Of a DNA stretch of 64,000 bases, positions 1 through 64,000 are shown piece after piece (the first letter of the stretch is position 1; each line of letters begins with the position of its first letter). The stretch lies in assembly GCF_001278075.1 (NCBI RefSeq), contig NZ_CP011340.1, positions 2,976,001-3,040,000 on the forward strand, in the 5' to 3' direction. The notes below the pieces were generated by a model that was given only the letters and a program-made list of their open reading frames with translations, was not told where the DNA came from and ran no database searches. Source of the DNA: Streptomyces pristinaespiralis (GTDB taxonomy: Bacteria; Actinomycetota; Actinomycetes; Streptomycetales; Streptomycetaceae). The translations under genes and the position numbers were made by a program.

Positions 1-1226
1 TCGTCGTAGCCCTTCTCGCGGAGCTGGGCGAGCACACCGGCCGCCAGCCGGTAGCGCGGGCCGGCCGGGGAGAGCAGGCCGCAGTTCATCAGTTCGCCGA
101 GGGCGGCGTCGGCGTGGGTGTCCCCCACGAGCGCCGGCAGGTGCGCCTGGTGCGGGACCTCGCCGCCGAGGGCGACCGCGAAGCGCAGGGTCTGCCTGGC
201 CGACTCGCTGAGCCGTGAGGCGAGCAGCGAGGCGGGCGCGGCGGCCTCACCGAGCGACGGCAGGGGTACGTCCTTCCCGCCGGCGGCGGCGAAGGGCGCG
301 AACTCCTCGAAGGCCTCCGGGTCCGCCCGCAGCTCGTCGCACTGGCGCAGCAGCGCAGCCGCCTGGACGAACCGCAGGGGCAGGCCCTCCGACTCGAACC
401 AGAGGTCGCCCGCCCAGTTGGACTCCTCCTCCGTCAGCGGCCGTTCCACGGCCTTGCGCAGCAGTTCGAGGGCCGCGGCACGGCCGAGACCGCCGAGGAA
501 GACCTCTTCGAGGTGCGAGCCCGCGCCGGGGGCGGCGATGTCCGGGGTGGCCGCGACGAGGAACGCGCACTCGGGCGCGGCGTCCAGCAGCTCGTCGAGG
601 GACGCACCGCCGAACTCGAGGTCGTCCAGGACGACGACGGCCCCGATGTCGCGCACGAAGCCGGCGAGCGCGTTCCGGTCGGGGCGCAGGCCCGGCGAGT
701 CGTAGACGACCGTGAAGAGGTCCTGGAGCAGCTCGGCGGGCGTACGGCGGTGGCCGTTGAGGCGCACGACCCCGTCGGGCGCGAAGTCGCCGCACTTCGC
801 GGCGACGGCGTCGAGCAGGGAGGTGCGGCCGGATCCCGACGGGCCGGTGAGCCGGACGGACCGGCCGCTGCCGAGGAGCCGTACGAGCCGGGCCAGTTCC
901 TCGTCGCGTTCCAGCAGCGGCGGGCGGGGAGCGGCGGGGCCGGGGGGAACGGGCGGCTGCGCGGCACGCAGGAGCTCCGCGCGCTGCGCGGCGCTCCGGC
1001 GGGTCGGGCGGCCGGGCCGGTCCGTCACCTGGCCGTCGGCCCGGACGGGGCCGCCCGGCGGGCAGGGTTCGATCTCGCTGCCGTCGACGGGATTGATCGT
1101 GAGAAGGAAGTCGCCGGAGACGAGCTGGACCGTGCGCCGGGGCGTGGGCGTCGACTGTCCGGGCGTGATGGCGTCGCGCGGCGGTCGCACCGTTCCGGCG
1201 CCCTCGCCGAAGCTGTCGTTGTCCAT
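1..1226 (-). CDS. P-loop ATP-binding protein (NTPase/AAA-like), C-terminus beyond the window
   Basis: At least 408 residues are visible; the gene runs off the left edge. An ATG at 1226 follows a GGGAG about 9 nt upstream. Residues 1-100 are Pro/Arg-rich and probably disordered. A nucleotide-binding domain follows, with a Walker A-like GPSGSGRTS (about 128-136) in which the usual Lys is Arg, and a hydrophobic Walker B VVVLDD (about 197-202). Its layout resembles the ATPase cores of NB-ARC/LuxR-type regulators, but no output domain is visible. The function is unknown. The lysine replacement leaves ATP hydrolysis uncertain. Confidence 0.75.
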   Translation of the reverse strand, partial: MDNDSFGEGAGTVRPPRDAITPGQSTPTPRRTVQLVSGDFLLTINPVDGSEIEPCPPGGPVRADGQVTDRPGRPTRRSAAQRAELLRAAQPPVPPGPAAPRPPLLERDEELARLVRLLGSGRSVRLTGPSGSGRTSLLDAVAAKCGDFAPDGVVRLNGHRRTPAELLQDLFTVVYDSPGLRPDRNALAGFVRDIGAVVVLDDLEFGGASLDELLDAAPECAFLVAATPDIAAPGAGSHLEEVFLGGLGRAAALELLRKAVERPLTEEESNWAGDLWFESEGLPLRFVQAAALLRQCDELRADPEAFEEFAPFAAAGGKDVPLPSLGEAAAPASLLASRLSESARQTLRFAVALGGEVPHQAHLPALVGDTHADAALGELMNCGLLSPAGPRYRLAAGVLAQLREKGYD

Positions 1227-1524
1227 GGTCAAAGCTCCCAGATCAGGTTCGCCCGGCTTGTCGCCGCCAAGATCACTGTCTTGGTGCCGAAGCCGCGTGC
1301 GGTGCCTCCCGGCCTTCCTGCACGCCATGTCGCCTCGGTCCGGAGCCCGCCTCACGGGTCCGTCGAAAGGGCAGGCGATCGAACCCTAGACGTTCGCCGC
1401 GCATCGCGAAACCTTCGGGGTGCCGCACGTCCCCGACGTCACGGTCTCAGGAGGATTGGGCCGCTCGCCCCGTTCGTGCCCCCGTCGCACATGACGGGAC
1501 GGTTCATCCGTGACGGCCCTGGCC

Positions 1525-1545
1525 GCCGGCCGTCCGACGGCCGGC
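1525..1545 (-). terminator. GC-rich hairpin downstream of the STAS gene
   Basis: GCCGGCCG and CGGCCGGC are separated by 5 nt. It lies about 95 nt after the STAS gene stop on the same strand and has no U-tract, as is common in Streptomyces. The rest of the 1227-1637 gap shows no convincing gene. Confidence 0.35.
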
Positions 1546-1637
1546 GCGCACGGCCGCGTCGCCGTACCCGTACTCACCCCGTACCCACCCGCCGCCGGCC
1601 GGGGCCGGTCTCGCGCCGGTCACCGTCGGCGGCCCGA

Positions 1638-1961
1638 TCACACCCGAGGAAGCGATTCCGCAGCGATCCCGCCCTCGATGGCGAGGATGCGGTGCAGCCG
1701 TGTCGCCACGAGCAGTCGCTGCATCTGCGGCGGCACACCGCGGAGCACCAGCCGGCGGCCGCATCTGCCGGCCCGCCGGTGCGCGCCCATGATGACACCG
1801 AGCCCGGTGGCGTCCCAGGAATCAAGGTGGGTCAGGTCGAGCACCAGGTCGCCGGCGCCGTCGTCGACGGCCGAGTGCAGGACCGTACGGGCGTCCGCCG
1901 CGCTGCGGACGTCGAGGCGGCCCCCGACGACCAGCTCGGCATGGTCGCCCCTGATGTGCAT
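1638..1961 (-). CDS. STAS-domain anti-anti-sigma factor-like protein
   Basis: A 107-residue STAS domain protein starting MHIRGDH. I chose the ATG at 1961 because GGAG sits 5 nt upstream; an upstream in-frame start would add 31 residues unlike the family. The core shows the expected beta strand LVLDLTHLDSWDATGLG, where the Ser/Thr after the first Asp is the residue normally phosphorylated by an anti-sigma kinase (here DSWDATGLG). By family, such proteins bind anti-sigma factors and release stress sigma factors. No sigma or anti-sigma gene is adjacent, so the partner is unknown. Confidence 0.85.
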   Translation of the reverse strand: MHIRGDHAELVVGGRLDVRSAADARTVLHSAVDDGAGDLVLDLTHLDSWDATGLGVIMGAHRRAGRCGRRLVLRGVPPQMQRLLVATRLHRILAIEGGIAAESLPRV

Positions 1962-2156
1962 ATGCGCTCCCCGAGTGTGCTTACAGTGCCCCGTGTTGGC
2001 CCCGTGTCGACTGTGCGGCTGACTGTTCTTCGGTTCTTCTCTGTCCTGCAACAACTGACTGCCGCGTAGGCGCAGGGGTTGCTACTTGTAAGCGAACCGA
2101 TACCGAATTCACCCCGCCGGGTGATGTCGAACCGGTCGATAACGCCTGCGGCGACG

Positions 2157-3005
2157 TCAGTGCTTGTAGAAGCCCTGCCCGCTCTTGCGGCCGATGTCAC
2201 CGGCGTCCACCATCCGGCGCATCAGCTCCGGCGGTGCGAACTTCTCGTCCTGCGACTCGGTGTAGATGTTGCTCGTCGCGTGCAGCAGGATGTCGACGCC
2301 GGTCAGGTCGGCGGTGGCGAGCGGTCCCATGGCGTGTCCGAAGCCGAGCTTGCAGGCGATGTCGATGTCCTCGGCGCTCGCCACGCCCGATTCGTACAGC
2401 TTCGCGGCCTCGACGACGAGCGCAGAGATGAGGCGGGTGGTGACGAAGCCGGCGACGTCGCGGTTGACGACGATGCAGGTCTTGCCGACCGACTCGGCGA
2501 ACTCACGCGTGGTGGCGAGGGTTTCGTCGCTCGTCTTGTAGCCGCGCACCAGCTCGCACAGCTGCATCATCGGGACGGGCGAGAAGAAGTGGGCGCCGAC
2601 GACGCGCTCCGGGCGCTCCGTCACCGCCGCGATCTTGGTGATCGGGATGGCGGAGGTGTTGGAGGCGAGGACGGCGTCGTCCCGTACGAGCTTGTCGAGC
2701 GCGCGGAAGATCTCGTGCTTGACCTCGAGCTTCTCGAACACCGCCTCGACGACGATGTCCGCGTCGGCGACGGCGTCGAGGTCGGTCGTGGTCGTGATGC
2801 GCGCCAACGCCGCCTCGGCGTCGGCCGCTTCGAGCTTGCCCTTGGAGACGAACTTGTCGTACGACGCCTTGATGCCGTCCCTGCCGCGGGTCAGTGCCTC
2901 GTCGGTGACATCACGCAGAACGACGTCCCAGCCTGCCTGGGCGGAGACCTGCGCGATACCGGAACCCATGAGTCCGGCGCCGATGACGGCGAGCTTCCTG
3001 GCCAC
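2157..3005 (-). CDS. 3-hydroxybutyryl-CoA dehydrogenase
   Basis: 282 residues, the normal family length. The N-terminal Rossmann motif GAGLMGSG (about 8-15) binds NAD(P). The 3HCDH C-terminal domain follows, containing GRKSGQGFYKH at the very end. It interconverts acetoacetyl-CoA and 3-hydroxybutyryl-CoA in the cytosol; in Streptomyces it feeds fatty acid/PHB metabolism and the ethylmalonyl-CoA route. The GTG start at 3005 has AAGGAG upstream. It is divergent from the cobalamin adenosyltransferase gene, which may supply B12 cofactor for downstream acyl-CoA mutases. Confidence 0.95.
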   Translation of the reverse strand: MARKLAVIGAGLMGSGIAQVSAQAGWDVVLRDVTDEALTRGRDGIKASYDKFVSKGKLEAADAEAALARITTTTDLDAVADADIVVEAVFEKLEVKHEIFRALDKLVRDDAVLASNTSAIPITKIAAVTERPERVVGAHFFSPVPMMQLCELVRGYKTSDETLATTREFAESVGKTCIVVNRDVAGFVTTRLISALVVEAAKLYESGVASAEDIDIACKLGFGHAMGPLATADLTGVDILLHATSNIYTESQDEKFAPPELMRRMVDAGDIGRKSGQGFYKH

Positions 3006-3238
3006 TGCGGCACTCCTTAACGAATGTTTACATGTGCGCTCTCTGCCGGAGATTAGCGGTCGTGAGGGGCCCCTGTGACCGTGAAGAGATGCGCGTCACG
3101 TCTCAGATGACGGACATCACACCGGGACGGCCCCTCGGGCTCCGCGGACCGCGCTCCGGCCCGTCCTCGACGCCGTCGGCCGGGCCGCGCCGGCCGTGAC
3201 GGTGGGCACACGGGCCTGCCGTCGGCCCCGTGCCTAAC

Positions 3239-3244
3239 TAGGCT
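3239..3244 (+). promoter_or_regulatory. TAGGCT -10 element, possible leaderless promoter
   Basis: TAGGCT ends 6 nt before the adenosyltransferase ATG at 3251, and there is no convincing Shine-Dalgarno. This spacing suggests transcription starts at or very near the start codon. This is inference from spacing only. Confidence 0.35.
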
Positions 3245-3250
3245 GGCCAC

Positions 3251-3823
3251 ATGGTCAATCTGACGCGCATCTACACCCGCACCGGCGACAAGGGCACCAC
3301 CGCCCTCGGCGACATGAGCCGCACCGCCAAGACCGATCTGCGCATCTCCGCGTACGCCGACGCCAACGAGGCCAACGCGGTCATCGGCACGGCCGTCGCG
3401 CTGGGACAGCTGGACGAGAAGGTCGTGAAGGTCCTCGTCCGGGTGCAGAACGACCTCTTCGACGTGGGCGCGGACCTCGCCACGCCGGTCGTCGAGAACC
3501 CGGAGTACCCGCCGCTGCGGGTGGAGCAGTCCTACATCGACAAGCTGGAGGCGGACTGCGACCGCTTCCTCGAGGAACTGGAGAAGCTGCGCAGCTTCAT
3601 CCTGCCGGGCGGCACGCCGGGCGCGGCGCTGCTGCACCAGGCCTGCACGGTCGTACGGCGGGCGGAGCGCTCGACGTGGGCGGCGATGGAAGTGCACGGG
3701 GAGACGATGAACGCGCTGACGGCGACGTACCTCAACCGCCTCTCCGACCTCCTGTTCATTCTCGCCAGGGTGGCGAACAAGGAGGTCGGAGACGTGCTGT
3801 GGGTGCCGGGCGGGGAGCGCTAG
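3251..3823 (+). CDS. PduO-type cob(I)alamin adenosyltransferase
   Basis: 190 residues. The PduO/MMAB signature TRTGDKGTTALGD occurs near residues 7-20, and the helical core ends with LSDLLFILAR, as in the family. It transfers the adenosyl group of ATP to cob(I)alamin to make coenzyme B12 in the cytosol. The start is ATG 3251 with a weak ribosome binding site. The stop overlaps the convergent membrane-protein stop by a few bases. Confidence 0.95.
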   Translation: MVNLTRIYTRTGDKGTTALGDMSRTAKTDLRISAYADANEANAVIGTAVALGQLDEKVVKVLVRVQNDLFDVGADLATPVVENPEYPPLRVEQSYIDKLEADCDRFLEELEKLRSFILPGGTPGAALLHQACTVVRRAERSTWAAMEVHGETMNALTATYLNRLSDLLFILARVANKEVGDVLWVPGGER

Positions 3824-4392
3824 GGCTCGACGCGGACCGGTTCGCGGTCCTTCTCCTCCGCCGGGGCCTTTTTCGGCCATATCGCGTAGGTGAGCGCGAT
3901 CAGGCCGTGGATGCCCGCCGCGCGCCAGGCGCCGTACATCCAGCTGCGCAGCGACTCGCTCTGCCCCGCGTCGCCGACGTACCAGATCGCGATCTGGAGG
4001 AGCCCGGTCGCGACGGCCGCGGCGACGAGGGTGCCGAGCCAGACCTTCGCCTCGTGGGCGGCCCGCGCCCTGCCGTAACGCGGCGGTTTCACCGGTGGCG
4101 GGCCTCCGGCGAGGCGGTGCGCCGCGTGGCCGTCGAGCCATTTGACGGTGCGGTGGCCGTGGCCGACCGTGTAGCCGATGTACAGCGCGGCCAGACCGTG
4201 CTCCCAGCCGGGCTCCGCGCCGCCCTTGAGGTCGATCGCGGTGACCACCAGCAGCAGGACCTCGAGCAGTGGTTCGCACAGCAGCAGCGCCCCGCCGGTG
4301 CGCGGCATCCTGAGCAGGTACCGGACGGCGAGGCCCGCGGCCAGCAGCACCCAGAAGCCGACCTCGCAGATCACGATCAGCGTGACGATCAC
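3820..4392 (-). CDS. Conserved membrane protein of unknown function
   Basis: 190 residues from a GTG at 4392, with AAGGGAG about 7 nt upstream; a longer frame lacks such a site. About four hydrophobic segments are visible: IVTLIVICEVGFWVLLAAGL, a second near ALLLCEPLLEVLLLVVTAI, then two in the C-terminal half around VWLGTLVAAAVATGLLQIAI and IHGLIALTYAIW. The central loop is His/Arg/Pro-rich. Similar integral membrane proteins occur next to this adenosyltransferase in other Streptomyces. No function is assigned. Confidence 0.75.
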   Translation of the reverse strand: MIVTLIVICEVGFWVLLAAGLAVRYLLRMPRTGGALLLCEPLLEVLLLVVTAIDLKGGAEPGWEHGLAALYIGYTVGHGHRTVKWLDGHAAHRLAGGPPPVKPPRYGRARAAHEAKVWLGTLVAAAVATGLLQIAIWYVGDAGQSESLRSWMYGAWRAAGIHGLIALTYAIWPKKAPAEEKDREPVRVEP

Positions 4393-4544
4393 GACAGCTC
4401 TCCCTTCGTACGGTTCAAGCCTGTCGGCCGCAGGTCGCCGATACGTCGTCGCGGGTGACGAACCGCGACTGCATCCTTCGATGTACCGCGGCTTCACCCC
4501 GTACGCGGAGGCATGGGGGCGGCGCTGCCGTGTTTGATGGACGG

Positions 4545-5750
4545 GTGACCCTCCCCCGCCCCCACCGTGACGACGTGCTCATCGCGGTCGTCGGCCTGCT
4601 CGGCGGCCTGTCGCTGTGGTCGCTCGGCGTGCACACCAACGGGCCGATGGCTCCGCTGCCGTCCTGGGTGACGCTGGTGCCGCTGGTCGTGATCTCCGTA
4701 CTGGAGCTGCTGCGCCGGACCATGCCGCGCACGGCTCTCCTCGCGGGGACCGCGGCGGTCCTCCTCGATCCGTTCACGCCCGGCAGCGTCGTGACGCTCC
4801 TGATGTTCGCGGACCTGGCGTACGCGGCCGTCGTCTACGGGACCCCCGCCTCCGCCCGGCGCATCCCGGTCGTCACCGGGATGATCACGATCGCGGTGAC
4901 GATCGGCTTCCTCGCCTGGCTGCGGGAGCCCGCCGCGCTGCTCATCGGCATGGTCACCGGGCTGGTCTCGTTCGGCCCGGCCACCACCGGCGCGATCGTC
5001 CGCAACCACCGGGAGGCGGCGAACGCCGCCCGGCTGCGGGCCGAACAGACCGCGCTGCTCGCGGAGATGGACCGCACCCAGGCGATCGTGGCCGAGCGTG
5101 CCCGGATGGCACGGGAGCTGCACGACCTGGTCGCGGGCCACCTCTCCGCGATCGCGATCCACTCCACGGCGGCGCTGTCGCTGGACGACCGGTCGACGAC
5201 CAGGCAGGCGCTGACCGTCATCCGCGAGAACAGCGTCGAAGGGCTCGCCGAGATGCGCCGGCTGATCGGACTGCTGCGCGACAGCAGCGGCGACATGCAG
5301 CCGGCCGCCGCGCCCACCCTGGCCGGACTCGACGCCATGGTGGAGCAGGCGAGGACGAACGGCGGGCAGAGCGGGCTGAGCTTCGAGCTGTGCGACGACC
5401 GGGAGAGGGACACCCGGCTGCCCGCGCCCGTGGAGCTCGCCGCCTACCGCATCGTCCAGGAGTCGCTGACCAACGCGATCAAGCACGCGGAGGCCGGCCG
5501 GGTGCGCGTGGAGGTGTCCGGCGGGGCGGGCGGGGCGCTCCGGGTGACGGTGACCAGCCCGTTCGGGCGGGGGCCGGGGCCGCGGGCGCCCGGTTCCGGT
5601 GCGGGCCTGGTGGGGATGGAGGAACGGGTCGCGCTGCTGGACGGGACGTTCGAGGCCGGTCCGGTGGAGGGCCCGGACGGCGGGCCCGACAGGATCTGGC
5701 GGGTACGGGCGGTGCTGCCCGTGACGGACGACAAGGAGCCATCGGCATGA
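4545..5750 (+). CDS. Two-component sensor histidine kinase (NarL/DesK-type, HisKA_3)
   Basis: 401 residues from GTG 4545. The N-terminal third holds about five transmembrane segments with short loops and no large sensor domain. The HisKA_3 dimerisation helix has RARMARELHDLVAGH with the phospho-acceptor His at about 193. The HATPase domain shows an N-box QESLTNAIKHA and a G-box GAGLVGMEERV. It presumably senses a membrane or intramembrane cue and phosphorylates the response regulator encoded next, whose ATG overlaps its stop (ATGA). The signal is unknown. The start could lie elsewhere, since the ribosome binding site is weak. Confidence 0.92.
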   Translation: MTLPRPHRDDVLIAVVGLLGGLSLWSLGVHTNGPMAPLPSWVTLVPLVVISVLELLRRTMPRTALLAGTAAVLLDPFTPGSVVTLLMFADLAYAAVVYGTPASARRIPVVTGMITIAVTIGFLAWLREPAALLIGMVTGLVSFGPATTGAIVRNHREAANAARLRAEQTALLAEMDRTQAIVAERARMARELHDLVAGHLSAIAIHSTAALSLDDRSTTRQALTVIRENSVEGLAEMRRLIGLLRDSSGDMQPAAAPTLAGLDAMVEQARTNGGQSGLSFELCDDRERDTRLPAPVELAAYRIVQESLTNAIKHAEAGRVRVEVSGGAGGALRVTVTSPFGRGPGPRAPGSGAGLVGMEERVALLDGTFEAGPVEGPDGGPDRIWRVRAVLPVTDDKEPSA

Positions 5751-6430
5751 CGGCGCAGGCGGACGACCCGAGGACCGGCGCCCGGATCCGGGTCCTGGTC
5801 GCGGAGGACCAGAGCGCGGTACGGGCGGGTCTGGTCCTGATCCTGCGCAGCGCGCCGGACATCGAGGTGGCCGGGGAGGCCGCGGACGGCGAGGAGGCGG
5901 TGCGTCTCGCGCGGGAGCTGCGTCCGGACGTGGTGCTGATGGATGTGCAGATGCCCCGGCTGGACGGGGTCTCCGCGACGCGTCAGGTGGTCGCCGAGAA
6001 GCTGGCCGACGTGCTCGTGCTGACCACGTTCGACCTCGACGAGTACGTCTTCGGGGCGCTGCGGGCGGGTGCGGCCGGCTTCCTGCTGAAGAACACCGAG
6101 GCGGGGGATCTGCTCCAGGCGGTGCGGACGGTGGCACGCGGCGAAGGCATGATCGCGCCGGCTGTCACCCGGCGGCTGATCGCGGAGTTCGCCGCCCCCG
6201 GGCCCGTACGGTCGGCGGACGCGCCCGATCCGGCGGTGCTGGACACGTTGACGAGGCGGGAGCGGGAGGTGCTCTCGTGCCTCGGTGAGGGGATGTCGAA
6301 CGCGGAGATCGCGGCGCGGCTGTCGATGGCGGAGGCCACGGTGAAGACCCACGTCAGCAGGCTGCTGGGGAAGCTGGAGCTGCGCAGCAGGGTGCAAGCG
6401 GCGGTCCTCGCACAGGAGTTGGGCATCTGA
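5747..6430 (+). CDS. LuxR/NarL-family response regulator
   Basis: 227 residues. The receiver domain has acidic residues E20/D21, the phospho-acceptor Asp in VVLMDVQMP (about residue 66), the switch Thr in VLTTFD and Lys in FLLKNTEAG. A C-terminal LuxR helix-turn-helix follows with LTRREREVLSCLGEGMSNAEIA. It is translationally coupled to the kinase (ATGA overlap). Targets are unknown. The chitinase downstream has its own promoter, so it need not be a target. Confidence 0.95.
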   Translation: MTAQADDPRTGARIRVLVAEDQSAVRAGLVLILRSAPDIEVAGEAADGEEAVRLARELRPDVVLMDVQMPRLDGVSATRQVVAEKLADVLVLTTFDLDEYVFGALRAGAAGFLLKNTEAGDLLQAVRTVARGEGMIAPAVTRRLIAEFAAPGPVRSADAPDPAVLDTLTRREREVLSCLGEGMSNAEIAARLSMAEATVKTHVSRLLGKLELRSRVQAAVLAQELGI

Positions 6431-6461
6431 CCCGGGGCCGTACAGCAGGGCGCGGACCGTT

Positions 6462-6502
6462 GGTCTGGACCTATTGACGATTGGTCCAGACCACCCTAAT
6501 CT
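6462..6502 (+). promoter_or_regulatory. Chitinase promoter with paired DasR-like operators
   Basis: TTGACG (6474-6479) and TAATCT (6497-6502) are spaced exactly 17 nt. GGTCTGGACC (6462-6471) and its reverse complement GGTCCAGACC (6483-6492) lie 21 bp apart; the second fills the spacer of the promoter. ATTGGTCCAGACCACC resembles the DasR-responsive element, and chitinase promoters of Streptomyces are known to carry such repeats. GlcNAc-responsive repression is therefore likely. Confidence 0.75.
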
Positions 6503-6587
6503 CACCGAGCACACTGCGGTGAGCCCCGCGGTGTGCACAGTGCACGGACCACCCCTGACATGTCCGCACTCAACTCGAGGAGCATCC

Positions 6588-8441
6588 TTGAGCACCGAAG
6601 CGCCCCCACGCCCACGATCACGGTTCAGAGCCAGGGCCACCGCGGGACTGACCGCACTCCTCCTCCCCCTCGCCGCCATGGTGGGACTCGCCTCGCCCGC
6701 GGAAGCGGCCACCTCGGCGACGGCCACCTACGCCAAGTCCTCCGACTGGGGCACCGGCTTCGAGGGCAAGTGGACGGTGAAGAACACCGGCACCACGACG
6801 ATCAACTCCTGGACCGTCGAGTGGGACTTCCCCTCCGGCACCCGCGTCACCTCCGCCTGGGACGCCACCGTCACCAACTCCGGCGACCACTGGACCGCCA
6901 AGAACGTCGGATGGAACGGCACCCTCGCCCCGGGCGCCTCCGTCTCCTTCGGCTTCAACGGCAGCGGCCCCGGCTCGCCCTCCAACTGCAAGCTGAACGG
7001 CGCCTCGTGCGACGGCGGCAGCGTGCCCGGTGACAACCCGCCCTCCGCGCCCGGCACCCCCACGGCCTCCGGCATCACCGACACGTCGGTGAACCTCAGC
7101 TGGCGCGCGGCCACCGACGACAACGGCATCAAGAACTACGACGTCCTGCGCGACGGCGCCAAGATCGCCACGGTCACCGGCACCACGTACACCAACACCG
7201 GCCTGACCGCCGGCACGGACTACTCGTACTCGGTCCAGGCGCGTGACAGCGCCGACCAGACCGGCCCCGTCAGCGGTGCCGTCGCCGTCCGCACCACCGG
7301 CGGTGGCGGCGGAGAGCCCGGCCCCGGCGACAAGGTCAAGCTGGGCTACTTCACCAACTGGGGCGTCTACGGTCGCAACTACCACGTGAAGAACCTGGTG
7401 ACCTCCGGCTCCGCGTCGAAGATCACCCACATCAACTACGCCTTCGGCAACGTCAGCGGCGGCAAGTGCACCATCGGTGACGCCTACGCCGACTACGACA
7501 AGGCCTACACCGCCGACCAGTCCGTCGACGGCAAGGCCGACACCTGGGACCAGCCGCTGCGCGGCAACTTCAACCAGCTGCGCAAGCTGAAGGCCCAGTA
7601 CCCGCACATCAAGGTCCTGTGGTCGTTCGGCGGCTGGACCTGGTCCGGCGGCTTCGGCCAGGCCGTGCAGAACCCGGCCGCCTTCGCCCAGTCCTGCTAC
7701 GACCTGGTCGAGGACCCGCGGTGGGCGGACGTCTTCGACGGCATCGACCTCGACTGGGAGTACCCGAACGCCTGCGGCCTGACCTGCGACACCAGCGGCC
7801 CGGCCGCGTTCAAGAACATGATGCAGGCCATGCGCACCAAGTTCGGCGCGAACAACCTGGTCACCGCTGCGGTCACGGCCGACGCCTCGTCCGGCGGCAA
7901 GATCGACGCGGCCGACTACGGCGGCGCCGCGCAGTACCTCGACTGGTACAACGTGATGACGTACGACTTCTTCGGCGCCTGGGCGGCCAAGGGCCCCACG
8001 GCCCCGCACTCGCCGCTCACCTCGTACTCGGGCATCCCGCAGGCCGGATTCAACTCCGCCGAGGCGATCGCCAAGTTCAAGGCGAAGGGCGTGCCGGCCA
8101 AGAAGCTGCTGCTGGGCATCGGCTTCTACGGACGCGGCTGGACCGGCGTGACCCAGTCCGCCCCGGGCGGCACGGCCACCGGGCCGGCGGCCGGCACGTA
8201 CGAGCAGGGCATCGAGGACTACAAGGTCCTGAGGAACAGCTGCCCGGCCACCGGGACGATCGCCGGCACGGCGTACGCCCACTGCGGCACCAACTGGTGG
8301 AGCTACGACACCCCGGCGACCGTCACCTCCAAGATGAACTGGGCGAACAACCAGGGCCTCGGCGGTGCGTTCTTCTGGGAGTTCAGCGGTGACACGAGCA
8401 ACGGAGAGCTGGTCGGCGCGATCAACAGCGGCCTCGGATAG
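6588..8441 (+). CDS. chiC: Secreted modular chitinase: CBM2 - FnIII - GH18
   Basis: 617 residues from TTG 6588, chosen because GAGGAG lies 6 nt upstream and a signal peptide follows directly: basic N-region, hydrophobic core, AEA-A cleavage near residue 40. A cellulose/chitin-binding CBM2 occupies about 41-142, a fibronectin type III domain about 150-235, and a Gly-rich linker leads to a GH18 catalytic domain to the end. The catalytic motif DGIDLDWEYP places the acid Glu at about 391. It hydrolyses chitin outside the cell. The symbol is by similarity to Streptomyces ChiC-type enzymes; the CBM2 rather than CBM5/12 module should be checked before assigning an orthologue. Confidence 0.93.
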   Translation: MSTEAPPRPRSRFRARATAGLTALLLPLAAMVGLASPAEAATSATATYAKSSDWGTGFEGKWTVKNTGTTTINSWTVEWDFPSGTRVTSAWDATVTNSGDHWTAKNVGWNGTLAPGASVSFGFNGSGPGSPSNCKLNGASCDGGSVPGDNPPSAPGTPTASGITDTSVNLSWRAATDDNGIKNYDVLRDGAKIATVTGTTYTNTGLTAGTDYSYSVQARDSADQTGPVSGAVAVRTTGGGGGEPGPGDKVKLGYFTNWGVYGRNYHVKNLVTSGSASKITHINYAFGNVSGGKCTIGDAYADYDKAYTADQSVDGKADTWDQPLRGNFNQLRKLKAQYPHIKVLWSFGGWTWSGGFGQAVQNPAAFAQSCYDLVEDPRWADVFDGIDLDWEYPNACGLTCDTSGPAAFKNMMQAMRTKFGANNLVTAAVTADASSGGKIDAADYGGAAQYLDWYNVMTYDFFGAWAAKGPTAPHSPLTSYSGIPQAGFNSAEAIAKFKAKGVPAKKLLLGIGFYGRGWTGVTQSAPGGTATGPAAGTYEQGIEDYKVLRNSCPATGTIAGTAYAHCGTNWWSYDTPATVTSKMNWANNQGLGGAFFWEFSGDTSNGELVGAINSGLG

Positions 8442-8462
8442 CACCTCGCTCCGATGACGCGG

Positions 8463-8492
8463 AAGCCCGGGAGAGTCACCTCTCCCGGGCTT
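8463..8492. terminator. Strong hairpin terminator after the chitinase
   Basis: A 13-bp perfect stem AAGCCCGGGAGAG / CTCTCCCGGGCTT with a TCAC loop is followed by TTTG. It lies 22 nt after the chitinase stop and just before the convergent DUF2550 stop, so it can serve both strands. Confidence 0.85.
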
Positions 8493-8507
8493 TGTCATGC
8501 ACTGCGA

Positions 8508-8954
8508 TCAAGCGACGTTCACCCTCTGGCCGGGCGGCGCCGCCTCCAGCCAGGCGAGGAAGCCGGTCAGCGCGTCCTCGCTCATCGAAAGCTCCAGCCG
8601 CGTCCCGCGGTGGCGGCAGGCGAGGACCACGGAGTCGGAGAGCAGCGCCAGCTCCTCCTCCCCCTCCGGCGTACGGCGGGCCAGCACCTCGATCGCGGAG
8701 CGCTCGAGCACCCGGCGGGGCCGGGGTGCGTACGAGAAGATCCGGAACCACTCGATGCGGTCACCGCTGTACCGGGCGACGCCGTACACCCACCCCTTGC
8801 CGGAAGCGTCGTGATCTTCGGCGAGGTCCCAGCGCAGACTGCAGTCGAAAGTGCCGCCGGAGCGCTGGATCAGTCTCCTGCGCAGTCCGAAGACGAACAG
8901 TCCGACCAGCACCAGTGCGACAACGCAGCCGCTCACAAGCAGAGCGAGGAACAT
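8508..8954 (-). CDS. DUF2550 single-pass membrane protein
   Basis: 148 residues with one N-terminal transmembrane helix (about 3-25) followed by a basic RRRLIQR and a soluble domain of about 110 residues. DUF2550 genes lie next to the ATP synthase operon in actinobacteria; the function is not established. ATG 8954 sits 9 nt after GGAGG. An in-frame GTG two codons upstream is possible but too close to the ribosome binding site. Confidence 0.85.
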   Translation of the reverse strand: MFLALLVSGCVVALVLVGLFVFGLRRRLIQRSGGTFDCSLRWDLAEDHDASGKGWVYGVARYSGDRIEWFRIFSYAPRPRRVLERSAIEVLARRTPEGEEELALLSDSVVLACRHRGTRLELSMSEDALTGFLAWLEAAPPGQRVNVA

Positions 8955-9009
8955 CTCCACCGACCTCCTCGCATCGTCCCGTAACGGAATATCACGTGCA
9001 CCTGCATCG

Positions 9010-9059
9010 CCTCAGCCGCGGCACGGCCCGGAGGAGATCCGGGCCGGCCGCGGCTGAGG
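9010..9059 (-). terminator. Large hairpin at the end of the atp operon
   Basis: The outer stem is 13 bp (9010-9022 with 9047-9059) and the inner stem 8 bp (GGCCCGGA / TCCGGGCC) around GGAGA. It lies 24 nt after the atpC stop and probably terminates the operon. Confidence 0.8.
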
Positions 9060-9082
9060 GACAAACTTCTCGTGGGGCGCGA

Positions 9083-9457
9083 CTAGCGCACCGCCACCGC
9101 ACGCAGACGGACGTCGGCGCGCCGCTCGGCGGCGGCGTCCGTGTCCGACTTGGCGCGCTCCAGCGCACGCTCGGCGCGCTGGACGTCGATCTCGTCCGCC
9201 AGCTCGGCGATCTCCGCCAGCAGCGACAGCTTGTTGTCCGCGAACGAGATGAAACCACCGTGCACCGCGGCGACGACGGTCCCACCCTCGCTCGTACGAA
9301 TGGTCACCGGGCCCGATTCCAGCACACCGAGCAGCGGCTGGTGACCGGGCATGACGCCGATGTCGCCGGACGTGGTGCGCGCGACGACCAGGGTGGCCTC
9401 GCCGGACCAGACACTACGGTCGGCGGCGACCAGCTCGACGTGCAGCTCAGCAGCCAA
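9083..9457 (-). CDS. atpC: ATP synthase F1 epsilon subunit
   Basis: 124 residues, the usual actinobacterial length. An N-terminal beta-sandwich (ELHVELVAADRSVWSGEA, GDIGVMPGHQPLL) is followed by a short two-helix tail. It forms the central stalk with gamma and restrains ATP hydrolysis. It is the last gene of the operon, separated from atpD by 110 bp containing a 12-bp hairpin, unlike the tight spacing upstream. Confidence 0.97.
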   Translation of the reverse strand: MAAELHVELVAADRSVWSGEATLVVARTTSGDIGVMPGHQPLLGVLESGPVTIRTSEGGTVVAAVHGGFISFADNKLSLLAEIAELADEIDVQRAERALERAKSDTDAAAERRADVRLRAVAVR

Positions 9458-9523
9458 GGTTGGCTCCTCGGGTCACCACCCGGCGGTCATGCCGGGTGTT
9501 GGGTCAATTCTAAGGGGCGTGAA

Positions 9524-9552
9524 GAAGGGGGCGGGACGTGCCCGCCCCCTTC
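9524..9552 (-). terminator. Intra-operon hairpin between atpD and atpC
   Basis: A 12-bp perfect stem GAAGGGGGCGGG / CCCGCCCCCTTC with a 5-nt loop begins about 15 nt after the atpD stop. It may act as a partial terminator or 3' stabiliser that sets epsilon levels below beta. Confidence 0.6.
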
Positions 9553-9567
9553 AGCGAGTCATGTGAC

Positions 9568-11927
<2,360 letters not shown>

Positions 11928-11948
11928 GAGTCAGGTCCCTTCCGTCGT

Positions 11949-13541
11949 CTACTTGGCGGTGCTGACCGGAGCGTCCTCGCCCAGAAGCTTGCCGTCCGAG
12001 GTCTCGAACTGCTTCTTGAACGCGGCGATGGCGTCAGCGACGGACTGGAGGGTGTCGTCCGACATCTTGCCGCCCTCGGCGATGCTGGTCAGAAGCTCCT
12101 TGCGCTCACGGCGCAGGTGCTCCAGCAGCTCCGACTCGAAGCGACGGATGTCGGCGACCGGGACGTCGTCCATCTTGCCGGTGGTACCGGCCCAGACGGA
12201 GACGACCTGCTCCTCGACGGGCATCGGCTGGTACTGGGCCTGCTTCAGCAGCTCGACCATGCGCTTGCCGCGCTCCATCTGAGCCTTGGAGGCCGCGTCC
12301 AGGTCGGAACCGAAGGCGGCGAACGCCTCCAGCTCGCGGTACTGGGCGAGGTCCACGCGCAGACGGCCGGAGACCTGCTTCATGGCCTTGTGCTGGGCGG
12401 AACCACCCACACGGGAGACCGAGATACCGACGTTCAGGGCCGGACGCTGGCCGGCGTTGAACAGGTCGGACTCCAGGAAGCACTGGCCGTCGGTGATGGA
12501 GATGACGTTGGTCGGGATGAACGCCGACACGTCGTTCGCCTTGGTCTCGACGATCGGCAGACCGGTCATCGAACCGGCGCCCATGTCGTCGGAGAGCTTG
12601 GCGCAGCGCTCCAGCAGACGCGAGTGCAGGTAGAAGACGTCACCCGGGTAGGCCTCACGGCCCGGCGGGCGGCGCAGCAGCAGGGACACGGCGCGGTAGG
12701 CGTCGGCCTGCTTCGAGAGGTCGTCGAAGATGATGAGGACGTGCTTGCCGTCGTACATCCAGTGCTGGCCGATGGCCGAGCCGGTGTACGGGGCCAGGTA
12801 CTTGAAGCCGGCCGGGTCGGACGCCGGGGCGGCGACGATCGTCGTGTACTCGAGCGCGCCGGCCTCTTCCAGGGCGCCGCGAACGGACGCGATGGTCGAG
12901 CCCTTCTGGCCGATGGCGACGTAGATGCAGCGGACCTGCTTCTTCGGGTCGCCGGAACGCCAGTTGTCACGCTGGTTGATGATCGTGTCGACAGCCAGAG
13001 CGGTCTTGCCGGTCTGACGGTCACCAATGATCAGCTGACGCTGGCCGCGGCCGATCGGCACCATGGCGTCGACGGCCTTGTAGCCGGTCTGCATCGGCTC
13101 GTGCACCGACTTACGGGCCATGACGCCCGGGGCCTGCAGCTCAAGGGCGCGGCGGCCCTCGGTCGCGATCTCGCCGAGGCCGTCGATCGGGTTGCCGAGC
13201 GGGTCGACGACACGGCCCAGGTAGCCCTCGCCGACACCGACCGAGAGGACCTCACCGGTGCGGGTGACCGGCTGACCCTCCTCGATACCGTTGAACTCGC
13301 CGAGGACGATCGCACCGATCTCGCGCTCCTCGAGGTTGAGGGCGAGACCGAGGGTGCCGTCCTCGAACTTCAGCAGCTCGTTCGCCATGGCCGAGGGAAG
13401 ACCCTCGACCTTCGCGATACCGTCGCCGGCCAGGCTGACCGTGCCGACCTCCTCGCGCGAGGCCGCGTCCGGCTGGTACGACTGGACAAAGTTCTCCAGC
13501 GCGTCCCGGATCTCCTCCGGCCGGATCGTGAGCTCCGCCAT
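11949..13541 (-). CDS. atpA: ATP synthase F1 alpha subunit
   Basis: 530 residues from ATG 13541 ([15 protein letters not shown]). The P-loop GDRQTGKTA and the alpha/beta signature [17 protein letters not shown] are present. It is the non-catalytic nucleotide-binding subunit and anchors the peripheral stalk through delta. The longer open frame upstream reads through an untranslated 130-bp spacer and is rejected as a start. Confidence 0.98.
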
Positions 13542-13674
13542 CTGGGTTCCCTGCTCTCCTTGTTGGGCCCGAAGTTTCTTTGGGGGTCTGGGGGCCGACC
13601 CCCAGGAATCTTCTGCAATCTCTGCACGGCCCAACCGGGCCGCTGGTCTTGCTGTTCTGTTCTGCGCTGTGCCG

Positions 13675-14490
13675 TCAGCCGGCCATGCGGCGGGTCGCCT
13701 CTTCGAGGCGCTCCGCGACGGTGCCGTTGATGAGCTCGTCACCGACCCGCACCGAGATCCCGCCGAGGACCGTGGGGTCCACTTCGAGGTTGAGGTGCAT
13801 GTCACGGCCGTACATCCGCGCCAGACCGGCGCCGAGGCGCTGCTTCTGCGCCTCGGTCAGCGGCACCGCCGACGTGACGACGGCGACCATCCGGTCCCGC
13901 CGCGCCGCGGCGAGCTTGGACAGGGACTCGAGTCCCGACTCCAGGCTACGTCCCCGCGGATGCGTGACGAGACGGACGACCAGACGCTCGGTGACCGGGT
14001 CGGCCTTGCCGCCGAGCAGGCTGCCGAGCAGCTCGCCCTTGGCGGACGTCGTGGCCGACTGGTTGGTCAGCGCCGACCGAAGGTCGTTGCTGGACGAAAG
14101 GATCCGGCCGAAGCGGAACAGCTCGTCCTCGACGTTGTCGAGCACACCGGTCCGCTGCGCCGCGGTGAGGTCGGCGGTGCTCGCCAGCTCCTCGAGCGAG
14201 TCGACCAGGTCGCGCGACTGCGACCAGCGGGACCGGACCATGCCCTTGACCAGGTCGGCGGTCTCGCCGCTGACCTGACCCGCGAAGATGCGTCCGGCCA
14301 GCTCGGCCTTGGCCTCGGCGGCCTGCGCCGGGTCGGTGAGGACCCGACGCAGCGACACCTCTCGGTCGAGCAGCGCGGTGACGGCGGCCAGCTCGCCGGC
14401 GAGCTTCGCCGCGTCGACCGACGTGTTGTCGGTCAGCGCGTCGAGCGACTCGTGCGCGGCGGCCAGCGCCTCGCGGCTGGCTCCGTTCAT
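13675..14490 (-). CDS. atpH: ATP synthase F1 delta subunit
   Basis: 271 residues, the long actinobacterial form. The OSCP-like N-terminal helices are followed by the C-terminal motif [21 protein letters not shown]. It connects the b-subunit stalk to alpha. Its ATG overlaps the atpF stop by 4 bp (ATGA). Confidence 0.96.
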
Positions 14491-15041
14491 CGGGTGGCCT
14501 CTGCCTTCGAAGCGCCGTCCTCGAGCGAGTCGAGGAAGCGGTCGATGGTGCGGCTCTGGCGGGCGTGGTCCTCGAGGGACTCGCCGACCAGCTTGCCGGC
14601 CAGGTCGGTGGCGAGCTTGCCCACGTCCTGACGCAGCGCCGAGGCAGCGGCCTTGCGGTCGGCCTCGATCTGGGCGTGGCCGGCCGCGATGATCTCCTCA
14701 CGCTGCCGCTGGCCTTCCGCCTTCATCTCCTGGATGATCGCGGTGCCCTGCTCGGTCGCCTCCTGGCGCAGCCGGGCAGCCTCGTGACGGGCCTCGGCGA
14801 GCTGAGCCTTGTACTGCTCCAGAACGCTCTCGGCTTCGGTCTTGGCCGCGTCGGCCTTCTCGATACCGCCTTCGATGGCCTCGCGGCGCTCTTCCAGAAC
14901 CTTGTTGATGTTCGGGAGGAGCTTCTTGGCGAGGAAGCCGAAGACGATGACGAAGGCGATCAGGCCGATGACGAGCTCGGGAATCGGCGGGATGAGCGGG
15001 TTTTCCGCACCTTCCTGCGCGAGCTGAACCAGGGGGTTCAC
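14487..15041 (-). CDS. atpF: ATP synthase Fo subunit b
   Basis: 184 residues. One transmembrane segment near residues 20-42 (ELVIGLIAFVIVFGFLA) is followed by a long charged, Ala/Glu-rich amphipathic helix forming the peripheral stalk. It overlaps atpH by 4 bp, lying between atpE and atpH as in all Streptomyces. Confidence 0.96.
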   Translation of the reverse strand: MNPLVQLAQEGAENPLIPPIPELVIGLIAFVIVFGFLAKKLLPNINKVLEERREAIEGGIEKADAAKTEAESVLEQYKAQLAEARHEAARLRQEATEQGTAIIQEMKAEGQRQREEIIAAGHAQIEADRKAAASALRQDVGKLATDLAGKLVGESLEDHARQSRTIDRFLDSLEDGASKAEATR

Positions 15042-15082
15042 ATCAGTGCCTTTCGTCTGTTTCTACTGGACCGGCCCGAGGA

Positions 15083-15397
<315 letters not shown>

Positions 15398-16219
15398 TCA
15401 GTGGTGCTCGGCGAGCGCGCCCTGGATGTAGGTGCAGGTCAGGAGGACGAAGACGTACGCCTGAACCGCCTGGATGAAGAGTTCGAATGCCGTCATGACG
15501 ACGACCATCACGAACGAGACGCCGGCGTAGGCGAAGCCGATGCCGTTCAGCAGGTACCAGCTGGCGATCGTGAAGAGCAGCAGCAGCGTGTGACCCGCGA
15601 ACATGTTCGCGAAGAGACGGACCGCGTGAGTGAACGGGCGGACCAGGAGGTTCGAGAACAGCTCGATGGTCGCGGCGAGGTAGGCAACCGGGCCGAGCGA
15701 CTTGTCGAAGCCGGTGATGTTCTTCCACGCTCCGCCCCAGCCGTGGCGCTTGAACGTCAGGCTGACCCACAGGATGTAGACGATCAGCGCCAGGACCATC
15801 GGGTAGGCGATGATCGACGTCACCGGGAACTGCGCCAGCGGGATGATCGACCAGAGGTTCATCACCCAGACGAAGAAGAACAGCGAGACCACGAGCGGGA
15901 CGTACTTCTCGCCCTCACGCTTGCCGATCGTCTCGTAGACGATGCCACGGCGGATGAAGTCGTAGCCGGCTTCGGCAACCATCTGCAGCTTGCCGGGCAC
16001 CACCTGGGGCTTACGGAAGGCAGCCCAGAAGAAGCCGACGATGATGATCGAGCCGAGCAGGGCGAGCAGCATCGTCTTGTTGAAGTACAGGTTGCTGTCC
16101 GCGTCGCCCCACAGGGGCTCGAACAGGAACGAGTGCAGGCCCGGTGCCGGAAAGCCACAACCGTCGAAGATGTGGCAGTCGGTCTCGAAGGCGAGCACCT
16201 GCGTCGGGTCAGCACTCAC
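15398..16219 (-). CDS. atpB: ATP synthase Fo subunit a
   Basis: 273 residues from GTG 16219, chosen because AAGGAG lies 6 nt upstream; a 12-residue longer frame is less likely. It is a polytopic membrane protein with the essential Arg in helix 4 (NLLVRPFTHAVRLFANMFAGH), forming the proton half-channels against the c-ring. It is the first structural subunit after atpI. Confidence 0.96.
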   Translation of the reverse strand: MSADPTQVLAFETDCHIFDGCGFPAPGLHSFLFEPLWGDADSNLYFNKTMLLALLGSIIIVGFFWAAFRKPQVVPGKLQMVAEAGYDFIRRGIVYETIGKREGEKYVPLVVSLFFFVWVMNLWSIIPLAQFPVTSIIAYPMVLALIVYILWVSLTFKRHGWGGAWKNITGFDKSLGPVAYLAATIELFSNLLVRPFTHAVRLFANMFAGHTLLLLFTIASWYLLNGIGFAYAGVSFVMVVVMTAFELFIQAVQAYVFVLLTCTYIQGALAEHH

Positions 16220-16444
16220 CGCGGGCTCCTTCAGCGTGGCGCATAGGTACGGCAACCTCGTTGTGTCGGCGCGGCAGACAGCCGCGGTTCGGCACTGGAC
16301 TGGTGTTTCGAATGGTGGGGCGGCAGTGGGGCATCAAGCCTCGCGAATAAGCAGGCGTCAGCTCAGATGCCCGCGCCCGCGATGCCGCAGTTGGCACCGG
16401 ACGATAGCAGGATCCCGAACGCGCCTTTATACCGGCCCTACCCC

Positions 16445-16882
16445 TCACGACGTCTGCCCCTTGTTTCCGGGCTTGTTGCCGGTCGAGGAGTCGGGTTCGA
16501 CGTAAAGAATCTTGGCCTTCATGTGCGCGCGGGTCTGCGCGCCGATCCAGACGAGGGTCAGCGCGACCAGCGTGATGGCGAAGGCCTTGGGGTTGAACAA
16601 CGTGGTGTTCTTGAACATCGCGACAAAGATGAACAGCAACAGCAACTGAGCTGTGTAGAGCATCAGACCCATCGCCTGGAACAGCTGCGGAAGCGACTTC
16701 GCCACGCGCTGCAGGACGTAGAGCCCGATGCCCATGAAGAGGATCACCACCAGCGTGGCCACGATCGCCCCGATCGCGCCCTTGCCACCCGCGACCACAG
16801 CGCTGACGACGGCGGCAACAGCGCCGGCGACTGCGGTGGGTACGGCGGCATGAACAAGGGTGCGTGCGTCGTTGGACGGCAT
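16445..16882 (-). CDS. atpI: ATP synthase-associated membrane protein AtpI
   Basis: 145 residues from ATG 16882 with GGAG 9 nt upstream. About four hydrophobic segments and a basic C-terminal tail are visible. It sits at the head of the atp operon, 225 bp upstream of atpB. AtpI family proteins assist c-ring assembly or cation handling. It is poorly conserved, so identification rests largely on position and topology. Confidence 0.85.
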   Translation of the reverse strand: MPSNDARTLVHAAVPTAVAGAVAAVVSAVVAGGKGAIGAIVATLVVILFMGIGLYVLQRVAKSLPQLFQAMGLMLYTAQLLLLFIFVAMFKNTTLFNPKAFAITLVALTLVWIGAQTRAHMKAKILYVEPDSSTGNKPGNKGQTS

Positions 16883-17063
16883 GGCGGCATCTCCGCTTGC
16901 TGGTGGGGGCAAAGTGGTGTCGTCATGGACGAGCGTAGGCCCGGTCCCGAGATGGGCCTCGGGGGCCAACGAACCGTCGCACTACGGTCCTTCGGCGCTG
17001 TCTCCGGGTCTCGTGAACGGTATCACAAACTATTTGATGAGGTCTTTACCCAGTGGTGTGCCA

Positions 17064-17081
17064 ACTCTCACACATGAGAGT
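17064..17081. promoter_or_regulatory. Inverted repeat upstream of atpI
   Basis: ACTCTCA and TGAGAGT are separated by CACA in the 445-bp gap before atpI. This gap must hold the operon promoter. It is a candidate operator; no clear -35/-10 pair was identified by eye, and nothing else is seen in 16883-17327. Confidence 0.3.
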
Positions 17082-17327
17082 GAACGCGCCCGTGTGTGCA
17101 CGACAAGCGGGTGTTTTGTCTGGTAATGCACCGCTCTGCCCGTCAGGCGTCAGCCGAAGACCACGTACTTGCCCCCATGGGAGTACAGGAGTCGGCCGCT
17201 GCCCGGCCATCACGCCCGCGCGGCCGCGTCACCGGGCGTGACGCGGCAGCGCGGACGGCACATGACTTCCCATAAACCTGGGCGGCCGGACGGCCTAGGG
17301 CCGGTTCAAAGCGCTGGGAGCGAGGCC

Positions 17328-18668
17328 TCAGCGCGCGGAGTCCGCCTTGCTCCGCTCCGTGAAGCGGGCCCGTGGTCCCACCGCCGTCGCGCCGTTGACG
17401 CCGCTGACACCCACGCCGACCGGCACGCGCTCCTCCTCCTGCTCCGGAGCCGCCGTGCCGTCCCGTCCGGGACCGCCGGCCGTGGCCGCCCTTGTCCTCC
17501 GACGGCGGCGATACCGCGGCGGGACCATGCCCTCCGCCCAGTTCGGCGTCCTCGGCGTGAAGCGCGGCAGCAGCAACAGCACCAGGCCGATCGCGCTCAG
17601 CACCACCACCGCGAGCACGATCCACATCGACGCCGAGTGGATGGAGTACGCGACGACGCCGAAGGCGATCAGCGCCGACCAGAAGTACATGATCAGCACG
17701 GCCCGGCTGTGCGAGTGGCCGACCTCGAGGAGGCGGTGGTGGAGGTGGCCGCGGTCCGCCGCGAACGGGGACTGGCCCTTCCACGTACGGCGGACGATCG
17801 CCAGCAGCAGGTCCGCGACCGGGATCGCGATGATCGTCAGCGGCAGCAGCAGCGGGATGAAGACCGGCAGCGCCGCGTGCGTGGCCTGACGGGTACCGCC
17901 CTCGAAGATCCGCAGGGCGTCCATGTCCACCTGACCGGTCACGGAGATCGCGGCCGCCGCGAGGACGAGGCCGATCAGCATCGAGCCGGAGTCGCCCATG
18001 AAGATCCTGGCGGGGTGCATGTTGTGCGGCAGGAAGCCCAGGCACATGCCCATCAGGATCGCGGTGAACAGGGTGGCGGGGGACGCCGCCTCGATGCCGT
18101 AGCTGAACCAGATCCGGTACGCGTAGAGGAAGAACGCCGCGGCCGCGATGCAGACCATGCCGGCCGCGAGACCGTCGAGGCCGTCGACGAAGTTCACCGC
18201 GTTGATGGTGATGACGACGAGGGCGACGGTGAGCAGGGTCCCCTGCCAGCTCGTCAGCGAGACGGTGCCCACGCCCGGGACCGGGATCCACAGGATCGTC
18301 AGACCCTGTACGACCATGACGCCCGCCGCGATCATCTGGCCGCCCAGTTTGATCAGGGCGTCGATCTCGAACTTGTCGTCCAGGACGCCGATGATCCAGA
18401 TCAGGGCGGCGCCGGACAGCAGCGCGCGTGGTTCGTTCGACAGCTCGAAGACACTGTTCAGGTTCTCCAGATGGTCGGCGACCAGCAGTCCGGCGCACAG
18501 GCCGAAGAACATGGCGATGCCGCCGAGCCGGGGTGTCGGCTCGCGGTGCACGTCACGGGCGCGGATCTCCGGCATCGCGCCGGTGGCGATGGCGAACTTC
18601 CTCACCGGCCCGGTGAGCAGATACGTCACCGCGGCCGTGACACATAGCGTCAGCAGGTAATCACGCAC
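17328..18668 (-). CDS. Undecaprenyl-phosphate N-acetylglucosaminyl 1-phosphate transferase (WecA/TagO/MraY family)
   Basis: 446 residues from GTG 18668; a GTG 13 codons upstream is also possible. About 10-11 transmembrane helices carry the family catalytic loops: DDKFEIDALIKL, NAVNFVDGLDGLAAG with the Mg-binding Asp residues, and the C-terminal HLHHRLLEVGHSH. It starts lipid-linked glycan or teichoic-acid-like synthesis on undecaprenyl phosphate at the inner face of the membrane. The C-terminal 80 residues are basic and Pro-rich and lie in the cytoplasm. It lies between glyA2 and the atp operon. Confidence 0.92.
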   Translation of the reverse strand: MRDYLLTLCVTAAVTYLLTGPVRKFAIATGAMPEIRARDVHREPTPRLGGIAMFFGLCAGLLVADHLENLNSVFELSNEPRALLSGAALIWIIGVLDDKFEIDALIKLGGQMIAAGVMVVQGLTILWIPVPGVGTVSLTSWQGTLLTVALVVITINAVNFVDGLDGLAAGMVCIAAAAFFLYAYRIWFSYGIEAASPATLFTAILMGMCLGFLPHNMHPARIFMGDSGSMLIGLVLAAAAISVTGQVDMDALRIFEGGTRQATHAALPVFIPLLLPLTIIAIPVADLLLAIVRRTWKGQSPFAADRGHLHHRLLEVGHSHSRAVLIMYFWSALIAFGVVAYSIHSASMWIVLAVVVLSAIGLVLLLLPRFTPRTPNWAEGMVPPRYRRRRRTRAATAGGPGRDGTAAPEQEEERVPVGVGVSGVNGATAVGPRARFTERSKADSAR

Positions 18669-18785
18669 GGGCTGCCCCACAGGAATCGCTGGCCATCTCA
18701 GCCCCACACCTTAGCTGTGGTAGCCACATGCTTGAGGACACGCGGGGCTCCGTGATGGTTGCACGCCGACGGCACAGCAATGCTG

Positions 18786-20051
18786 CTACCCCGCGAACGG
18801 AGGGAATCCCGCGACGAGACCCTGCACCTTTCCACGGATGTCGTGCGGCTCCCCCTGCTCCCGCAGCGCCGCCGTGAACAGCGTCGCGATCCGGCCCATC
18901 TCCCTCCGGCCCATGCCCTGCGTGGTGACGGCGGCGGTACCGAGCCGGATGCCCCGTCCGTCCCCGTACGGCAGCGCGCAGGTGTCCAGGACGATGCCGG
19001 CGGCGGCGAGCCGGCCACGGGCCACCCTGCCGTCGATGCCGAGAGGCGCCGTGTCCGCGCCGACGATGTGGGTGTCCGTGCCGTCCGTCAGCACGGCGAA
19101 GCCCTCCGCGGCGAGCGCGTCGGCCAGTTCCCGCGCGTTCGCGACGACCTGGTGCGCGTACGCGGTGAACGCGGGCGTCGCCGCCTCCCCGAAGGCGACG
19201 GCCTTCGCGGCGATCGTGTGCATCTGGGCCCCGCCCTGGGTGAACGGGAACACCGCCCGGTCGATGCGCTCCGCCAGCTCCGAGCCGCACAGGATCATCC
19301 CGCCGCGCGGACCGCGCAGGACCTTGTGGGTGGTGGCGCACACCACGTCCGCGTACGGCACGGGATTCGGCGCCGCGCCGCCGGCGACGAGACCGATGGG
19401 GTGCGCGGCGTCCGCGATCAGATAGGCGCCGACCTCGTCCGCGATGTCGCGGAACGCCTCGTAGTCGGGATGGCGGGGATAGGAGATCGAGCCGCAGACG
19501 ATCGCCTTCGGCCGGTGCTGCCGGGCCAGATGGCGCACCTGGGGGTAGTCGATGAGCCCGGTCTCCGCGTCCACCCCGTAGGCGACGAAGTCGAACCACC
19601 GGCCGGAGAAGTTCGCCGGCGAACCGTGCGTGAGGTGCCCGCCGTACGGGAGCCCCATGGCGAGCACCGTGTCACCGGGGCGCAGCAGGGCCGCGTACGC
19701 CGCGAGGACCGCGGAGGAGCCGGAGTGCGGCTGCACATTGGCGTGTTCGGCGCCGAAGAGAGCCGTCGCCCGCTCGATGGCGATGCGCTCGGCGGCGTCG
19801 ACGAGCTCGCAACCGCCGTGATGGCGGGCGCCCGGATAGCCCTCCGCGTACTTGTTGGCGAGCGGCGACCCGAGGGCGGCGAGCACCGCGGGGGAGGTGA
19901 AGTTCTCCGCGGCGATGAGCTGAAGGGTGGTTGCCTGCCGCTGCGACTCCCCGAAGAGGATGTCCGCGATCTGGGGATCCTGGCGGCGCAGTGCCTCGAA
20001 AGCCGTCGACGGCACGGAAGGCACTGCGCGGGCTTCATCGGTGACGGACAT
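18786..20051 (-). CDS. glyA: Serine hydroxymethyltransferase-family PLP enzyme (second glyA-type)
   Basis: 421 residues from ATG 20051 with GGAG 5 nt upstream. PLP enzyme fold type I: the Schiff-base Lys lies in TTHKVLRGPRGG, and IAAENFTSPAVLAALGSPLANKYAEGYPG and HSGSSAVLAAY are family motifs. It interconverts serine and glycine with tetrahydrofolate. Streptomyces usually carry a second housekeeping glyA elsewhere, so this copy may serve a specialised pool. It lies between a long repeat-filled gap and the WecA-like gene. Confidence 0.9.
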   Translation of the reverse strand: MSVTDEARAVPSVPSTAFEALRRQDPQIADILFGESQRQATTLQLIAAENFTSPAVLAALGSPLANKYAEGYPGARHHGGCELVDAAERIAIERATALFGAEHANVQPHSGSSAVLAAYAALLRPGDTVLAMGLPYGGHLTHGSPANFSGRWFDFVAYGVDAETGLIDYPQVRHLARQHRPKAIVCGSISYPRHPDYEAFRDIADEVGAYLIADAAHPIGLVAGGAAPNPVPYADVVCATTHKVLRGPRGGMILCGSELAERIDRAVFPFTQGGAQMHTIAAKAVAFGEAATPAFTAYAHQVVANARELADALAAEGFAVLTDGTDTHIVGADTAPLGIDGRVARGRLAAAGIVLDTCALPYGDGRGIRLGTAAVTTQGMGRREMGRIATLFTAALREQGEPHDIRGKVQGLVAGFPPFAG

Positions 20052-20177
20052 GACGGCTCCGGGGCCTCGGGGGGAGCTGCGGCACATCCAATGTAGAACC
20101 GGCGGAGCGCGGCCGCGCGGCACGTGCGCAAGACGGTTACGGGCGCCGGGCCGCCTTGCGGCTGTCCTCTCGGACTC

Positions 20178-20735
20178 CGCGTCCGGCCCGGCGGCCGTGG
20201 GACGTGCTCGCACTGCCCGGAACCTTTGCGGGCCCCGGACCGCGGATGCCTGCGCCTGTCCCTGCGGAGTCCCCTGACCGCCCGGCGTTCGTGGGACGCG
20301 CCAGACATCCCGGAACCGCCACAGGTCCCGGACCCGTTGCCTGCTGCTGTCCCCGCGGAGTCCCCTAACCGCCCGGCGTTCGTGGGACGTGCTCGCACTT
20401 CCCGGAACCGGCACGGGTCCCGGACGCCTGCTCCTGTCCCCACGGACTCCCCGTCCGGCCCGGCGGCCGTGGGACGCGCCCACACTTCCCGGAACCGGTG
20501 CGGGTCCCCGACCCGGTTGCCTGCGGCTGTCCCCGCGGACTCCCCGTCCGGCCCGGCGGCCGTGGGACGCGCCCACACTTCCCGGAACCGGTGCGGGTCC
20601 CCGACCCGGTTGCCTGCGGCTGTCCCCGCGGACTCCCCCAACCGCCCGGCGGCCGTGGGACGTACTCGCACTGCCCGGAACCGGCACGGGTCCCGGACGC
20701 CTGCTCCTGTCCCTGCGGACTCCGGAAGGAGTCCC
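20178..20735. repeat. Six degenerate tandem repeats of about 92 bp
   Basis: A unit anchored on CCGTGGGACG or TCGTGGGACG recurs at about 20197, 20291, 20383, 20469, 20562 and 20655, giving spacings of 94, 92, 86, 93 and 93 bp. Units 4 and 5 are almost identical. Spacings are not all multiples of three, so no reading frame is kept and the array is judged non-coding. Each unit holds AACCGG...CCGGTT and other short inverted repeats, suggesting RNA or DNA structure. The rest of the 20052-21043 gap is GC-rich with a 7-bp stem near 20777-20797. Confidence 0.85.
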
Positions 20736-21043
20736 CACTCCCCCGGGCGGGCCGGACCGGGTGCGCCTGTGGGCGGGGCTTCGAACCCCGCCTCGGCCTG
20801 GGCCGTGCCAGGCCCACGGACGGGCGTGCGTGCCGCTGTGCGCAGCCGACGCGCCTGCGGGCGGGCGTCGGCCTTCACGGGCGCGTCGGCGAGGGCAGCT
20901 CCAGCCCCGCCGGCGACTGAGGCGCGACCGCGCCATGCGCGCGAGACCGGCGACGCGGCGCGCGCGGGGACTCGTCCCCTACGCGGCGGCCACGGAACAG
21001 CCCGCCCCCGGCGGCCCCGCATCCGCGGCCACGCGCCCCGCCG

Positions 21044-21694
21044 TCAGGACCGCGCCCGTACCCCCGTCAGCGCCGTGACCACCGGGTCCAGCGCCTGGTG
21101 GATCTCGTCGCCGATCGAACGGAAGAACGTGATCGGCGCCCCGTACGGATCGAACACCTCGTCCGCGTCCGGGCTCGGGGCCAGCAGCCAGCCCCGCAGG
21201 GCCGCCGCCGCCCGCACCAGCGCGCGCGCACGCTCGACGACGCCGTCCTCGCGGGGGTCCGGGAGGGTTGCAGGGTCTATGGCGCGCACGAGGCGCGTGA
21301 ACTCCTTGAGCGTGAAGGTCCGCAGGCCCGCCGAGTGGCCCATCGAGATGACCTGCGCGCGATGGTCGCGGGTGGCCGTCAGGACGAGGTCCGCGCGGAT
21401 GACGTGCTCGTCGAGCAGTTCCCGCCCGACGAACCCGCTCGCGTCCGCGCCGAAGTCCGCGAGGACGATCTCGGCGTTGGCCTCCATCGGGGCGCCCTCG
21501 TGGCCCCAGGTGCCGGCGCTCTCCACGATCAGGCCGCCCGTGAGGGGATCGCCGAGGCGGTCGCTCAGGGCATGGCGGGTCAGCCGCTCGGTGATGGGCG
21601 AGCGGCAGACGTTGCCGGTGCTGACGTGGAGGATGCGGAAGGCCTGGCCCGTGCTGCTGGTTTCCGCTATGCCACGCCCCTCAGGGGCGGTCAA
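21044..21694 (-). CDS. Low-molecular-weight protein tyrosine phosphatase-like protein, nucleophile Cys replaced by Ser
   Basis: 216 residues, longer than the 150-160 typical of LMW-PTPs. The P-loop reads VSTGNVCRSP where active enzymes have C-T-G-N-x-C-R-S, so the catalytic Cys is a Ser (AGC codon). The general-acid region LPDPREDG and the Arg of the P-loop remain. The start is TTG 21694, overlapping the stop of the upstream Sua5 gene (TTGA), so the two are coupled. It may be a phosphotyrosine-binding pseudophosphatase. The same substitution may be conserved in the genus, which I cannot test here. Confidence 0.8.
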   Translation of the reverse strand: MTAPEGRGIAETSSTGQAFRILHVSTGNVCRSPITERLTRHALSDRLGDPLTGGLIVESAGTWGHEGAPMEANAEIVLADFGADASGFVGRELLDEHVIRADLVLTATRDHRAQVISMGHSAGLRTFTLKEFTRLVRAIDPATLPDPREDGVVERARALVRAAAALRGWLLAPSPDADEVFDPYGAPITFFRSIGDEIHQALDPVVTALTGVRARS

Positions 21695-22338
21695 TTGGCC
21701 ACCTCGAGGTCTGGTACGACCTTGCGCAGCTCGTCCGCGGACAGGGCGCCCTCACGCAGCAGGACCGGCACCTTGCCGGTGACGTCGACGATCGACGACG
21801 GCACGATGCCGGGCGTCGGGCCGCCGTCGAGGTAGACGGAGACGGAGTCGCCGAGCATCCCCTGCGCGGCGTCGCAGTCCTCTGGCGAGGGGTGTCCCGT
21901 GAGGTTGGCGCTGGAGACGGCCATCGGGCCGACCTCGGTGAGCAGTTCGATGGCGACGGGGTGCAGCGGCATCCGGATCGCGACGGTGCCACGGGTGTCA
22001 CCGAGGTTCCACTGCAGGGACGGCTGGTGCTTGGTGACCAGGGTCAGCGCGCCGGGCCAGTAGGCGTCGACGAGCTCCCACGCCTGCTCGGAGAAGTCGG
22101 TGACGAGCCCGTGCAGGGTGTTGGGCGAGCCGATGAGGACAGGGGTGGGCATGTTCCTGCCGCGTCCCTTGGCCTCGAGCAGGTCGGCGACGGCCTCGGG
22201 GCTGAAGGCGTCCGCACCGATGCCGTACACGGTGTCGGTGGGCAGCACGACGAGCTCGCCGCGGCGGACGGCCGATGCGGCCTCACGCAGGCCGGTGGTG
22301 CGATCCGTCGCGTCGTTGCAGTCGTATCGCCGAGCCAT
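21691..22338 (-). CDS. L-threonylcarbamoyladenylate synthase (Sua5/YwlC/YrdC)
   Basis: 215 residues with the YrdC fold. The N-terminal strand LPTDTVYGIGADAF and the PMAVSSANLTGHPS segment form the nucleotide/threonine pocket. It makes threonylcarbamoyl-AMP for the t6A37 modification of ANN-decoding tRNAs. It lies immediately downstream of prmC and upstream of the phosphatase-like gene, all on the minus strand. Confidence 0.95.
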   Translation of the reverse strand: MARRYDCNDATDRTTGLREAASAVRRGELVVLPTDTVYGIGADAFSPEAVADLLEAKGRGRNMPTPVLIGSPNTLHGLVTDFSEQAWELVDAYWPGALTLVTKHQPSLQWNLGDTRGTVAIRMPLHPVAIELLTEVGPMAVSSANLTGHPSPEDCDAAQGMLGDSVSVYLDGGPTPGIVPSSIVDVTGKVPVLLREGALSADELRKVVPDLEVAN

Positions 22339-22378
22339 CAGCGGGCCTCCTCGTACACGTGCTTGGTCATCTGCTTGG

Positions 22379-23224
22379 TCATGGCATGGCCTTGCGGGCG
22401 GTGGCGAACCGCGGCCGCTTGTTCAGGTCGGGGTGGTCGGCTGCGTCGGCCCACCCGGATTCCTCGTTGAAGATCCACGGCACCTGGCCGCCCTGGGTGT
22501 CGGCGTGCTCGATGACGACGAGACCGCCGGGCCTCAGCAGCCGGTGCGCGGTGCGTTCGATACCGCGGATGGTGTCCAGGCCGTCCTCGCCGGAGAACAG
22601 GGCCATCTGCGGGTCGTGGTCGCGCGCCTCGGGTGCGACGTACTCCCACTCGGTGAGCGGGATGTACGGCGGGTTGGAGATGACCAGGTCGACCTGGCCG
22701 TCGAGCTCGGGCAGCGCGGTGAGCGCGTCGCCGTGGTGGACGGTGACGCGGGATCCCTCGGCGTTCTTACGGGTCCACTTCAGGGCGTCCTCGGACAGCT
22801 CCACGGCGTGCACGCGCGAACGCGGCACTTCCTGGGCCATCGCGAGGGCGATGGCGCCGGAGCCGGAACACAGGTCGACGATGAGCGGCTCTACGACGTC
22901 CATGGCACGCACGGCTTCTATCGCCCATCCGACGACCGACTCGGTCTCGGGGCGCGGCACGAACACTCCGGGGCCGACCTGGAGCTCCAGGTAGCGGAAG
23001 AAGGCGCGCCCGGTGATGTGCTGGAGCGGCTCGCGCGCCTCCCTGCGGGCGACGGCCTCCCAGTAGCGGGCGTCGAAGTCCGCGTCCTTGACGTTGTGGA
23101 GCTCGCCCCGCTTCACGCCGTGCACGAACGCGGCGAGTTCCTCCGCGTCGAACCGCGGTGACGGCACGCCGGCGTCGGCCAGCCGCTGGGTGGCCTGGGC
23201 CACCTCGGCAAGCAGCAGGTTCAC
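22379..23224 (-). CDS. prmC: Peptide chain release factor N5-glutamine methyltransferase
   Basis: 281 residues. The N-terminal helical domain binds release factor, and the C-terminal SAM-dependent Rossmann fold has VDLCSGSGAIALAM and the catalytic NPPY in LVISNPPYIPL. It methylates the GGQ glutamine of RF1/RF2. It is directly downstream of prfA (gap about 90 bp), the conserved prfA-prmC pairing. Confidence 0.96.
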   Translation of the reverse strand: MNLLLAEVAQATQRLADAGVPSPRFDAEELAAFVHGVKRGELHNVKDADFDARYWEAVARREAREPLQHITGRAFFRYLELQVGPGVFVPRPETESVVGWAIEAVRAMDVVEPLIVDLCSGSGAIALAMAQEVPRSRVHAVELSEDALKWTRKNAEGSRVTVHHGDALTALPELDGQVDLVISNPPYIPLTEWEYVAPEARDHDPQMALFSGEDGLDTIRGIERTAHRLLRPGGLVVIEHADTQGGQVPWIFNEESGWADAADHPDLNKRPRFATARKAMP

Positions 23225-23311
23225 GTGCCTACCCTTCCTGTGACGCTCGTGCGGACGATTCCTGGACCTACGGGACTGCTGGGTACTGCACCGGCTCCGC
23301 CGGTTCGCGGG

Positions 23312-24391
23312 CTACTGGGCAGCCGCGAGCTTGGCGGCGGAGTCGGCGTCGACGCACGCCTGGATCACGGCGTCCAGGTCACCGTCGAGCACCTGGTCCA
23401 AGTTGTACGCCTTGAAGCCGACGCGGTGGTCCGAGATCCGGTTTTCCGGGAAGTTGTACGTACGGATCTTCTCCGACCGGTCGACCGTTCGGACCTGGCT
23501 GCGGCGGGCGTCCGCGGCCTTGCTCTCGGCCTCCTCCTGGGCTGCGGCGAGCAGCCTGGAGCGCAGGATACGCATGGCCTGCTCCTTGTTCTGGAGCTGG
23601 CTCTTCTCGTTCTGGCAGGAGGCGACGATGCCGGTCGGCAGGTGCGTGATGCGCACGGCGGAGTCGGTCGTGTTGACGGACTGGCCGCCGGGACCGGACG
23701 AGCGGTAGACGTCGATGCGCAGGTCGTTGGCGTGGATCTCGACGTCGATCTCCTCGGCCTCCGGCGTGACCAGCACACCGGCCGCGGAGGTGTGGATACG
23801 GCCCTGCGACTCGGTGGCGGGCACGCGCTGCACGCGGTGCACCCCGCCCTCGTACTTCAGCCGCGCCCAGACGCCCTGGCCGGGCTCGGTCGCGCCCTGG
23901 CCGCCCTTGGTCTTGACGGCGACCTGGACGTCCTTGTAGCCGCCGAGCTCGGACTCGGTGGAGTCGATGATCTCGGTCTTCCAGCCGACGCGCTCCGCGT
24001 AGCGCAGGTACATCCGCAGCAGGTCGCCCGCGAAGAGGGCGGACTCGTCGCCGCCCGCGCCGGCCTTGACCTCGAGGATGACGTCCTTGTCGTCGCTGGG
24101 GTCGCGCGGGACGAGCAGCAGCCGCAGCTTCTCGGTGAGCGCCTCGCGCTCCTTCTCCAGGTCCTTCACCTCGGCGGCGAAGTCCGGGTCGTCCTGGGCC
24201 AGTTCACGGGCCGTCCCGATGTCCTCGCCGGTCCGCTTCCAGGCGCGGTACGTGCCGACGATGGGCGTCAGCTCGGCGTAGCGCTTGTTCAGCTTGCGCG
24301 CGTTCGCCTGGTCGGCGTGGACCGAAGGGTCGGCGAGCTTCTTCTCCAGATCGGCGTGCTCGCCGATCAGTTCCTCGACCGCTTCGAACAT
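23312..24391 (-). CDS. prfA: Peptide chain release factor 1
   Basis: 359 residues from ATG 24391 ([16 protein letters not shown]). It contains the GGQ loop [21 protein letters not shown] and the RF1-type anticodon-like region. It terminates translation at UAA and UAG. The upstream open frame extending to 24610 is read-through over the L31 terminator. Confidence 0.97.
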
Positions 24392-24451
24392 CGATGGCTC
24401 CTGGTTCCGTACACGAAGGGGTGGCTGCGGTGGCTGCTCAGAACGGACAAA

Positions 24452-24495
24452 GCGCCGGTCCCGGCCACCCCGGAGGGGCGGCCGAGGACCGGCGC
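24452..24495 (-). terminator. Hairpin downstream of rpmE
   Basis: The outer stem is GCGCCGGTCC / GGACCGGCGC, with inner CGGCC/GGCCG and CCCC/GGGG pairs. It begins 9 nt after the rpmE stop, and prfA starts 60 nt further on. Confidence 0.7.
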
Positions 24496-24504
24496 AATGG
24501 CTCG

Positions 24505-24729
24505 CTACTTCTTGGCGGAGCCGGCAGCCTTGCCGAAGCGGGCCTCGAAGCGGGCCACACGGCCACCGGTGTCGAGGATCTTCTGCTTGCCCGTGTAGAA
24601 CGGGTGGCACTCGGAGCAGACCTCGGCGCGGATGTTGCCGCTCTGGATCGTGCTGCGGGTGGTGAACGACGCGCCGCAGGTGCAGCTGACCTGGGTCTCG
24701 ACGTACTCGGGGTGGATGTCGCGCTTCAA
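24505..24729 (-). CDS. rpmE: 50S ribosomal protein L31, zinc-binding type
   Basis: 74 residues from TTG 24729, preceded by AGGAG with a 5-nt spacer. Four zinc ligands are present: CTC in SCTCGAS and CSEC, so this is the Cys-containing C+ form expected under zinc sufficiency. The paralogue lacking Cys is usually Zur-controlled elsewhere in Streptomyces. Confidence 0.96.
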
Positions 24730-24877
24730 GGTGTCTCCTAGGTTCGGGAGGGCACCGGGTCGCACGGGCGGGGATGCTCGTACGTGAACCGGGGCCGACG
24801 TACCAGTCTGCCAGGACCGGCCGTATCTCCCAAAACCGGGGTGGGGGCTGAAGTATTCCTGGGGGCCGGAGTGGGTA

Positions 24878-26011
24878 TTACGGGCTCTTCACGACGGTGG
24901 CGGCGTCGCCCTTGTCGCCCGCGGAGTCCCGCACCGCGGAGGCCGGGATCGGCCGGTCCTGCTTGAGCGCCGTCCACACCTGCCGGGCGCCGGTCTCGAC
25001 GGGGACGACCCGGTTGGGGTCGGCCGGGTCGTACTCCACCGGCATCGTGATCATGTCGACGTCCTCCGCGCCGAGGGAGCTGAGCCCTCTGGCGAAGCCC
25101 ATCAGCTCGTTCACGGAGTCCAGCCCGGAGTCGGGCGTGATCGCCTTGGTGCCGGCGTCGGCGAGGTCCAGGAGCTTCTTCGGGCTGCTGAACACTCCGA
25201 CGTCCTTGACCTGGTCGATGAACGCCTTCATGAAGGCCTGCTGGAGCTGGATGCGGCCGAGGTCGCTGCCGTCGCCCACGCTCTTGCGGGTGCGTACGAG
25301 GCCGAGCGCCTGCTCCCCGTCCAGGCTGTGGGTGCCGGGGGCGAGGCTCAGGTGGCTCTTGCTGTCGTCGATCGGCCGCGTGGTGGTGATGTCGACGCCG
25401 CCGAGCTCGTCGATGAGCTTCTTGAAGCCCGTGAAGTCGACCTCGATGTAGTGGTCCATGCGGATCCCGGACATCGCCTCGACCGTCTTCACGGCGCAGG
25501 CGGGCCCGCCGACCTCGTACGCGCTGTTGAACATCGCCCGCTTCTCGCCGGGGACGGTGGTGCCGTCGCGGCCGGTGCACTCGGGCCGCCCCACCAGGGT
25601 GTCGCGCGGTACGGACACCACGCCGGCGCTCTTGTGGCCCTGGTAGACGTGCACGACCATCGCGGTGTCCGAGCGGGCCGCGCCGTCGTCGTCGCCGTAC
25701 TCGGAATTCGCGCCGGAACGGGAGTCGGAACCGAGCACCAGGATGTCCATGGAGCCGTTGTCGACGTTCTTCGGGCGGTCCTCGCCGAGGGCGGACTCGA
25801 TGTCGACGCCCTGGAGGTTCCCGTTGAGCTTGAAGTAGAGGAGGCCGAGACCGGAGCCGCCGACGAGCACCAGGGCGGCCGCGACCCATGCGACGACCGT
25901 CCAGGTCCTGCGGGCCTTCGTGGGCCGCTTACGGCGTCTGCCGCCCCTCGGGGGTCCCGCCACGCCCCCTGGGCGGAGTATTCGGCCGCCGCTGCTGCTC
26001 TGCTCGCTCAT
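24878..26011 (-). CDS. LytR-CpsA-Psr (LCP) family cell-wall glycopolymer ligase
   Basis: 377 residues. A basic cytoplasmic N-terminus (to about 36) is followed by one transmembrane helix ([21 protein letters not shown]) and an extracytoplasmic LCP domain with [32 protein letters not shown] and [24 protein letters not shown] proteins attach teichoic acids or other polymers from undecaprenyl-pyrophosphate carriers to peptidoglycan. Co-location with the WecA-like gene 6 kb away fits envelope glycan assembly. Confidence 0.94.
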
Positions 26012-26137
26012 GCTCTCCTCGGCTCTCGCTGCTCCCGCTACCCCCGGTGGTGGTGTTCAGGCGCGGTTTGTCGTGGTTGCTCAGACGTCGGAGCAGCGAG
26101 AAGCGTTGCACGGCCCGGTGAGAACTCCCTGAGAACG

Positions 26138-26174
26138 CCTCGGGCCCACCGCGCGGTGCGCGATGGGCCCGAGG
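26138..26174 (-). terminator. Hairpin downstream of rho
   Basis: CCTCGGGCCCA and TGGGCCCGAGG form an 11-bp stem around a 15-nt loop, about 115 nt after the rho stop and before the LCP gene. It is a plausible terminator. Confidence 0.6.
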
Positions 26175-26289
26175 GACAGCTCCAGGGACCTGGTCCCCTC
26201 GGTCACCAGCGGTTTCTGCCGGTGGTGGAGGAGGACCGGTGGTCCCGCGCCGGGCCCTTGGCGGGCCCGGCGGCTGTGGCGAAGCTCTC

Positions 26290-28368
26290 TCAGTCGTTGC
26301 CGTTGCCGGCCGACGGAGTCGTCTTCTGGATCTGCAGCAGGAACTCGCCGTTCGACTTGGTCTGCTTCATCTTGTCGAGCAGCAGCTCGATCGCCTGCTG
26401 CTGGTCGAGCGCGTGCAGCACACGACGCAGCTTCCAGGTGACGGCGAGCTCGTCGCTGCCGAGCAGGATCTCTTCCTTACGGGTGCCGGACGCGTCGACG
26501 TCCACCGCCGGGAAGATGCGCTTGTCGGCGAGCTTGCGGTCGAGCTTGAGCTCCGCGTTGCCGGTGCCCTTGAACTCCTCGAAGATCACCTCGTCCATCC
26601 GCGAGCCGGTGTCGACCAGCGCGGTGGCCAGGATGGTCAGCGAGCCGCCGTCCTCGATGTTGCGCGCGGCGCCGAAGAAGCGCTTCGGCGGGTAGAGCGC
26701 GGTCGAGTCGACACCACCGGACAGGATGCGTCCGGAGGCCGGGGCCGCCAGGTTGTAGGCGCGGCCGAGGCGGGTGATCGAGTCCAGCAGGACGACCACG
26801 TCGTGACCCAGCTCGACGAGGCGCTTGGCGCGCTCGATGGCCAGCTCGGCGACGGTGGTGTGGTCCTCGGCGGGACGGTCGAAGGTCGAGGAGATGACCT
26901 CGCCCTTCACCGACCGCTGCATGTCGGTGACCTCTTCCGGACGCTCGTCGACGAGGACGACCATCAGGTGGCACTCGGGGTTGTTGTGGGTGATCGCGTT
27001 GGCGATCGCCTGCATGATCATGGTCTTGCCGGTCTTCGGCGGGGCCACGATCAGGCCTCGCTGGCCCTTGCCGATCGGCGCGACGAGGTCGATGATCCGG
27101 GTCGTCAGCACGCCCGGGTCGGTCTCGAGACGCAGCCGGTCCTGCGGGTACAGCGGGGTCAGCTTGTTGAACTCGGGGCGGCCGCGGCCCGATTCGGGCG
27201 CCATGCCGTTGACCGAGTCCAGGCGGACCAGCGCGTTGAACTTCTCGCGGCGCTCGCCTTCCTTGGGCTGGCGCACGGCACCGGTGACGTGGTCACCCTT
27301 GCGCAGGCCGTTCTTGCGGACCTGGGCGAGGGAGACGTACACGTCGTTCGGGCCGGGCAGGTAGCCGGAGGTCCGGATGAACGCGTAGTTGTCGAGGATG
27401 TCCAGGATGCCCGCGACGGGGATCAGGACGTCGTCGTCGGAGACCTGCGGCTCGCCGGCCTGGAAGTCGTCACGGCCACGGCGGCCACGGCGGTCGCGGT
27501 AGCGGCCGCGGCGTCCGCGACGGCCACCGGCCTCGTCGTCGAAGTCGTCCTGGGGGCCGGTGCTCTGCTGGCCGCCCTGGCGCTGCTGGCGCTGGCCGCC
27601 GCCCTGCTGCTGCTGGTCGTCGCCCTTGCCGCGGCGGTCACGCTGACGCTCACGGCGCTCGCCGCGGTCCCCGCGCTCGCCCCGGTCGCCACGCTCGGCG
27701 CGGTCCCCACGGTCGGCGCGGTCGCCACGCTGACGGTCACGGCGGCCTTCCGCGGTGTCCACGGCGGTGTCGGCCTTGGCCTCGGGCCGCTCGTCGGTCT
27801 TGACGTCGGTCTTGACCTCGACGGCGGTGTCCCCGCGGGCCTCGGTGCGGGTGTCCGGGCTGCCCGCCTGCGCCGTGGCGCGGCGGCGGCGGCGCTCACC
27901 GGCGGGCTGGTCGTCTCCCCCGGAGCCTGCGGCCTGGGCGATGCCTCCGGCCGGTTGTCCCGGGATGTCGATCTGCTGCTGGGCGACGGCCTTCTCGGCC
28001 TTGTCGGCCTTCTCCGCCTTCTCGGCGGCGGGGGCAGCGGCCTCGTCACCCGTGCGGGTCTTCGACGTGGCGCGGCGCTTGGGCTTGGCAGGGGCCTCGG
28101 CGCCCGCCTCGGCGCTCTTCGCCGGGGAGCTCCCTCCGGCCTGCGCCTCCTTGATGACCTCGATCAGCTGGCTCTTGCGCATACGCGCGGTGCCCCTGAT
28201 GCCGAGGCCGGACGCGACCTGCTGCAGCTCGGCCAGGACCATGCCCTCGAGGCCGGTGCCGGAGCGGCGGCGCCGTGAGGTGGTGCCCGAGGCAGCACCT
28301 GCGGCGGGCGCGGCGTTGTCGACGTTGTTGTCGGCAGTCACGCCCATCAGATCGGTGGTGTCGCTCAC
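26290..28368 (-). CDS. rho: Transcription termination factor Rho with a long Arg-rich insertion
   Basis: 692 residues from GTG 28368, with AAGGA 7 nt upstream. A Rho_N SAP-like domain (about 35-85) is followed by a low-complexity region of about 230 residues rich in Arg, Asp, Glu, Gly and Gln, with RGDRGER-type repeats. Then come the CSD RNA-binding domain and the ATPase with P-loop PPKTGKT. It is a hexameric helicase that ends transcription. The insertion is typical of high-GC actinobacteria and probably adds RNA affinity or phase-separation behaviour. It lies downstream of the thrBC genes. Confidence 0.96.
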
Positions 28369-28772
28369 GAAGGGTCCTTCCCTGGAGCGGACGTCGGCCT
28401 TCTGGCTCGGCGACCGGTTGTGCTGTCCGGCTGCGGTCCTGGGTGTGGGCCGTGCCGGAGCGGTGGTCCCGCCGGAGAATTGACGGCGGAGAGAGATACA
28501 TGCATACGTGCAAGGTCCGGCCCGAGGTCCCCCTGCTCGGCCCACTCCTGGAAAAAGCGAGGGGTGTCGTGCCGGTTCCGGAGCGTGCTCGAAACTGCTC
28601 AGGCAGGCTGCTCAGGCAGTTTGGGGAGGCTCCCGGAAGAATGGTGGTCCCGATGAGGGACGCAAAGCGCCGCGTCGTGAGGACGACGACCGCTGACTTG
28701 AGGTTAACACTACCGGCTCCAACAAACATTCCCCCTCTCTCTCACCGGCAATCGTGTGGCAAACGTGTGTCC
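28369..28772 (-). promoter_or_regulatory. rho upstream region, no gene found
   Basis: This 404-bp gap separates thrB (upstream) from rho. It should carry the rho promoter and leader, and rho leaders are commonly autoregulated. TAGTGT (28712-28707) resembles a -10 box but lacks a matching -35. Small open frames here look like composition artefacts. Confidence 0.3.
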
Positions 28773-29690
28773 CTAGGGCGCGAGCGGCAGAACGCTCGCA
28801 CCCGCGGCGTCGAAGGCGAGCCGGTTGGCCGCCCATCCCTCGCCCGCCAGCCGTGCGACCTTGTCGGCCGCACTGTCCTCGGCCAGCGCGAGCACCGTGG
28901 GGCCCGCGCCGGAGATGACTGCGGGAACGCCGTCGGCGCGCAGTCGGTTCACCAGATCGACGCTCTGCGGCATCGCCGGGGCCCGGTACTCCTGGTGGAG
29001 ACGGTCCTCCGTGGCGGGCAGCAGCAGCTCAGGACGCCTGGTCAGCGCCTCGACGAGGAGGGCGGCCCGGCCCGCGTTGGCGGCGGCGTCGACATGCGGC
29101 ACGGTACGCGGGAGAAGCCCGCGGGCCGTCTCCGTGAGCACCGGCTTGGACGGAACGAAAACCACCGGAACGACGGAATCGGCGGGATCCATCCTGATCG
29201 CGCGCGCCGCTCCCGATTCGGTCCAGGCGAGGGTGAAACCGCCGAGGAGACAGGCGGCGACGTTGTCGGGGTGGCCCTCGATCTCGGTCGCGAGCTCGAG
29301 CAGCGCCACGTCGTCGAGCTTCGCGTCGCCCCCTATCGTCACGGCGCGGGCGGCGACGATGCCGGCGCAGATCGCGGCCGAGGAGGACCCGAGACCGCGG
29401 CCGTGCGGGATGCGGTTGGCGCAGACGACCTCGAGGCCGCGCGGCTGTCCGCCGAGCAGGTCGAAGGCCGTGCGCAGGGCCCGTACCAGCAGGTGGTTCT
29501 CGTCCCGGGGCAGGGTCGACGCGCCCTCACCGGCGATGTCGATGTGCAGACCGGAGTCCGCGACCCGGACGACCACGTCGTCGTACAGACCGAGCGACAG
29601 CCCGAGGGCATCGAAGCCCGGACCGAGATTGGCGCTGGTTGCGGGGACGCGCACCCGGACGGCGGCGGCGCGGAACGCTGGACCGGCCAT
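28773..29690 (-). CDS. thrB: Homoserine kinase
   Basis: 305 residues from ATG 29690. GHMP kinase fold: motif 1 near VPATSANLGPGFDALG, the glycine-rich ATP loop HGRGLGSSSAAI, and motif 3 near ISGAGPTVLAL. It makes O-phosphohomoserine for ThrC. It is separated from thrC by a 342-bp gap with a hairpin, so it may have its own promoter. Confidence 0.96.
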   Translation of the reverse strand: MAGPAFRAAAVRVRVPATSANLGPGFDALGLSLGLYDDVVVRVADSGLHIDIAGEGASTLPRDENHLLVRALRTAFDLLGGQPRGLEVVCANRIPHGRGLGSSSAAICAGIVAARAVTIGGDAKLDDVALLELATEIEGHPDNVAACLLGGFTLAWTESGAARAIRMDPADSVVPVVFVPSKPVLTETARGLLPRTVPHVDAAANAGRAALLVEALTRRPELLLPATEDRLHQEYRAPAMPQSVDLVNRLRADGVPAVISGAGPTVLALAEDSAADKVARLAGEGWAANRLAFDAAGASVLPLAP

Positions 29691-29865
29691 CGCTCGACGA
29701 CTCTCCTTGGTTCTGAACTGCGGGATGTACACGATTGGTTCGAGAGGCAGGAATACCCGTGGGCCTCGGCGGTGGAAACACCGCGACGGCAACGACACCG
29801 CGCATATGCGGCGGGCCGGGTTCGGGTACAGCCTATCGAAGGAAGGTTCACCTGCGACATAGGGC

Positions 29866-29905
29866 GCACAGGAGGCGCACGATGCGTGTCGCGAGCCTCC
29901 TGTGC
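29866..29905 (-). terminator. Hairpin between thrC and thrB
   Basis: GCACAGGAGGC (29866-29876) and GCCTCCTGTGC (29895-29905) form an 11-bp stem with an 18-nt loop. It lies about 130 nt after the thrC stop. It may be a terminator or a regulatory leader for thrB; the rest of 29691-30032 shows nothing clear. Confidence 0.45.
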
Positions 29906-30032
29906 CTCTACGTGTGACGTTGTCCGGGTTGCCATACTTTCCAGTAGGGCAACTGGACGGGCACAAGCGGTCTTCCGGCCGGATCAGGGCCGCGAGCCGC
30001 CCTGATCACGCCAGATGCTCCGTGCCGTCGGG

Positions 30033-31103
30033 CTACGCCAGCCCGAGACGCTCCGCCGCCGCGGCCGCGTCGACCGGGACGGTGACCGGCTGGGGCGCTC
30101 CGGCGACCGCCCAGTCGGGGTCCTTCAGACCGTTGCCGGTGACCGTGCACACGATCTTCTGGCCCGGATCGACCTTGCCCTGCTCGGCGGCCTTCAGCAG
30201 ACCGGCGACGGACGCGGCCGACGCCGGCTCGACGAAGACACCCTCCTGCGACGCCAACAGACGGTAGGCGCGCAGGATCTCACGGTCCGTCACCTCGTCG
30301 ATGAAGCCGCCCGACTCGTCGCGAGCGGCGATCGCCTGTGTCCAGGACGCGGGATTGCCGATCCGGATCGCGGTGGCGATCGTCGACGGGTCCTTCACGA
30401 CCTCGCCGCGCACGATCGGCGCGGAGCCGGAAGCCTGGAAACCCCACATACGGGGCGTGCGGGAGGACATGCCGTCCGCGGAGTACTCCTTGTACCCCTT
30501 CCAGTACGCCGTGATGTTGCCGGCGTTGCCGACGGGCAGCACATGGATGTCGGGGGCGTCGCCGAGCGCGTCGACGATCTCGAAGGACGCGGTCTTCTGA
30601 CCCTCGATCCGGTACGGGTTGACCGAATTGACCAGCGCCACCGGGTAGTTCTCCGAGAGGCTGCGGGCCAGGTTCAGGCAGTCGTCGAAGTTGCCGTCGA
30701 CCTGAAGGATCTTCGACCCGTAGACCAGGGCCTGGCCCATCTTGCCGAGGGCGATCTTGCCCTGCGGCACGAGGACCGCGCAGACCATCCCGGCTCGCAC
30801 CGCGTACGCGGCGGCGGAGGCGGAGGTGTTGCCGGTGGAGGCACAGATGACGGCCTGCGCGCCCTCCTCCTTGGCCCGGGTGATGGCCATCGTCATACCC
30901 CGGTCCTTGAAGGACCCGGTGGGGTTGGCGCCCTCGACCTTGAGGTGCACCTCGCAGCCCGTGCGCTCGGAGAGGACCTGCGCCGGGACGAGCGGCGTGC
31001 CACCCTCACGGAGCGTGACGACCGGCGTCGCGTCCGTGACCGGAAGGCGGTCCCGGTACTCCTCGATGATGCCGCGCCACTGGTGGGTGCCGTTGGTGGT
31101 CAT
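30033..31103 (-). CDS. thrC: Threonine synthase
   Basis: 356 residues from ATG 31103 (MTTNGTHQW). PLP-dependent fold type II with the cofactor Lys in [14 protein letters not shown] and the phosphate-binding GNAGNI loop. It converts O-phosphohomoserine to threonine. It lies 7 bp downstream of hom. Confidence 0.96.
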
Positions 31104-31110
31104 GGGTCCC

Positions 31111-32403
31111 TTACTCCCCTTCAACACGCATGATGCTGGCGACACCGCGCACGGTGTCGAGCTTGCGCAGCGCTTCGACGGTCCCGGAAAGGGCGGCGTC
31201 GGGCGCGCGGTGGGTGACGACGACGAGAGACGCCTCGCCGTCCTTGCCCTGCTGGCGCACCGTATCGATGGATACGCCGTGCTCGGCGAAGACCGTCGCC
31301 ACCTGGGCGAGAACGCCCGGCTTGTCGGCCACGTCGAGGCTGATGTGGTAGCGCGTCACCACGTCACCCATCGGGCTCACGGGCAGTTGGGTGTACGCCG
31401 ACTCGCCGGGCCCCGTCGCCTCGGCGAGTTTGTTGCGGCACACGGCGACGAGGTCGCCGAGCACGGCGGACGCGGTGGGCGAGCCGCCGGCGCCGGGGCC
31501 GTAGAACATCAGCTGCCCGGCGGCCTCGGCCTCGACGAAGACGGCGTTGTACGCCTCGCGGACCGACGCCAGCGGGTGGCTGAGCGGGATCATCGCGGGG
31601 TGCACGCGGGCCGTCACCGACTGCCCGTCCGCCGCCCGCTCGCAGATCGCGAGGAGCTTGACGGTGCAGCCCATGCGGCGGGCGGAGGCCATGTCGGCGG
31701 CGGTGACCTCGGTGAGGCCCTCGCGGTAGACGTCGTCGAGGCGCACCCGGGTGTGGAAGGCGATCCCGGCGAGGATGGCGGCCTTGGCGGCCGCGTCGAA
31801 GCCCTCGACGTCGGCGGTCGGGTCGGCCTCGGCGTAGCCGAGGGCGGTCGCCTCGTCCAGCGCCTCGGAGTATCCGGCCCCCGAGCTGTCCATCTTGTCG
31901 AGGATGAAGTTGGTCGTGCCGTTGACGATGCCGAGGACGCGGTTGACCTTGTCGCCGGCGAGGGACTCGCGCAGCGGCCTGATCAGCGGGATCGCACCGG
32001 CGACGGCGGCCTCGAAGTACAGGTCACGGCCGTGCTGCTCGGCGGCGGCGTACAGCGTCGCGCCGTCCTCGGCGAGCAGCGCCTTGTTGGCGGAGACCAC
32101 GGAGGCGCCGTGCTCGAACGCGGTGGTGATGAGGGTGCGGGCGGGCTCGATGCCGCCGATGACCTCGATGACCACGTCGATGTCGCCGCGTTTCACGAGC
32201 GCGGTCGCGTCCGTGGTGATGAGCGCCGGGTCGATGCCCTCGCGCACCTTCGACGGCCGGCGCACGGCGACCCCGGCGAGCTCCACCGGGGCGCCGATCC
32301 GCGCGGCGAGGTCGTCGGCGTGCGTCGTCATGATGCGCGCCACCTCTGAGCCGACCACTCCACAGCCCAGCAGCGCCACCTTCAGCGGACGCGTACGCAT
32401 CAT
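31111..32403 (-). CDS. hom: Homoserine dehydrogenase with C-terminal ACT domain
   Basis: 430 residues from ATG 32403; a second ATG directly follows. The NAD(P)-binding motif GCGVVGSEV is near residues 12-20, the substrate region contains [19 protein letters not shown], and a C-terminal ACT domain (about 350-430) implies threonine feedback control. It reduces aspartate semialdehyde to homoserine. It is the first gene of the hom-thrC pair. Confidence 0.96.
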
Positions 32404-32500
32404 CCGACCTCGCTTCTCATTACTTCTTGGATGTGGACCAGTCTCACCCACCGAACCGGAGTTTCTATCCTCCGTCCGGCATGCGAGACATCTATCTCAA

Positions 32501-33892
32501 CTATCCGACATCGAGACGCAGGAGATCTTCCTCCGTCTCACGCCGGACGATCACCCGCGCCTCGCCGTCCGCGACGGCGACGACGGGCGGGCGAAGTGCG
32601 TGGTTGTAGTTGCTGGCCATGGAACGGCAGTACGCGCCGGTGGCCGGCACGGCGATCAGATCGCCCGGTGCGAGGTCGGCCGGCAGGAACGCGTCCTTGA
32701 CCACGATGTCGCCGCTCTCACAGTGCTTGCCGACGACCCGGCTGAGCATGGGAGCCGCCTCAGAGGTCCTCGACACCAGCGCGACGCTGTACTCGGCGTC
32801 GTACAGCGCGGTGCGGATGTTGTCCGACATGCCGCCGTCGACGCTCACATAGGTACGCAGCCCCTCGAGCGGCTTGACCGTGCCGACCTCGTACAGGGTG
32901 AAGGCGGTGGGCCCGACGATCGCGCGGCCCGGCTCGACGGAGATGCGGGGCGGCCGCAGTCCGGCGGCCTCGCACTCGCGGGTGACGATCTCGGTCAGGG
33001 ACTTGGCGATCTCGTGCGGCTCACGCGGATCGTCCTCGGAGGTGTACGCGATGCCGAGGCCGCCACCGAGGTCGATCTCGGGCAGCTCGACACCGTGCTC
33101 GTCCCGCACCTCGGCGAGCAGCTGCACGACCCGGCGGGCGGAGACCTCGAAGCCGGCCATGTCGAAGATCTGCGACCCGATGTGCGAGTGGATCCCGATC
33201 AGCTCGAGCCCGTCCAGCTTCAGCGCGCGGCGCACCGCCTCCGCGGCCTGACCGCCGGCCAGCGCGATGCCGAACTTCTGGTCCTCGTGGGCCGTGGCGA
33301 TGAACTCGTGCGTGTGGGCCTCGACGCCGACGGTCACCCGGATCTGCACCCGCTGCCGCTTCCCCGCGCGCTGGGCGATGTGGGCGACCCGGACGATCTC
33401 CTGGAACGAATCGAGCACGATCCGGCCGACGCCGGCCTCCACCGCCCGCTCGATCTCCTCGACCGACTTGTTGTTGCCGTGGAAGGCGATGCGCTCCGCG
33501 GGCATCCCGGCGGCCAGCGCCGTCGCCAGCTCGCCGCCCGAGCAGACGTCGAGGTTGAGCCCCTCCTCCTTCAGCCACCTGACGATCGCCCGGGACAGAA
33601 ACGCCTTGCCCGCGTAGAACACGTCCGCGTCCTTGCCGAAGGCGGCGGCCCAGGCGCGGCAGCGGGCACGGAAGTCGGCCTCGTCGAGGAAGTAGGCCGG
33701 GGTCCCGAACTCCTCCGCCAGCCTGGTCACTTCGATCCCGCCGACGGACACGACACCGTCCTCGTTGCGGGTGACGGTGCCGGCCCACACCTTCGGGTCG
33801 AGGGCGTTCAGGTCGGTGGGCGGTGCCGTGTAGTGCCCCTCGGGGAGGACATCGGCATGACGGGGACCGGCGGGGTGTGCGGATCGGCTCAT
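32501..33892 (-). CDS. lysA: Diaminopimelate decarboxylase
   Basis: 463 residues from ATG 33892 ([15 protein letters not shown]). PLP alanine-racemase-like barrel with the Schiff-base Lys in [10 protein letters not shown] and the Gly-rich [13 protein letters not shown] phosphate loop; the C-terminal CESGDIV motif carries the active-site Cys. It makes lysine from meso-DAP. It lies 23 bp downstream of nrtL. Confidence 0.97.
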
Positions 33893-33915
33893 CGGAATCT
33901 GGTCTCTCTCACGTC

Positions 33916-35142
33916 TCACAGATGGTCGGGCGCGCTGATACCGAGCAGGGACAGGCCACCGGCGAGCACCGTCCCGGCGGCCTCGGCAAGGGCCAGCCGC
34001 GAACGGTGGGCGGCCGAGGGTTTCTCGTCCCCGACGGGCAGCACGCTGTGCTGAGCGCTGCTCTGGAAGGAGAGGAGAGCGTCGGCGGTGACTTCCAGAT
34101 GCCGGGCGAGCCGGTCGGGCGCACCGAGGCGGGCGGCGTCCGCGAGCACGGCCGGATGACCGCCGACGGCGGCGGTGAGAGCGGGCGCGTCGACATGCTC
34201 GTCCGGGCTGCCGGCGAACCCGAGCTGCGCGGCGTTGCGGGAGAGGGCGCGGGCGCGGGCGTGAGCGTAGCGCACACGGAAGAGGGGGTTGCGTTCGTGG
34301 TGGAGGAGGAGGGGGTGCGGGGTGTGGGCGGTCGCCCGCGGGTGCGTTGTCGCGGACCTGCGGTCGGCGGGCCGGGCCGGGGTGGGCGCCGCGGACGGGC
34401 CGGTCGGGGACGCGTCGGCCGGGGACGGGCCGGTCGGGGGCCGGTGCGTGGGGGGTTCGTGTGCGGTGGACTCGTGCGCGGTGGGGTGGTCCGTCAGGGG
34501 CCGGTCGTGCGCCGCGGCGGCGAGCAGTCCCCAGCGGGTGGCGTCCACGCCGAGGCGCCGCAGGAGGGTGGCCGCGTCGTCGGCGGCCGGAACGGGGGCG
34601 ACGTCCGTACGCGGCCGGCCGTGCGCGTGCTCGGCTTCGATACGCACGCCGAGGCCTGCCCAACCCGGGTCGGCGGCGCCTTCGCAGAGGGTCCGGCTCG
34701 GGGTGCCCTGCGACAACCGGATCCGGCGCAGGGTGTCGGCGATGACGGCTGCCCGTACGTCGGCGCGGTAGGTGATCTCCTCGACGGCCCCGGTCAGGTC
34801 GGTCCATCCGTACTTCTCGCCGCGCTCCAGGACGTCCCTTACGAGGCCCTGCTGGGTGTCGGGCTCGAGGGTGATGTTGAGGAATCCGGGCCCGGTGATG
34901 TCGACGGCGGCGATCCCGGGGGCGGCGGCGATGCGGTGGCCCAGCTCCGCAGCCACTTCTACGGCCGGCCGCCCGGCCTGCCGCGCCAGGCGCAGCGCGA
35001 TCCCGGTGGCGTAGTCCCCGCGCCCGCCGGGGCGGGGCCGCTCGACCTTGACGTCGCGAGGGGCGTCGACGCGCAGCGCACCGTCCTCCACGGCACGGCA
35101 CACGGCGTGCCGCACGGTACGGGAGAGCTCTGCGGGGGTCAC
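33916..35142 (-). CDS. nrtL: ArgRS-derived anticodon-binding protein NrtL
   Basis: 408 residues from GTG 35142. The N-terminus resembles the ArgRS additional domain ([32 protein letters not shown]), and the C-terminus the DALR anticodon-binding domain ([20 protein letters not shown]). The catalytic core between them is shortened and has no KMSKS, replaced by a Pro/Thr-rich linker. It therefore cannot be a normal arginyl-tRNA synthetase. Such genes sit next to lysA in Streptomyces; the role is unknown, perhaps tRNA-Arg binding. Confidence 0.85.
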
Positions 35143-35323
35143 GGGACAAGCGTATGGGAGGAAGGGGGGCACTCCGCGAACCGGTTTCGCGATGCGGGCA
35201 CTGTGGGGGTGGTGGGGGCGGTGACGGCGGCGGCGTGCGCGGTAGAGCCGGCGGCGGTGGCGGGGCCCGTCGATGTCAGGCACTCCGCGGTCGGGGGCGC
35301 GGTCGACCTCCGGCTGGGCGCGG

Positions 35324-35806
35324 TCAACCTCTGGCGCTCTCCGCCTGCCCGGCCTCGTGCCTGCCGTCGAGGGACGGCGGGCCACCCTCCCCGGACTCGC
35401 GGGAGTCCCGGGGTCCTCTGGGATCCCTGGGCTCGCGATGGGTCAACTGCCGTACGACCCGCACCAGCTCGGCCGGCTCGAAGGGCTTGGCGAGGAAGGC
35501 GTCCACTCCGGCGGCGACACCGCAGTCGACCTCGTACTGCGTACACGCGCTGATGATCGCGAGGGGGATGTGCCGGGTGCGCGGGTCGTCCCGCAGCAGG
35601 GCGGCGGTCCGCAGACCGTCCAGCCTGGGCATGACGACGTCGAGGGTGATGACGTCCGGCTGCACGTGATGCACCACATCCAGACACTCGGCACCATCGG
35701 CCGCGGTCACGACCTCGAAGCCCTCCAGCTCGAGGTTGACCCTGATCAGCTGCCGAATCACCCGGTTGTCATCGACAACGAGCACTCGGCCGGACACGCC
35801 GGACAC
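35324..35806 (-). CDS. Stand-alone CheY-like response regulator
   Basis: 160 residues. The receiver domain has VVDDN, the phospho-acceptor Asp in VITLDVVMPRLDG (about residue 56), and Lys in FLAKPFEPAEL. After about residue 122 there is only an Arg/Asp/Gly-rich tail with no output domain. The start is one of two GTGs, at 35806 or 35797. It may signal by protein contact; no kinase is adjacent. Confidence 0.88.
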   Translation of the reverse strand: MSGVSGRVLVVDDNRVIRQLIRVNLELEGFEVVTAADGAECLDVVHHVQPDVITLDVVMPRLDGLRTAALLRDDPRTRHIPLAIISACTQYEVDCGVAAGVDAFLAKPFEPAELVRVVRQLTHREPRDPRGPRDSRESGEGGPPSLDGRHEAGQAESARG

Positions 35807-36199
35807 AACTCGAGAGTAGGTCCGCGGACAGGGCTGCGTCCGGGTTTTGCCCACTTCCGACCCGTGCGGGCGAAGGGCGGGAAGGAGGGGAGCGAGCGGC
35901 CGATTGATCGTGTACGGGGCGGGGCCGGGTACGGACGCTCGACTGCGCCCACGGCGGGGTAACCACGCAACCGGGACGGCCCGGGTCGGTGTACAACCAG
36001 GACCGCACCGGCCGGTGCGGGACTCGGACAGGTCCACGGGAGGTGCCGGGGCGGCTGCCCGGGCAGCCGGCTCGACACCCGGGAAACCCGCTCCGCGGGG
36101 CCTCAGGAACCTGTTCCCCCGGACCCTAAATACCTGTTCACAGTGACCCTTCGGGAGCTGGTAGTGTTCTACCCGTCGCCACGCAGCAGCGCGGCGCAC
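35807..36199. other. Gene-free interval with the tRNA-Arg promoter
   Basis: No supported coding sequence. TTCACA (36137-36142) and TAGTGT (36162-36167) could form the promoter of the tRNA-Arg gene, though the 19-nt spacing is long. Confidence 0.35.
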
Positions 36200-36271
36200 G
36201 CCCCCGTAGCTCAGGGGATAGAGCAACGGCCTCCGGAGCCGTGTGCGCAGGTTCGAATCCTGCCGGGGGCA
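36200..36271 (+). tRNA. tRNA-Arg (anticodon CCG)
   Basis: 72 nt without encoded CCA. The acceptor is GCCCCCG/CGGGGGC with discriminator A, and the D stem is GCTC/GAGC. The anticodon stem ACGGC/GCCGT encloses the loop CTCCGGA with anticodon CCG, and the T arm is GCAGG-TTCGAAT-CCTGC. The accessory island starts directly downstream. Confidence 0.97.
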
Positions 36272-36289
36272 CACTGTGTAAGTGTGTCC

Positions 36290-36355
36290 AAGACCCCGTC
36301 ACCAGCGGAAACGCTGAGGCCGGGGTCTTCGCGTATGTGCAGCCGTATGCCGCTC
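36290..36355. repeat. Direct repeat copy 1 with terminator-like hairpin after tRNA-Arg
   Basis: 66 bp matching 46054-46119 with about three mismatches; weaker similarity continues about 16 bp. Its first 38 bp form AAGACCCCG...CGGGGTCTT with an inner AGCG-GAAA-CGCT, a hairpin suitable as tRNA-Arg terminator. The rest of 36356-36873 holds no confident gene; a short degraded frame around 36540-36720 reads DKSGRPRFSF and MPRDPELLMALVKSRPP. Confidence 0.8.
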
Positions 36356-36873
36356 GAAGCTGGCGCATGCCGAGGTCTGTGGACGAGGCGTGGAAAGGAT
36401 CTTGGAACATTGCCGCAGGTGAGCCGCTCGAAATCGCTTTGAGGAACAAGCGTCATCACACACCTCGAGTGTTGCGTGGACGGGACGGCCAGCAGGTCCC
36501 GACCCTCGCTGCCGCGGTCTGGCGATCGGGACCTCGTCGGAGCATGATGCCTGCATGCCTCGGGGGAAGAAGGATTATCGATGGCCGCATGCGACCTGTG
36601 TGGCTGTGGACTGACAAGTCAGGTCGCCCGCGCTTCTCGTTCGATCACGTGCATCGTGCGAAGTCGCAGATGCTCGAGATGCCCAGAGATCCTGAGTTGC
36701 TGATGGCATTGGTTAAGAGTCGGCCGCCTCGTGCTCAGCGGCCCTCGATGGCAAAGGAGCAAGGAACGCGATACGGCGTTCAGTTTCTTGAACGTTCCGC
36801 GGTGGCTGGTTCCGCGGTGACAGGGTGCTGCTGATCGCCTGTCACGAGCCGATAGTCCCGGAGCCATCAGGAC

Positions 36874-38800
36874 ATGAGCACCCCACCGGCCCTCGCGCCA
36901 GCCCCGCCTCCCTGGCCGCACTGTGGGCATGGCGCCGACCCCGGCACTGACCCCGTCGGCTGTCGCGGCATCCATGCGCCAGGCCGCACCGCATGCCTGG
37001 CCCACCTCGGACGACACCGATCGCGACGCCTACCTGACCGGCTTGCACCCCGGCGCGGACATCGACCACCGCGGCACCCCCTTCACACGGCTCCTCCTTC
37101 AATCCCTTCTCCAAGCCCTCCATGACCCCGCCACCCAGAAGTGCCGCTTCGGTGAAGCTCTGTTCGACCGGGCACGGTTCTCCGGAGGCGCTCGTTTCGA
37201 TCAGGCTGAGTTTGCCGGCTCTGCCTGGTTCAGAGCGGCTGAGTTCTCCGGCCCTGCCGCGTTCGGCCGGGTGCAGTTCTCCCGCCTCTCCCGGTTTGAT
37301 CAGGCTCAGTTTTCCGGCGACGCCGTGTTCAGCGAGGTGCGGTTCGCCGGTGACGCCGGTTTCAGTGGAGCGCAGTTCGCCGACGGCGCCCGGTTCGGTG
37401 GAGCGCAGTTCGCCCACGGCGCCCGGTTCAGCGGAGCGCAGTTTTCCGGCGTCGCTGTGTTCGACAGGGTGCAGTTTTCCGGCGGTGCCCAGTTCGGCGG
37501 AGCGCAGTTTTCCAACGCCGCCCGGTTCAACGAGACGCACGTGACTGGGGACGCCGTGTTCGACCGGGCGACGTTCTCCGGCCCCGCCGGGTTCCGCGAG
37601 GCGCGATTCGCCGGTCACGTCGCGTTCGCCGGAGCGCGATTTGTTGAGATGACGCGGTTCGGTCCGGTGGTGTGTACGGGGACGGTGGATCTGTCCGGTG
37701 CGGTGTTCGAGGTGCCCGTGACGCTGGAGATCGCGGCGCGTGAGGAGGTGCGCTGCGAGAGGACGCGCTGGGAGTCGACGGCAACGCTGCGCCTGCGCTA
37801 CGCGACCGTGGACCTCAGTCACGCGGTGCTGTTGTTCCCCGTGGCGGTCACCGCCCACCCTGCTCCCTTCACCACCGACACCGGTACGGCGGTGGACGAG
37901 CGTCTGCTACAAAGCCTGGAGGACCGGGTATGCGTGGTCTCCGTGCGCGGGGTGGACGCCGCGCACCTGATGCTTACCGACACCGACCTGAGCGACTGCC
38001 TGTTCGCCGGGGCCTTCCACCTGGACCAGCTCCGTCTGGAAGGCCGCTGCACCTTCGCCCCCACCCCCACCGGCCCCCGCCACAGTCACCACATATGGCT
38101 CTGCCGATGGAGTCCCCGGCGCACCCTGGCCGAGGAACACCACTGGCGCGCCCAAGCTTCTGGCCGGCCTGCCACGCCCCTCGGACAGCCCTCCTCCCCC
38201 CGATACTGGCGAACCGGACCGCACCACCCCGACCACGACCAGACCCCCGACCCGGAAGATGTGGCCGCCATCTACCGGCAGTTGCGCAAAGCGTTCGAGG
38301 ACGGCAAGAACGAGCCCGGCGCCGCAGACTTCTACTACGGCGAGATGGAGATGCGCCGCCACGACTACACCGGCACCCCACCTGGTGAACGGGGTCTGCT
38401 GTGGGCCTACTGGCTGGTGTCCGGCTACGGCCTGCGTGCCTCACGCGCCCTGGGCTGGCTGGTGGCGGCCATGGCAGTCACCGTCGTGCTCATCATGGGG
38501 CTCGGCCTGCCCGACTCATCCCCGCAACAGGTGGCCTCCGGCGCCATTCCGGCCGGCGGCGGACCGGTGACGCTGATTGTGGACGAGCAGAACCCGGAGC
38601 TGACGCTACGGCTAGGTGACCGGTTTACTGGGGAGCGCCTCGATCAGGCCTTCCGGGTGGTGCTGAACTCCGTCGTGTTCCGCTCCAGCGGCCAGGACCT
38701 CACCACCTGGGGCACTTACATCGAGATGGTCAGCCGTTTCACCGAACCCGTACTGCTCGCGCTGGCCATCCTCGCCATGCGCAGCCGCATCAAACGCTGA
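36874..38800 (+). pseudogene. Pentapeptide-repeat membrane protein, apparently frameshifted near its N-terminus
   Basis: The main frame (from about 37010) holds a long run of F-centred pentapeptides (ARFSG, AEFAG and similar; about residues 55-260 of the frame). A second domain follows, then two hydrophobic segments near the C-terminus (ALGWLVAAMAVTVVLIMGLGL and PVLLALAILAM) with an intervening ion-channel-like stretch. The natural N-terminus seems to be in another frame from ATG 36874, with a Cys/His-rich PHCGHGAD...GCRGIH...CLAHL. Continuity requires a one- or two-base shift near 37009. It may instead be two frames joined by programmed shifting, or start in frame at 36923. Function unknown; this type is common in Streptomyces. 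Confidence 0.7.
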
Positions 38801-39303
38801 TCGTGGTGGGGATTGAGGCACGTAGGTTGATCACGTCGGAGCGTCGAGTCACAGGAGTCTCGGCGGCCGTGATGGCGCTCACCAAGATCCCCGGCAAGAC
38901 CCAGGGCAAGAAAGATTGCGTCCTGCCGCAGATACGAAAGGTTGTGCCACTCGTGGCCGCACCCATCGGCACAATGCAGCATCCGCCGGCGAGCATCCGC
39001 GATGCTGAACAGGGCGATGAGCAGGCGGAACGACTTGGTGAGTTCATAAGCCGGGAGTGCTTCCATCCCGAAGCGCCACTTCGTGAGCATCACCGCCGGC
39101 GTGTGAGTGGGACGAATGCCAGAACGCGCAATGCTCTCAGGCACATCATCCTCGCAGGCGCGGGCCTGCCCGCAGAACAGCACCAGTGCGTGCAGGACCT
39201 TGCGTTGGTCCTCCTCCGCAAGGCCCTCGAACCACTCGACACCCTCGGCCGTCGGTCTGAGCCCTTGCGCGAGTTCGTTCAGGACCACCTCGTGTGCGTA
39301 CAA
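38716..39303 (-). CDS. DUF5958-like protein
   Basis: 195 residues as open. The first ~120 (NELAQGLRPTAEGVEWFEGL, SIARSGIRPTHTPAVML, CADGCGHEWHNL) resemble the short DUF5958 family, which usually ends near there. The remaining ~70 residues look like read-through, since they are antisense to the pentapeptide gene, overlapping it by 85 bp. The original stop is probably lost or mutated. Function unknown. Confidence 0.6.
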   Translation of the reverse strand: MYAHEVVLNELAQGLRPTAEGVEWFEGLAEEDQRKVLHALVLFCGQARACEDDVPESIARSGIRPTHTPAVMLTKWRFGMEALPAYELTKSFRLLIALFSIADARRRMLHCADGCGHEWHNLSYLRQDAIFLALGLAGDLGERHHGRRDSCDSTLRRDQPTCLNPHHDQRLMRLRMARMASASSTGSVKRLTISM

Positions 39304-39373
39304 CGTCGTTCGCCTCCCCGTAGGTTCAGGCCGACGGTACGCTCACCAAAGCCCCGACGGTTCCCCGAGCTGT

Positions 39374-39703
39374 TCAGTGCGAAGGCGTGAAGCCGGCGGA
39401 CCGGTCGAGGTGGAACGCGGAACCTGGAGTCGTCGGAGTCCACCCCTCACCCAGGGCAAGCCGAACAGCCGCGGCAACACTGGACGGCCGTACAGGCTCA
39501 GCCTCGCGCCCCATCCAGTTGCTCGGATGCGGCTGGCCGGTGGTGACCACGAGCGTCGTTCCCGGGGTGTCCGCACGCTCGACCGCGAACGTGCACGGCG
39601 ACCACGCCAAGCCCTGGAAGTAGGTCGGCCTGCCTCGAAGCCTCCAACGGTAGGCTGTGCCGTCGACGACGATCAGTCGTGATCCCCTGCGGACCAGCGC
39701 CAT
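39374..39703 (-). CDS. Hypothetical protein
   Basis: 109 residues beginning MALVRRGSRLIVVDGTAYRWRLRGRP, with a compact alpha/beta-like composition (YFQGLAWSPCTFAVERA, TTLVVTTGQPHP). There are no recognisable motifs and no transmembrane segments. Codon use is Streptomyces-like. It lies inside the island, with the tRNA-Ser remnant beyond its 5' side. Confidence 0.55.
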   Translation of the reverse strand: MALVRRGSRLIVVDGTAYRWRLRGRPTYFQGLAWSPCTFAVERADTPGTTLVVTTGQPHPSNWMGREAEPVRPSSVAAAVRLALGEGWTPTTPGSAFHLDRSAGFTPSH

Positions 39704-39887
39704 GACTCCCCCTTCAACAGCGAAGATGCTAGCGAGCTCGGCGCAGTCGTCCGTCTCGGTTTCCGTCTCATTCAGCGCCGTTCACGACCGTTCAGACAGG
39801 ACCGGATGCGGTAGCCGTCCAGACGACCGGCCGTCCATGAACGCAGGTGAACGCCCCCGTACACACCCCACGACCCCACCAACACAG

Positions 39888-39943
39888 TTGGAAAGCGTGT
39901 TGGGGGCAACCCTTCACGAGTTCGAATCTCGTAGCCTCCGCCA
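39888..39943 (+). other. 3' half of a tRNA-Ser gene (integration-site remnant)
   Basis: From about 39888 the sequence reads GTTGGAAAGCG (anticodon GGA side), a long variable arm TGTTGGGGGCAACCC, a T arm ACGAG-TTCGAAT-CTCGT, acceptor AGCCTCC, G and encoded CCA (39941-39943). No matching 5' half precedes it. Many actinobacterial integrases recombine between the anticodon loop and the 3' end of tRNA genes, so this looks like the residual side of such an event. Confidence 0.8.
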
Positions 39944-39961
39944 GTGCCTCACGGGCAAGAT

Positions 39962-39999
39962 GTCGAAGGGCCCCACCGTTCGCGGTGGGGCCCTTCGAC
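39962..39999 (+). terminator. 17-bp UUCG-loop terminator after the tRNA-Ser fragment
   Basis: A perfect 17-bp stem (39962-39978 with 39983-39999) has a TTCG tetraloop. It lies 19 nt after the CCA, so the fragment retains what looks like its native terminator. Confidence 0.9.
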
Positions 40000-40213
40000 G
40001 GTTCTCAGCCCTCGTTGTCCGTACGTGCAGCGTCACGAAGCTGCCGTTGGGCGAGAACTCGGTGGTCGGTGCGGCTGGACGGGTGCAGTTCGGCACCTGA
40101 CTCCGGCGCCCTCCGCCCGGAGCGGTGTGCCGTCGGATTACATGGGCCTGCGTCTCGGCGCGGGGCGTGCCGGCGTCCTTCACGGCCCCGGATCCGACGA
40201 ACGAAAGAGCGCA

Positions 40214-41491
40214 ATGGCAGAGCGCGACCCTCGCAACCGCACTGGCCGCCGCCCGCTACTTCGCGGGCTCGCCGCTGCCGTGCTCGCGGCCGGCATGCTG
40301 ATGACCTCAGCGGGACAAGGACACGGAACCGGCGCGGCCACTCCGGCGCCCGGCGCAGAGTTCACGCCGTTGACGGCGGCGGTGCTGACCAAACCGACGC
40401 CGTTCGTCGCCACGGACGGTCAGACGCACATCTCGTACGAACTGCTCACCACGAGTTCCCTGCCCAGCAGCGCGCCGTTGCGGCTCGACCGTGTCGACGT
40501 CCGCGACGCCCGCACGCACCAGGTCGTCGGCTCGCTGAGCGGGCAGGCGCTGGCCGATGCCGCCAATCCGGTGGGTGACCCGCTGCCGGGTGCAGACGGG
40601 TACACCCCGGCGCCTCCGGGACCGACGCCGACCGTCATCCAGGGCTCCCAGCAGTGGATCATCTGGCTCGACCTGATCCTCGACCGTGGTCAGCGGGTGC
40701 CCAAGGCCCTCGAACACCAGCTCTCGGGTGCCGTCCTGAACCCCTCCGGCCCCTCCGCCGCCTTCGAGGAGACGGTGCAGGCCACCCGGATCGCCCGCAC
40801 TCCGCCGTTGAACCTGAGCCCGCCGGTCCGTCCCGGCACCTGGTACTCCAGCGAGTCGTGCTGCGGCAACACCCACCACCGGCGCGGCCTCGCCCCGATC
40901 AACGGCCGCTTCTATGTGCCGCAGCGCTTCGCGATCGACTGGTACCGGGTCGGCGAGCAGGGGCAGACCTGGGAGGGCGACCCCGCACGGCTCACCAGCT
41001 ACCTGAGCTACCGTCAGCCGGTCGTGGCCTCGGCCGGCGGCAGAGTGGTGGAGGTCCGGGACGGACTCCCGGACCAAACGCCGCCCGTCACACCGCCCAC
41101 CCCGCCGATCGAGGACACCGTCGGCAACCACGTCACCGTGGAAGTCGCGCCGGGCCGCTATCTGCTCTACGCCCACCTGACACCCGGCTCGCTCAGGGTC
41201 CGGGAGGGCGACCGGGTCGAACCCGGCCAGGTCCTCGGGCTGATCGGCAACAGCGGCAACTCCGCCACGCCGCACCTGCACTTCCAGGTGATGACCACAG
41301 CCGAGTCCTTCCCGACCGACAGTCCGCCGTTCACCTTCCGGCACTTCAACGTCGTCGGACACGTCGAACCCCGGATCTGGGACGACAACCTGGGCCTGCA
41401 GCCGACCGGTGTCCTGCCGATCACACCCTCGCCGCACGACGGCCGACACCGTGCGCGGTATCCGCTCGACCGCGAGGTGCTGGAGTTCTGA
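40214..41491 (+). CDS. Exported M23-like (LytM fold) protein with a degenerate metal site
   Basis: 425 residues from ATG 40214. A signal peptide with twin Arg-like RRPLLRGLAAAVLAAGMLM is cleaved around residue 35-40. The central region of about 200 residues is unassigned; a C-terminal LytM/M23 fold carries AGGRVVEVRDG, GNHVTVEV and the HxH motif PHLHFQV. The first metal ligand motif (HxxxD) appears as RFAIDW, lacking His, so hydrolysis is uncertain. It is likely a peptidoglycan-binding or processing protein outside the membrane. Confidence 0.75.
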   Translation: MAERDPRNRTGRRPLLRGLAAAVLAAGMLMTSAGQGHGTGAATPAPGAEFTPLTAAVLTKPTPFVATDGQTHISYELLTTSSLPSSAPLRLDRVDVRDARTHQVVGSLSGQALADAANPVGDPLPGADGYTPAPPGPTPTVIQGSQQWIIWLDLILDRGQRVPKALEHQLSGAVLNPSGPSAAFEETVQATRIARTPPLNLSPPVRPGTWYSSESCCGNTHHRRGLAPINGRFYVPQRFAIDWYRVGEQGQTWEGDPARLTSYLSYRQPVVASAGGRVVEVRDGLPDQTPPVTPPTPPIEDTVGNHVTVEVAPGRYLLYAHLTPGSLRVREGDRVEPGQVLGLIGNSGNSATPHLHFQVMTTAESFPTDSPPFTFRHFNVVGHVEPRIWDDNLGLQPTGVLPITPSPHDGRHRARYPLDREVLEF

Positions 41492-41666
41492 CCGGACGCC
41501 GGTCGGACCGACGGCCGGGCGCAGCGTGAAGCACCAGTCGGTCGAGGATGTGATCAGGCGCTGCCGCTCTCCCTGTCCCATTTGTCCGGGACGCGGTCGG
41601 TTCCTCATTGGGACACCCACCACCACCGCATCCCACCCACCGGTGCCCCGGCCTCCGCAAGTCCAC

Positions 41667-41702
41667 TGCGTCGACAGGCCGGGGCACCGGCCTGTCGACG
41701 CA
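41667..41702 (+). terminator. 16-bp hairpin downstream of the M23-like gene
   Basis: Perfect TGCGTCGACAGGCCGG / CCGGCCTGTCGACGCA stem with a GGCA loop, 175 nt after the stop. The rest of 41492-42255 has no intact gene; minus-strand peptides in two frames between about 41870 and 42120 (VVLELWSDPW, then RSVFEIWTSADD) hint at a decayed gene. Confidence 0.7.
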
Positions 41703-42255
41703 CCGCACGCCGCCCAACCGGTATGACCCTCACTGACCGATCTGTAGAGCTACGGATCAGAGGGCGGCGGGATCGTCGCGGGTCGACCGTCGTGGGTCGC
41801 TCTGGCCGACGAAAACTTCGGACAGCGTGGCTTAGGCGGGTGGGGTACAGCGAGACACACGCGCCTGATCGGCCGACGTACCCACCGTCGTGGCTGACTG
41901 TCGTCGGCTGAGGTCCAGATCTCGAAGACCGAGCGTCCGTCCAGGGTTCCCAAGGGTGAACGGGTCGTGCCATACGCGTGCCAGATCCTGCGGGGAACCA
42001 CGGGGAACAGCGGGTACTTGCCACGGGTCCGACCAGAGCTCCAACACCACTCCGCCGCAGGTCATCGCGACAGCCACCTCCAAGAGACCCAAGCTTCCCA
42101 AGCTGAGAGAGCGAGTGGGACCGCGCGCAGACTCCCCTGGGCACTGCCGAACTGCCCGGTCGGCCCTGCAGAGGTCCGGAGGGGCGGTCTCCGGGCGTAC
42201 CGATGCGGCGGAGGAATCACCCGACGGGTTCGCCGTCCGGTCGACGCCACGGGGG

Positions 42256-43407
42256 TCAGGCCCGGCGGGTGGGTGCCGCGGCGGTGGGCGGCACGGGGGC
42301 CCTGGCGGCTTCCGCCCGCCAGGCGTCGGCCAGTTCGGCGGGGAAGCGTCGGCCACTGCGCGTGAGTACGACGCCGGATGCGAGTTCGACCTCGTCGCCG
42401 GGGCGGAAGGGGCGGTCGGTCTGCGGGGGGAGCTTCTCCCAGGGGCCGAACGCACCGTGTCTGCCGGCACGGCGCATTCGGGTGCCGTAGGTGCTGACGT
42501 CACGGATCAGGACCGCGCCGCTCCGGGCGGAGACGGCCACATGCCTGCGGCTCACCTGCTGGGCGATCTGCGGGGACAGCAGACTGTGCAGGGCGATGCC
42601 CGCCTGCCCCGGCAGCCGGCCGATGTGCGCCTCGGAGCCCTCGCCGAGGGTGTACCGGGCCACGCAGGTGCCGTCGACGACGGCCTTGAGCTGGGTGGTG
42701 CCCAGGCGCGGTCCCTCGTCCACCAGAGGTGTGCCGTGGAGCTCGCAGGTGGGCACACCGCGCCGCATGCGGGGCAGGAGGATCCGTTCGCCCTTGCGGA
42801 TGTCGTAGAGGGTGCAGCGGTGTTCCGGGCAGCGCCAGGTCCGCATGATCACCTCGGCCAGCGGGGTCCGGGAGGGGCCGAGGAGGCCCTGCTTCTTCAG
42901 TGCGGACAGTTCCAGCCTGCGCGAGATCTCCGCCGCCGAGCGCACGCCCATGTCCATCGCCACCAGGGCGACGGATCCGTCGCGGCGGGCTTCCGGTTTG
43001 AGGAACTGCCAGGTGTTGCCCTGGATCCACGGGTGTTCGACGCGGTGGTCGATGTACTGGTCGCCGGTGACGACCGGCAACGAGGTCATGCGGGCCAGTT
43101 CGAGGACGCGCTCATCGGCGTCGTCGACCTCCTCGACCAGCCCGTCGGCCACCCAACCCCGCAGTCGCCGGACCTCGGTCTGATCGCCGAACTCGCGGCG
43201 CCCGCCCAGCAGGCTGGTGTCGGCGACCAGGTAGACGGAGACGTCGGGATCCCTGGTGAGCTCCATCAGGGCCCTCAGGACCAGACCCAGACGGCGTAAG
43301 GACCGCGGGCCGCGTGGGCCGATGGAGGTGTCGCGTACGACGTTGGAGAGCTCCACCAGGTAGTCGGCCCGCTCCGCCGAAGCGGCCAGATGATGTTCCA
43401 CGGACAC
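42256..43407 (-). CDS. NYN/PIN-like nuclease domain fused to an FHA domain
   Basis: 383 residues. The N-terminal ~150 look like a NYN/Zc3h12a-type PIN fold: VYLVADTSLL, DADERVLELA and VTGDQYIDHR supply acidic residues for a metal site. A middle Cys/His cluster (CPEHRC and CELHGTPL) could bind zinc. The C-terminal FHA domain shows AHIGRLPG, SRRHVAVSARSGAVLIRDVSTYGTRM, which binds phosphothreonine. Its divergent neighbour is a Ser/Thr kinase, so the kinase probably controls or recruits this putative RNase. Confidence 0.75.
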   Translation of the reverse strand: MSVEHHLAASAERADYLVELSNVVRDTSIGPRGPRSLRRLGLVLRALMELTRDPDVSVYLVADTSLLGGRREFGDQTEVRRLRGWVADGLVEEVDDADERVLELARMTSLPVVTGDQYIDHRVEHPWIQGNTWQFLKPEARRDGSVALVAMDMGVRSAAEISRRLELSALKKQGLLGPSRTPLAEVIMRTWRCPEHRCTLYDIRKGERILLPRMRRGVPTCELHGTPLVDEGPRLGTTQLKAVVDGTCVARYTLGEGSEAHIGRLPGQAGIALHSLLSPQIAQQVSRRHVAVSARSGAVLIRDVSTYGTRMRRAGRHGAFGPWEKLPPQTDRPFRPGDEVELASGVVLTRSGRRFPAELADAWRAEAARAPVPPTAAAPTRRA

Positions 43408-43588
43408 CTCGCTGTCCCACGGCAGGGGGTGTCACTCTAAGGCCGTCCGGCGGCATCCGCCATCAGGACGGATTCTCGCGATTCCGCGGAACTGCCCGAG
43501 CTCCGCCGCTTTCCCATCTCCTCGGATGCCCAACGGGGGTGCGGGCTCGTCGGTACGATCAACCCACTGACGGGGAGGGGCAGAAATC

Positions 43589-45409
43589 TTGAACAGATCT
43601 GGCGGGACAGGCCAGTTGAGGCCGCTGGACCCCGAAGACCCGCAGGAGGTGGCCGGTTACCGCCTGCTCGCCAGGATCGGCGAGGGCGGCATGGGACGCG
43701 TCTACCTCTCCCGTACGCGCGGCAACCAGCCGGTCGCCCTGAAGGTGATCCGCCGCGAGTACGCCCAGGACGAGGAGTTCCGCCGTCGCTTCGAACAGGA
43801 GGCGACCTCCGCCCGCAGGGTGCAGGGCTACTACGTCGTCCCCGTCGTCGATCACGACACCACCGGCCCCCAGCCGTGGCTGGCCACCGCCTACGTCCCC
43901 GGCCTCGCCCTGGACCAGCTCCTCAGCGAGCACGGGACGCTCCCGCTGACCACGGTGCTGCAGCTGACCGGCTGCGCGGCGGAGGCGCTGCACGCCGTGC
44001 ACAAGGCCGGAGTGATCCACCGTGACATGAAACCGAGCAACATTCTCGTCGGATCCGAAGGCCCCTGGATCATCGACTTCGGCATCGCCCGGGCCGCCGA
44101 CGCCACCCAGCTCACTCGCAGCGGCGGGCTCATCGGCACCCCTCAGTTCATGTCGCCCGAACACGCCGGCGGCCAGGAGCTCACGCCGGCGACCGACGTC
44201 TTCTCGCTCGGCCTGATCGCCGCCGTCGCCGCGACCGGCCGCCACCCCTATGGCGACGCCGGAGCCATCACCCTGGCCACCAAGATCGCCAATAGCGAGT
44301 TCCGGCCGCCGGACCTGACGGCGTATCCCGAACCGCTGCGTACCGTCCTGGAACGCACGCTGGCCGCCGACGCGGCCGCCCGACCCACGCCCTCCGAGCT
44401 GGCGGAACTGTGCCAGGAGCTCAGCGGGCGGCCGCTGCGTGACTTCACCGGCTGGCTGCCCGCGCCCGTCGCGGCGGACATCGCCCGACGGGAGCAACTC
44501 GCCCGGCAGCAGGGCGAAGCCGGGTCCGGACCGCACTCCGGGGACGTGGCGGGTGCCGAGACCGTGCCCCCGCCCTCCGTGGCGGAAGCCGGGGCTGTGC
44601 ACCTCGGCGCCACGGCGGCAGCCCACACCGCACCGCCGGCCGGCGTGGCGTCCGGCGGATACACACCCACCCATGCCTCCCGGCCCGGTGGGCAGCCGCA
44701 CCACGGCCGGGCGCAGCCGGCGCCTCCGACCGGATCCCCTACCCCGCTTCCGCATGGAGCACCACCCTCCACCGGTCCGTCGGCAGCGCCGTCAGCGGCC
44801 CGCAGCCGCACCCCGCTGGCGGCCGGCGCGGCCGTGCTCGCACTGGTGGTGGCGGCGACGGCCGCCTGGGTCCTCACCCGGGACGACGACACGGACAGCG
44901 CCCGGGGCAGCGGCGGACGCCCCGCCTCGCCGCCGAGCACCGGCGCGTCGCCCACCGGGAACGCGACGCCGAACGGCTATACGGAGATCTTCAAGGACAA
45001 GCCGCTCACCTTGCGCGCCCAGTTCACCTCCAACCGCATCTCCTACACCAACGTCGACCTGGACGAACCGAAGATCGACACGAAGGCCCTCAGCGAAGGG
45101 AAGGGAAACGAGCTGCAGTACGAGGAGTTCGGCGAAACCTATATCCTGCGCTTCCTGACGACCATGGGGAAGAGCTCGGGCACCACCCCCGAGCAGTGCG
45201 CCGAGGGCGCGGCGGCCGACGCGGTGCCCTCCGAGCTCGGCGACGACGCACAGGGCGAACACCTGACCCCGGGCACGGTGCTGTGCACCGTCACCGACGA
45301 GGACAACCTCGCGATGCTCACCATCAAGGACGTCGTCGTCCAGAAGGACGCCGCGGGTGTCGAGGGACGCGACTACGTCACCGAACTGACTCTCTGGCGG
45401 GCGCCCTGA
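43589..45409 (+). CDS. Transmembrane serine/threonine protein kinase (PknB type)
   Basis: 606 residues from TTG 43589, with GGGGAGGGG about 9 nt upstream. Hanks-type kinase domain: Gly loop IGEGGMGRVY (30-39), catalytic Lys52, HRDMKPSN with Asp146, DFG Asp163 and the activation segment ending in SPEHAGG. A Pro/Ala-rich juxtamembrane linker is followed by one transmembrane helix (about 406-426) and an extracellular domain of about 180 residues with no PASTA repeats. It is divergently transcribed from the FHA protein gene, a likely substrate or partner. Confidence 0.95.
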   Translation: MNRSGGTGQLRPLDPEDPQEVAGYRLLARIGEGGMGRVYLSRTRGNQPVALKVIRREYAQDEEFRRRFEQEATSARRVQGYYVVPVVDHDTTGPQPWLATAYVPGLALDQLLSEHGTLPLTTVLQLTGCAAEALHAVHKAGVIHRDMKPSNILVGSEGPWIIDFGIARAADATQLTRSGGLIGTPQFMSPEHAGGQELTPATDVFSLGLIAAVAATGRHPYGDAGAITLATKIANSEFRPPDLTAYPEPLRTVLERTLAADAAARPTPSELAELCQELSGRPLRDFTGWLPAPVAADIARREQLARQQGEAGSGPHSGDVAGAETVPPPSVAEAGAVHLGATAAAHTAPPAGVASGGYTPTHASRPGGQPHHGRAQPAPPTGSPTPLPHGAPPSTGPSAAPSAARSRTPLAAGAAVLALVVAATAAWVLTRDDDTDSARGSGGRPASPPSTGASPTGNATPNGYTEIFKDKPLTLRAQFTSNRISYTNVDLDEPKIDTKALSEGKGNELQYEEFGETYILRFLTTMGKSSGTTPEQCAEGAAADAVPSELGDDAQGEHLTPGTVLCTVTDEDNLAMLTIKDVVVQKDAAGVEGRDYVTELTLWRAP

Positions 45410-45433
45410 CCCGCCCGTCACGGAAGAGATCCC

Positions 45434-45469
45434 GTCCCGTCGTACCAACTCGTCCCGTCGTACCAACTC
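45434..45469. repeat. Short 18-bp tandem duplication
   Basis: GTCCCGTCGTACCAACTC appears twice head to tail between the kinase stop and the phosphotransferase remnant. Probably neutral slippage. Confidence 0.6.
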
Positions 45470-45511
45470 GTCCTGCGTGGGCATCACCGTGCAGGACCAC
45501 CCGCCGCTGAG

Positions 45512-46011
45512 TCACCGCCGTGACGGCGAGCGATCTTCTTCGGAAACGGCATGCAGGCCATTCGGCGAGGCGGAAAGCTTGGCCATGGGCTCGAAGTACG
45601 GGAGGCCCAGTGACTTGGGCTCCTCCAACCAGTGCAGCCGGCGGAGCAGGTCGGCCAGCTCGCCGACCGTCGCGTATCCCTCGCGCTCCTGGACGCTCTC
45701 CCAGAAGGTGACGACCAGGCCGCGGACGACGATGGGCCGAGCGATATCGGCCGGTACTCGGGTGGCTGGGAAGTCGACCGTTTTCAACCAGCGCGCCACT
45801 GCCACGGCCCGTTCCATCTCCGGCAGGACACCGGGTCACGGGCGATGCGGACGATGATCGGTAAGGACGCCAGCCGGTACACCGCGTCGGAACCCAACCG
45901 CAGCAGTTCGGCCCCGGTCGCGTCCAAGCTGGCAGCCTCGCACGCCTCGCGCAGGACGTCTGCCACGCCCTCCGCTGTGAACTCTGTACCGCCGCCGACG
46001 TCCCCCGCCAC
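45512..46011 (-). pseudogene. Broken aminoglycoside phosphotransferase-family gene
   Basis: Two frames together give an APH N-lobe-like sequence: ELLRLGSDAVYRLASLPIIVRIARDP in the first, then MERAVAVARWLKTVDFPATRV and LADLLRRLHWLEEP in the second, with the shift near 45815-45825. The C-lobe with the HGD catalytic loop is absent. Frameshift plus 3' truncation make it a remnant. It lies at the right boundary of the island, beside direct-repeat copy 2. Confidence 0.7.
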
Positions 46012-46053
46012 TGATCTTGAGCGGGCGACACTCCTGCACCTCTCCCCTGCCAG

Positions 46054-46119
46054 AAGACCCCGTCACCAGCGGAAACGCTGACGCCAGGGTCTTCGCGTAT
46101 ATGCAGCCGTATGCCGCTC
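46054..46119. repeat. Direct repeat copy 2
   Basis: The partner of 36290-36355, 9.76 kb away and in the same orientation, about 63 of 66 bases identical. No tRNA precedes this copy. Confidence 0.8.
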
Positions 46120-46235
46120 GGAGCGGGCGTATGTCGGCGCCTGCGGATTATTCGGCCCCGGGCAGATCCAGGGGGTTCCGTCTGTACCGCCTGAGGGCGT
46201 CGCTGACGCCAACAGATCCTTGATGCGGAAGGCCC

Positions 46236-46532
46236 TCAGCCACTGGCTTTGGCGATGATGCGGCCCATCTCCTCCCGGCCGAAGGCCCGCAGCGTCGTGC
46301 TACGGACGTTGCCCAGCGCGCCGACCTGTAGGAACACCGCGGTGGCCGTCTCGTCGTCGGGCGCCTCTACGACGGCCACGATGTCGTAGGGACCGACAGT
46401 CCAGTAGAGGTTCAGGACCTTCACCCCGAGCTTCTGTGCCGCTGCGGTGAAAGCCTCGGCGCGTTGCGGGGTGTCCTTGTAGCTGCGGACCCCCTGGTCG
46501 GTCCAGTTCAGCAGCGCGACAAACGTGGGCAT
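46236..46532 (-). CDS. GYD domain protein
   Basis: 98 residues, a single ferredoxin-like GYD domain: MPTFVALLNWTDQGV, LYWTVGPYDIVAVVEAPDDE. GYD proteins are small, cytosolic and of unknown role. It is monocistronic; nothing convincing is seen in the 564-bp interval upstream (46533-47096). Confidence 0.9.
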   Translation of the reverse strand: MPTFVALLNWTDQGVRSYKDTPQRAEAFTAAAQKLGVKVLNLYWTVGPYDIVAVVEAPDDETATAVFLQVGALGNVRSTTLRAFGREEMGRIIAKASG

Positions 46533-47096
46533 GAGCCTCTACTCCTGTAGTTGGACGCAACGCATTGTGGTCAATCCTTGACATCAGGCGCGTTACGCGC
46601 ATGAGAGGCGCGTCTGAACGAGTGAGCGGGAGCCGTCCCGCAGCCCCTCCAGCGGTAGGCAACCCGTCGACACACATCGAGGCGACAAGGCAGCGAACGC
46701 GGACAGTGGCGGCAGTCGGCAGCACCCCTGGGCATAACGCCATCCGTCGAGGCACGACGTACCGGATGGGCAGAACTTCCACGCTGTTGCCGGCGCGCTC
46801 GGCCACCTCTGGGGCGTTGCCTCCGGCGCTCAGCCAAGTGGAGAGCCCGGAGTGCCCTGATGTCGTATCGGACGCCGGGCGAGGGACGGGGCGACCTAGG
46901 CCGGCGGGAGCGTCAGCGTCCGGTTTCCTGCCATCCCCGGTAGTAACTCGAGGTGGGCCACCACCGGTACTCGTGCTGCAGCCTCGCTTCATCCGAGGGC
47001 AAGGTTTGGCCGGGGTCGGTCCCAGCACGTCTTTCGTGACCGGCGTTCCAAGGTCTCGAGTCCGGTGAGCTGTCGGCGAGGGGCTGTCGCTGAGGG

Positions 47097-47765
47097 CTAC
47101 TTGATGTAGGTGAACGGGGTGTCGGCCTGGTTGTCAATGTCCACCTTGTCCAGGCTCCACACGCGGAACTTAGGGCTCTCGTGCCCTTTGCCCCCGTCTA
47201 CGGGCACCCTCACCTGTACGGCGAAGCGCCCGTCGGAACCCGCAGTGACATCGCGTACGTCGATCTCCGAGTGTCCGCTGGTGTCTCGGAAGCTGATGCG
47301 GACCTGCTCCCCGGGGGCGAAGCCGCCGGCCTCGAGCGTCACGACCGCCCCTTCGGCAGCCGCGTCGGGAGAGGCGATCACACGCGGCTTGGTGTCCGGC
47401 ACCGTGGACCGGGTCGCCACCCCGCTCGGCAGGGTGTGGAGCGGGGGACCGGACGGGGCCGCGGACGGTTCAGACCCTGCCGGCGACGTGGAGGCCGTCG
47501 CGGATATCTGTGCCGAGCCGGCCGACGACGGAGCAGCTGAGTGTGAATCCCCGCTGGACACCGCGCCGGCGGCGATGACTGCAGCGGCAATCGTCGCCGC
47601 TGCCGTGATCACCGCAGCGATGATCGGCACACGATGGCCTCCGCCTTGCGGAGTCGGGGGATGAGGGGGGACGGGCGGAGTGGGGGGAGCAGGAGTAAAG
47701 GGTGAGGTCGGGGGATCAGGGGGTATCGGTGGAGTCGGTCCGCGCTGACCGTCGGGGTCGGACAC
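47097..47765 (-). CDS. Membrane-anchored protein with Pro-rich tail and Ig-like extracellular domain
   Basis: 222 residues from GTG 47765, with AGGAG 8-9 nt upstream. Residues 1-45 are Pro/Thr-rich (cytoplasmic), then a transmembrane helix (VPIIAAVITAAATIAAAVIAAG), an Ala/Ser/Pro-rich stalk, and a C-terminal beta-sandwich-like domain (GFAPGEQVRISFRDTSG). The architecture matches actinobacterial cell-surface proteins. Function unknown. Confidence 0.65.
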   Translation of the reverse strand: MSDPDGQRGPTPPIPPDPPTSPFTPAPPTPPVPPHPPTPQGGGHRVPIIAAVITAAATIAAAVIAAGAVSSGDSHSAAPSSAGSAQISATASTSPAGSEPSAAPSGPPLHTLPSGVATRSTVPDTKPRVIASPDAAAEGAVVTLEAGGFAPGEQVRISFRDTSGHSEIDVRDVTAGSDGRFAVQVRVPVDGGKGHESPKFRVWSLDKVDIDNQADTPFTYIK

Positions 47766-48005
47766 TCGGCGTTCTCCTGCCGGTTCGTGAAGATCGGTAG
47801 ACCCGATCACGATACAGACCACGGCGGTCCACGCCTTGACCAATTTCCCTCGCCAGACGGCGTGTTGACTCCGGAAGGGAGCACTGCCACCCAGGGGCGC
47901 TCTGTGCGAGGTGCTCGAAGACTCCCCTTCCAGAAGCCCGTCTCGCTGCCGGTGCGGGCCGACGGTGCCGAGGTGCCGTCCCGGCGGGATCCGGACGTGG
48001 GCGGG

Positions 48006-48902
48006 TCAGGCCCGGACGCGGTCGAGGAAGCGGGCTACGAGCGGGGCTATTTCCGGTAGGTGGTCCTCCAGGGCGAAGTGGCCTGTCCGGAAGAGGTGCA
48101 GCTCCGCTTCGGGGACGTCGTTCAGGTAGGCGCGGGCGCCCGGCTCGGGGAAGAAGGGGTCGCCGGTTCCCCAGGTGATCAGTGTCGGCGGGCGGTGCTC
48201 ACGCAGCCACGCCTGCCAGGCGGGATAGGCCGCAAGATTGCTCTTGTAGTCGTAGGCGAGGGCGAGTTGGGCCCGCTTGCGGCCGGGTCGGTCCAGGAAG
48301 TGCTGGTCCAGCAGCCAGCCCTCCGGTGCGACGAGTGCCGAATCGGCGGTGCCGCCCTCGTACTGGGCGCGCGTGGCGGCCAGGGTGAACAGGTCGAGGA
48401 TCGTGGACTCGGCGCCCGGCGTCTCGGGAGTGAGCGCCGTGAACGCCCGGGCCGCGTCCGACAGGCCCTCCAGATACGCGTTGCCGTTCTGTACGACCAG
48501 TCCGGCCACACGCTCCGGGTGGCGGAGCGCCAGGCGGAAGCCGACCGGTGCGCCGAAGTCGAACAGGTACATCGCGTACCGGGTGAGTCCCAGCCGTTCG
48601 GTGAAGCCCTCGACGACGTCCGTCAGTCGGTCGAACGAGTACGTGAAGTCCTCCGGCGCGCGGGTGTGCCCGAAGCCGGGGTAGTCGGGAGCGATCAGCC
48701 GGTAATGCCGGCCCAGGCTGTCGATGAGACGCCGGAACTGGTGCGAGGCGGACGGGAAGCCGTGCAGGAGCAGCAGCACCGGGGCTTCGGAACGCTCGGG
48801 CAGAGACTCCCGGTAGAAGACCTCCACACCGTCGACCTCGACGTACCGGTGGGCCGTGCGGGCGGGAACCGAGATACGCGGATGGTCCGCGGACACCGTC
48901 AT
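48006..48902 (-). CDS. Alpha/beta hydrolase, epoxide hydrolase/haloalkane dehalogenase type
   Basis: 298 residues. Oxyanion motif LLHGFPSASHQF; the nucleophile elbow reads LFDFGAPVG, so the nucleophile is Asp, as in epoxide hydrolases and haloalkane dehalogenases. The acid lies near GTGDPFF and the catalytic His in FRTGHFALEDH. It is cytosolic. It is divergent from a CGNR regulator across an 85-bp region with an inverted repeat, suggesting it is that regulator's target. Confidence 0.9.
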   Translation of the reverse strand: MTVSADHPRISVPARTAHRYVEVDGVEVFYRESLPERSEAPVLLLLHGFPSASHQFRRLIDSLGRHYRLIAPDYPGFGHTRAPEDFTYSFDRLTDVVEGFTERLGLTRYAMYLFDFGAPVGFRLALRHPERVAGLVVQNGNAYLEGLSDAARAFTALTPETPGAESTILDLFTLAATRAQYEGGTADSALVAPEGWLLDQHFLDRPGRKRAQLALAYDYKSNLAAYPAWQAWLREHRPPTLITWGTGDPFFPEPGARAYLNDVPEAELHLFRTGHFALEDHLPEIAPLVARFLDRVRA

Positions 48903-48929
48903 TTCACATGCCTCCTAGGCGGGGTGATG

Positions 48930-48958
48930 CATTAGATCTAACGCCCGTCCATCTAATG
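48930..48958. promoter_or_regulatory. Inverted-repeat operator between hydrolase and CGNR gene
   Basis: CATTAGAT (48930-48937) and ATCTAATG (48951-48958) are 13 bp apart in an AT-rich patch of a GC-rich genome, within the divergent promoter region. Candidate binding site for the CGNR protein. Confidence 0.6.
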
Positions 48959-48987
48959 TGTCAATCGCTTGAGGTACCATTAGGGCC

Positions 48988-49572
48988 ATGCGTGACAGTG
49001 AGCCGCTGACCGGTGAGCCCCTCGCCATCGACCTCGTCAACACCCGTCCGGCGGACGGCGACGGCCGCTCGGACCTGCTCGACACTCCGCAGCGGCTCGC
49101 CGCCTGGCTGGACCTGGAGGGCGACCGTCTGCACGAAGAGGCGGGCGACCCGGCGCCGGCGGAGAGCGATCTCGGGCCCGTCCACACCGTCCGCGCCCAC
49201 GTGGAGGCGGTCCTCCACGCCCTGCTGCGCGGCACGAAGCCCGCGGAGGTCGACCTGTGCGCTCTCACGGATGCGCAGCGCGCCGCGCCCGCCGTACGCG
49301 AACTGGGCTGGGACGGCGGGGTCGTCACCGCCACCGTCCGCCGCTCGGGCCCGCTCGGCGTCCGCCTCGCCGCCCGCCTGGCCGAGGCCGCCGCCGATCT
49401 GCTCACCGACCCCGCCATCGGCAGGCTCAAGCGCTGCGAGGCCGACGACTGCGTGATGCTCTTCCTCCCCGCGCACCCCCGCCGCCGTTGGTGCTCGGCC
49501 GACCGCTGCGGCAACCGCATGCGGGTGGCCCGCTACTACCGACGCCACAAGCAGGCCGCCGAACGGGAGTGA
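48988..49572 (+). CDS. CGNR zinc-finger / ABATE domain regulator
   Basis: 194 residues. The N-terminal ABATE domain (LAIDLVNTRPADGDGRSDLL) probably binds a ligand. The C-terminal CGNR finger has two Cys pairs: RCEADDC and WCSADRCGNRMRVARYYRRH. By family these are transcription regulators. It is divergent from the hydrolase gene with a shared operator-like repeat. Confidence 0.92.
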   Translation: MRDSEPLTGEPLAIDLVNTRPADGDGRSDLLDTPQRLAAWLDLEGDRLHEEAGDPAPAESDLGPVHTVRAHVEAVLHALLRGTKPAEVDLCALTDAQRAAPAVRELGWDGGVVTATVRRSGPLGVRLAARLAEAAADLLTDPAIGRLKRCEADDCVMLFLPAHPRRRWCSADRCGNRMRVARYYRRHKQAAERE

Positions 49573-49811
49573 CGACGGGGAGTGCCGCCGGACGGGACGC
49601 GTCGGTCGGCGTCGCTCGTACCCACCTGCCCGCTGCTTACGGCACCGGCCGCTCCTGCCGGGTGCCCGGGCAGTTCGACGACGGACTGCCCGAGGGACTG
49701 GGGGCGCGCGCCGGGCTGCGTTTCGCGGCCCGGCGCCTCAGTCCGCGCTCCGGCCCTCCTCCGGGGAGGGGGAACGGTCGCCGGCCGTCGAGGGGGGAAA
49801 CGCGGACCCGC

Positions 49812-50498
49812 CTACCTGTCCCCCTGTCGCCGCACCATCTCCGTGATCCAGGTGGGTGCGAACGGAGACGTGCAGCCCGGCGACGTCGGGTAGTCCTTCA
49901 GCACCTGCAGGCGCTCGCCGATGTCGAGTGCGCGGGCGCGGTGCTCGGCGTGCTCGATGCCGATCTGGGCCAGGCAGTGGTTCATCGCCCACTGCAGGCG
50001 ATCCGGGGCGTCCTTCATCTGCGCCTCGATGACGTCGAGCAGCCCCGCGAGGTCGAGGCCCTCCGGCTTCTTCGCCACGCGCTCGGTGGTCAGCGCCCAG
50101 CCGGCGCTCGCGACCACCGGATCCTGGTCCGCGGACCAGGTCTGGCGCAGGTCTTCGGCGTGCGGGCTCTTCTTCACCACGTAGTTCACGAGCCAGTCGT
50201 GCACCTTGGGTGAGCGCGCCTCACGCAGCATGGCGTCCAGTTGGTCACGCCCGAACGCCTTCGGGCGGCAGATCAGGATCGCCAGCAGTCTCGCCGCCGT
50301 GTCACCCGTCTCCCAGAGCCGGCACGCGAGTTCCTGCTGCGTCTTCAGCCGCTTCGCGAGCGCGCGCAGCTTGCTGAGGTTCACGCCGTGATCGTCGCCG
50401 TGCTTCTCGTTCACCCGGCGGATCTTCGGGTCCTCGAGCTCGGCCAGCTCGGCCATCACCTCGGCCACCGTCGTCCCGGTGAGCGTCGTCTCGGCCAC
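49812..50498 (-). CDS. DNA alkylation repair (AlkD-like HEAT repeat) protein
   Basis: 228 residues from GTG 50498, with AAGGAGG 5 nt upstream. All-helical HEAT-like repeats: LRALAKRLKTQQELACRLWETGD, RLLAILICRPKAF, VHDWLVNYVVKKSP, WALTTERVAKKP. This resembles the AlkD/DUF-type 'DNA alkylation repair protein' family, which recognises alkylated bases. The catalytic Trp/Asp pair was not confirmed. It is monocistronic. Confidence 0.75.
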   Translation of the reverse strand: MAETTLTGTTVAEVMAELAELEDPKIRRVNEKHGDDHGVNLSKLRALAKRLKTQQELACRLWETGDTAARLLAILICRPKAFGRDQLDAMLREARSPKVHDWLVNYVVKKSPHAEDLRQTWSADQDPVVASAGWALTTERVAKKPEGLDLAGLLDVIEAQMKDAPDRLQWAMNHCLAQIGIEHAEHRARALDIGERLQVLKDYPTSPGCTSPFAPTWITEMVRRQGDR

Positions 50499-50629
50499 TT
50501 CAGCCTCCTTACCGTCACGCGCGGGACTCAGCCTACGACGGGGCCGGCCCCTGGTCGTAGACGCCGGTCCGGCGGCAGCCTCCGACGCGGAATGCCGGGT
50601 CGCCACCTTGATGGAAGTGCTCGGCACCG

Positions 50630-51214
50630 TCACCCCGGGGCGTCCTCGTGCTGCCAGGGACGAGGCCAGCTGCCGGACGGAGGAGGCGGGCCCGTGATGC
50701 CCAGGTCTCGGCGTGCCAGGGCGTAGAAGGCGTCGCGGGCCTCGCTCATGCGGGCGACGGACTTCTCCCAGCCGGCCTGGTCCTCCTTCCGGCCGCGGGC
50801 GTACAGCTCGACGTTCCACACCGCCTCGTGCCAGGTGCGGGCCGCTCCTATGGTTTCGGCGTCACCGACGAGCAGCACGGACTCCCACTCGGCCGCGCGC
50901 CGGGCCTCGGCCTCCACGAGCTGGGCCAGGCCCTCCTCCGGGGGCAGAGGGTCGACGGCATGGTGGAAGCCCCTCGCGGCGCTCATGCGCTGCGCGATGT
51001 TGATCTGGTGCTTCAAGGCGTTGGCATAGGACGCGTAGGTGTCCAGGCGCTTCTGGTCCCAGCGTTCTGCTTTCGCTCGTCGCCAGCGGCTGCGCTCGGT
51101 GAGGCTGGTCGCCAGGTACGAGCCGGCGGCTCCCACGACAACACCAGCCAGGGCGGGCAGTTGGTCCCACAGCAACGGTTCCCCCACGAGGCAGATCGGA
51201 CAGTCGTCCGACAC
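50630..51214 (-). CDS. Hypothetical membrane-anchored protein
   Basis: About 194 residues if started at GTG 51214; TTG or GTG codons slightly downstream are possible. One N-terminal hydrophobic helix (LPALAGVVVGAAGSYLA) is followed by a basic stop-transfer (TERSRWRRAKAERW) and a helical charged domain. Many Streptomyces phage- or plasmid-like regions carry similar short coiled proteins. No function. Confidence 0.55.
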   Translation of the reverse strand: MSDDCPICLVGEPLLWDQLPALAGVVVGAAGSYLATSLTERSRWRRAKAERWDQKRLDTYASYANALKHQINIAQRMSAARGFHHAVDPLPPEEGLAQLVEAEARRAAEWESVLLVGDAETIGAARTWHEAVWNVELYARGRKEDQAGWEKSVARMSEARDAFYALARRDLGITGPPPPSGSWPRPWQHEDAPG

Positions 51215-51279
51215 AGTGCCGTACTCGGCATCCGTGGGGTAGGTGGCCTGTCCGTCCCGCTCCCGGCCGGGGAGAGACC

Positions 51280-51357
51280 GGGCGACGGCTCCGTACACGG
51301 CCGGGACCCGGACGTGGACGGGCGACGGCTCTGTACACGGCCGGGACCCGGACGTGG
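51280..51357. repeat. 40-bp tandem duplication
   Basis: GGGCGACGGCTC.GTACACGG and its continuation to GACGTGG recur with a 40-bp period at 51280 and 51320. It lies between the hypothetical gene and the permuted tRNA cluster. Confidence 0.7.
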
Positions 51358-51362
51358 CGGGA

Positions 51363-51388
51363 CCCGGGAGTCGTATCCAGCTCCCGGG
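51363..51388 (-). terminator. Hairpin downstream of the permuted tRNA-like cluster
   Basis: CCCGGGAG / CTCCCGGG, 8 bp with a 10-nt loop, about 57 nt beyond the end of unit 2 on the minus strand. Likely end of that transcript. Confidence 0.5.
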
Positions 51389-51444
51389 CCCCTGGGGATG
51401 CCACCCAATTGCGCACGCCAGTGGCGTTTAAGAGTACGGATCAG

Positions 51445-51525
51445 TCATAAGGCCGACGTGTTCTTCCTTTGAACTACCGCACCGTGTGAGAGGTGCAGGC
51501 TGGATTCGAACCCGCATCCGCCGGC
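51445..51525 (-). tRNA. Circularly permuted tRNA-like gene, unit 2 (anticodon UAU)
   Basis: Read on the minus strand, the 3' half (51525-51491) comes first: GCCGG, variable loop CGGAT, T stem GCGGG, T loop TTCGAAT, CCAGC, acceptor CTGCACC and discriminator T. A 7-nt spacer CTCACAC follows. The 5' half (51483-51445) is acceptor GGTGCGG, TA, D arm GTTC-AAAGGAA-GAAC, ACG, TCGGC, then loop CTTATGA. The acceptor strands pair over 7 bp (one G-U) and the anticodon stem over 5 bp (one G-U). U33 and G37 are canonical and the anticodon is UAU. One T-stem mismatch and a 3-nt D-to-anticodon linker are atypical. Flanks GGGTACGGA (51539-51531) and TCCGTACTC (51440-51432) pair over 9 bp. No CCA is encoded. 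Confidence 0.7.
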
Positions 51526-51588
51526 GTTCGTCCGTACCCGGTCGATCTGGCGATCGGTGGCGATGCTGAAGCTGGAGCGAGAGTCTGA

Positions 51589-51672
51589 GTTTGATCACGG
51601 CTGCCTCTGCCAAGTTGGGCCACCCCGGCGCGTAGTGCCGGGGGAAGGACTCGAACCTTCACTGTCACCGTG
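51589..51672 (-). tRNA. Circularly permuted tRNA-like gene, unit 1 (anticodon CAA)
   Basis: On the minus strand the 3' half (51672-51636) is CACGG, a 7-nt variable loop, T stem GAAGG, T loop TTCGAGT, CCTTC, acceptor CCCCGGC and discriminator A. A 6-nt spacer CTACGC follows. The 5' half (51629-51589) is acceptor GCCGGGG, TG, a D arm with GCC/GGC pairs and GG in the loop, CCGTG, then loop ATCAAAC. Acceptor (7 bp) and anticodon stem (5 bp) are fully Watson-Crick. U33 and A37 are present, and the anticodon is CAA. A tRNA-Leu would need a long variable arm, so charging identity is uncertain. Flanks GCTGAA/TTCAGC and CTGAG/CTCAG are complementary. Alternative: two fragments of one degraded tRNA gene. 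Confidence 0.75.
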
Positions 51673-51750
51673 TCGTCAGGCTGAACCTCAGTTTCAGCTT
51701 GCGCCCATCGCGCGAGCCGGTCCTCATTTCCGGCCCGCGCCTGTTGCGCA

Positions 51751-51807
51751 CCCCCGCGCTCTCACGCGGGGGCGATCGTGGGGCCGACGCCTCGGAGGCG
51801 CCGGCCG
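51751..51807 (-). terminator. Two hairpins between the unknown gene and the tRNA-like units
   Basis: GGCCGACGCCTC / GAGGCGCCGGCC (about 51782-51807, one mismatch) and CCCCCGCG / CGCGGGGG (51751-51772, loop CTCTCA) start just after the stop of the upstream gene. They may terminate it or separate it from the tRNA-like RNAs. Confidence 0.6.
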
Positions 51808-51814
51808 GTGTGCG

Positions 51815-52546
51815 TCAGCCGAAGAGGTAGCCGAACACCGCGTCGCCGACCCGCTGGTCGGTGACTTCGGCGCTGTTGGCCTCCTCGCGGGCGAACTTGA
51901 CCGCGTTCTGGAGCTTCTCGACACGTTCCAGGAGCTCGTTCACCCGCCGCGCGGGGAGGGCTCCGGAGAACTTGACCGTGGTCCAGTACCCGATCGGCAC
52001 GTCCTCGTAGTACACCTCGACCTGTGCCGGGTGCTTGTCCGTCGCCTCGGCCTTGACGTGGTTCCGCGGAACCTTCTTCGTCCGGATCGTGCGTACGGGG
52101 TCCGTCTTCCACCAGTCCGTCGACGGGTCGAGCGACCAGGACTCGGCAGCGTCCAGCACGGGAAGCTTCTTCACGAAGGTGTGCAGGTCGACGAGCTGCT
52201 TCTCCAGGAAGAGCAGGTAACTGACCGGAGCGTCCGGGACGATCGTCCGCCCGTCGACGACGACGTCCGCGCGGGCCGAGCAGTTGGCCCGGTCCTTGGT
52301 GGCGGTCACGTCGAACAGCCGGGTCAGCGACGCCGACATCTCGCGGAGCACGTCCTCGGCCTTGACCTGGACCCTGGTGGACTCGGGCGGCAGTTGCTCG
52401 CCCTCCTCGTCCTTGGGCTGGTAGGTACGCGAGATTCCGGCCAGCAGTGCGACCTTCTGCACCCGCTGGTGAGCCGTGGTGATGTCCTGGAACGACTTGC
52501 TCTTGACACCCTTTTCCACGGCGATGATCTGATTGAGCTTCGCCAC
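51815..52546 (-). CDS. Conserved protein of unknown function upstream of the permuted tRNA-like genes
   Basis: 243 residues from GTG 52546, preceded by GGGGGAG. It reads VAKLNQIIAVEKGVKSKS at the start, is rich in charged alpha/beta segments, has no transmembrane helix, and ends with AEVTDQRVGDAVFGYLFG. From memory it belongs to a uncharacterised family (DUF7873 type), but I cannot verify this. It contains Arg/Lys-rich stretches (TIRTKKVPRNHVKAEATDKH) compatible with nucleic-acid binding. It lies 117 nt upstream of the first tRNA-like unit on the same strand, so a functional link to processing or use of these RNAs is possible. Confidence 0.75.
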   Translation of the reverse strand: MAKLNQIIAVEKGVKSKSFQDITTAHQRVQKVALLAGISRTYQPKDEEGEQLPPESTRVQVKAEDVLREMSASLTRLFDVTATKDRANCSARADVVVDGRTIVPDAPVSYLLFLEKQLVDLHTFVKKLPVLDAAESWSLDPSTDWWKTDPVRTIRTKKVPRNHVKAEATDKHPAQVEVYYEDVPIGYWTTVKFSGALPARRVNELLERVEKLQNAVKFAREEANSAEVTDQRVGDAVFGYLFG

Positions 52547-52754
52547 TTCTCCCCCTTCGAACAGCAGCGAACGTACCGGAGGAAGTGGTGCGCGGTCCCC
52601 TGAATTTCGGCGACGCCGCCGGGCCGGTGGCGGTTCGTTGTCCCGGACGCCGCTGGACGCCGCTGGTCGCCGCCGCCCGGTCGACCGTCGAGAGGGCGCC
52701 GGGTCGCCTCGCCGTGGGGAGCCGACTGCCGCCGAATAAGGCCCCGGGACACGT

Positions 52755-52788
52755 GAGCCCTGCCGGGCAGCAGTGCCCGGCAGGGCTC
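52755..52788 (-). terminator. 15-bp hairpin downstream of the MFS gene
   Basis: Perfect GAGCCCTGCCGGGCA / TGCCCGGCAGGGCTC stem with a GCAG loop, about 35 nt after the transporter stop. Confidence 0.85.
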
Positions 52789-52821
52789 TCGACCGGTCCG
52801 GCGGCCGGCCGGGGGGGAAGT

Positions 52822-54282
52822 TCAGGCCCGGGCCGCCGCCTCCGAAGGCGTCCCGGTCGCCGGGGCCGCGGCCCCCTGCGGGCCGGCCGCCGCCCGTCCC
52901 GTCGGGATCAGGAACGCGACCACCGCCGCGGCCACACCCACGCCGCAGCCGATCAGCATCGCGGCGCGGAAGCCGTCCTCCGACGGCAGGGCGAAGCCGC
53001 CGAAGTCCGTGGTCATCTGGGCCAGGACCACGCCGATCACCGCTGCCGACACCGAGCTGCCGATCGAGCGCATAAGGGTGTTGAAGCTGTTCGCGGAGGC
53101 GGTCTCCGACTGGGGCACCGCGCCCATGATGAGGGCCGGCATCGCGCCGTACGCGAAGCCGATGCCCGTGCTGCCGACGATGGTCACGACCAGCAGGCCC
53201 CAGGTGGAGCCGAGGAGCGGCAGGGAGACGCCGTAGCCGAGGGCGATGATCAGGCTGCCCACCGCGAGGGTGGTCTTCGGGCCGTACGCGGCCGACAGCT
53301 TCGCGCCGAGCGGCGACACGATCATCATCATCAGGCCCGCCGGCGCCATCCACAGACCCATCGCCAGCATCGACTGGCCCAGGCCGTAGCCGGTGGCCTC
53401 GGGCAGCTGCAGCAGCTGAGGCACCACCAGCGACTGGGCGTACATGGCGAATCCGACGAGGATGGAGGCCGCGTTCGTCATCAGGATCTGCGGTCGGACG
53501 GTCACGCGCAGGTCGACCAGGGGCTCGCTGCTGCGCAGCTCCCAGCGGCCCCAGACGAGCAGGATCACGACCGTCGCGGCGAACAGCCCGAGCGTGGTGC
53601 CGCTCGACCAGCCCCAGTCGGCACCCTTGGAGACGGCGAGGAGCAGGCAGACCAGTGCGCTGCCGAGGCCGATCGCGCCGAGCAGGTCGAAGCCGCCGGG
53701 GGCGGCGTTCGTACGGTCCGCCGGTACGAGGAACCGGATGAGGCCGGCGATCAGCAGGCTCAGCGCGGCGACGACCCAGAAGAGCACCCGCCAGCTGACG
53801 TTCTCGGCGATCGCGGCGGAGAACGGCAGGCCCAGGGCGCCTCCCACGCCCATGGACGCGCTCATGACGGCGATGGCGGAGCCGAGCCGGGCCGGCGGCA
53901 CCACGTCGCGCAGGAGGCTGATCCCGAGGGGGACCACTCCCATGCCCATGCCCTGCAGTCCGCGTCCGACGATCATCGGGACCACGGAGGACGAGAGCGC
54001 GCAGATCACGGAGCCCGCGATCAGGGGGACCGTGGAGACCAGAAGCATGCGTCGCTTGCCGTACATGTCGCCGAGCCGGCCGGCGACGGGGGTGGCGACC
54101 GCCGCCGCGAGCAGCGTGGCCGTGATCACCCAGGAGGCGTTCGAGGCGCTGGTGCCGAGGATGGTCGGCAGTTCGCCGATCAGCGGGACCACGAGGGTCT
54201 GCGTGATCGCGGCCACGATGCCCGCCAGGGCGAGGATGCCGACGACGCCGCTCACGCGGGTGTCGGCCTGGGAACGGTCCAC
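52822..54282 (-). CDS. MFS drug-efflux transporter (14-TM DHA2 type)
   Basis: 486 residues from GTG 54282, with AGGGAG 5-6 nt upstream. About 14 hydrophobic segments; the motif A-like loop GRLGDMYGKRRML after TM2 and the motif C-like GLQGMGMG segment are present. By family it exports drugs or toxic compounds by proton antiport. Divergent MarR gene and shared operator sites suggest ligand-induced expression. Confidence 0.93.
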   Translation of the reverse strand: MDRSQADTRVSGVVGILALAGIVAAITQTLVVPLIGELPTILGTSASNASWVITATLLAAAVATPVAGRLGDMYGKRRMLLVSTVPLIAGSVICALSSSVVPMIVGRGLQGMGMGVVPLGISLLRDVVPPARLGSAIAVMSASMGVGGALGLPFSAAIAENVSWRVLFWVVAALSLLIAGLIRFLVPADRTNAAPGGFDLLGAIGLGSALVCLLLAVSKGADWGWSSGTTLGLFAATVVILLVWGRWELRSSEPLVDLRVTVRPQILMTNAASILVGFAMYAQSLVVPQLLQLPEATGYGLGQSMLAMGLWMAPAGLMMMIVSPLGAKLSAAYGPKTTLAVGSLIIALGYGVSLPLLGSTWGLLVVTIVGSTGIGFAYGAMPALIMGAVPQSETASANSFNTLMRSIGSSVSAAVIGVVLAQMTTDFGGFALPSEDGFRAAMLIGCGVGVAAAVVAFLIPTGRAAAGPQGAAAPATGTPSEAAARA

Positions 54283-54346
54283 GGGTTCTCCCTGTCGGTC
54301 GTCCCGGATCGTTCTGACCGGGCACGGGAATGCATGACACACACGA

Positions 54347-54395
54347 TGTGCATCATGCACACGAGATGCATCATACACATGATGCGTGGTATACC
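54347..54395. promoter_or_regulatory. MarR operator cluster between mfs and marR
   Basis: Two inverted repeats: TGTGCA-TCA-TGCACA (54347-54361), and ATGCATCAT-ACAC-ATGATGCGT (54366-54387, one mismatch). TATACC (54390-54395) may be the marR -10. Likely binding sites for the MarR repressor controlling both genes. Confidence 0.7.
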
Positions 54396-54452
54396 TGCTG
54401 CATGGCGGCCTCCACGGGACCGGGGGCGAGCCGGGAGCCGAAGGAACCTCGC

Positions 54453-54908
54453 ATGGACAAGCCCGTTGACCTGATCGAGTTCGAGACCATGCTGCTCGGG
54501 CGGTACGTGCACCTGCTGGCGCCCCGCGACCGGCGGGAGGGCGAGCGGCTCGACCGCAGCGCGTACATCCTGCTCAGCCGCATCGAGGCCGAGGGCCCGA
54601 TGAGCATCGGCCAGCTCAGCGCCGCCTTCGGTCTCGACGCGTCGACCCTCAACCGGCAGACCGCCGCCATGCTGCGCGCCGGCGTGGTCGAGCGCATGCC
54701 CGACCCCGAGGGCGGCATCGCCCGCAAGTTCGCCATCACCGCCGAAGGGCGGCGGCGGCTGGACGCCGACCGTGCCAGGAACATCAGTGGCCTGCGGAAG
54801 GTCATGGCCGAGTGGACGGCCGACGAGATCGCCGACTTCGCCGGCCACCTCAGCCGGTTCAACCGCGACATCGAGCGGCTCGACGGCCGGCCGTGGCCCC
54901 GCGACTGA
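54453..54908 (+). CDS. MarR-family transcriptional regulator
   Basis: 151 residues from ATG 54453 (MDKPVDLIEFET), chosen because AAGGA lies 8 nt upstream; frames extended upstream run into the operator. Winged helix: SIGQLSAAFGLDASTLNRQTAAML recognition region and the wing DPEGGIARKFAITAEGRR. It probably represses itself and the divergent pump. Trailing sequence to 55176 has no gene, only a TGATCCGT triplication near 55010. Confidence 0.94.
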   Translation: MDKPVDLIEFETMLLGRYVHLLAPRDRREGERLDRSAYILLSRIEAEGPMSIGQLSAAFGLDASTLNRQTAAMLRAGVVERMPDPEGGIARKFAITAEGRRRLDADRARNISGLRKVMAEWTADEIADFAGHLSRFNRDIERLDGRPWPRD

Positions 54909-55176
54909 CCCTCGGAGCGGACGAGGCGGTCACCGGGCCGGCCACGGGCACCCTCGCGCCCCCATGGAGGCGTTCGCCCGCGCGCCTCCTCCGGCGCCGG
55001 ATGCCGCTGATCCGTTGATCCGTTGATCCCGTGTGACAGGAGTTTCACGGCCGCGTCCCGGTTGCGTACTGCCCGGCCACCGGCCGGAAATCGACGGCTA
55101 GCCTGACCGCGCTCGAGACGCCCGACAGGGGCGTCGGAAACATCCGGGCGCAACGCGACGGGGACGGGGAAGCGAC

Positions 55177-56415
55177 ATGGGCAGGCGTCACGGGAACGCG
55201 ATGTCACGCAGGCAGGCGCTCAGGCTGGCCGGTACGGGACTCGGGCTGGCGGTGCTGGGGGCGGGGTCATGGGGCTGCTCGCCCGAGGAGGAGGTCGGCG
55301 GCCCGGGCGGCGGCGGTACGGCAACTCCGGCCGGGGACAAGGGCGGTGACACCTTCACCACCCCGCCGCCCGGAACCGCGCCGAAGCCGTTGTGGCAGCA
55401 GGCCACCGTCAACGACGACCTCGCCGGGATCCACTCCCTCGCGGTGTTCGGGGACACGGTCGTGGTGTCCGGCGACCCGCTCGTGGGGCGTGACATCGTC
55501 AGCGGCAAGGAGAAGTGGTCCCGGCCGGGCGTCACCGTCCCCGGCGCGAAGCTCATCAACGGCGGCGGGACGCTGTACCTCGCCAGCGCCGAGTACGACG
55601 GCGACGTGGTGGGCCTCGATCCGGCCACGGGCAAGGAGACCTGGCGCAGCCGCCTGGGCAAGGAGTACGAGCAGCCGCGCCCGATCGCCGCCGACGACCG
55701 GCACGTCTACGTCCTCGCCGGCGTCCTCGAGGAGGACTTCTCGACCCCCACCAACGTGATCGCCGCGATCGACACCGCCTCCGGCAGGATCGCCTGGCGT
55801 GAGCAGCGCGACAAGGGGACCGACGAGTACGGCATCATCGCCGCGGTCGTCGGCGAGCGCCTCGCGTACACCGACTACCGGGAGAACGTGACCGTCCGCG
55901 ACACGACGACGGGCCGGCAGCTCTGGACGAAGAAGATCGGCAGGTCCAACCACCGCCGCTTCGCCGTGCACGAGGACCTGATGATCGTGGCGGACGGGCA
56001 GCGGCTGCGGGCGTTCGCACTGTCGGCGGGCACGGAGCGATGGTCGCTGGCGACCGAGGAGTTCAGCGCGTTCAACGATCCGCAGGTCCTGGACGGAGTG
56101 CTCTACGCCTCCGACAGCGTGCGCGGCATGTGGGCCGTGGACCCCGGTACGGGAAAGACCGTCTGGCACAACGAGGACCTGCTCGAGACGGCGGCGGAGG
56201 CGTGGCAGTTCGCCAAGGTGGACGGCACGCTGTACGGCGCGACCGAGCACGACAAGGACGGCGGCGTGCACGCCTTCGACGCGGCGACCGGGAAGCTGCG
56301 CTGGACGTACAACGACGGGGCCGGCGCCATCCAGCAGTGGTACGTGGCGGGCGGCGCGGGCAAGCGGCTGGCCGTGATGCACGAGAAGCGGCTGTACGCA
56401 CTGCCGGCGGTCTGA
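55177..56415 (+). CDS. Tat-exported lipoprotein with PQQ-type beta-propeller repeats
   Basis: 412 residues. The N-terminus has SRRQALRL (twin Arg 11-12), a hydrophobic core and lipobox GSWGC (Cys34). A Gly-rich linker follows, then repeated blades: LASAEYDGDVVGLDPATGKETWRS, DTASGRIAWREQ, DTTTGRQLWTKK, AVDPGTGKTVWHN, FDAATGKLRWTYN, a PQQ-like propeller without catalytic features. It is anchored at the outer membrane face of the cytoplasmic membrane, probably as a scaffold or assembly factor. Confidence 0.9.
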   Translation: MGRRHGNAMSRRQALRLAGTGLGLAVLGAGSWGCSPEEEVGGPGGGGTATPAGDKGGDTFTTPPPGTAPKPLWQQATVNDDLAGIHSLAVFGDTVVVSGDPLVGRDIVSGKEKWSRPGVTVPGAKLINGGGTLYLASAEYDGDVVGLDPATGKETWRSRLGKEYEQPRPIAADDRHVYVLAGVLEEDFSTPTNVIAAIDTASGRIAWREQRDKGTDEYGIIAAVVGERLAYTDYRENVTVRDTTTGRQLWTKKIGRSNHRRFAVHEDLMIVADGQRLRAFALSAGTERWSLATEEFSAFNDPQVLDGVLYASDSVRGMWAVDPGTGKTVWHNEDLLETAAEAWQFAKVDGTLYGATEHDKDGGVHAFDAATGKLRWTYNDGAGAIQQWYVAGGAGKRLAVMHEKRLYALPAV

Positions 56416-56535
56416 ACGGGCGCCCGCGGCTCGGGGAGGGTGTGACGGGGCGCCGGGCCGGTCCTGCGCGGCCCTGGCCGGGGAGCCGGCCGGATAGGCG
56501 CGGTCTTCGTCGGGGAGCCGACCGGCCCTGCGCCG

Positions 56536-56885
56536 CCCTCCCCGGGGGCGGGCGGCGTGAAGCCCGGCCGGTCCTGCGCGGCCCTCGCCGGGAGCCGGCA
56601 GGAGCCGGATGGTCAGCGGCAGCGGCGGCAGTCGCCTTCGGCTACGCGAGCCGCGCGTTTGGAGGCGGAGCGCGACCGGTCTCCCCCGGTCCTCGGAGCC
56701 CCGGGAGCGGCAGAAGCCCGGCCGCCCTCCCCCGGGGCGGGCGGCGTGAAGCCCGGCCGGCCTCCACGGCCCTCGTCGGGAGCCGGCAGGAACCGGATGG
56801 TCAGCGGCAACGGCGGCAGCCGCCTCCGGCTACGCGAGCCGCGCGTTCGGCGGCGGGAGCGCGACCGGTCTCCCCCGGTCCTGGC
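56536..56885. repeat. Direct duplication of about 160 bp, period 189 bp
   Basis: 56536-56696 and 56725-56885 share GAAGCCCGGCCGG (56559, 56748), GGATGGTCAGCGGCA and GCGACCGGTCTCCCCCGG. They diverge at scattered positions. No frame carries family-like protein sequence, and the rest of 56416-57159 is Pro/Gly/Arg-rich GC sequence without a gene. Confidence 0.8.
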
Positions 56886-57159
56886 AGGGGCAGCGGGTGC
56901 GGCAGAAGCCCGGCGCCCTCGCCGGGAGCCTGCGGCAGTCGGCTCGTCAGCGCGGCAGCCGCCGCGATCCGGGAACACGGCAACGGGTCTCCCCCGGTCC
57001 TCGCCGGTGGCGGCGCAAGCGGCGGGAGCCGGCGGCACCAGGCACGTCGCCCCGAGAGCGGCGGGAGCCGGCGGCACCAGTCAGGTCGCCCGAGAGCGGC
57101 CGCCGCGGCGTCTCCGCGCGCGGCCGCGCGGCAGGAGCCCGGCGCCGCCGCCTCCCCCG

Positions 57160-57633
57160 TCACCCCAGGAGGTTCCCGAGGGCCGTCGCCAGGGCCTGGC
57201 CGCCCTCCTGGACGGCCGTGCCGGCGACCAGTGCGGGCAGTGCCTGGGCGACGGAGCGCAGCGGTCCCTCGTTCCGGGCGGTCGGATCGTCGAGGTTCGC
57301 GTCGACGACCGACGTCATCGCCCGCAGGGTCTCAGCCATCGGCAGTTCGGCCCGGTGGAGGTCGAGTTCGGCCCGGAACCGGCTCAACAGCTCCCGGACG
57401 TCCTCCACATCGGCCGCCGTGATGTCCCCTGTGGTGGCCGACTGGCTCACGCGCGAGACGTGGTGGCCGGTGACATGCTGGATCGCGCCGTAGTTCGCGC
57501 CGCCCACACTCACCCCCGACGTCGGGGCGGGCCGTGCAGGGGCAGGAGGGTCCACGGCGTCCGGGCCGTGGCCCTCGGGCTCCGCCGCCGGTCCCCGCCT
57601 CCGGCGGCCGAACAGGCCGGGTGCGTCGTTCAT
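57160..57633 (-). CDS. Hypothetical protein, partner of the upstream membrane protein
   Basis: 157 residues. Residues 1-40 are Pro/Arg/Gly-rich. A middle segment (VGGANYGAIQHVTGHHV) and a helical C-terminal half (DVEDVRELLSRFRAELDLHRAELP; QALPALVAGTAVQEGGQALATALGNLLG) follow. The start overlaps the stop of the upstream gene (ATGA), so translation is coupled and the two probably work together. It resembles small proteins found with NTPase effectors, but no family is assigned. Confidence 0.7.
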   Translation of the reverse strand: MNDAPGLFGRRRRGPAAEPEGHGPDAVDPPAPARPAPTSGVSVGGANYGAIQHVTGHHVSRVSQSATTGDITAADVEDVRELLSRFRAELDLHRAELPMAETLRAMTSVVDANLDDPTARNEGPLRSVAQALPALVAGTAVQEGGQALATALGNLLG

Positions 57634-59609
57634 TCGGCATTCCTCCTCGTCGCCCCTCGGCCGGCCCGCGCCCGCGCCGCACCGTCCGTTCCCGCGTGCT
57701 GGCTCGAGCCGGTGACCTGCGCTCCGGCAACGCTCTGGATGGGCGCCAGATTGTCGCCGAACACCTGGATGTTGTTGATGATCACGGAGACCTGCTGGTC
57801 GAAGTTCCCGGAGTCGATGCCGTGGTCCTTGAGGAAGGACGAGACCGCGTCGAAGACACAGGACTCCATCAACACGACCAGCCGGCGCTCGTCGTCGCTC
57901 TGGTGCATGTCGGAGATCGCCGACATCGAGAAGTGCTCCCGCACGCTCACCGGATCCTGCACCCTGCCGTGCGGTTCACGCCGGCGGTACCAGGGGGCCA
58001 GCGCCCCGGTGATCGCGTCGAGGAGCGACTCCCCCAGGTTCGACATCACCACCTGGTACAGCGGGAGCATCTCGCGCAGGACGTTCAGGATCAGCCGGTT
58101 GTGCAGGGGCGCCATGACGTGCGGGCGCAGGGTGAGGCGCAGCCTGCCCGCCTCCAGCGCCACGTTGACGAACATGGTGACGGTCACCTGGCCCTGCCAG
58201 GTCACGCACCGCGCCCGGAGGTAGAGCCGCTCGGGGCGGCCGGAGGGTGCGTACCGGCTGTCGTGGAGGACGGGGTCCGTGTGCTTCGAGCCGCGTGCGC
58301 GGATCAGCCACAACGGGGCCTGGATGCCGACGACCTGGGTGACGGAGAAGCCGGGCAGGGGCTCGGTGAGTCCTTCCGCCTCCTCGATGCGGAGGAGGGC
58401 GGCGCCTATGTGCTCCAGCAGTTCGGCCTCGCCGAACGAGCGCGCGGCCCCCTCGCCGTCGCCGCCGTCGCCGGCGCCCGTCGCCCTCAGGGACGTGGTG
58501 GGGACGGCAGGCGCCCACAGGTCCAGGCCTGCTCCGACGAACCGCTGTTGCGCGTCGTACGGGTGCTCCGGTCTCACCTGCCCCTCGGCCAGCTCCGCGG
58601 CGCGGCGCTGCCTGAGACGTCCGAAGGAAGGAGTCCACAGGGCTTCGCCGCCGGCCGTCCGCCGTGCGCCGCCGGCGGGTGACCCGGCGCCGGCGGGTGA
58701 CCCGGCGTCGGCGAGCAGGCGGTACACGCTGCGGCGCGCGATCAGCCGGTCCGCGAAGTACACCGGCCAGGCGCAGAGCAGCCACACCAGCGGCAGCAGC
58801 AGTGTCCAGGCCCGTCCTTCGTCGTCCAGGACGGACCAGGGCGCGAAGACTCCGACGAGCGGGGGGATCCACAGGAGCAGCCCGGCGCCGCTGGTCCACG
58901 CCGAGCCCGGCCCGTCGTCCTGCCCTTTGCCTGCTCTGCCCGCCGCTTTGCCCGAACCGTTGCCGCCCGCGTCATCGCTTCCGTCACCCGGCTTCTCCCC
59001 CGGCGCTCCGCCCGCTCTGCCGCCGGTGATGACGACACCCAGCAGCGCGGCCGCCGCCCATAAGCCCGCGGCCGTCGGGGCGATCAACGCCACGAGGCCG
59101 GTGACGACCAGCAGCGCCAGGTGCCGCAGCCTTCTGATGCGGCGCGCCCTGAGGCTGTGGGACACCACGGGCAGCAGGTCGAAGCCGAACGACGGGACGG
59201 GCAGCCGCGGCCCGTGGAGCACGTGTCTGACGACCCAGCGGGCGGCGGCCTCGCCCAGCGGCGGGCAGGTGCCCTCGTCGTTCATGAAGACCGTCCGGCG
59301 GCGGCCGCGCCAGGTCCGGCCCGCCCGCTCACGGCGGAGGCGGCGTTCGAGCAGCCGCTTGCCGATCCGGCCGGGCCGTACGTAGAGGGCCGAGCAGAGC
59401 AGCCGCGTCACCAGGTCCGGTGCGCCGGGGTCCGCCGAGGGCCGCTGCCGAAGGCCGGGGGCGGCGTCCGGGCGGGCGTCCACGTCGGCGTCCGGGTCCG
59501 TGAGGGCGCCAGGACCGGGTCCGGCGTTCATCGCGATGCGCATGATCAGCGCGTCGACGTGGTCCTTGCCGGCTCTCTCCCTGACGTTCGCCCACCACTG
59601 ATCCGCCAT
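57630..59609 (-). CDS. Large membrane protein of unknown function
   Basis: 659 residues from ATG 59609 (MADQWWANVRERAGKDH), chosen over an upstream in-frame ATG with no ribosome binding site. Two pairs of transmembrane segments are seen (HLALLVVTGLVALIAPTAAGLWAAA and GLLLWIPPLVGVFAP...LLLPLVWLLCAWPVYF), separated by a Gly/Asp-rich loop. A long soluble C-terminal half includes SVREHFSMSAISDMHQSDDERRL. It is coupled to the small gene downstream. This could be a conflict or signalling component, but nothing confirms it. Confidence 0.75.
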   Translation of the reverse strand: MADQWWANVRERAGKDHVDALIMRIAMNAGPGPGALTDPDADVDARPDAAPGLRQRPSADPGAPDLVTRLLCSALYVRPGRIGKRLLERRLRRERAGRTWRGRRRTVFMNDEGTCPPLGEAAARWVVRHVLHGPRLPVPSFGFDLLPVVSHSLRARRIRRLRHLALLVVTGLVALIAPTAAGLWAAAALLGVVITGGRAGGAPGEKPGDGSDDAGGNGSGKAAGRAGKGQDDGPGSAWTSGAGLLLWIPPLVGVFAPWSVLDDEGRAWTLLLPLVWLLCAWPVYFADRLIARRSVYRLLADAGSPAGAGSPAGGARRTAGGEALWTPSFGRLRQRRAAELAEGQVRPEHPYDAQQRFVGAGLDLWAPAVPTTSLRATGAGDGGDGEGAARSFGEAELLEHIGAALLRIEEAEGLTEPLPGFSVTQVVGIQAPLWLIRARGSKHTDPVLHDSRYAPSGRPERLYLRARCVTWQGQVTVTMFVNVALEAGRLRLTLRPHVMAPLHNRLILNVLREMLPLYQVVMSNLGESLLDAITGALAPWYRRREPHGRVQDPVSVREHFSMSAISDMHQSDDERRLVVLMESCVFDAVSSFLKDHGIDSGNFDQQVSVIINNIQVFGDNLAPIQSVAGAQVTGSSQHAGTDGAARARAGRGATRRNAE

Positions 59610-59735
59610 ACCGGCCCCCCGTGTCGTCCGCCCCATGATGCTCGCAGTACAGGACCGGACAACAGAAGGCATTGCGCTCAACTGGCGTGTTCGGCACGGC
59701 TGTTGCGGCGGACGAAGGTCCGCCGCCGTCGGGCG

Positions 59736-60827
59736 CTACACCTCCTGCCAGACCTCCGCGAGACGGGCGACCTCGTGGACCCGGTCCGCCTCGCGGGCGG
59801 TGAGCTCGCCCGACAGGGGGGCCAGGGCGGACACCTGGCGTTCGCGGTAGACGCGTACGTCGGTCTGGGTGGCCGCCACGTCGAGGGACGCGGCGTCCAC
59901 GAACACGAGCACGGGCTGGACGCGGACCGGGAAGTCGCAGTAGCTCTCCAGGACCTTCCGGACGAGCGCGGCCTCGGCCCGGCACTCGGCGATGTACGGG
60001 AGCGGGTCGCCGTCGTCGATGCGGACGGTGTCGTCGTCGGCCCGTACGGACTGCTGCGGGTGGTACTCGGTACGGACGGTGAACACGCCGCCCGGGCCGA
60101 TCAGCAGGTGGTCGATGTCCGCGCCGTCGGCGAGCGGGATCGAGTGCAGGACGCGCCAGCCGTGGCGCGTGAGGCGGCCCAGTTCGGCACCGGTCCGGCG
60201 TTCGCCGAGCAGGTCCCTGCGGCGCGACTCGTCCATGGGGCGGCGCCGCAGGAGGCGGGAGCTGAGGCGTTCGAGCCGGCCGGAGTCCGGGGCGGCCGCG
60301 GAATCGGTGGACGGGGCGTTCGCCCGCAGCGTCGCGCCGGGCCGGCGGGAGGCGAGGTCGTTCTCCGGGGTCAGCCGGGGCAACCGGTCCCCGGGGCCGT
60401 GGCGTACGAACGGCTCCGCCCCTGCCGGTTCCGCCGTGCCCCGCCCGGGGGCGGGCGGCGGCGCGACGACCGTACGGTGCGCGTCGCCGGCTCCGGCGGT
60501 GGCGGCGGGTCCGCAGGCGTCGGCGTACGGGTCACCGCCCGCGTACGGGTCACGGTCCTGGTCCGTGTACGGGTCATCCCCGGCGTACGGGTCACCGTCG
60601 GCGAGGACGCCCGGGTGGACGAACACCTCCGGCTCGGCGCGGGTCAGCAGTTCGGGGGCTCTGCGGGCGAGCGCGTCCGTCACGTCGTCGCGATAGCGGG
60701 CGTGGACCACCGTGATGCCGCCGGTCCTGCGGTCCGCCCAGCCGATGGGCGTCCCGTCGGGCAGATTGACGTAGAGGCGGTCGTGTCCGAAGTACTGCCA
60801 AGCGGTGACCGTCAGTTCCCCGAGCAT
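59736..60827 (-). CDS. NERD-like (nuclease-related) domain protein
   Basis: 363 residues. An N-terminal segment of about 60 residues is followed by a Gly/Asp/Pro/Ala-rich linker to about 195. The C-terminal NERD domain shows GERRTGAELGRLTRHGWRVLHSIP, ADIDHLLIGPGGVFTVRTEYH, AALVRKVLES. Active nucleases of this fold usually have Asp/Glu and a Lys after the third strand; here the Lys position reads R-T-E, so activity is doubtful. It lies 126 bp upstream of the large membrane protein, same strand. Confidence 0.75.
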   Translation of the reverse strand: MLGELTVTAWQYFGHDRLYVNLPDGTPIGWADRRTGGITVVHARYRDDVTDALARRAPELLTRAEPEVFVHPGVLADGDPYAGDDPYTDQDRDPYAGGDPYADACGPAATAGAGDAHRTVVAPPPAPGRGTAEPAGAEPFVRHGPGDRLPRLTPENDLASRRPGATLRANAPSTDSAAAPDSGRLERLSSRLLRRRPMDESRRRDLLGERRTGAELGRLTRHGWRVLHSIPLADGADIDHLLIGPGGVFTVRTEYHPQQSVRADDDTVRIDDGDPLPYIAECRAEAALVRKVLESYCDFPVRVQPVLVFVDAASLDVAATQTDVRVYRERQVSALAPLSGELTAREADRVHEVARLAEVWQEV

Positions 60828-61183
60828 GCCCTGCCTCCTTCGCCCCTGAGTGGAGCTCGACCCTGCGGTGATGTCCGGTGCCGCCGGACGGCGGCACCGG
60901 CCCCCGTGGACACAGACTCACCCGTCGACGCGCCGCGCAGAAGGGCGCAGACCGGGCGCATTGGTCGACGGGGTGTCACGCGGGGGCGGGACCTGGGTCT
61001 ATGCCGTCGGTACGTGCCCTCGGAGCGCGGTCGACGGCGCGGCGGGGCGCACGGGCGCAGGGGACGGCCGCGGCTCCTGGGGCGCGGACTCCGGCCGCTC
61101 GACGCCCGTTCCGGGCCACTGCCCGGCGCTCGGTGGGGCGGTTCCGGCCGGGTACCGGCACTTTCGCGGCCCGACGGTACGGC

Positions 61184-61217
61184 GGCGCCCGCCTCCCCTC
61201 ACGGGGAGACGGGCGCC
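61184..61217 (-). terminator. Hairpin downstream of the RHS immunity gene
   Basis: GGCGCCCG / CGGGCGCC plus an inner CTCCCC/GGGGAG stem, about 14 nt after the stop of the 61231 gene. The rest of 60828-61230 is GC-rich and holds nothing recognised. Confidence 0.7.
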
Positions 61218-61230
61218 GTCGTGTCTACTG

Positions 61231-61872
61231 TCAGGACCGGCCGGCCTCCTCCTCCGAGTAGCACCGGGCGATCACGTCGGCGTAAGGACGGGCGAACGCC
61301 TCGCTGCGGGCGAGCATGGCCGGGACGTCGATCCCGGTCCCGTCCGGCCCGGCCGAGGAGAGGGAGCGGATGTCGGCCGTGCGGGCCTCGGACTCGAGGG
61401 CCACGAAGTCGACCTCCTCCCACTCACCCCCCGGATAGTCCTCGGTGCCCATGTCGTACCGGGCCTCGGCCAGTTCGTCCGCTCGCTCGAAGGCGTGCAC
61501 GAGGTGCTCGGTCGCCTCCGGTTCCTGAAGGGCGTCGAGCACCTCGGTGGCGAACACCAGGTGGTCGACGACCTCGGTCTCGAAGGGCGGCCCGTCGGGG
61601 TCGCTGCCCTCGAGCACCTCCTCCAGCCGGCCGCGGAGCCCGTCGAGTTCCTCGTCGGACACCTCGGACCGGTCGGTGTCGCCGTCCTGTCGGCAGATCC
61701 GCAGCGCGATGTCCCGCGCCGCGGCGAGTGCGTCGTGGTGCCGCTCGAACCAGGGGGCGAACTTCGGGTCCTCCAGGAACCCGCAGTAGCGGACGAGCAG
61801 CAGCGCGGCCACCCGCCTACGGTCCTGCGGCGCCAGCAGTGACGCCTGTTGCACGTCGTCGTCCGCGCTCAT
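61231..61872 (-). CDS. Putative immunity protein for the RHS toxin
   Basis: 213 residues, strongly acidic (stretches such as DGDTDRSEVSDEELDGL), helical, no signal peptide. Its ATG overlaps the toxin stop by 4 bp (ATGA), as in polymorphic toxin operons where immunity is cotranslated. Immunity proteins are cytosolic and neutralise the cognate toxin tip. I do not recognise its family. Identification is by position and acidity. Confidence 0.65.
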   Translation of the reverse strand: MSADDDVQQASLLAPQDRRRVAALLLVRYCGFLEDPKFAPWFERHHDALAAARDIALRICRQDGDTDRSEVSDEELDGLRGRLEEVLEGSDPDGPPFETEVVDHLVFATEVLDALQEPEATEHLVHAFERADELAEARYDMGTEDYPGGEWEEVDFVALESEARTADIRSLSSAGPDGTGIDVPAMLARSEAFARPYADVIARCYSEEEAGRS

Positions 61873-64000
61873 CTGCGGAACATCCTCTCGCCGAAGAACT
61901 GGAACCTACCAGCGAGCGTCTGCACGAAGCCCGGGAAGGTCGGTCCGGAGAGCTTCAGACCCCGGCCCCGCACCGCATTCTCGCAGTACGCGCAGACGTT
62001 GCGGTTGGCCGCTCCGCCCAGGAACTCCCAGCCCTGGCTGTCCATGTACTGCAGCGCGGTCATCTCCGCGTGCCCCTTGCCGTTGGCGAACACTTCGCCC
62101 GCGGACTCGTCCAGCTTGCTCTTGATGGCCTTCGGGACGTAGCGGCGGTTGGAGGCGACGATGGTACGGATGTTGCCCGCCTGGTCACGGGCCATGACGA
62201 CGGCGGTGGTGTCGTTCTTGTAGGCGTAGCCGCCGTCCTTCTTCCCCGGGACCTTCAGGTTCTCGTGGAGGGCGCCGGCCTTGTCACTGGCCGCCTGGTC
62301 GTAGTCGGGACCGCACTCGTTGTGGACGAGGAGGCTGCGGCCACCGGCCACGACGTAGTAGTCGTGGTCGGCCGCGACCGTGAGGTTGTGGACCCGCTTC
62401 TTGGCGTGGTCGTGGTCGACCGCCGTGATCTGGACCCACGTGCCGGACGAGGTGCGCAGCCACATTCCGGGCTCGAGCTGCTCGGCCTTGGCCCAGCGGC
62501 CCGAGTCGGGCAGCCAGTAGTGGTGGCCCGCTGTCGAGGTGATCTCGCCGGTGGCGTGGCCCTCCGTGCCGTCGACGTCGACCGTGAGGGTGACCAGGTG
62601 CTTGTCGCCCTCGTGGCTGCGGGTGTCGGTGACCTGCCGGCCTCGGGTCTCGCCGCTCTCGACGTCCGTCGCGAGGACGTTGTCGCCCTCGCGCAGGTCC
62701 TCGATGGCCTTGGAGGAGCCGTCGGCGAGCACGACCTGTGTGCCCGGTACGAAGCTGTTGACCTTGCAGGTCTTGGCATCCGTCTTGGCCGGGGTGCTGG
62801 GGGCGTCGCCGTCCGCCTTGCGGACGTCGTTGCCCGCGTCGGCCGCGTCCCCGGCACGGTCGGTGGTCTTGCGGGCGTCGTTGGCCGAGTCGAGGGCGTC
62901 CATGCCCTTCTTGGCGTACCTGCCCGCCTTGACGGCTGATGCGCCGTAGCCGACCAGCGGGATCGCCGACGACATCGAGAGTGCGGCGTCGACGTAGTTG
63001 CCTTCCGCCGCGTACCAGATGCCGTTGGCGACGTCGGCGACCTCGCCGACGACCGGGATGAGGCCGACCACGTCGAGGGCCGCGTGGCCGATGTCGGACA
63101 GCGAGAGCCCGAAGAGGTGTCCGTCGAGTTCGACGAAGCTGATCGGGTTGCCGCCGGCGAAGGCGTAGCGGTTGCCGGTGAACGGGTCCGTGGCGAGCGA
63201 CATGTCGGCGAGCGCGCCGCCGTACGAGTCACGGGTCAGGAAGCGGTTCAGGCCCGGGTCGTAGTTCCGGAAGCCCATGTCGTACGTGCCCGACGCCTTG
63301 TCCCAGCGGGACGAGTTGTAGCGGAAGGCGTTGTACGACTCCTTGTCCGGGTTCTGTGCGTCGGGCTTGTCCTCGCCGGTCATCTGCGACTCGTCGTCGC
63401 TGCCGTAGGCCGTGTAACCGTACGTGGACCGGGTCTTGCCGTCCTCCTTCGTGATGGCCTCGACGTCACCGCGCGGGCTGGTGGTGTACTGCGAGTACTC
63501 CTTGGCCCCGTCGTCCTTGTGCTTGATCTGCGTCGCCCGCTTGCCGGACGCCAGGTACTGGTACGACTTGTCGGCCTTGCCGTCGACCTCCTCGCGCAGC
63601 AGCGTGCTGTCGAGGCCGAGGTAGGTGAAGGCCGTGGTCTTCGGATCGGTGCCGGAGGTCGACTGCGAGACGGTCCGGTCGAACGGGTCGAAGACGTAGT
63701 TGGTGGTGGTGGCCGCGGCGCCGGTTCCGGAACGGGTCTTCACCGTCCGGTCGAACCCGTCGTAGTAGTACTTCTCCAGGCTCTGACCGCCGGTGCTCGT
63801 GGTGTCGAGCCGGCCCAGCGGGTCGTAGTTGTAGGTGGAGGCGACCCCCGCCGTGGTCGACGACAGCAGGCGGTTGCGGTCGTAGCGGTGGGTGGTGGTG
63901 ACGCCCGCGACCGACTGCTCGGTGATGTTGCTGTTGGCGTCGTAGCTGTAGGTCTCCGTGGACGGCGAGTCGCCGGCCTTGCCGACCTTGGTGACCCGGT
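61869..64000 (-). CDS. RHS repeat protein with pretoxin-HINT and C-terminal deaminase toxin (N-terminus beyond window)
   Basis: About 710 codons are visible and it continues past 64000. The RHS/YD-repeat region (YYYDGFDRTV, GFRNYDPGLNRFLTRDSYGG core-associated motif) is followed by an Ala/Gly linker and a HINT domain from about 62770 (CKVNSFVPGTQV) to LLVHNECGP near 62310. HINT predicts self-cleavage at VHN|E. The toxin tip shows HAEMTAL (plus strand 62061-62072) and VCAYCENAV, the HxE and CxxC zinc motifs of a cytidine-deaminase fold. Delivered by contact or secretion, it would attack nucleic acids or nucleotides. Immunity gene follows. Confidence 0.88.
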   Translation of the reverse strand, partial: RVTKVGKAGDSPSTETYSYDANSNITEQSVAGVTTTHRYDRNRLLSSTTAGVASTYNYDPLGRLDTTSTGGQSLEKYYYDGFDRTVKTRSGTGAAATTTNYVFDPFDRTVSQSTSGTDPKTTAFTYLGLDSTLLREEVDGKADKSYQYLASGKRATQIKHKDDGAKEYSQYTTSPRGDVEAITKEDGKTRSTYGYTAYGSDDESQMTGEDKPDAQNPDKESYNAFRYNSSRWDKASGTYDMGFRNYDPGLNRFLTRDSYGGALADMSLATDPFTGNRYAFAGGNPISFVELDGHLFGLSLSDIGHAALDVVGLIPVVGEVADVANGIWYAAEGNYVDAALSMSSAIPLVGYGASAVKAGRYAKKGMDALDSANDARKTTDRAGDAADAGNDVRKADGDAPSTPAKTDAKTCKVNSFVPGTQVVLADGSSKAIEDLREGDNVLATDVESGETRGRQVTDTRSHEGDKHLVTLTVDVDGTEGHATGEITSTAGHHYWLPDSGRWAKAEQLEPGMWLRTSSGTWVQITAVDHDHAKKRVHNLTVAADHDYYVVAGGRSLLVHNECGPDYDQAASDKAGALHENLKVPGKKDGGYAYKNDTTAVVMARDQAGNIRTIVASNRRYVPKAIKSKLDESAGEVFANGKGHAEMTALQYMDSQGWEFLGGAANRNVCAYCENAVRGRGLKLSGPTFPGFVQTLAGRFQFFGERMFRR

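Follow-up and report, generated by a model that had tools for sequence, protein, structure and literature searches.

Organization of the locus

The window, a 64-kb stretch of Streptomyces pristinaespiralis DNA, carries a gene for a DUF7873 protein and, directly downstream of it, a structured RNA (Table 1). The ends of the RNA were inferred and give a length of about 370 bases. Two tandem tRNA-like units were located within it at 51698-51565 (unit A) and 51537-51434 (unit B), both on the minus strand. A sequence-only reading had proposed a circularly permuted tRNA-like architecture at this place, and two units of this one design are indeed present. In both units, the T arm is followed by the acceptor 3' strand, a loop of 7-8 nt, the acceptor 5' strand, U8 and the D arm. 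The acceptor stems were paired at 7/7 positions in both units, with one G-U in unit B, and GG was found in both D loops. The flanks of the units were complementary, with GCTGAAACTG/CAGCTTCAGC in unit A (one A-C mismatch) and GTACGGA/TCCGTAC in unit B. These features agreed with the earlier description. Each module is enclosed by an anticodon-position stem and, further out, by a closing stem formed by the flanks. The anticodon-position stems were CCGTG/CACGG in unit A (5/5 pairs) and CGTCGGC/GCCGGCG in unit B (7/7 pairs, including one U-G). Thus the stems of the reported anticodon arm stood, but its loop did not: an anticodon loop was absent in both units, and the strands continued into the closing helices.

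Table 1. Features of the DUF7873 gene and the downstream RNA (window coordinates)
Feature	Position	Strand	Evidence
DUF7873 (PF25283) gene, 243 aa, presumed RNA partner	51815..52546	-	Pfam 399 bits, cutoff 27; identical 243-aa record (P0002)
Whole structured RNA, inferred extent	51363..51736	-	5' hairpin to 3' hairpin, both seen in 81-row alignment
5' hairpin, TGAG in loop	51716..51736	-	By eye in alignments, pairs uncounted
Unit A closing stem, 5' strand	51689..51698	-	9/10 pairs counted; 91.8% of cells paired, 81 rows
Unit A anticodon-position stem, 3' strand in tRNA order (CACGG)	51668..51672	-	85.2% of cells paired; two-sided changes at 4/5 pairs
Unit A T arm (GAAGG-TTCGAGT-CCTTC)	51644..51660	-	Alignment pair counts
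Unit A acceptor 3' strand	51637..51643	-	Fully paired (100% of cells) in rows with the module
Unit A acceptor loop (ACTACGC), 7 nt	51630..51636	-	Loop-edge counts
Unit A acceptor 5' strand	51623..51629	-	Pair counts, 81-row alignment
Unit A D arm with GG	51603..51620	-	Pattern scan and alignment pair counts
Unit A anticodon-position stem, 5' strand in tRNA order (CCGTG)	51596..51600	-	Alignment pair counts
Linker motif TCGCTCCAG, conserved	51572..51580	-	Streptomyces and many phage loci, small changes
Unit A closing stem, 3' strand	51565..51574	-	Pair counts, 81-row alignment
Unit B closing stem, 5' strand	51531..51537	-	7/7 pairs with two-sided changes, two alignments
Unit B anticodon-position stem, 3' strand in tRNA order	51519..51525	-	94% of cells paired, 81 rows
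Unit B T arm, 4/5 pairs in window	51499..51515	-	Alignment pair counts
Unit B acceptor 3' strand	51492..51498	-	567/567 cells paired
Unit B acceptor loop (TCTCACAC), 8 nt	51484..51491	-	Loop-edge counts
Unit B acceptor 5' strand	51477..51483	-	Pair counts, 81-row alignment
Unit B D arm with GG	51460..51474	-	99.7% of cells paired
Unit B anticodon-position stem, 5' strand in tRNA order	51452..51458	-	Alignment pair counts
Unit B closing stem, 3' strand	51434..51440	-	Two-sided changes across alignments
Motif CTTAAACG, conserved	51425..51432	-	Streptomyces and most phage rows
3' hairpin CCCGGGAG/CTCCCGGG, GGATAC in loop	51363..51388	-	93.5% of cells paired

The terminal hairpins varied among loci. 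By eye, the 5' hairpin was absent or different in some loci of the Streptomyces group (e.g. L053, L070-L088), and the 3' hairpin of phage loci carries CGGATATG. A six-base repeat pattern, ARR-YTN, was seen on both sides of unit A (51565-51698) and in the homologous flanks of many loci. A coding reading of this pattern was set aside by eye because its lengths and frames vary across loci. In addition, a CRISPR-DR29 match below cutoff (27.6 versus 39 bits) at 52757-52793 resembled a GC-rich hairpin.

ARAGORN called no tRNA at the locus, and neither in the window nor in five phage loci did any Rfam family reach its cutoff on the RNA. The predicted fold of DUF7873 was confident (mean pLDDT 91.4), and a search with it found no informative relatives. 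PHROGs held no family for the four DUF7873 proteins tested. DUF7873 was mentioned in no paper of the open-licence PMC literature, and the titles and abstract openings listed by searches of that literature named no such RNA.

Conservation and covariation in the Streptomyces group

Loci were collected by a search with the protein only, and the best 80 of at least 512 relatives were kept (79 Streptomyces, 1 Kitasatospora). The region downstream of DUF7873 matched that of the window in 80/80 of them (blastn E <= 1e-10). These loci and the window were aligned by sequence only into 81 rows (alignment A5), the RNA not being a selection criterion. In A5, 95.3% of 4983 cells were paired. Two-sided changes were found at 34 pairs, compared to 18.6 ± 1.8 in shuffled alignments, and none of 500 shuffles reached 34. 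When the partner columns were slid by 1-3 positions, pairing fell to 35-45%. The fully paired acceptor stem of unit B was built from several pair types. Compensatory changes in Streptomyces homologues had been named by the sequence-only reading as a check, and pairing was kept through two-sided changes.

Unit B was present in all 81 loci. However, the T-acceptor-D part of unit A was gone in 29/81, with its scaffold kept, which argues against a tRNA gene. In these loci, the anticodon-position stem seemed by eye to be closed as a plain hairpin, and the flanking AAGCTGAAACTGA and TCAATCTCAGACTCTCGCTCCAG were retained with small changes. Such natural variants are ready-made material for separating the function of the scaffold from that of the tRNA mimic.

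The earlier argument was that two units of one architecture make chance unlikely. The bare module pattern is not rare in GC-rich sequence. The module pattern gave a mean of 3.2 matches per dinucleotide shuffle of the window, and matches scoring at least 15 of 16 had a mean of 0.23 (70 in 300 shuffles, 13 of these 70 also with U8). The real window gave seven matches, two of which score 15 and lie on one strand 145 nt apart. Chance was excluded because the units are conserved and covary.

Linkage of the RNA to DUF7873

DUF7873 was found in 118 of 246 Streptomyces genomes, in two of them by a partial match only (G470, G498). Among 296 sampled Actinomycetota genomes it was found in six, all Streptomyces. 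A covariance model of unit B, R1, was built from 32 sequences, of which 20 came from the 79 positive distant loci described below and 11 from Streptomyces loci that possibly overlap the searched genomes. It was run on 199 Streptomyces genomes. The RNA lay 25-350 nt downstream of DUF7873 on the same strand in 93/93 positive genomes, a count that includes G470 with its partial gene. All 90 R1 matches of at least 75 bits were adjacent to DUF7873. Three further adjacent matches (G424, G171, G305) scored 57-59 bits, no better than tandem tRNA genes. Scores below 60 were counted only beside DUF7873 because a tandem tRNA-Asn pair reaches 53.6 bits. The other sub-60-bit matches identified among those listed were this pair and six partial ones lying 1.2-1.3 kb from TROVE genes; one DUF7873-negative genome had a match of 58.3 bits, also among those listed.

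The flanks of the cassette were diverse, with 40 clusters among 74 left flanks and 40 among 77 right flanks. The 11 ORFs around the cassette of the window included no neighbour common to the 80 loci, apart from one match of one ORF. Because the flanks are diverse and the neighbours unshared, DUF7873 and the RNA behave as a self-contained, probably movable pair.

Two genomes were unusual. In G470 (C1:5682540-5682953), only an 85-residue DUF7873 match adjoins an RNA model match of 94.8 bits, and the RNA is retained next to a possibly damaged gene. G512 has two equal-scoring DUF7873 copies in opposite orientation near both contig ends (C1:26964-27686 and C1:9777627-9778349), which possibly lie in terminal repeats.

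Phage and other distant loci

DUF7873 matched 73 phage records, from Vibrio, Gordonia, Rhizobium, Klebsiella, Serratia, Arthrobacter, Pseudanabaena, Rhodococcus and Microcoleus phages, and a Rhizobium-phage query matched 88 phage records. IMG/VR yielded 234 contig stretches coding for a relative, and the best 80 of the 234 were kept. The distant set comprised 91 loci (10 named phages, 80 viral contigs and 1 Nonomuraea). In the 700 nt after DUF7873, the permuted pattern occurred 137 times, compared to 2.75 in mononucleotide shuffles. It occurred 30 times in the 700 nt upstream, and these occurrences are probably tandem tRNAs. Under strict thresholds, both units at standard spacing were found in 101/172 loci (52/81 of the Streptomyces group and 49/91 others).

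Of the 91 distant loci, 79 had a full-length R1 match of at least 46 bits downstream of the gene and on its strand; these 79 represent 73 distinct downstream sequences. The distance from gene to RNA was 107-774 nt in 78 of the 79 (within 500 nt in 70). In L101, it was 1978 nt, with another gene between. The RNA lay on the opposite strand in L162 and upstream in L164, with two recognisable units in each. Thus unit B was near DUF7873 in 81/91 distant loci (90 of the 91 being phage or viral). No strong unit B match was found nearby in L102, L120, L133, L134, L142, L144, L152, L172, L179 and L180, of which L120, L172 and L179 are cut by a contig end.

Covariation was scored in two alignments, A3 for unit B (32 rows) and A4 for unit A (41 rows). 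A scan with a minimum of 4/5 pairs in the T stem, 6/7 in the acceptor and 3/4 in the D stem supplied the loci for A3, A4 and R1; the closing and anticodon-position stems were outside these selection criteria. L127, L142, L158, L170, L171, L058 and near-duplicates were dropped, and units with longer loops and L098 were left out of both alignments. The covariation score was 0.692 for unit B compared to 0.217 after shuffling, and 0.478 for unit A compared to 0.151, with one D-arm pair misdrawn in A4 (pairing in 1/41). The closing stem of unit B showed two-sided changes at 7/7 pairs, with 82.6% of cells paired. Its anticodon-position stem showed them at 5/5 pairs, with only 66% of cells paired, and that of unit A was paired in only 56%. 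When partners were swapped among 40 loci, the mean helix score fell from 12.6 to 10.2 in unit A and from 12.2 to 10.4 in unit B, and none of 200 swaps reached the observed values.

Relation to bacterial Y RNA

The above results showed that both units are modules of one conserved structured RNA beside DUF7873, present in about half of the sampled Streptomyces species and in many phages. Each module has retained the T arm, acceptor stem, U8 and D arm with GG, and the anticodon-position stem joins longer helices, which is the architecture of YrlA. The elbow nucleotides were conserved, with T8 in all units counted. YrlA (RF02553, associated with the Rsr/Ro60 TROVE protein) likewise has T arm, acceptor hairpin and D arm in permuted order and is closed by a stem between its 5' and 3' ends; three Streptomyces loci have it in tandem next to TROVE. 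The sequence-only reading had known of no standard bacterial example outside permuted tmRNA, but such a precedent exists: the Rfam model of YrlA shares the topology, and a passage of PMC11472068 describes a circularly permuted superposition of the bacterial Y RNA 6CU1 on tRNAs. Unlike YrlA, the RNA found here is partnered by a DUF7873 gene and not by TROVE, carries two modules in one longer RNA, has conserved motifs of its own (TCGCTC, CTTAAACG) and falls below the Rfam cutoff. The locus is very probably a new cassette of a Y-RNA-like noncoding RNA and DUF7873, shared by many Streptomyces and phages, in which the units are permuted tRNA-like modules. The RNA is classed here with the Y-RNA kind and might still constitute a separate class.

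It is unlikely that the RNA is a true YrlA family member acting with Rsr/Ro or PNPase. The topology is the same, with a permuted module closed by a stem of both ends. In the region 50000-53000 of the window, the Rfam search gave only sub-cutoff YrlA matches (25.3 and 24.8 bits against a cutoff of 69), and three of five phage loci scanned gave 33-37 bits, also below it. This cutoff is a weak test of membership because the TROVE-linked RNAs of Streptomyces fall short of it too (33.6-39.8 bits). In three Streptomyces loci (L195, L196, L197), two tandem Y-RNA-like units each precede a TROVE gene and share its strand, with sub-cutoff scores of 38-40 and 34 bits; Streptomyces Y RNAs look under-annotated. 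The association with TROVE, however, was not found. TROVE was not detected in this genome, and it was found in 6 and not detected in 32 of 38 DUF7873 phage or viral records, some of which may be fragments. Among 246 Streptomyces genomes, 65 had both genes, 53 DUF7873 only, 56 TROVE only and 72 neither (p = 0.097), so that the two genes are not associated. The Streptomyces TROVE matches span only about 60 of 442 model positions. In addition, the R1 matches to six TROVE-linked RNAs were confined to the T-acceptor-D part. Some genomes carry both genes. The Deinobacterium chartae genome has DUF7873 and TROVE, and in a Rhizobium phage (L099, MN988560.1, W06) DUF7873 (107514-108275) and TROVE (113363-114106) are about 5 kb apart, with RtcB elsewhere. 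RtcB was found in 2/38 of the DUF7873 phage or viral records.

Alternative interpretations

The RNA could be nicked. RNase P and 3' processing would then cut the acceptor loops, and base pairing would keep the pieces together, like those of two-piece tmRNA. The loop edges resemble pre-tRNA ends, which makes RNase P cutting possible. Outside Streptomyces, C74 was present in 38/39 A and 38/39 B units, T at -1 in 21/39 A and 30/39 B, and C at -3 in 35/39 A and 27/39 B; counted over all units, C74 was present in 174/178 and C at -3 in 162/178. In the Streptomyces group, however, T at -1 was rare (2/50 A, 13/50 B), and CCA was found in 0/50 B units. YrlA is not known to be cut in such an acceptor loop, which also speaks against processing here. 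We consider a nicked RNA improbable. Permuted two-piece tmRNA resembles the units in its permuted order and in an acceptor built from two strands. It differs in the acceptor 3-70 G-U, which was absent here except in 1/39 non-Streptomyces A units, and no tmRNA model match was found at 50000-53000.

The units had first been taken for tRNA genes. In that case, the transcript would be ligated on its anticodon side and cleaved within the acceptor loop, yielding two tRNAs. Algae and one archaeon have permuted tRNA genes in which the 3' half also precedes the 5' half across a short spacer, and the algal pathway relies on a splicing motif (PMC3978253). The permuted order with a full tRNA elbow fitted this explanation. 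In addition, CCA was encoded after the acceptor in 18/39 A and 14/39 B units outside Streptomyces and in 18/50 A units of the Streptomyces group. Positions 34-36, a crude reading at a fixed offset, were mostly TCA in unit A of that group (41/51) and ATG or CTG in unit B (37/51). However, the same offset gave 27 kinds of triplet in 40 A units and 22 in 40 B units outside Streptomyces, and a complete anticodon arm with a conserved anticodon was not found since the loop is not closed. Residue 73 was A in most A units, whereas B units had T or G, which points to no single tRNA identity. Unlike the algal and archaeal genes, unit A is dispensable, the closing helices are conserved, and both units are embedded in a longer DUF7873-linked RNA. 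The existence of tRNA genes here is thus very improbable.

Relics of tandem tRNA genes were rejected as a negligible prospect: two tandem tRNA-Asn genes of this genome (L001) do mimic both models (YrlA 40.7 bits, R1 53.6 bits), but the window has no outer tRNA halves, the closing helices are conserved, and compensatory change across species and phages took the place of the loss of pairing expected of decay.

GOLLD and ROOL are likewise structured RNAs of phages and bacteria, and GOLLD is known from tRNA arrays, going by the title of a cited paper. They gave no Rfam match in the window or in the five phage loci, and the RNA found here differs by its tRNA-like modules and its fixed protein gene.

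Possible function of the cassette

For the Y-RNA-like cassette, a role may be proposed by analogy. DUF7873 would bind the RNA scaffold, and proteins that handle tRNA would be decoyed by the tRNA-like modules or dock on them, in analogy to YrlA with tRNA-modifying enzymes and PNPase. PMC8394870 describes a tRNA-like domain of YrlA, its modification by TruB and DusA and an Rsr-PNPase complex, and competitive inhibition of a tRNA nuclease is suggested as possible for Y RNA in a passage of PMC7790460. Taken by itself, the decoy or docking mechanism is tentative and somewhat doubtful. A fuller proposal, to which we would give slightly less than an even chance, is an undescribed RNA class in which a two-headed tRNA mimic and its dedicated DUF7873 form a movable, Ro/Rsr-independent cassette of phages and Streptomyces that engages or misleads host tRNA-handling or tRNA-cutting enzymes. 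These results suggest that tRNA mimicry of the Y-RNA type is modular and can be reused with a protein other than Ro. With the cassette, an RNA and its protein become open to testing both in tractable Streptomyces and in phages available in culture (Mimi, Phendrix, NiceHouse).

In phages, the RNA might serve to protect the phage's own tRNAs or to process them, or it might weaken host enzymes that target tRNA. No annotated tRNAs were in view in four of the ten named phage regions (Pam2, My-WqHQDG, KpLz-2_45, PA-SR01). They were in view in the other six (Mimi, Phendrix, NiceHouse, Ziko, RHph_TM21B, Keelan), which bears on the role of phage tRNA clusters and their neighbours. Separately, a stretch of the Gordonia phage Phendrix region with no annotated feature (L095, 2063-2591) matched tmRNA at 89 bits (RF00023, cutoff 47).
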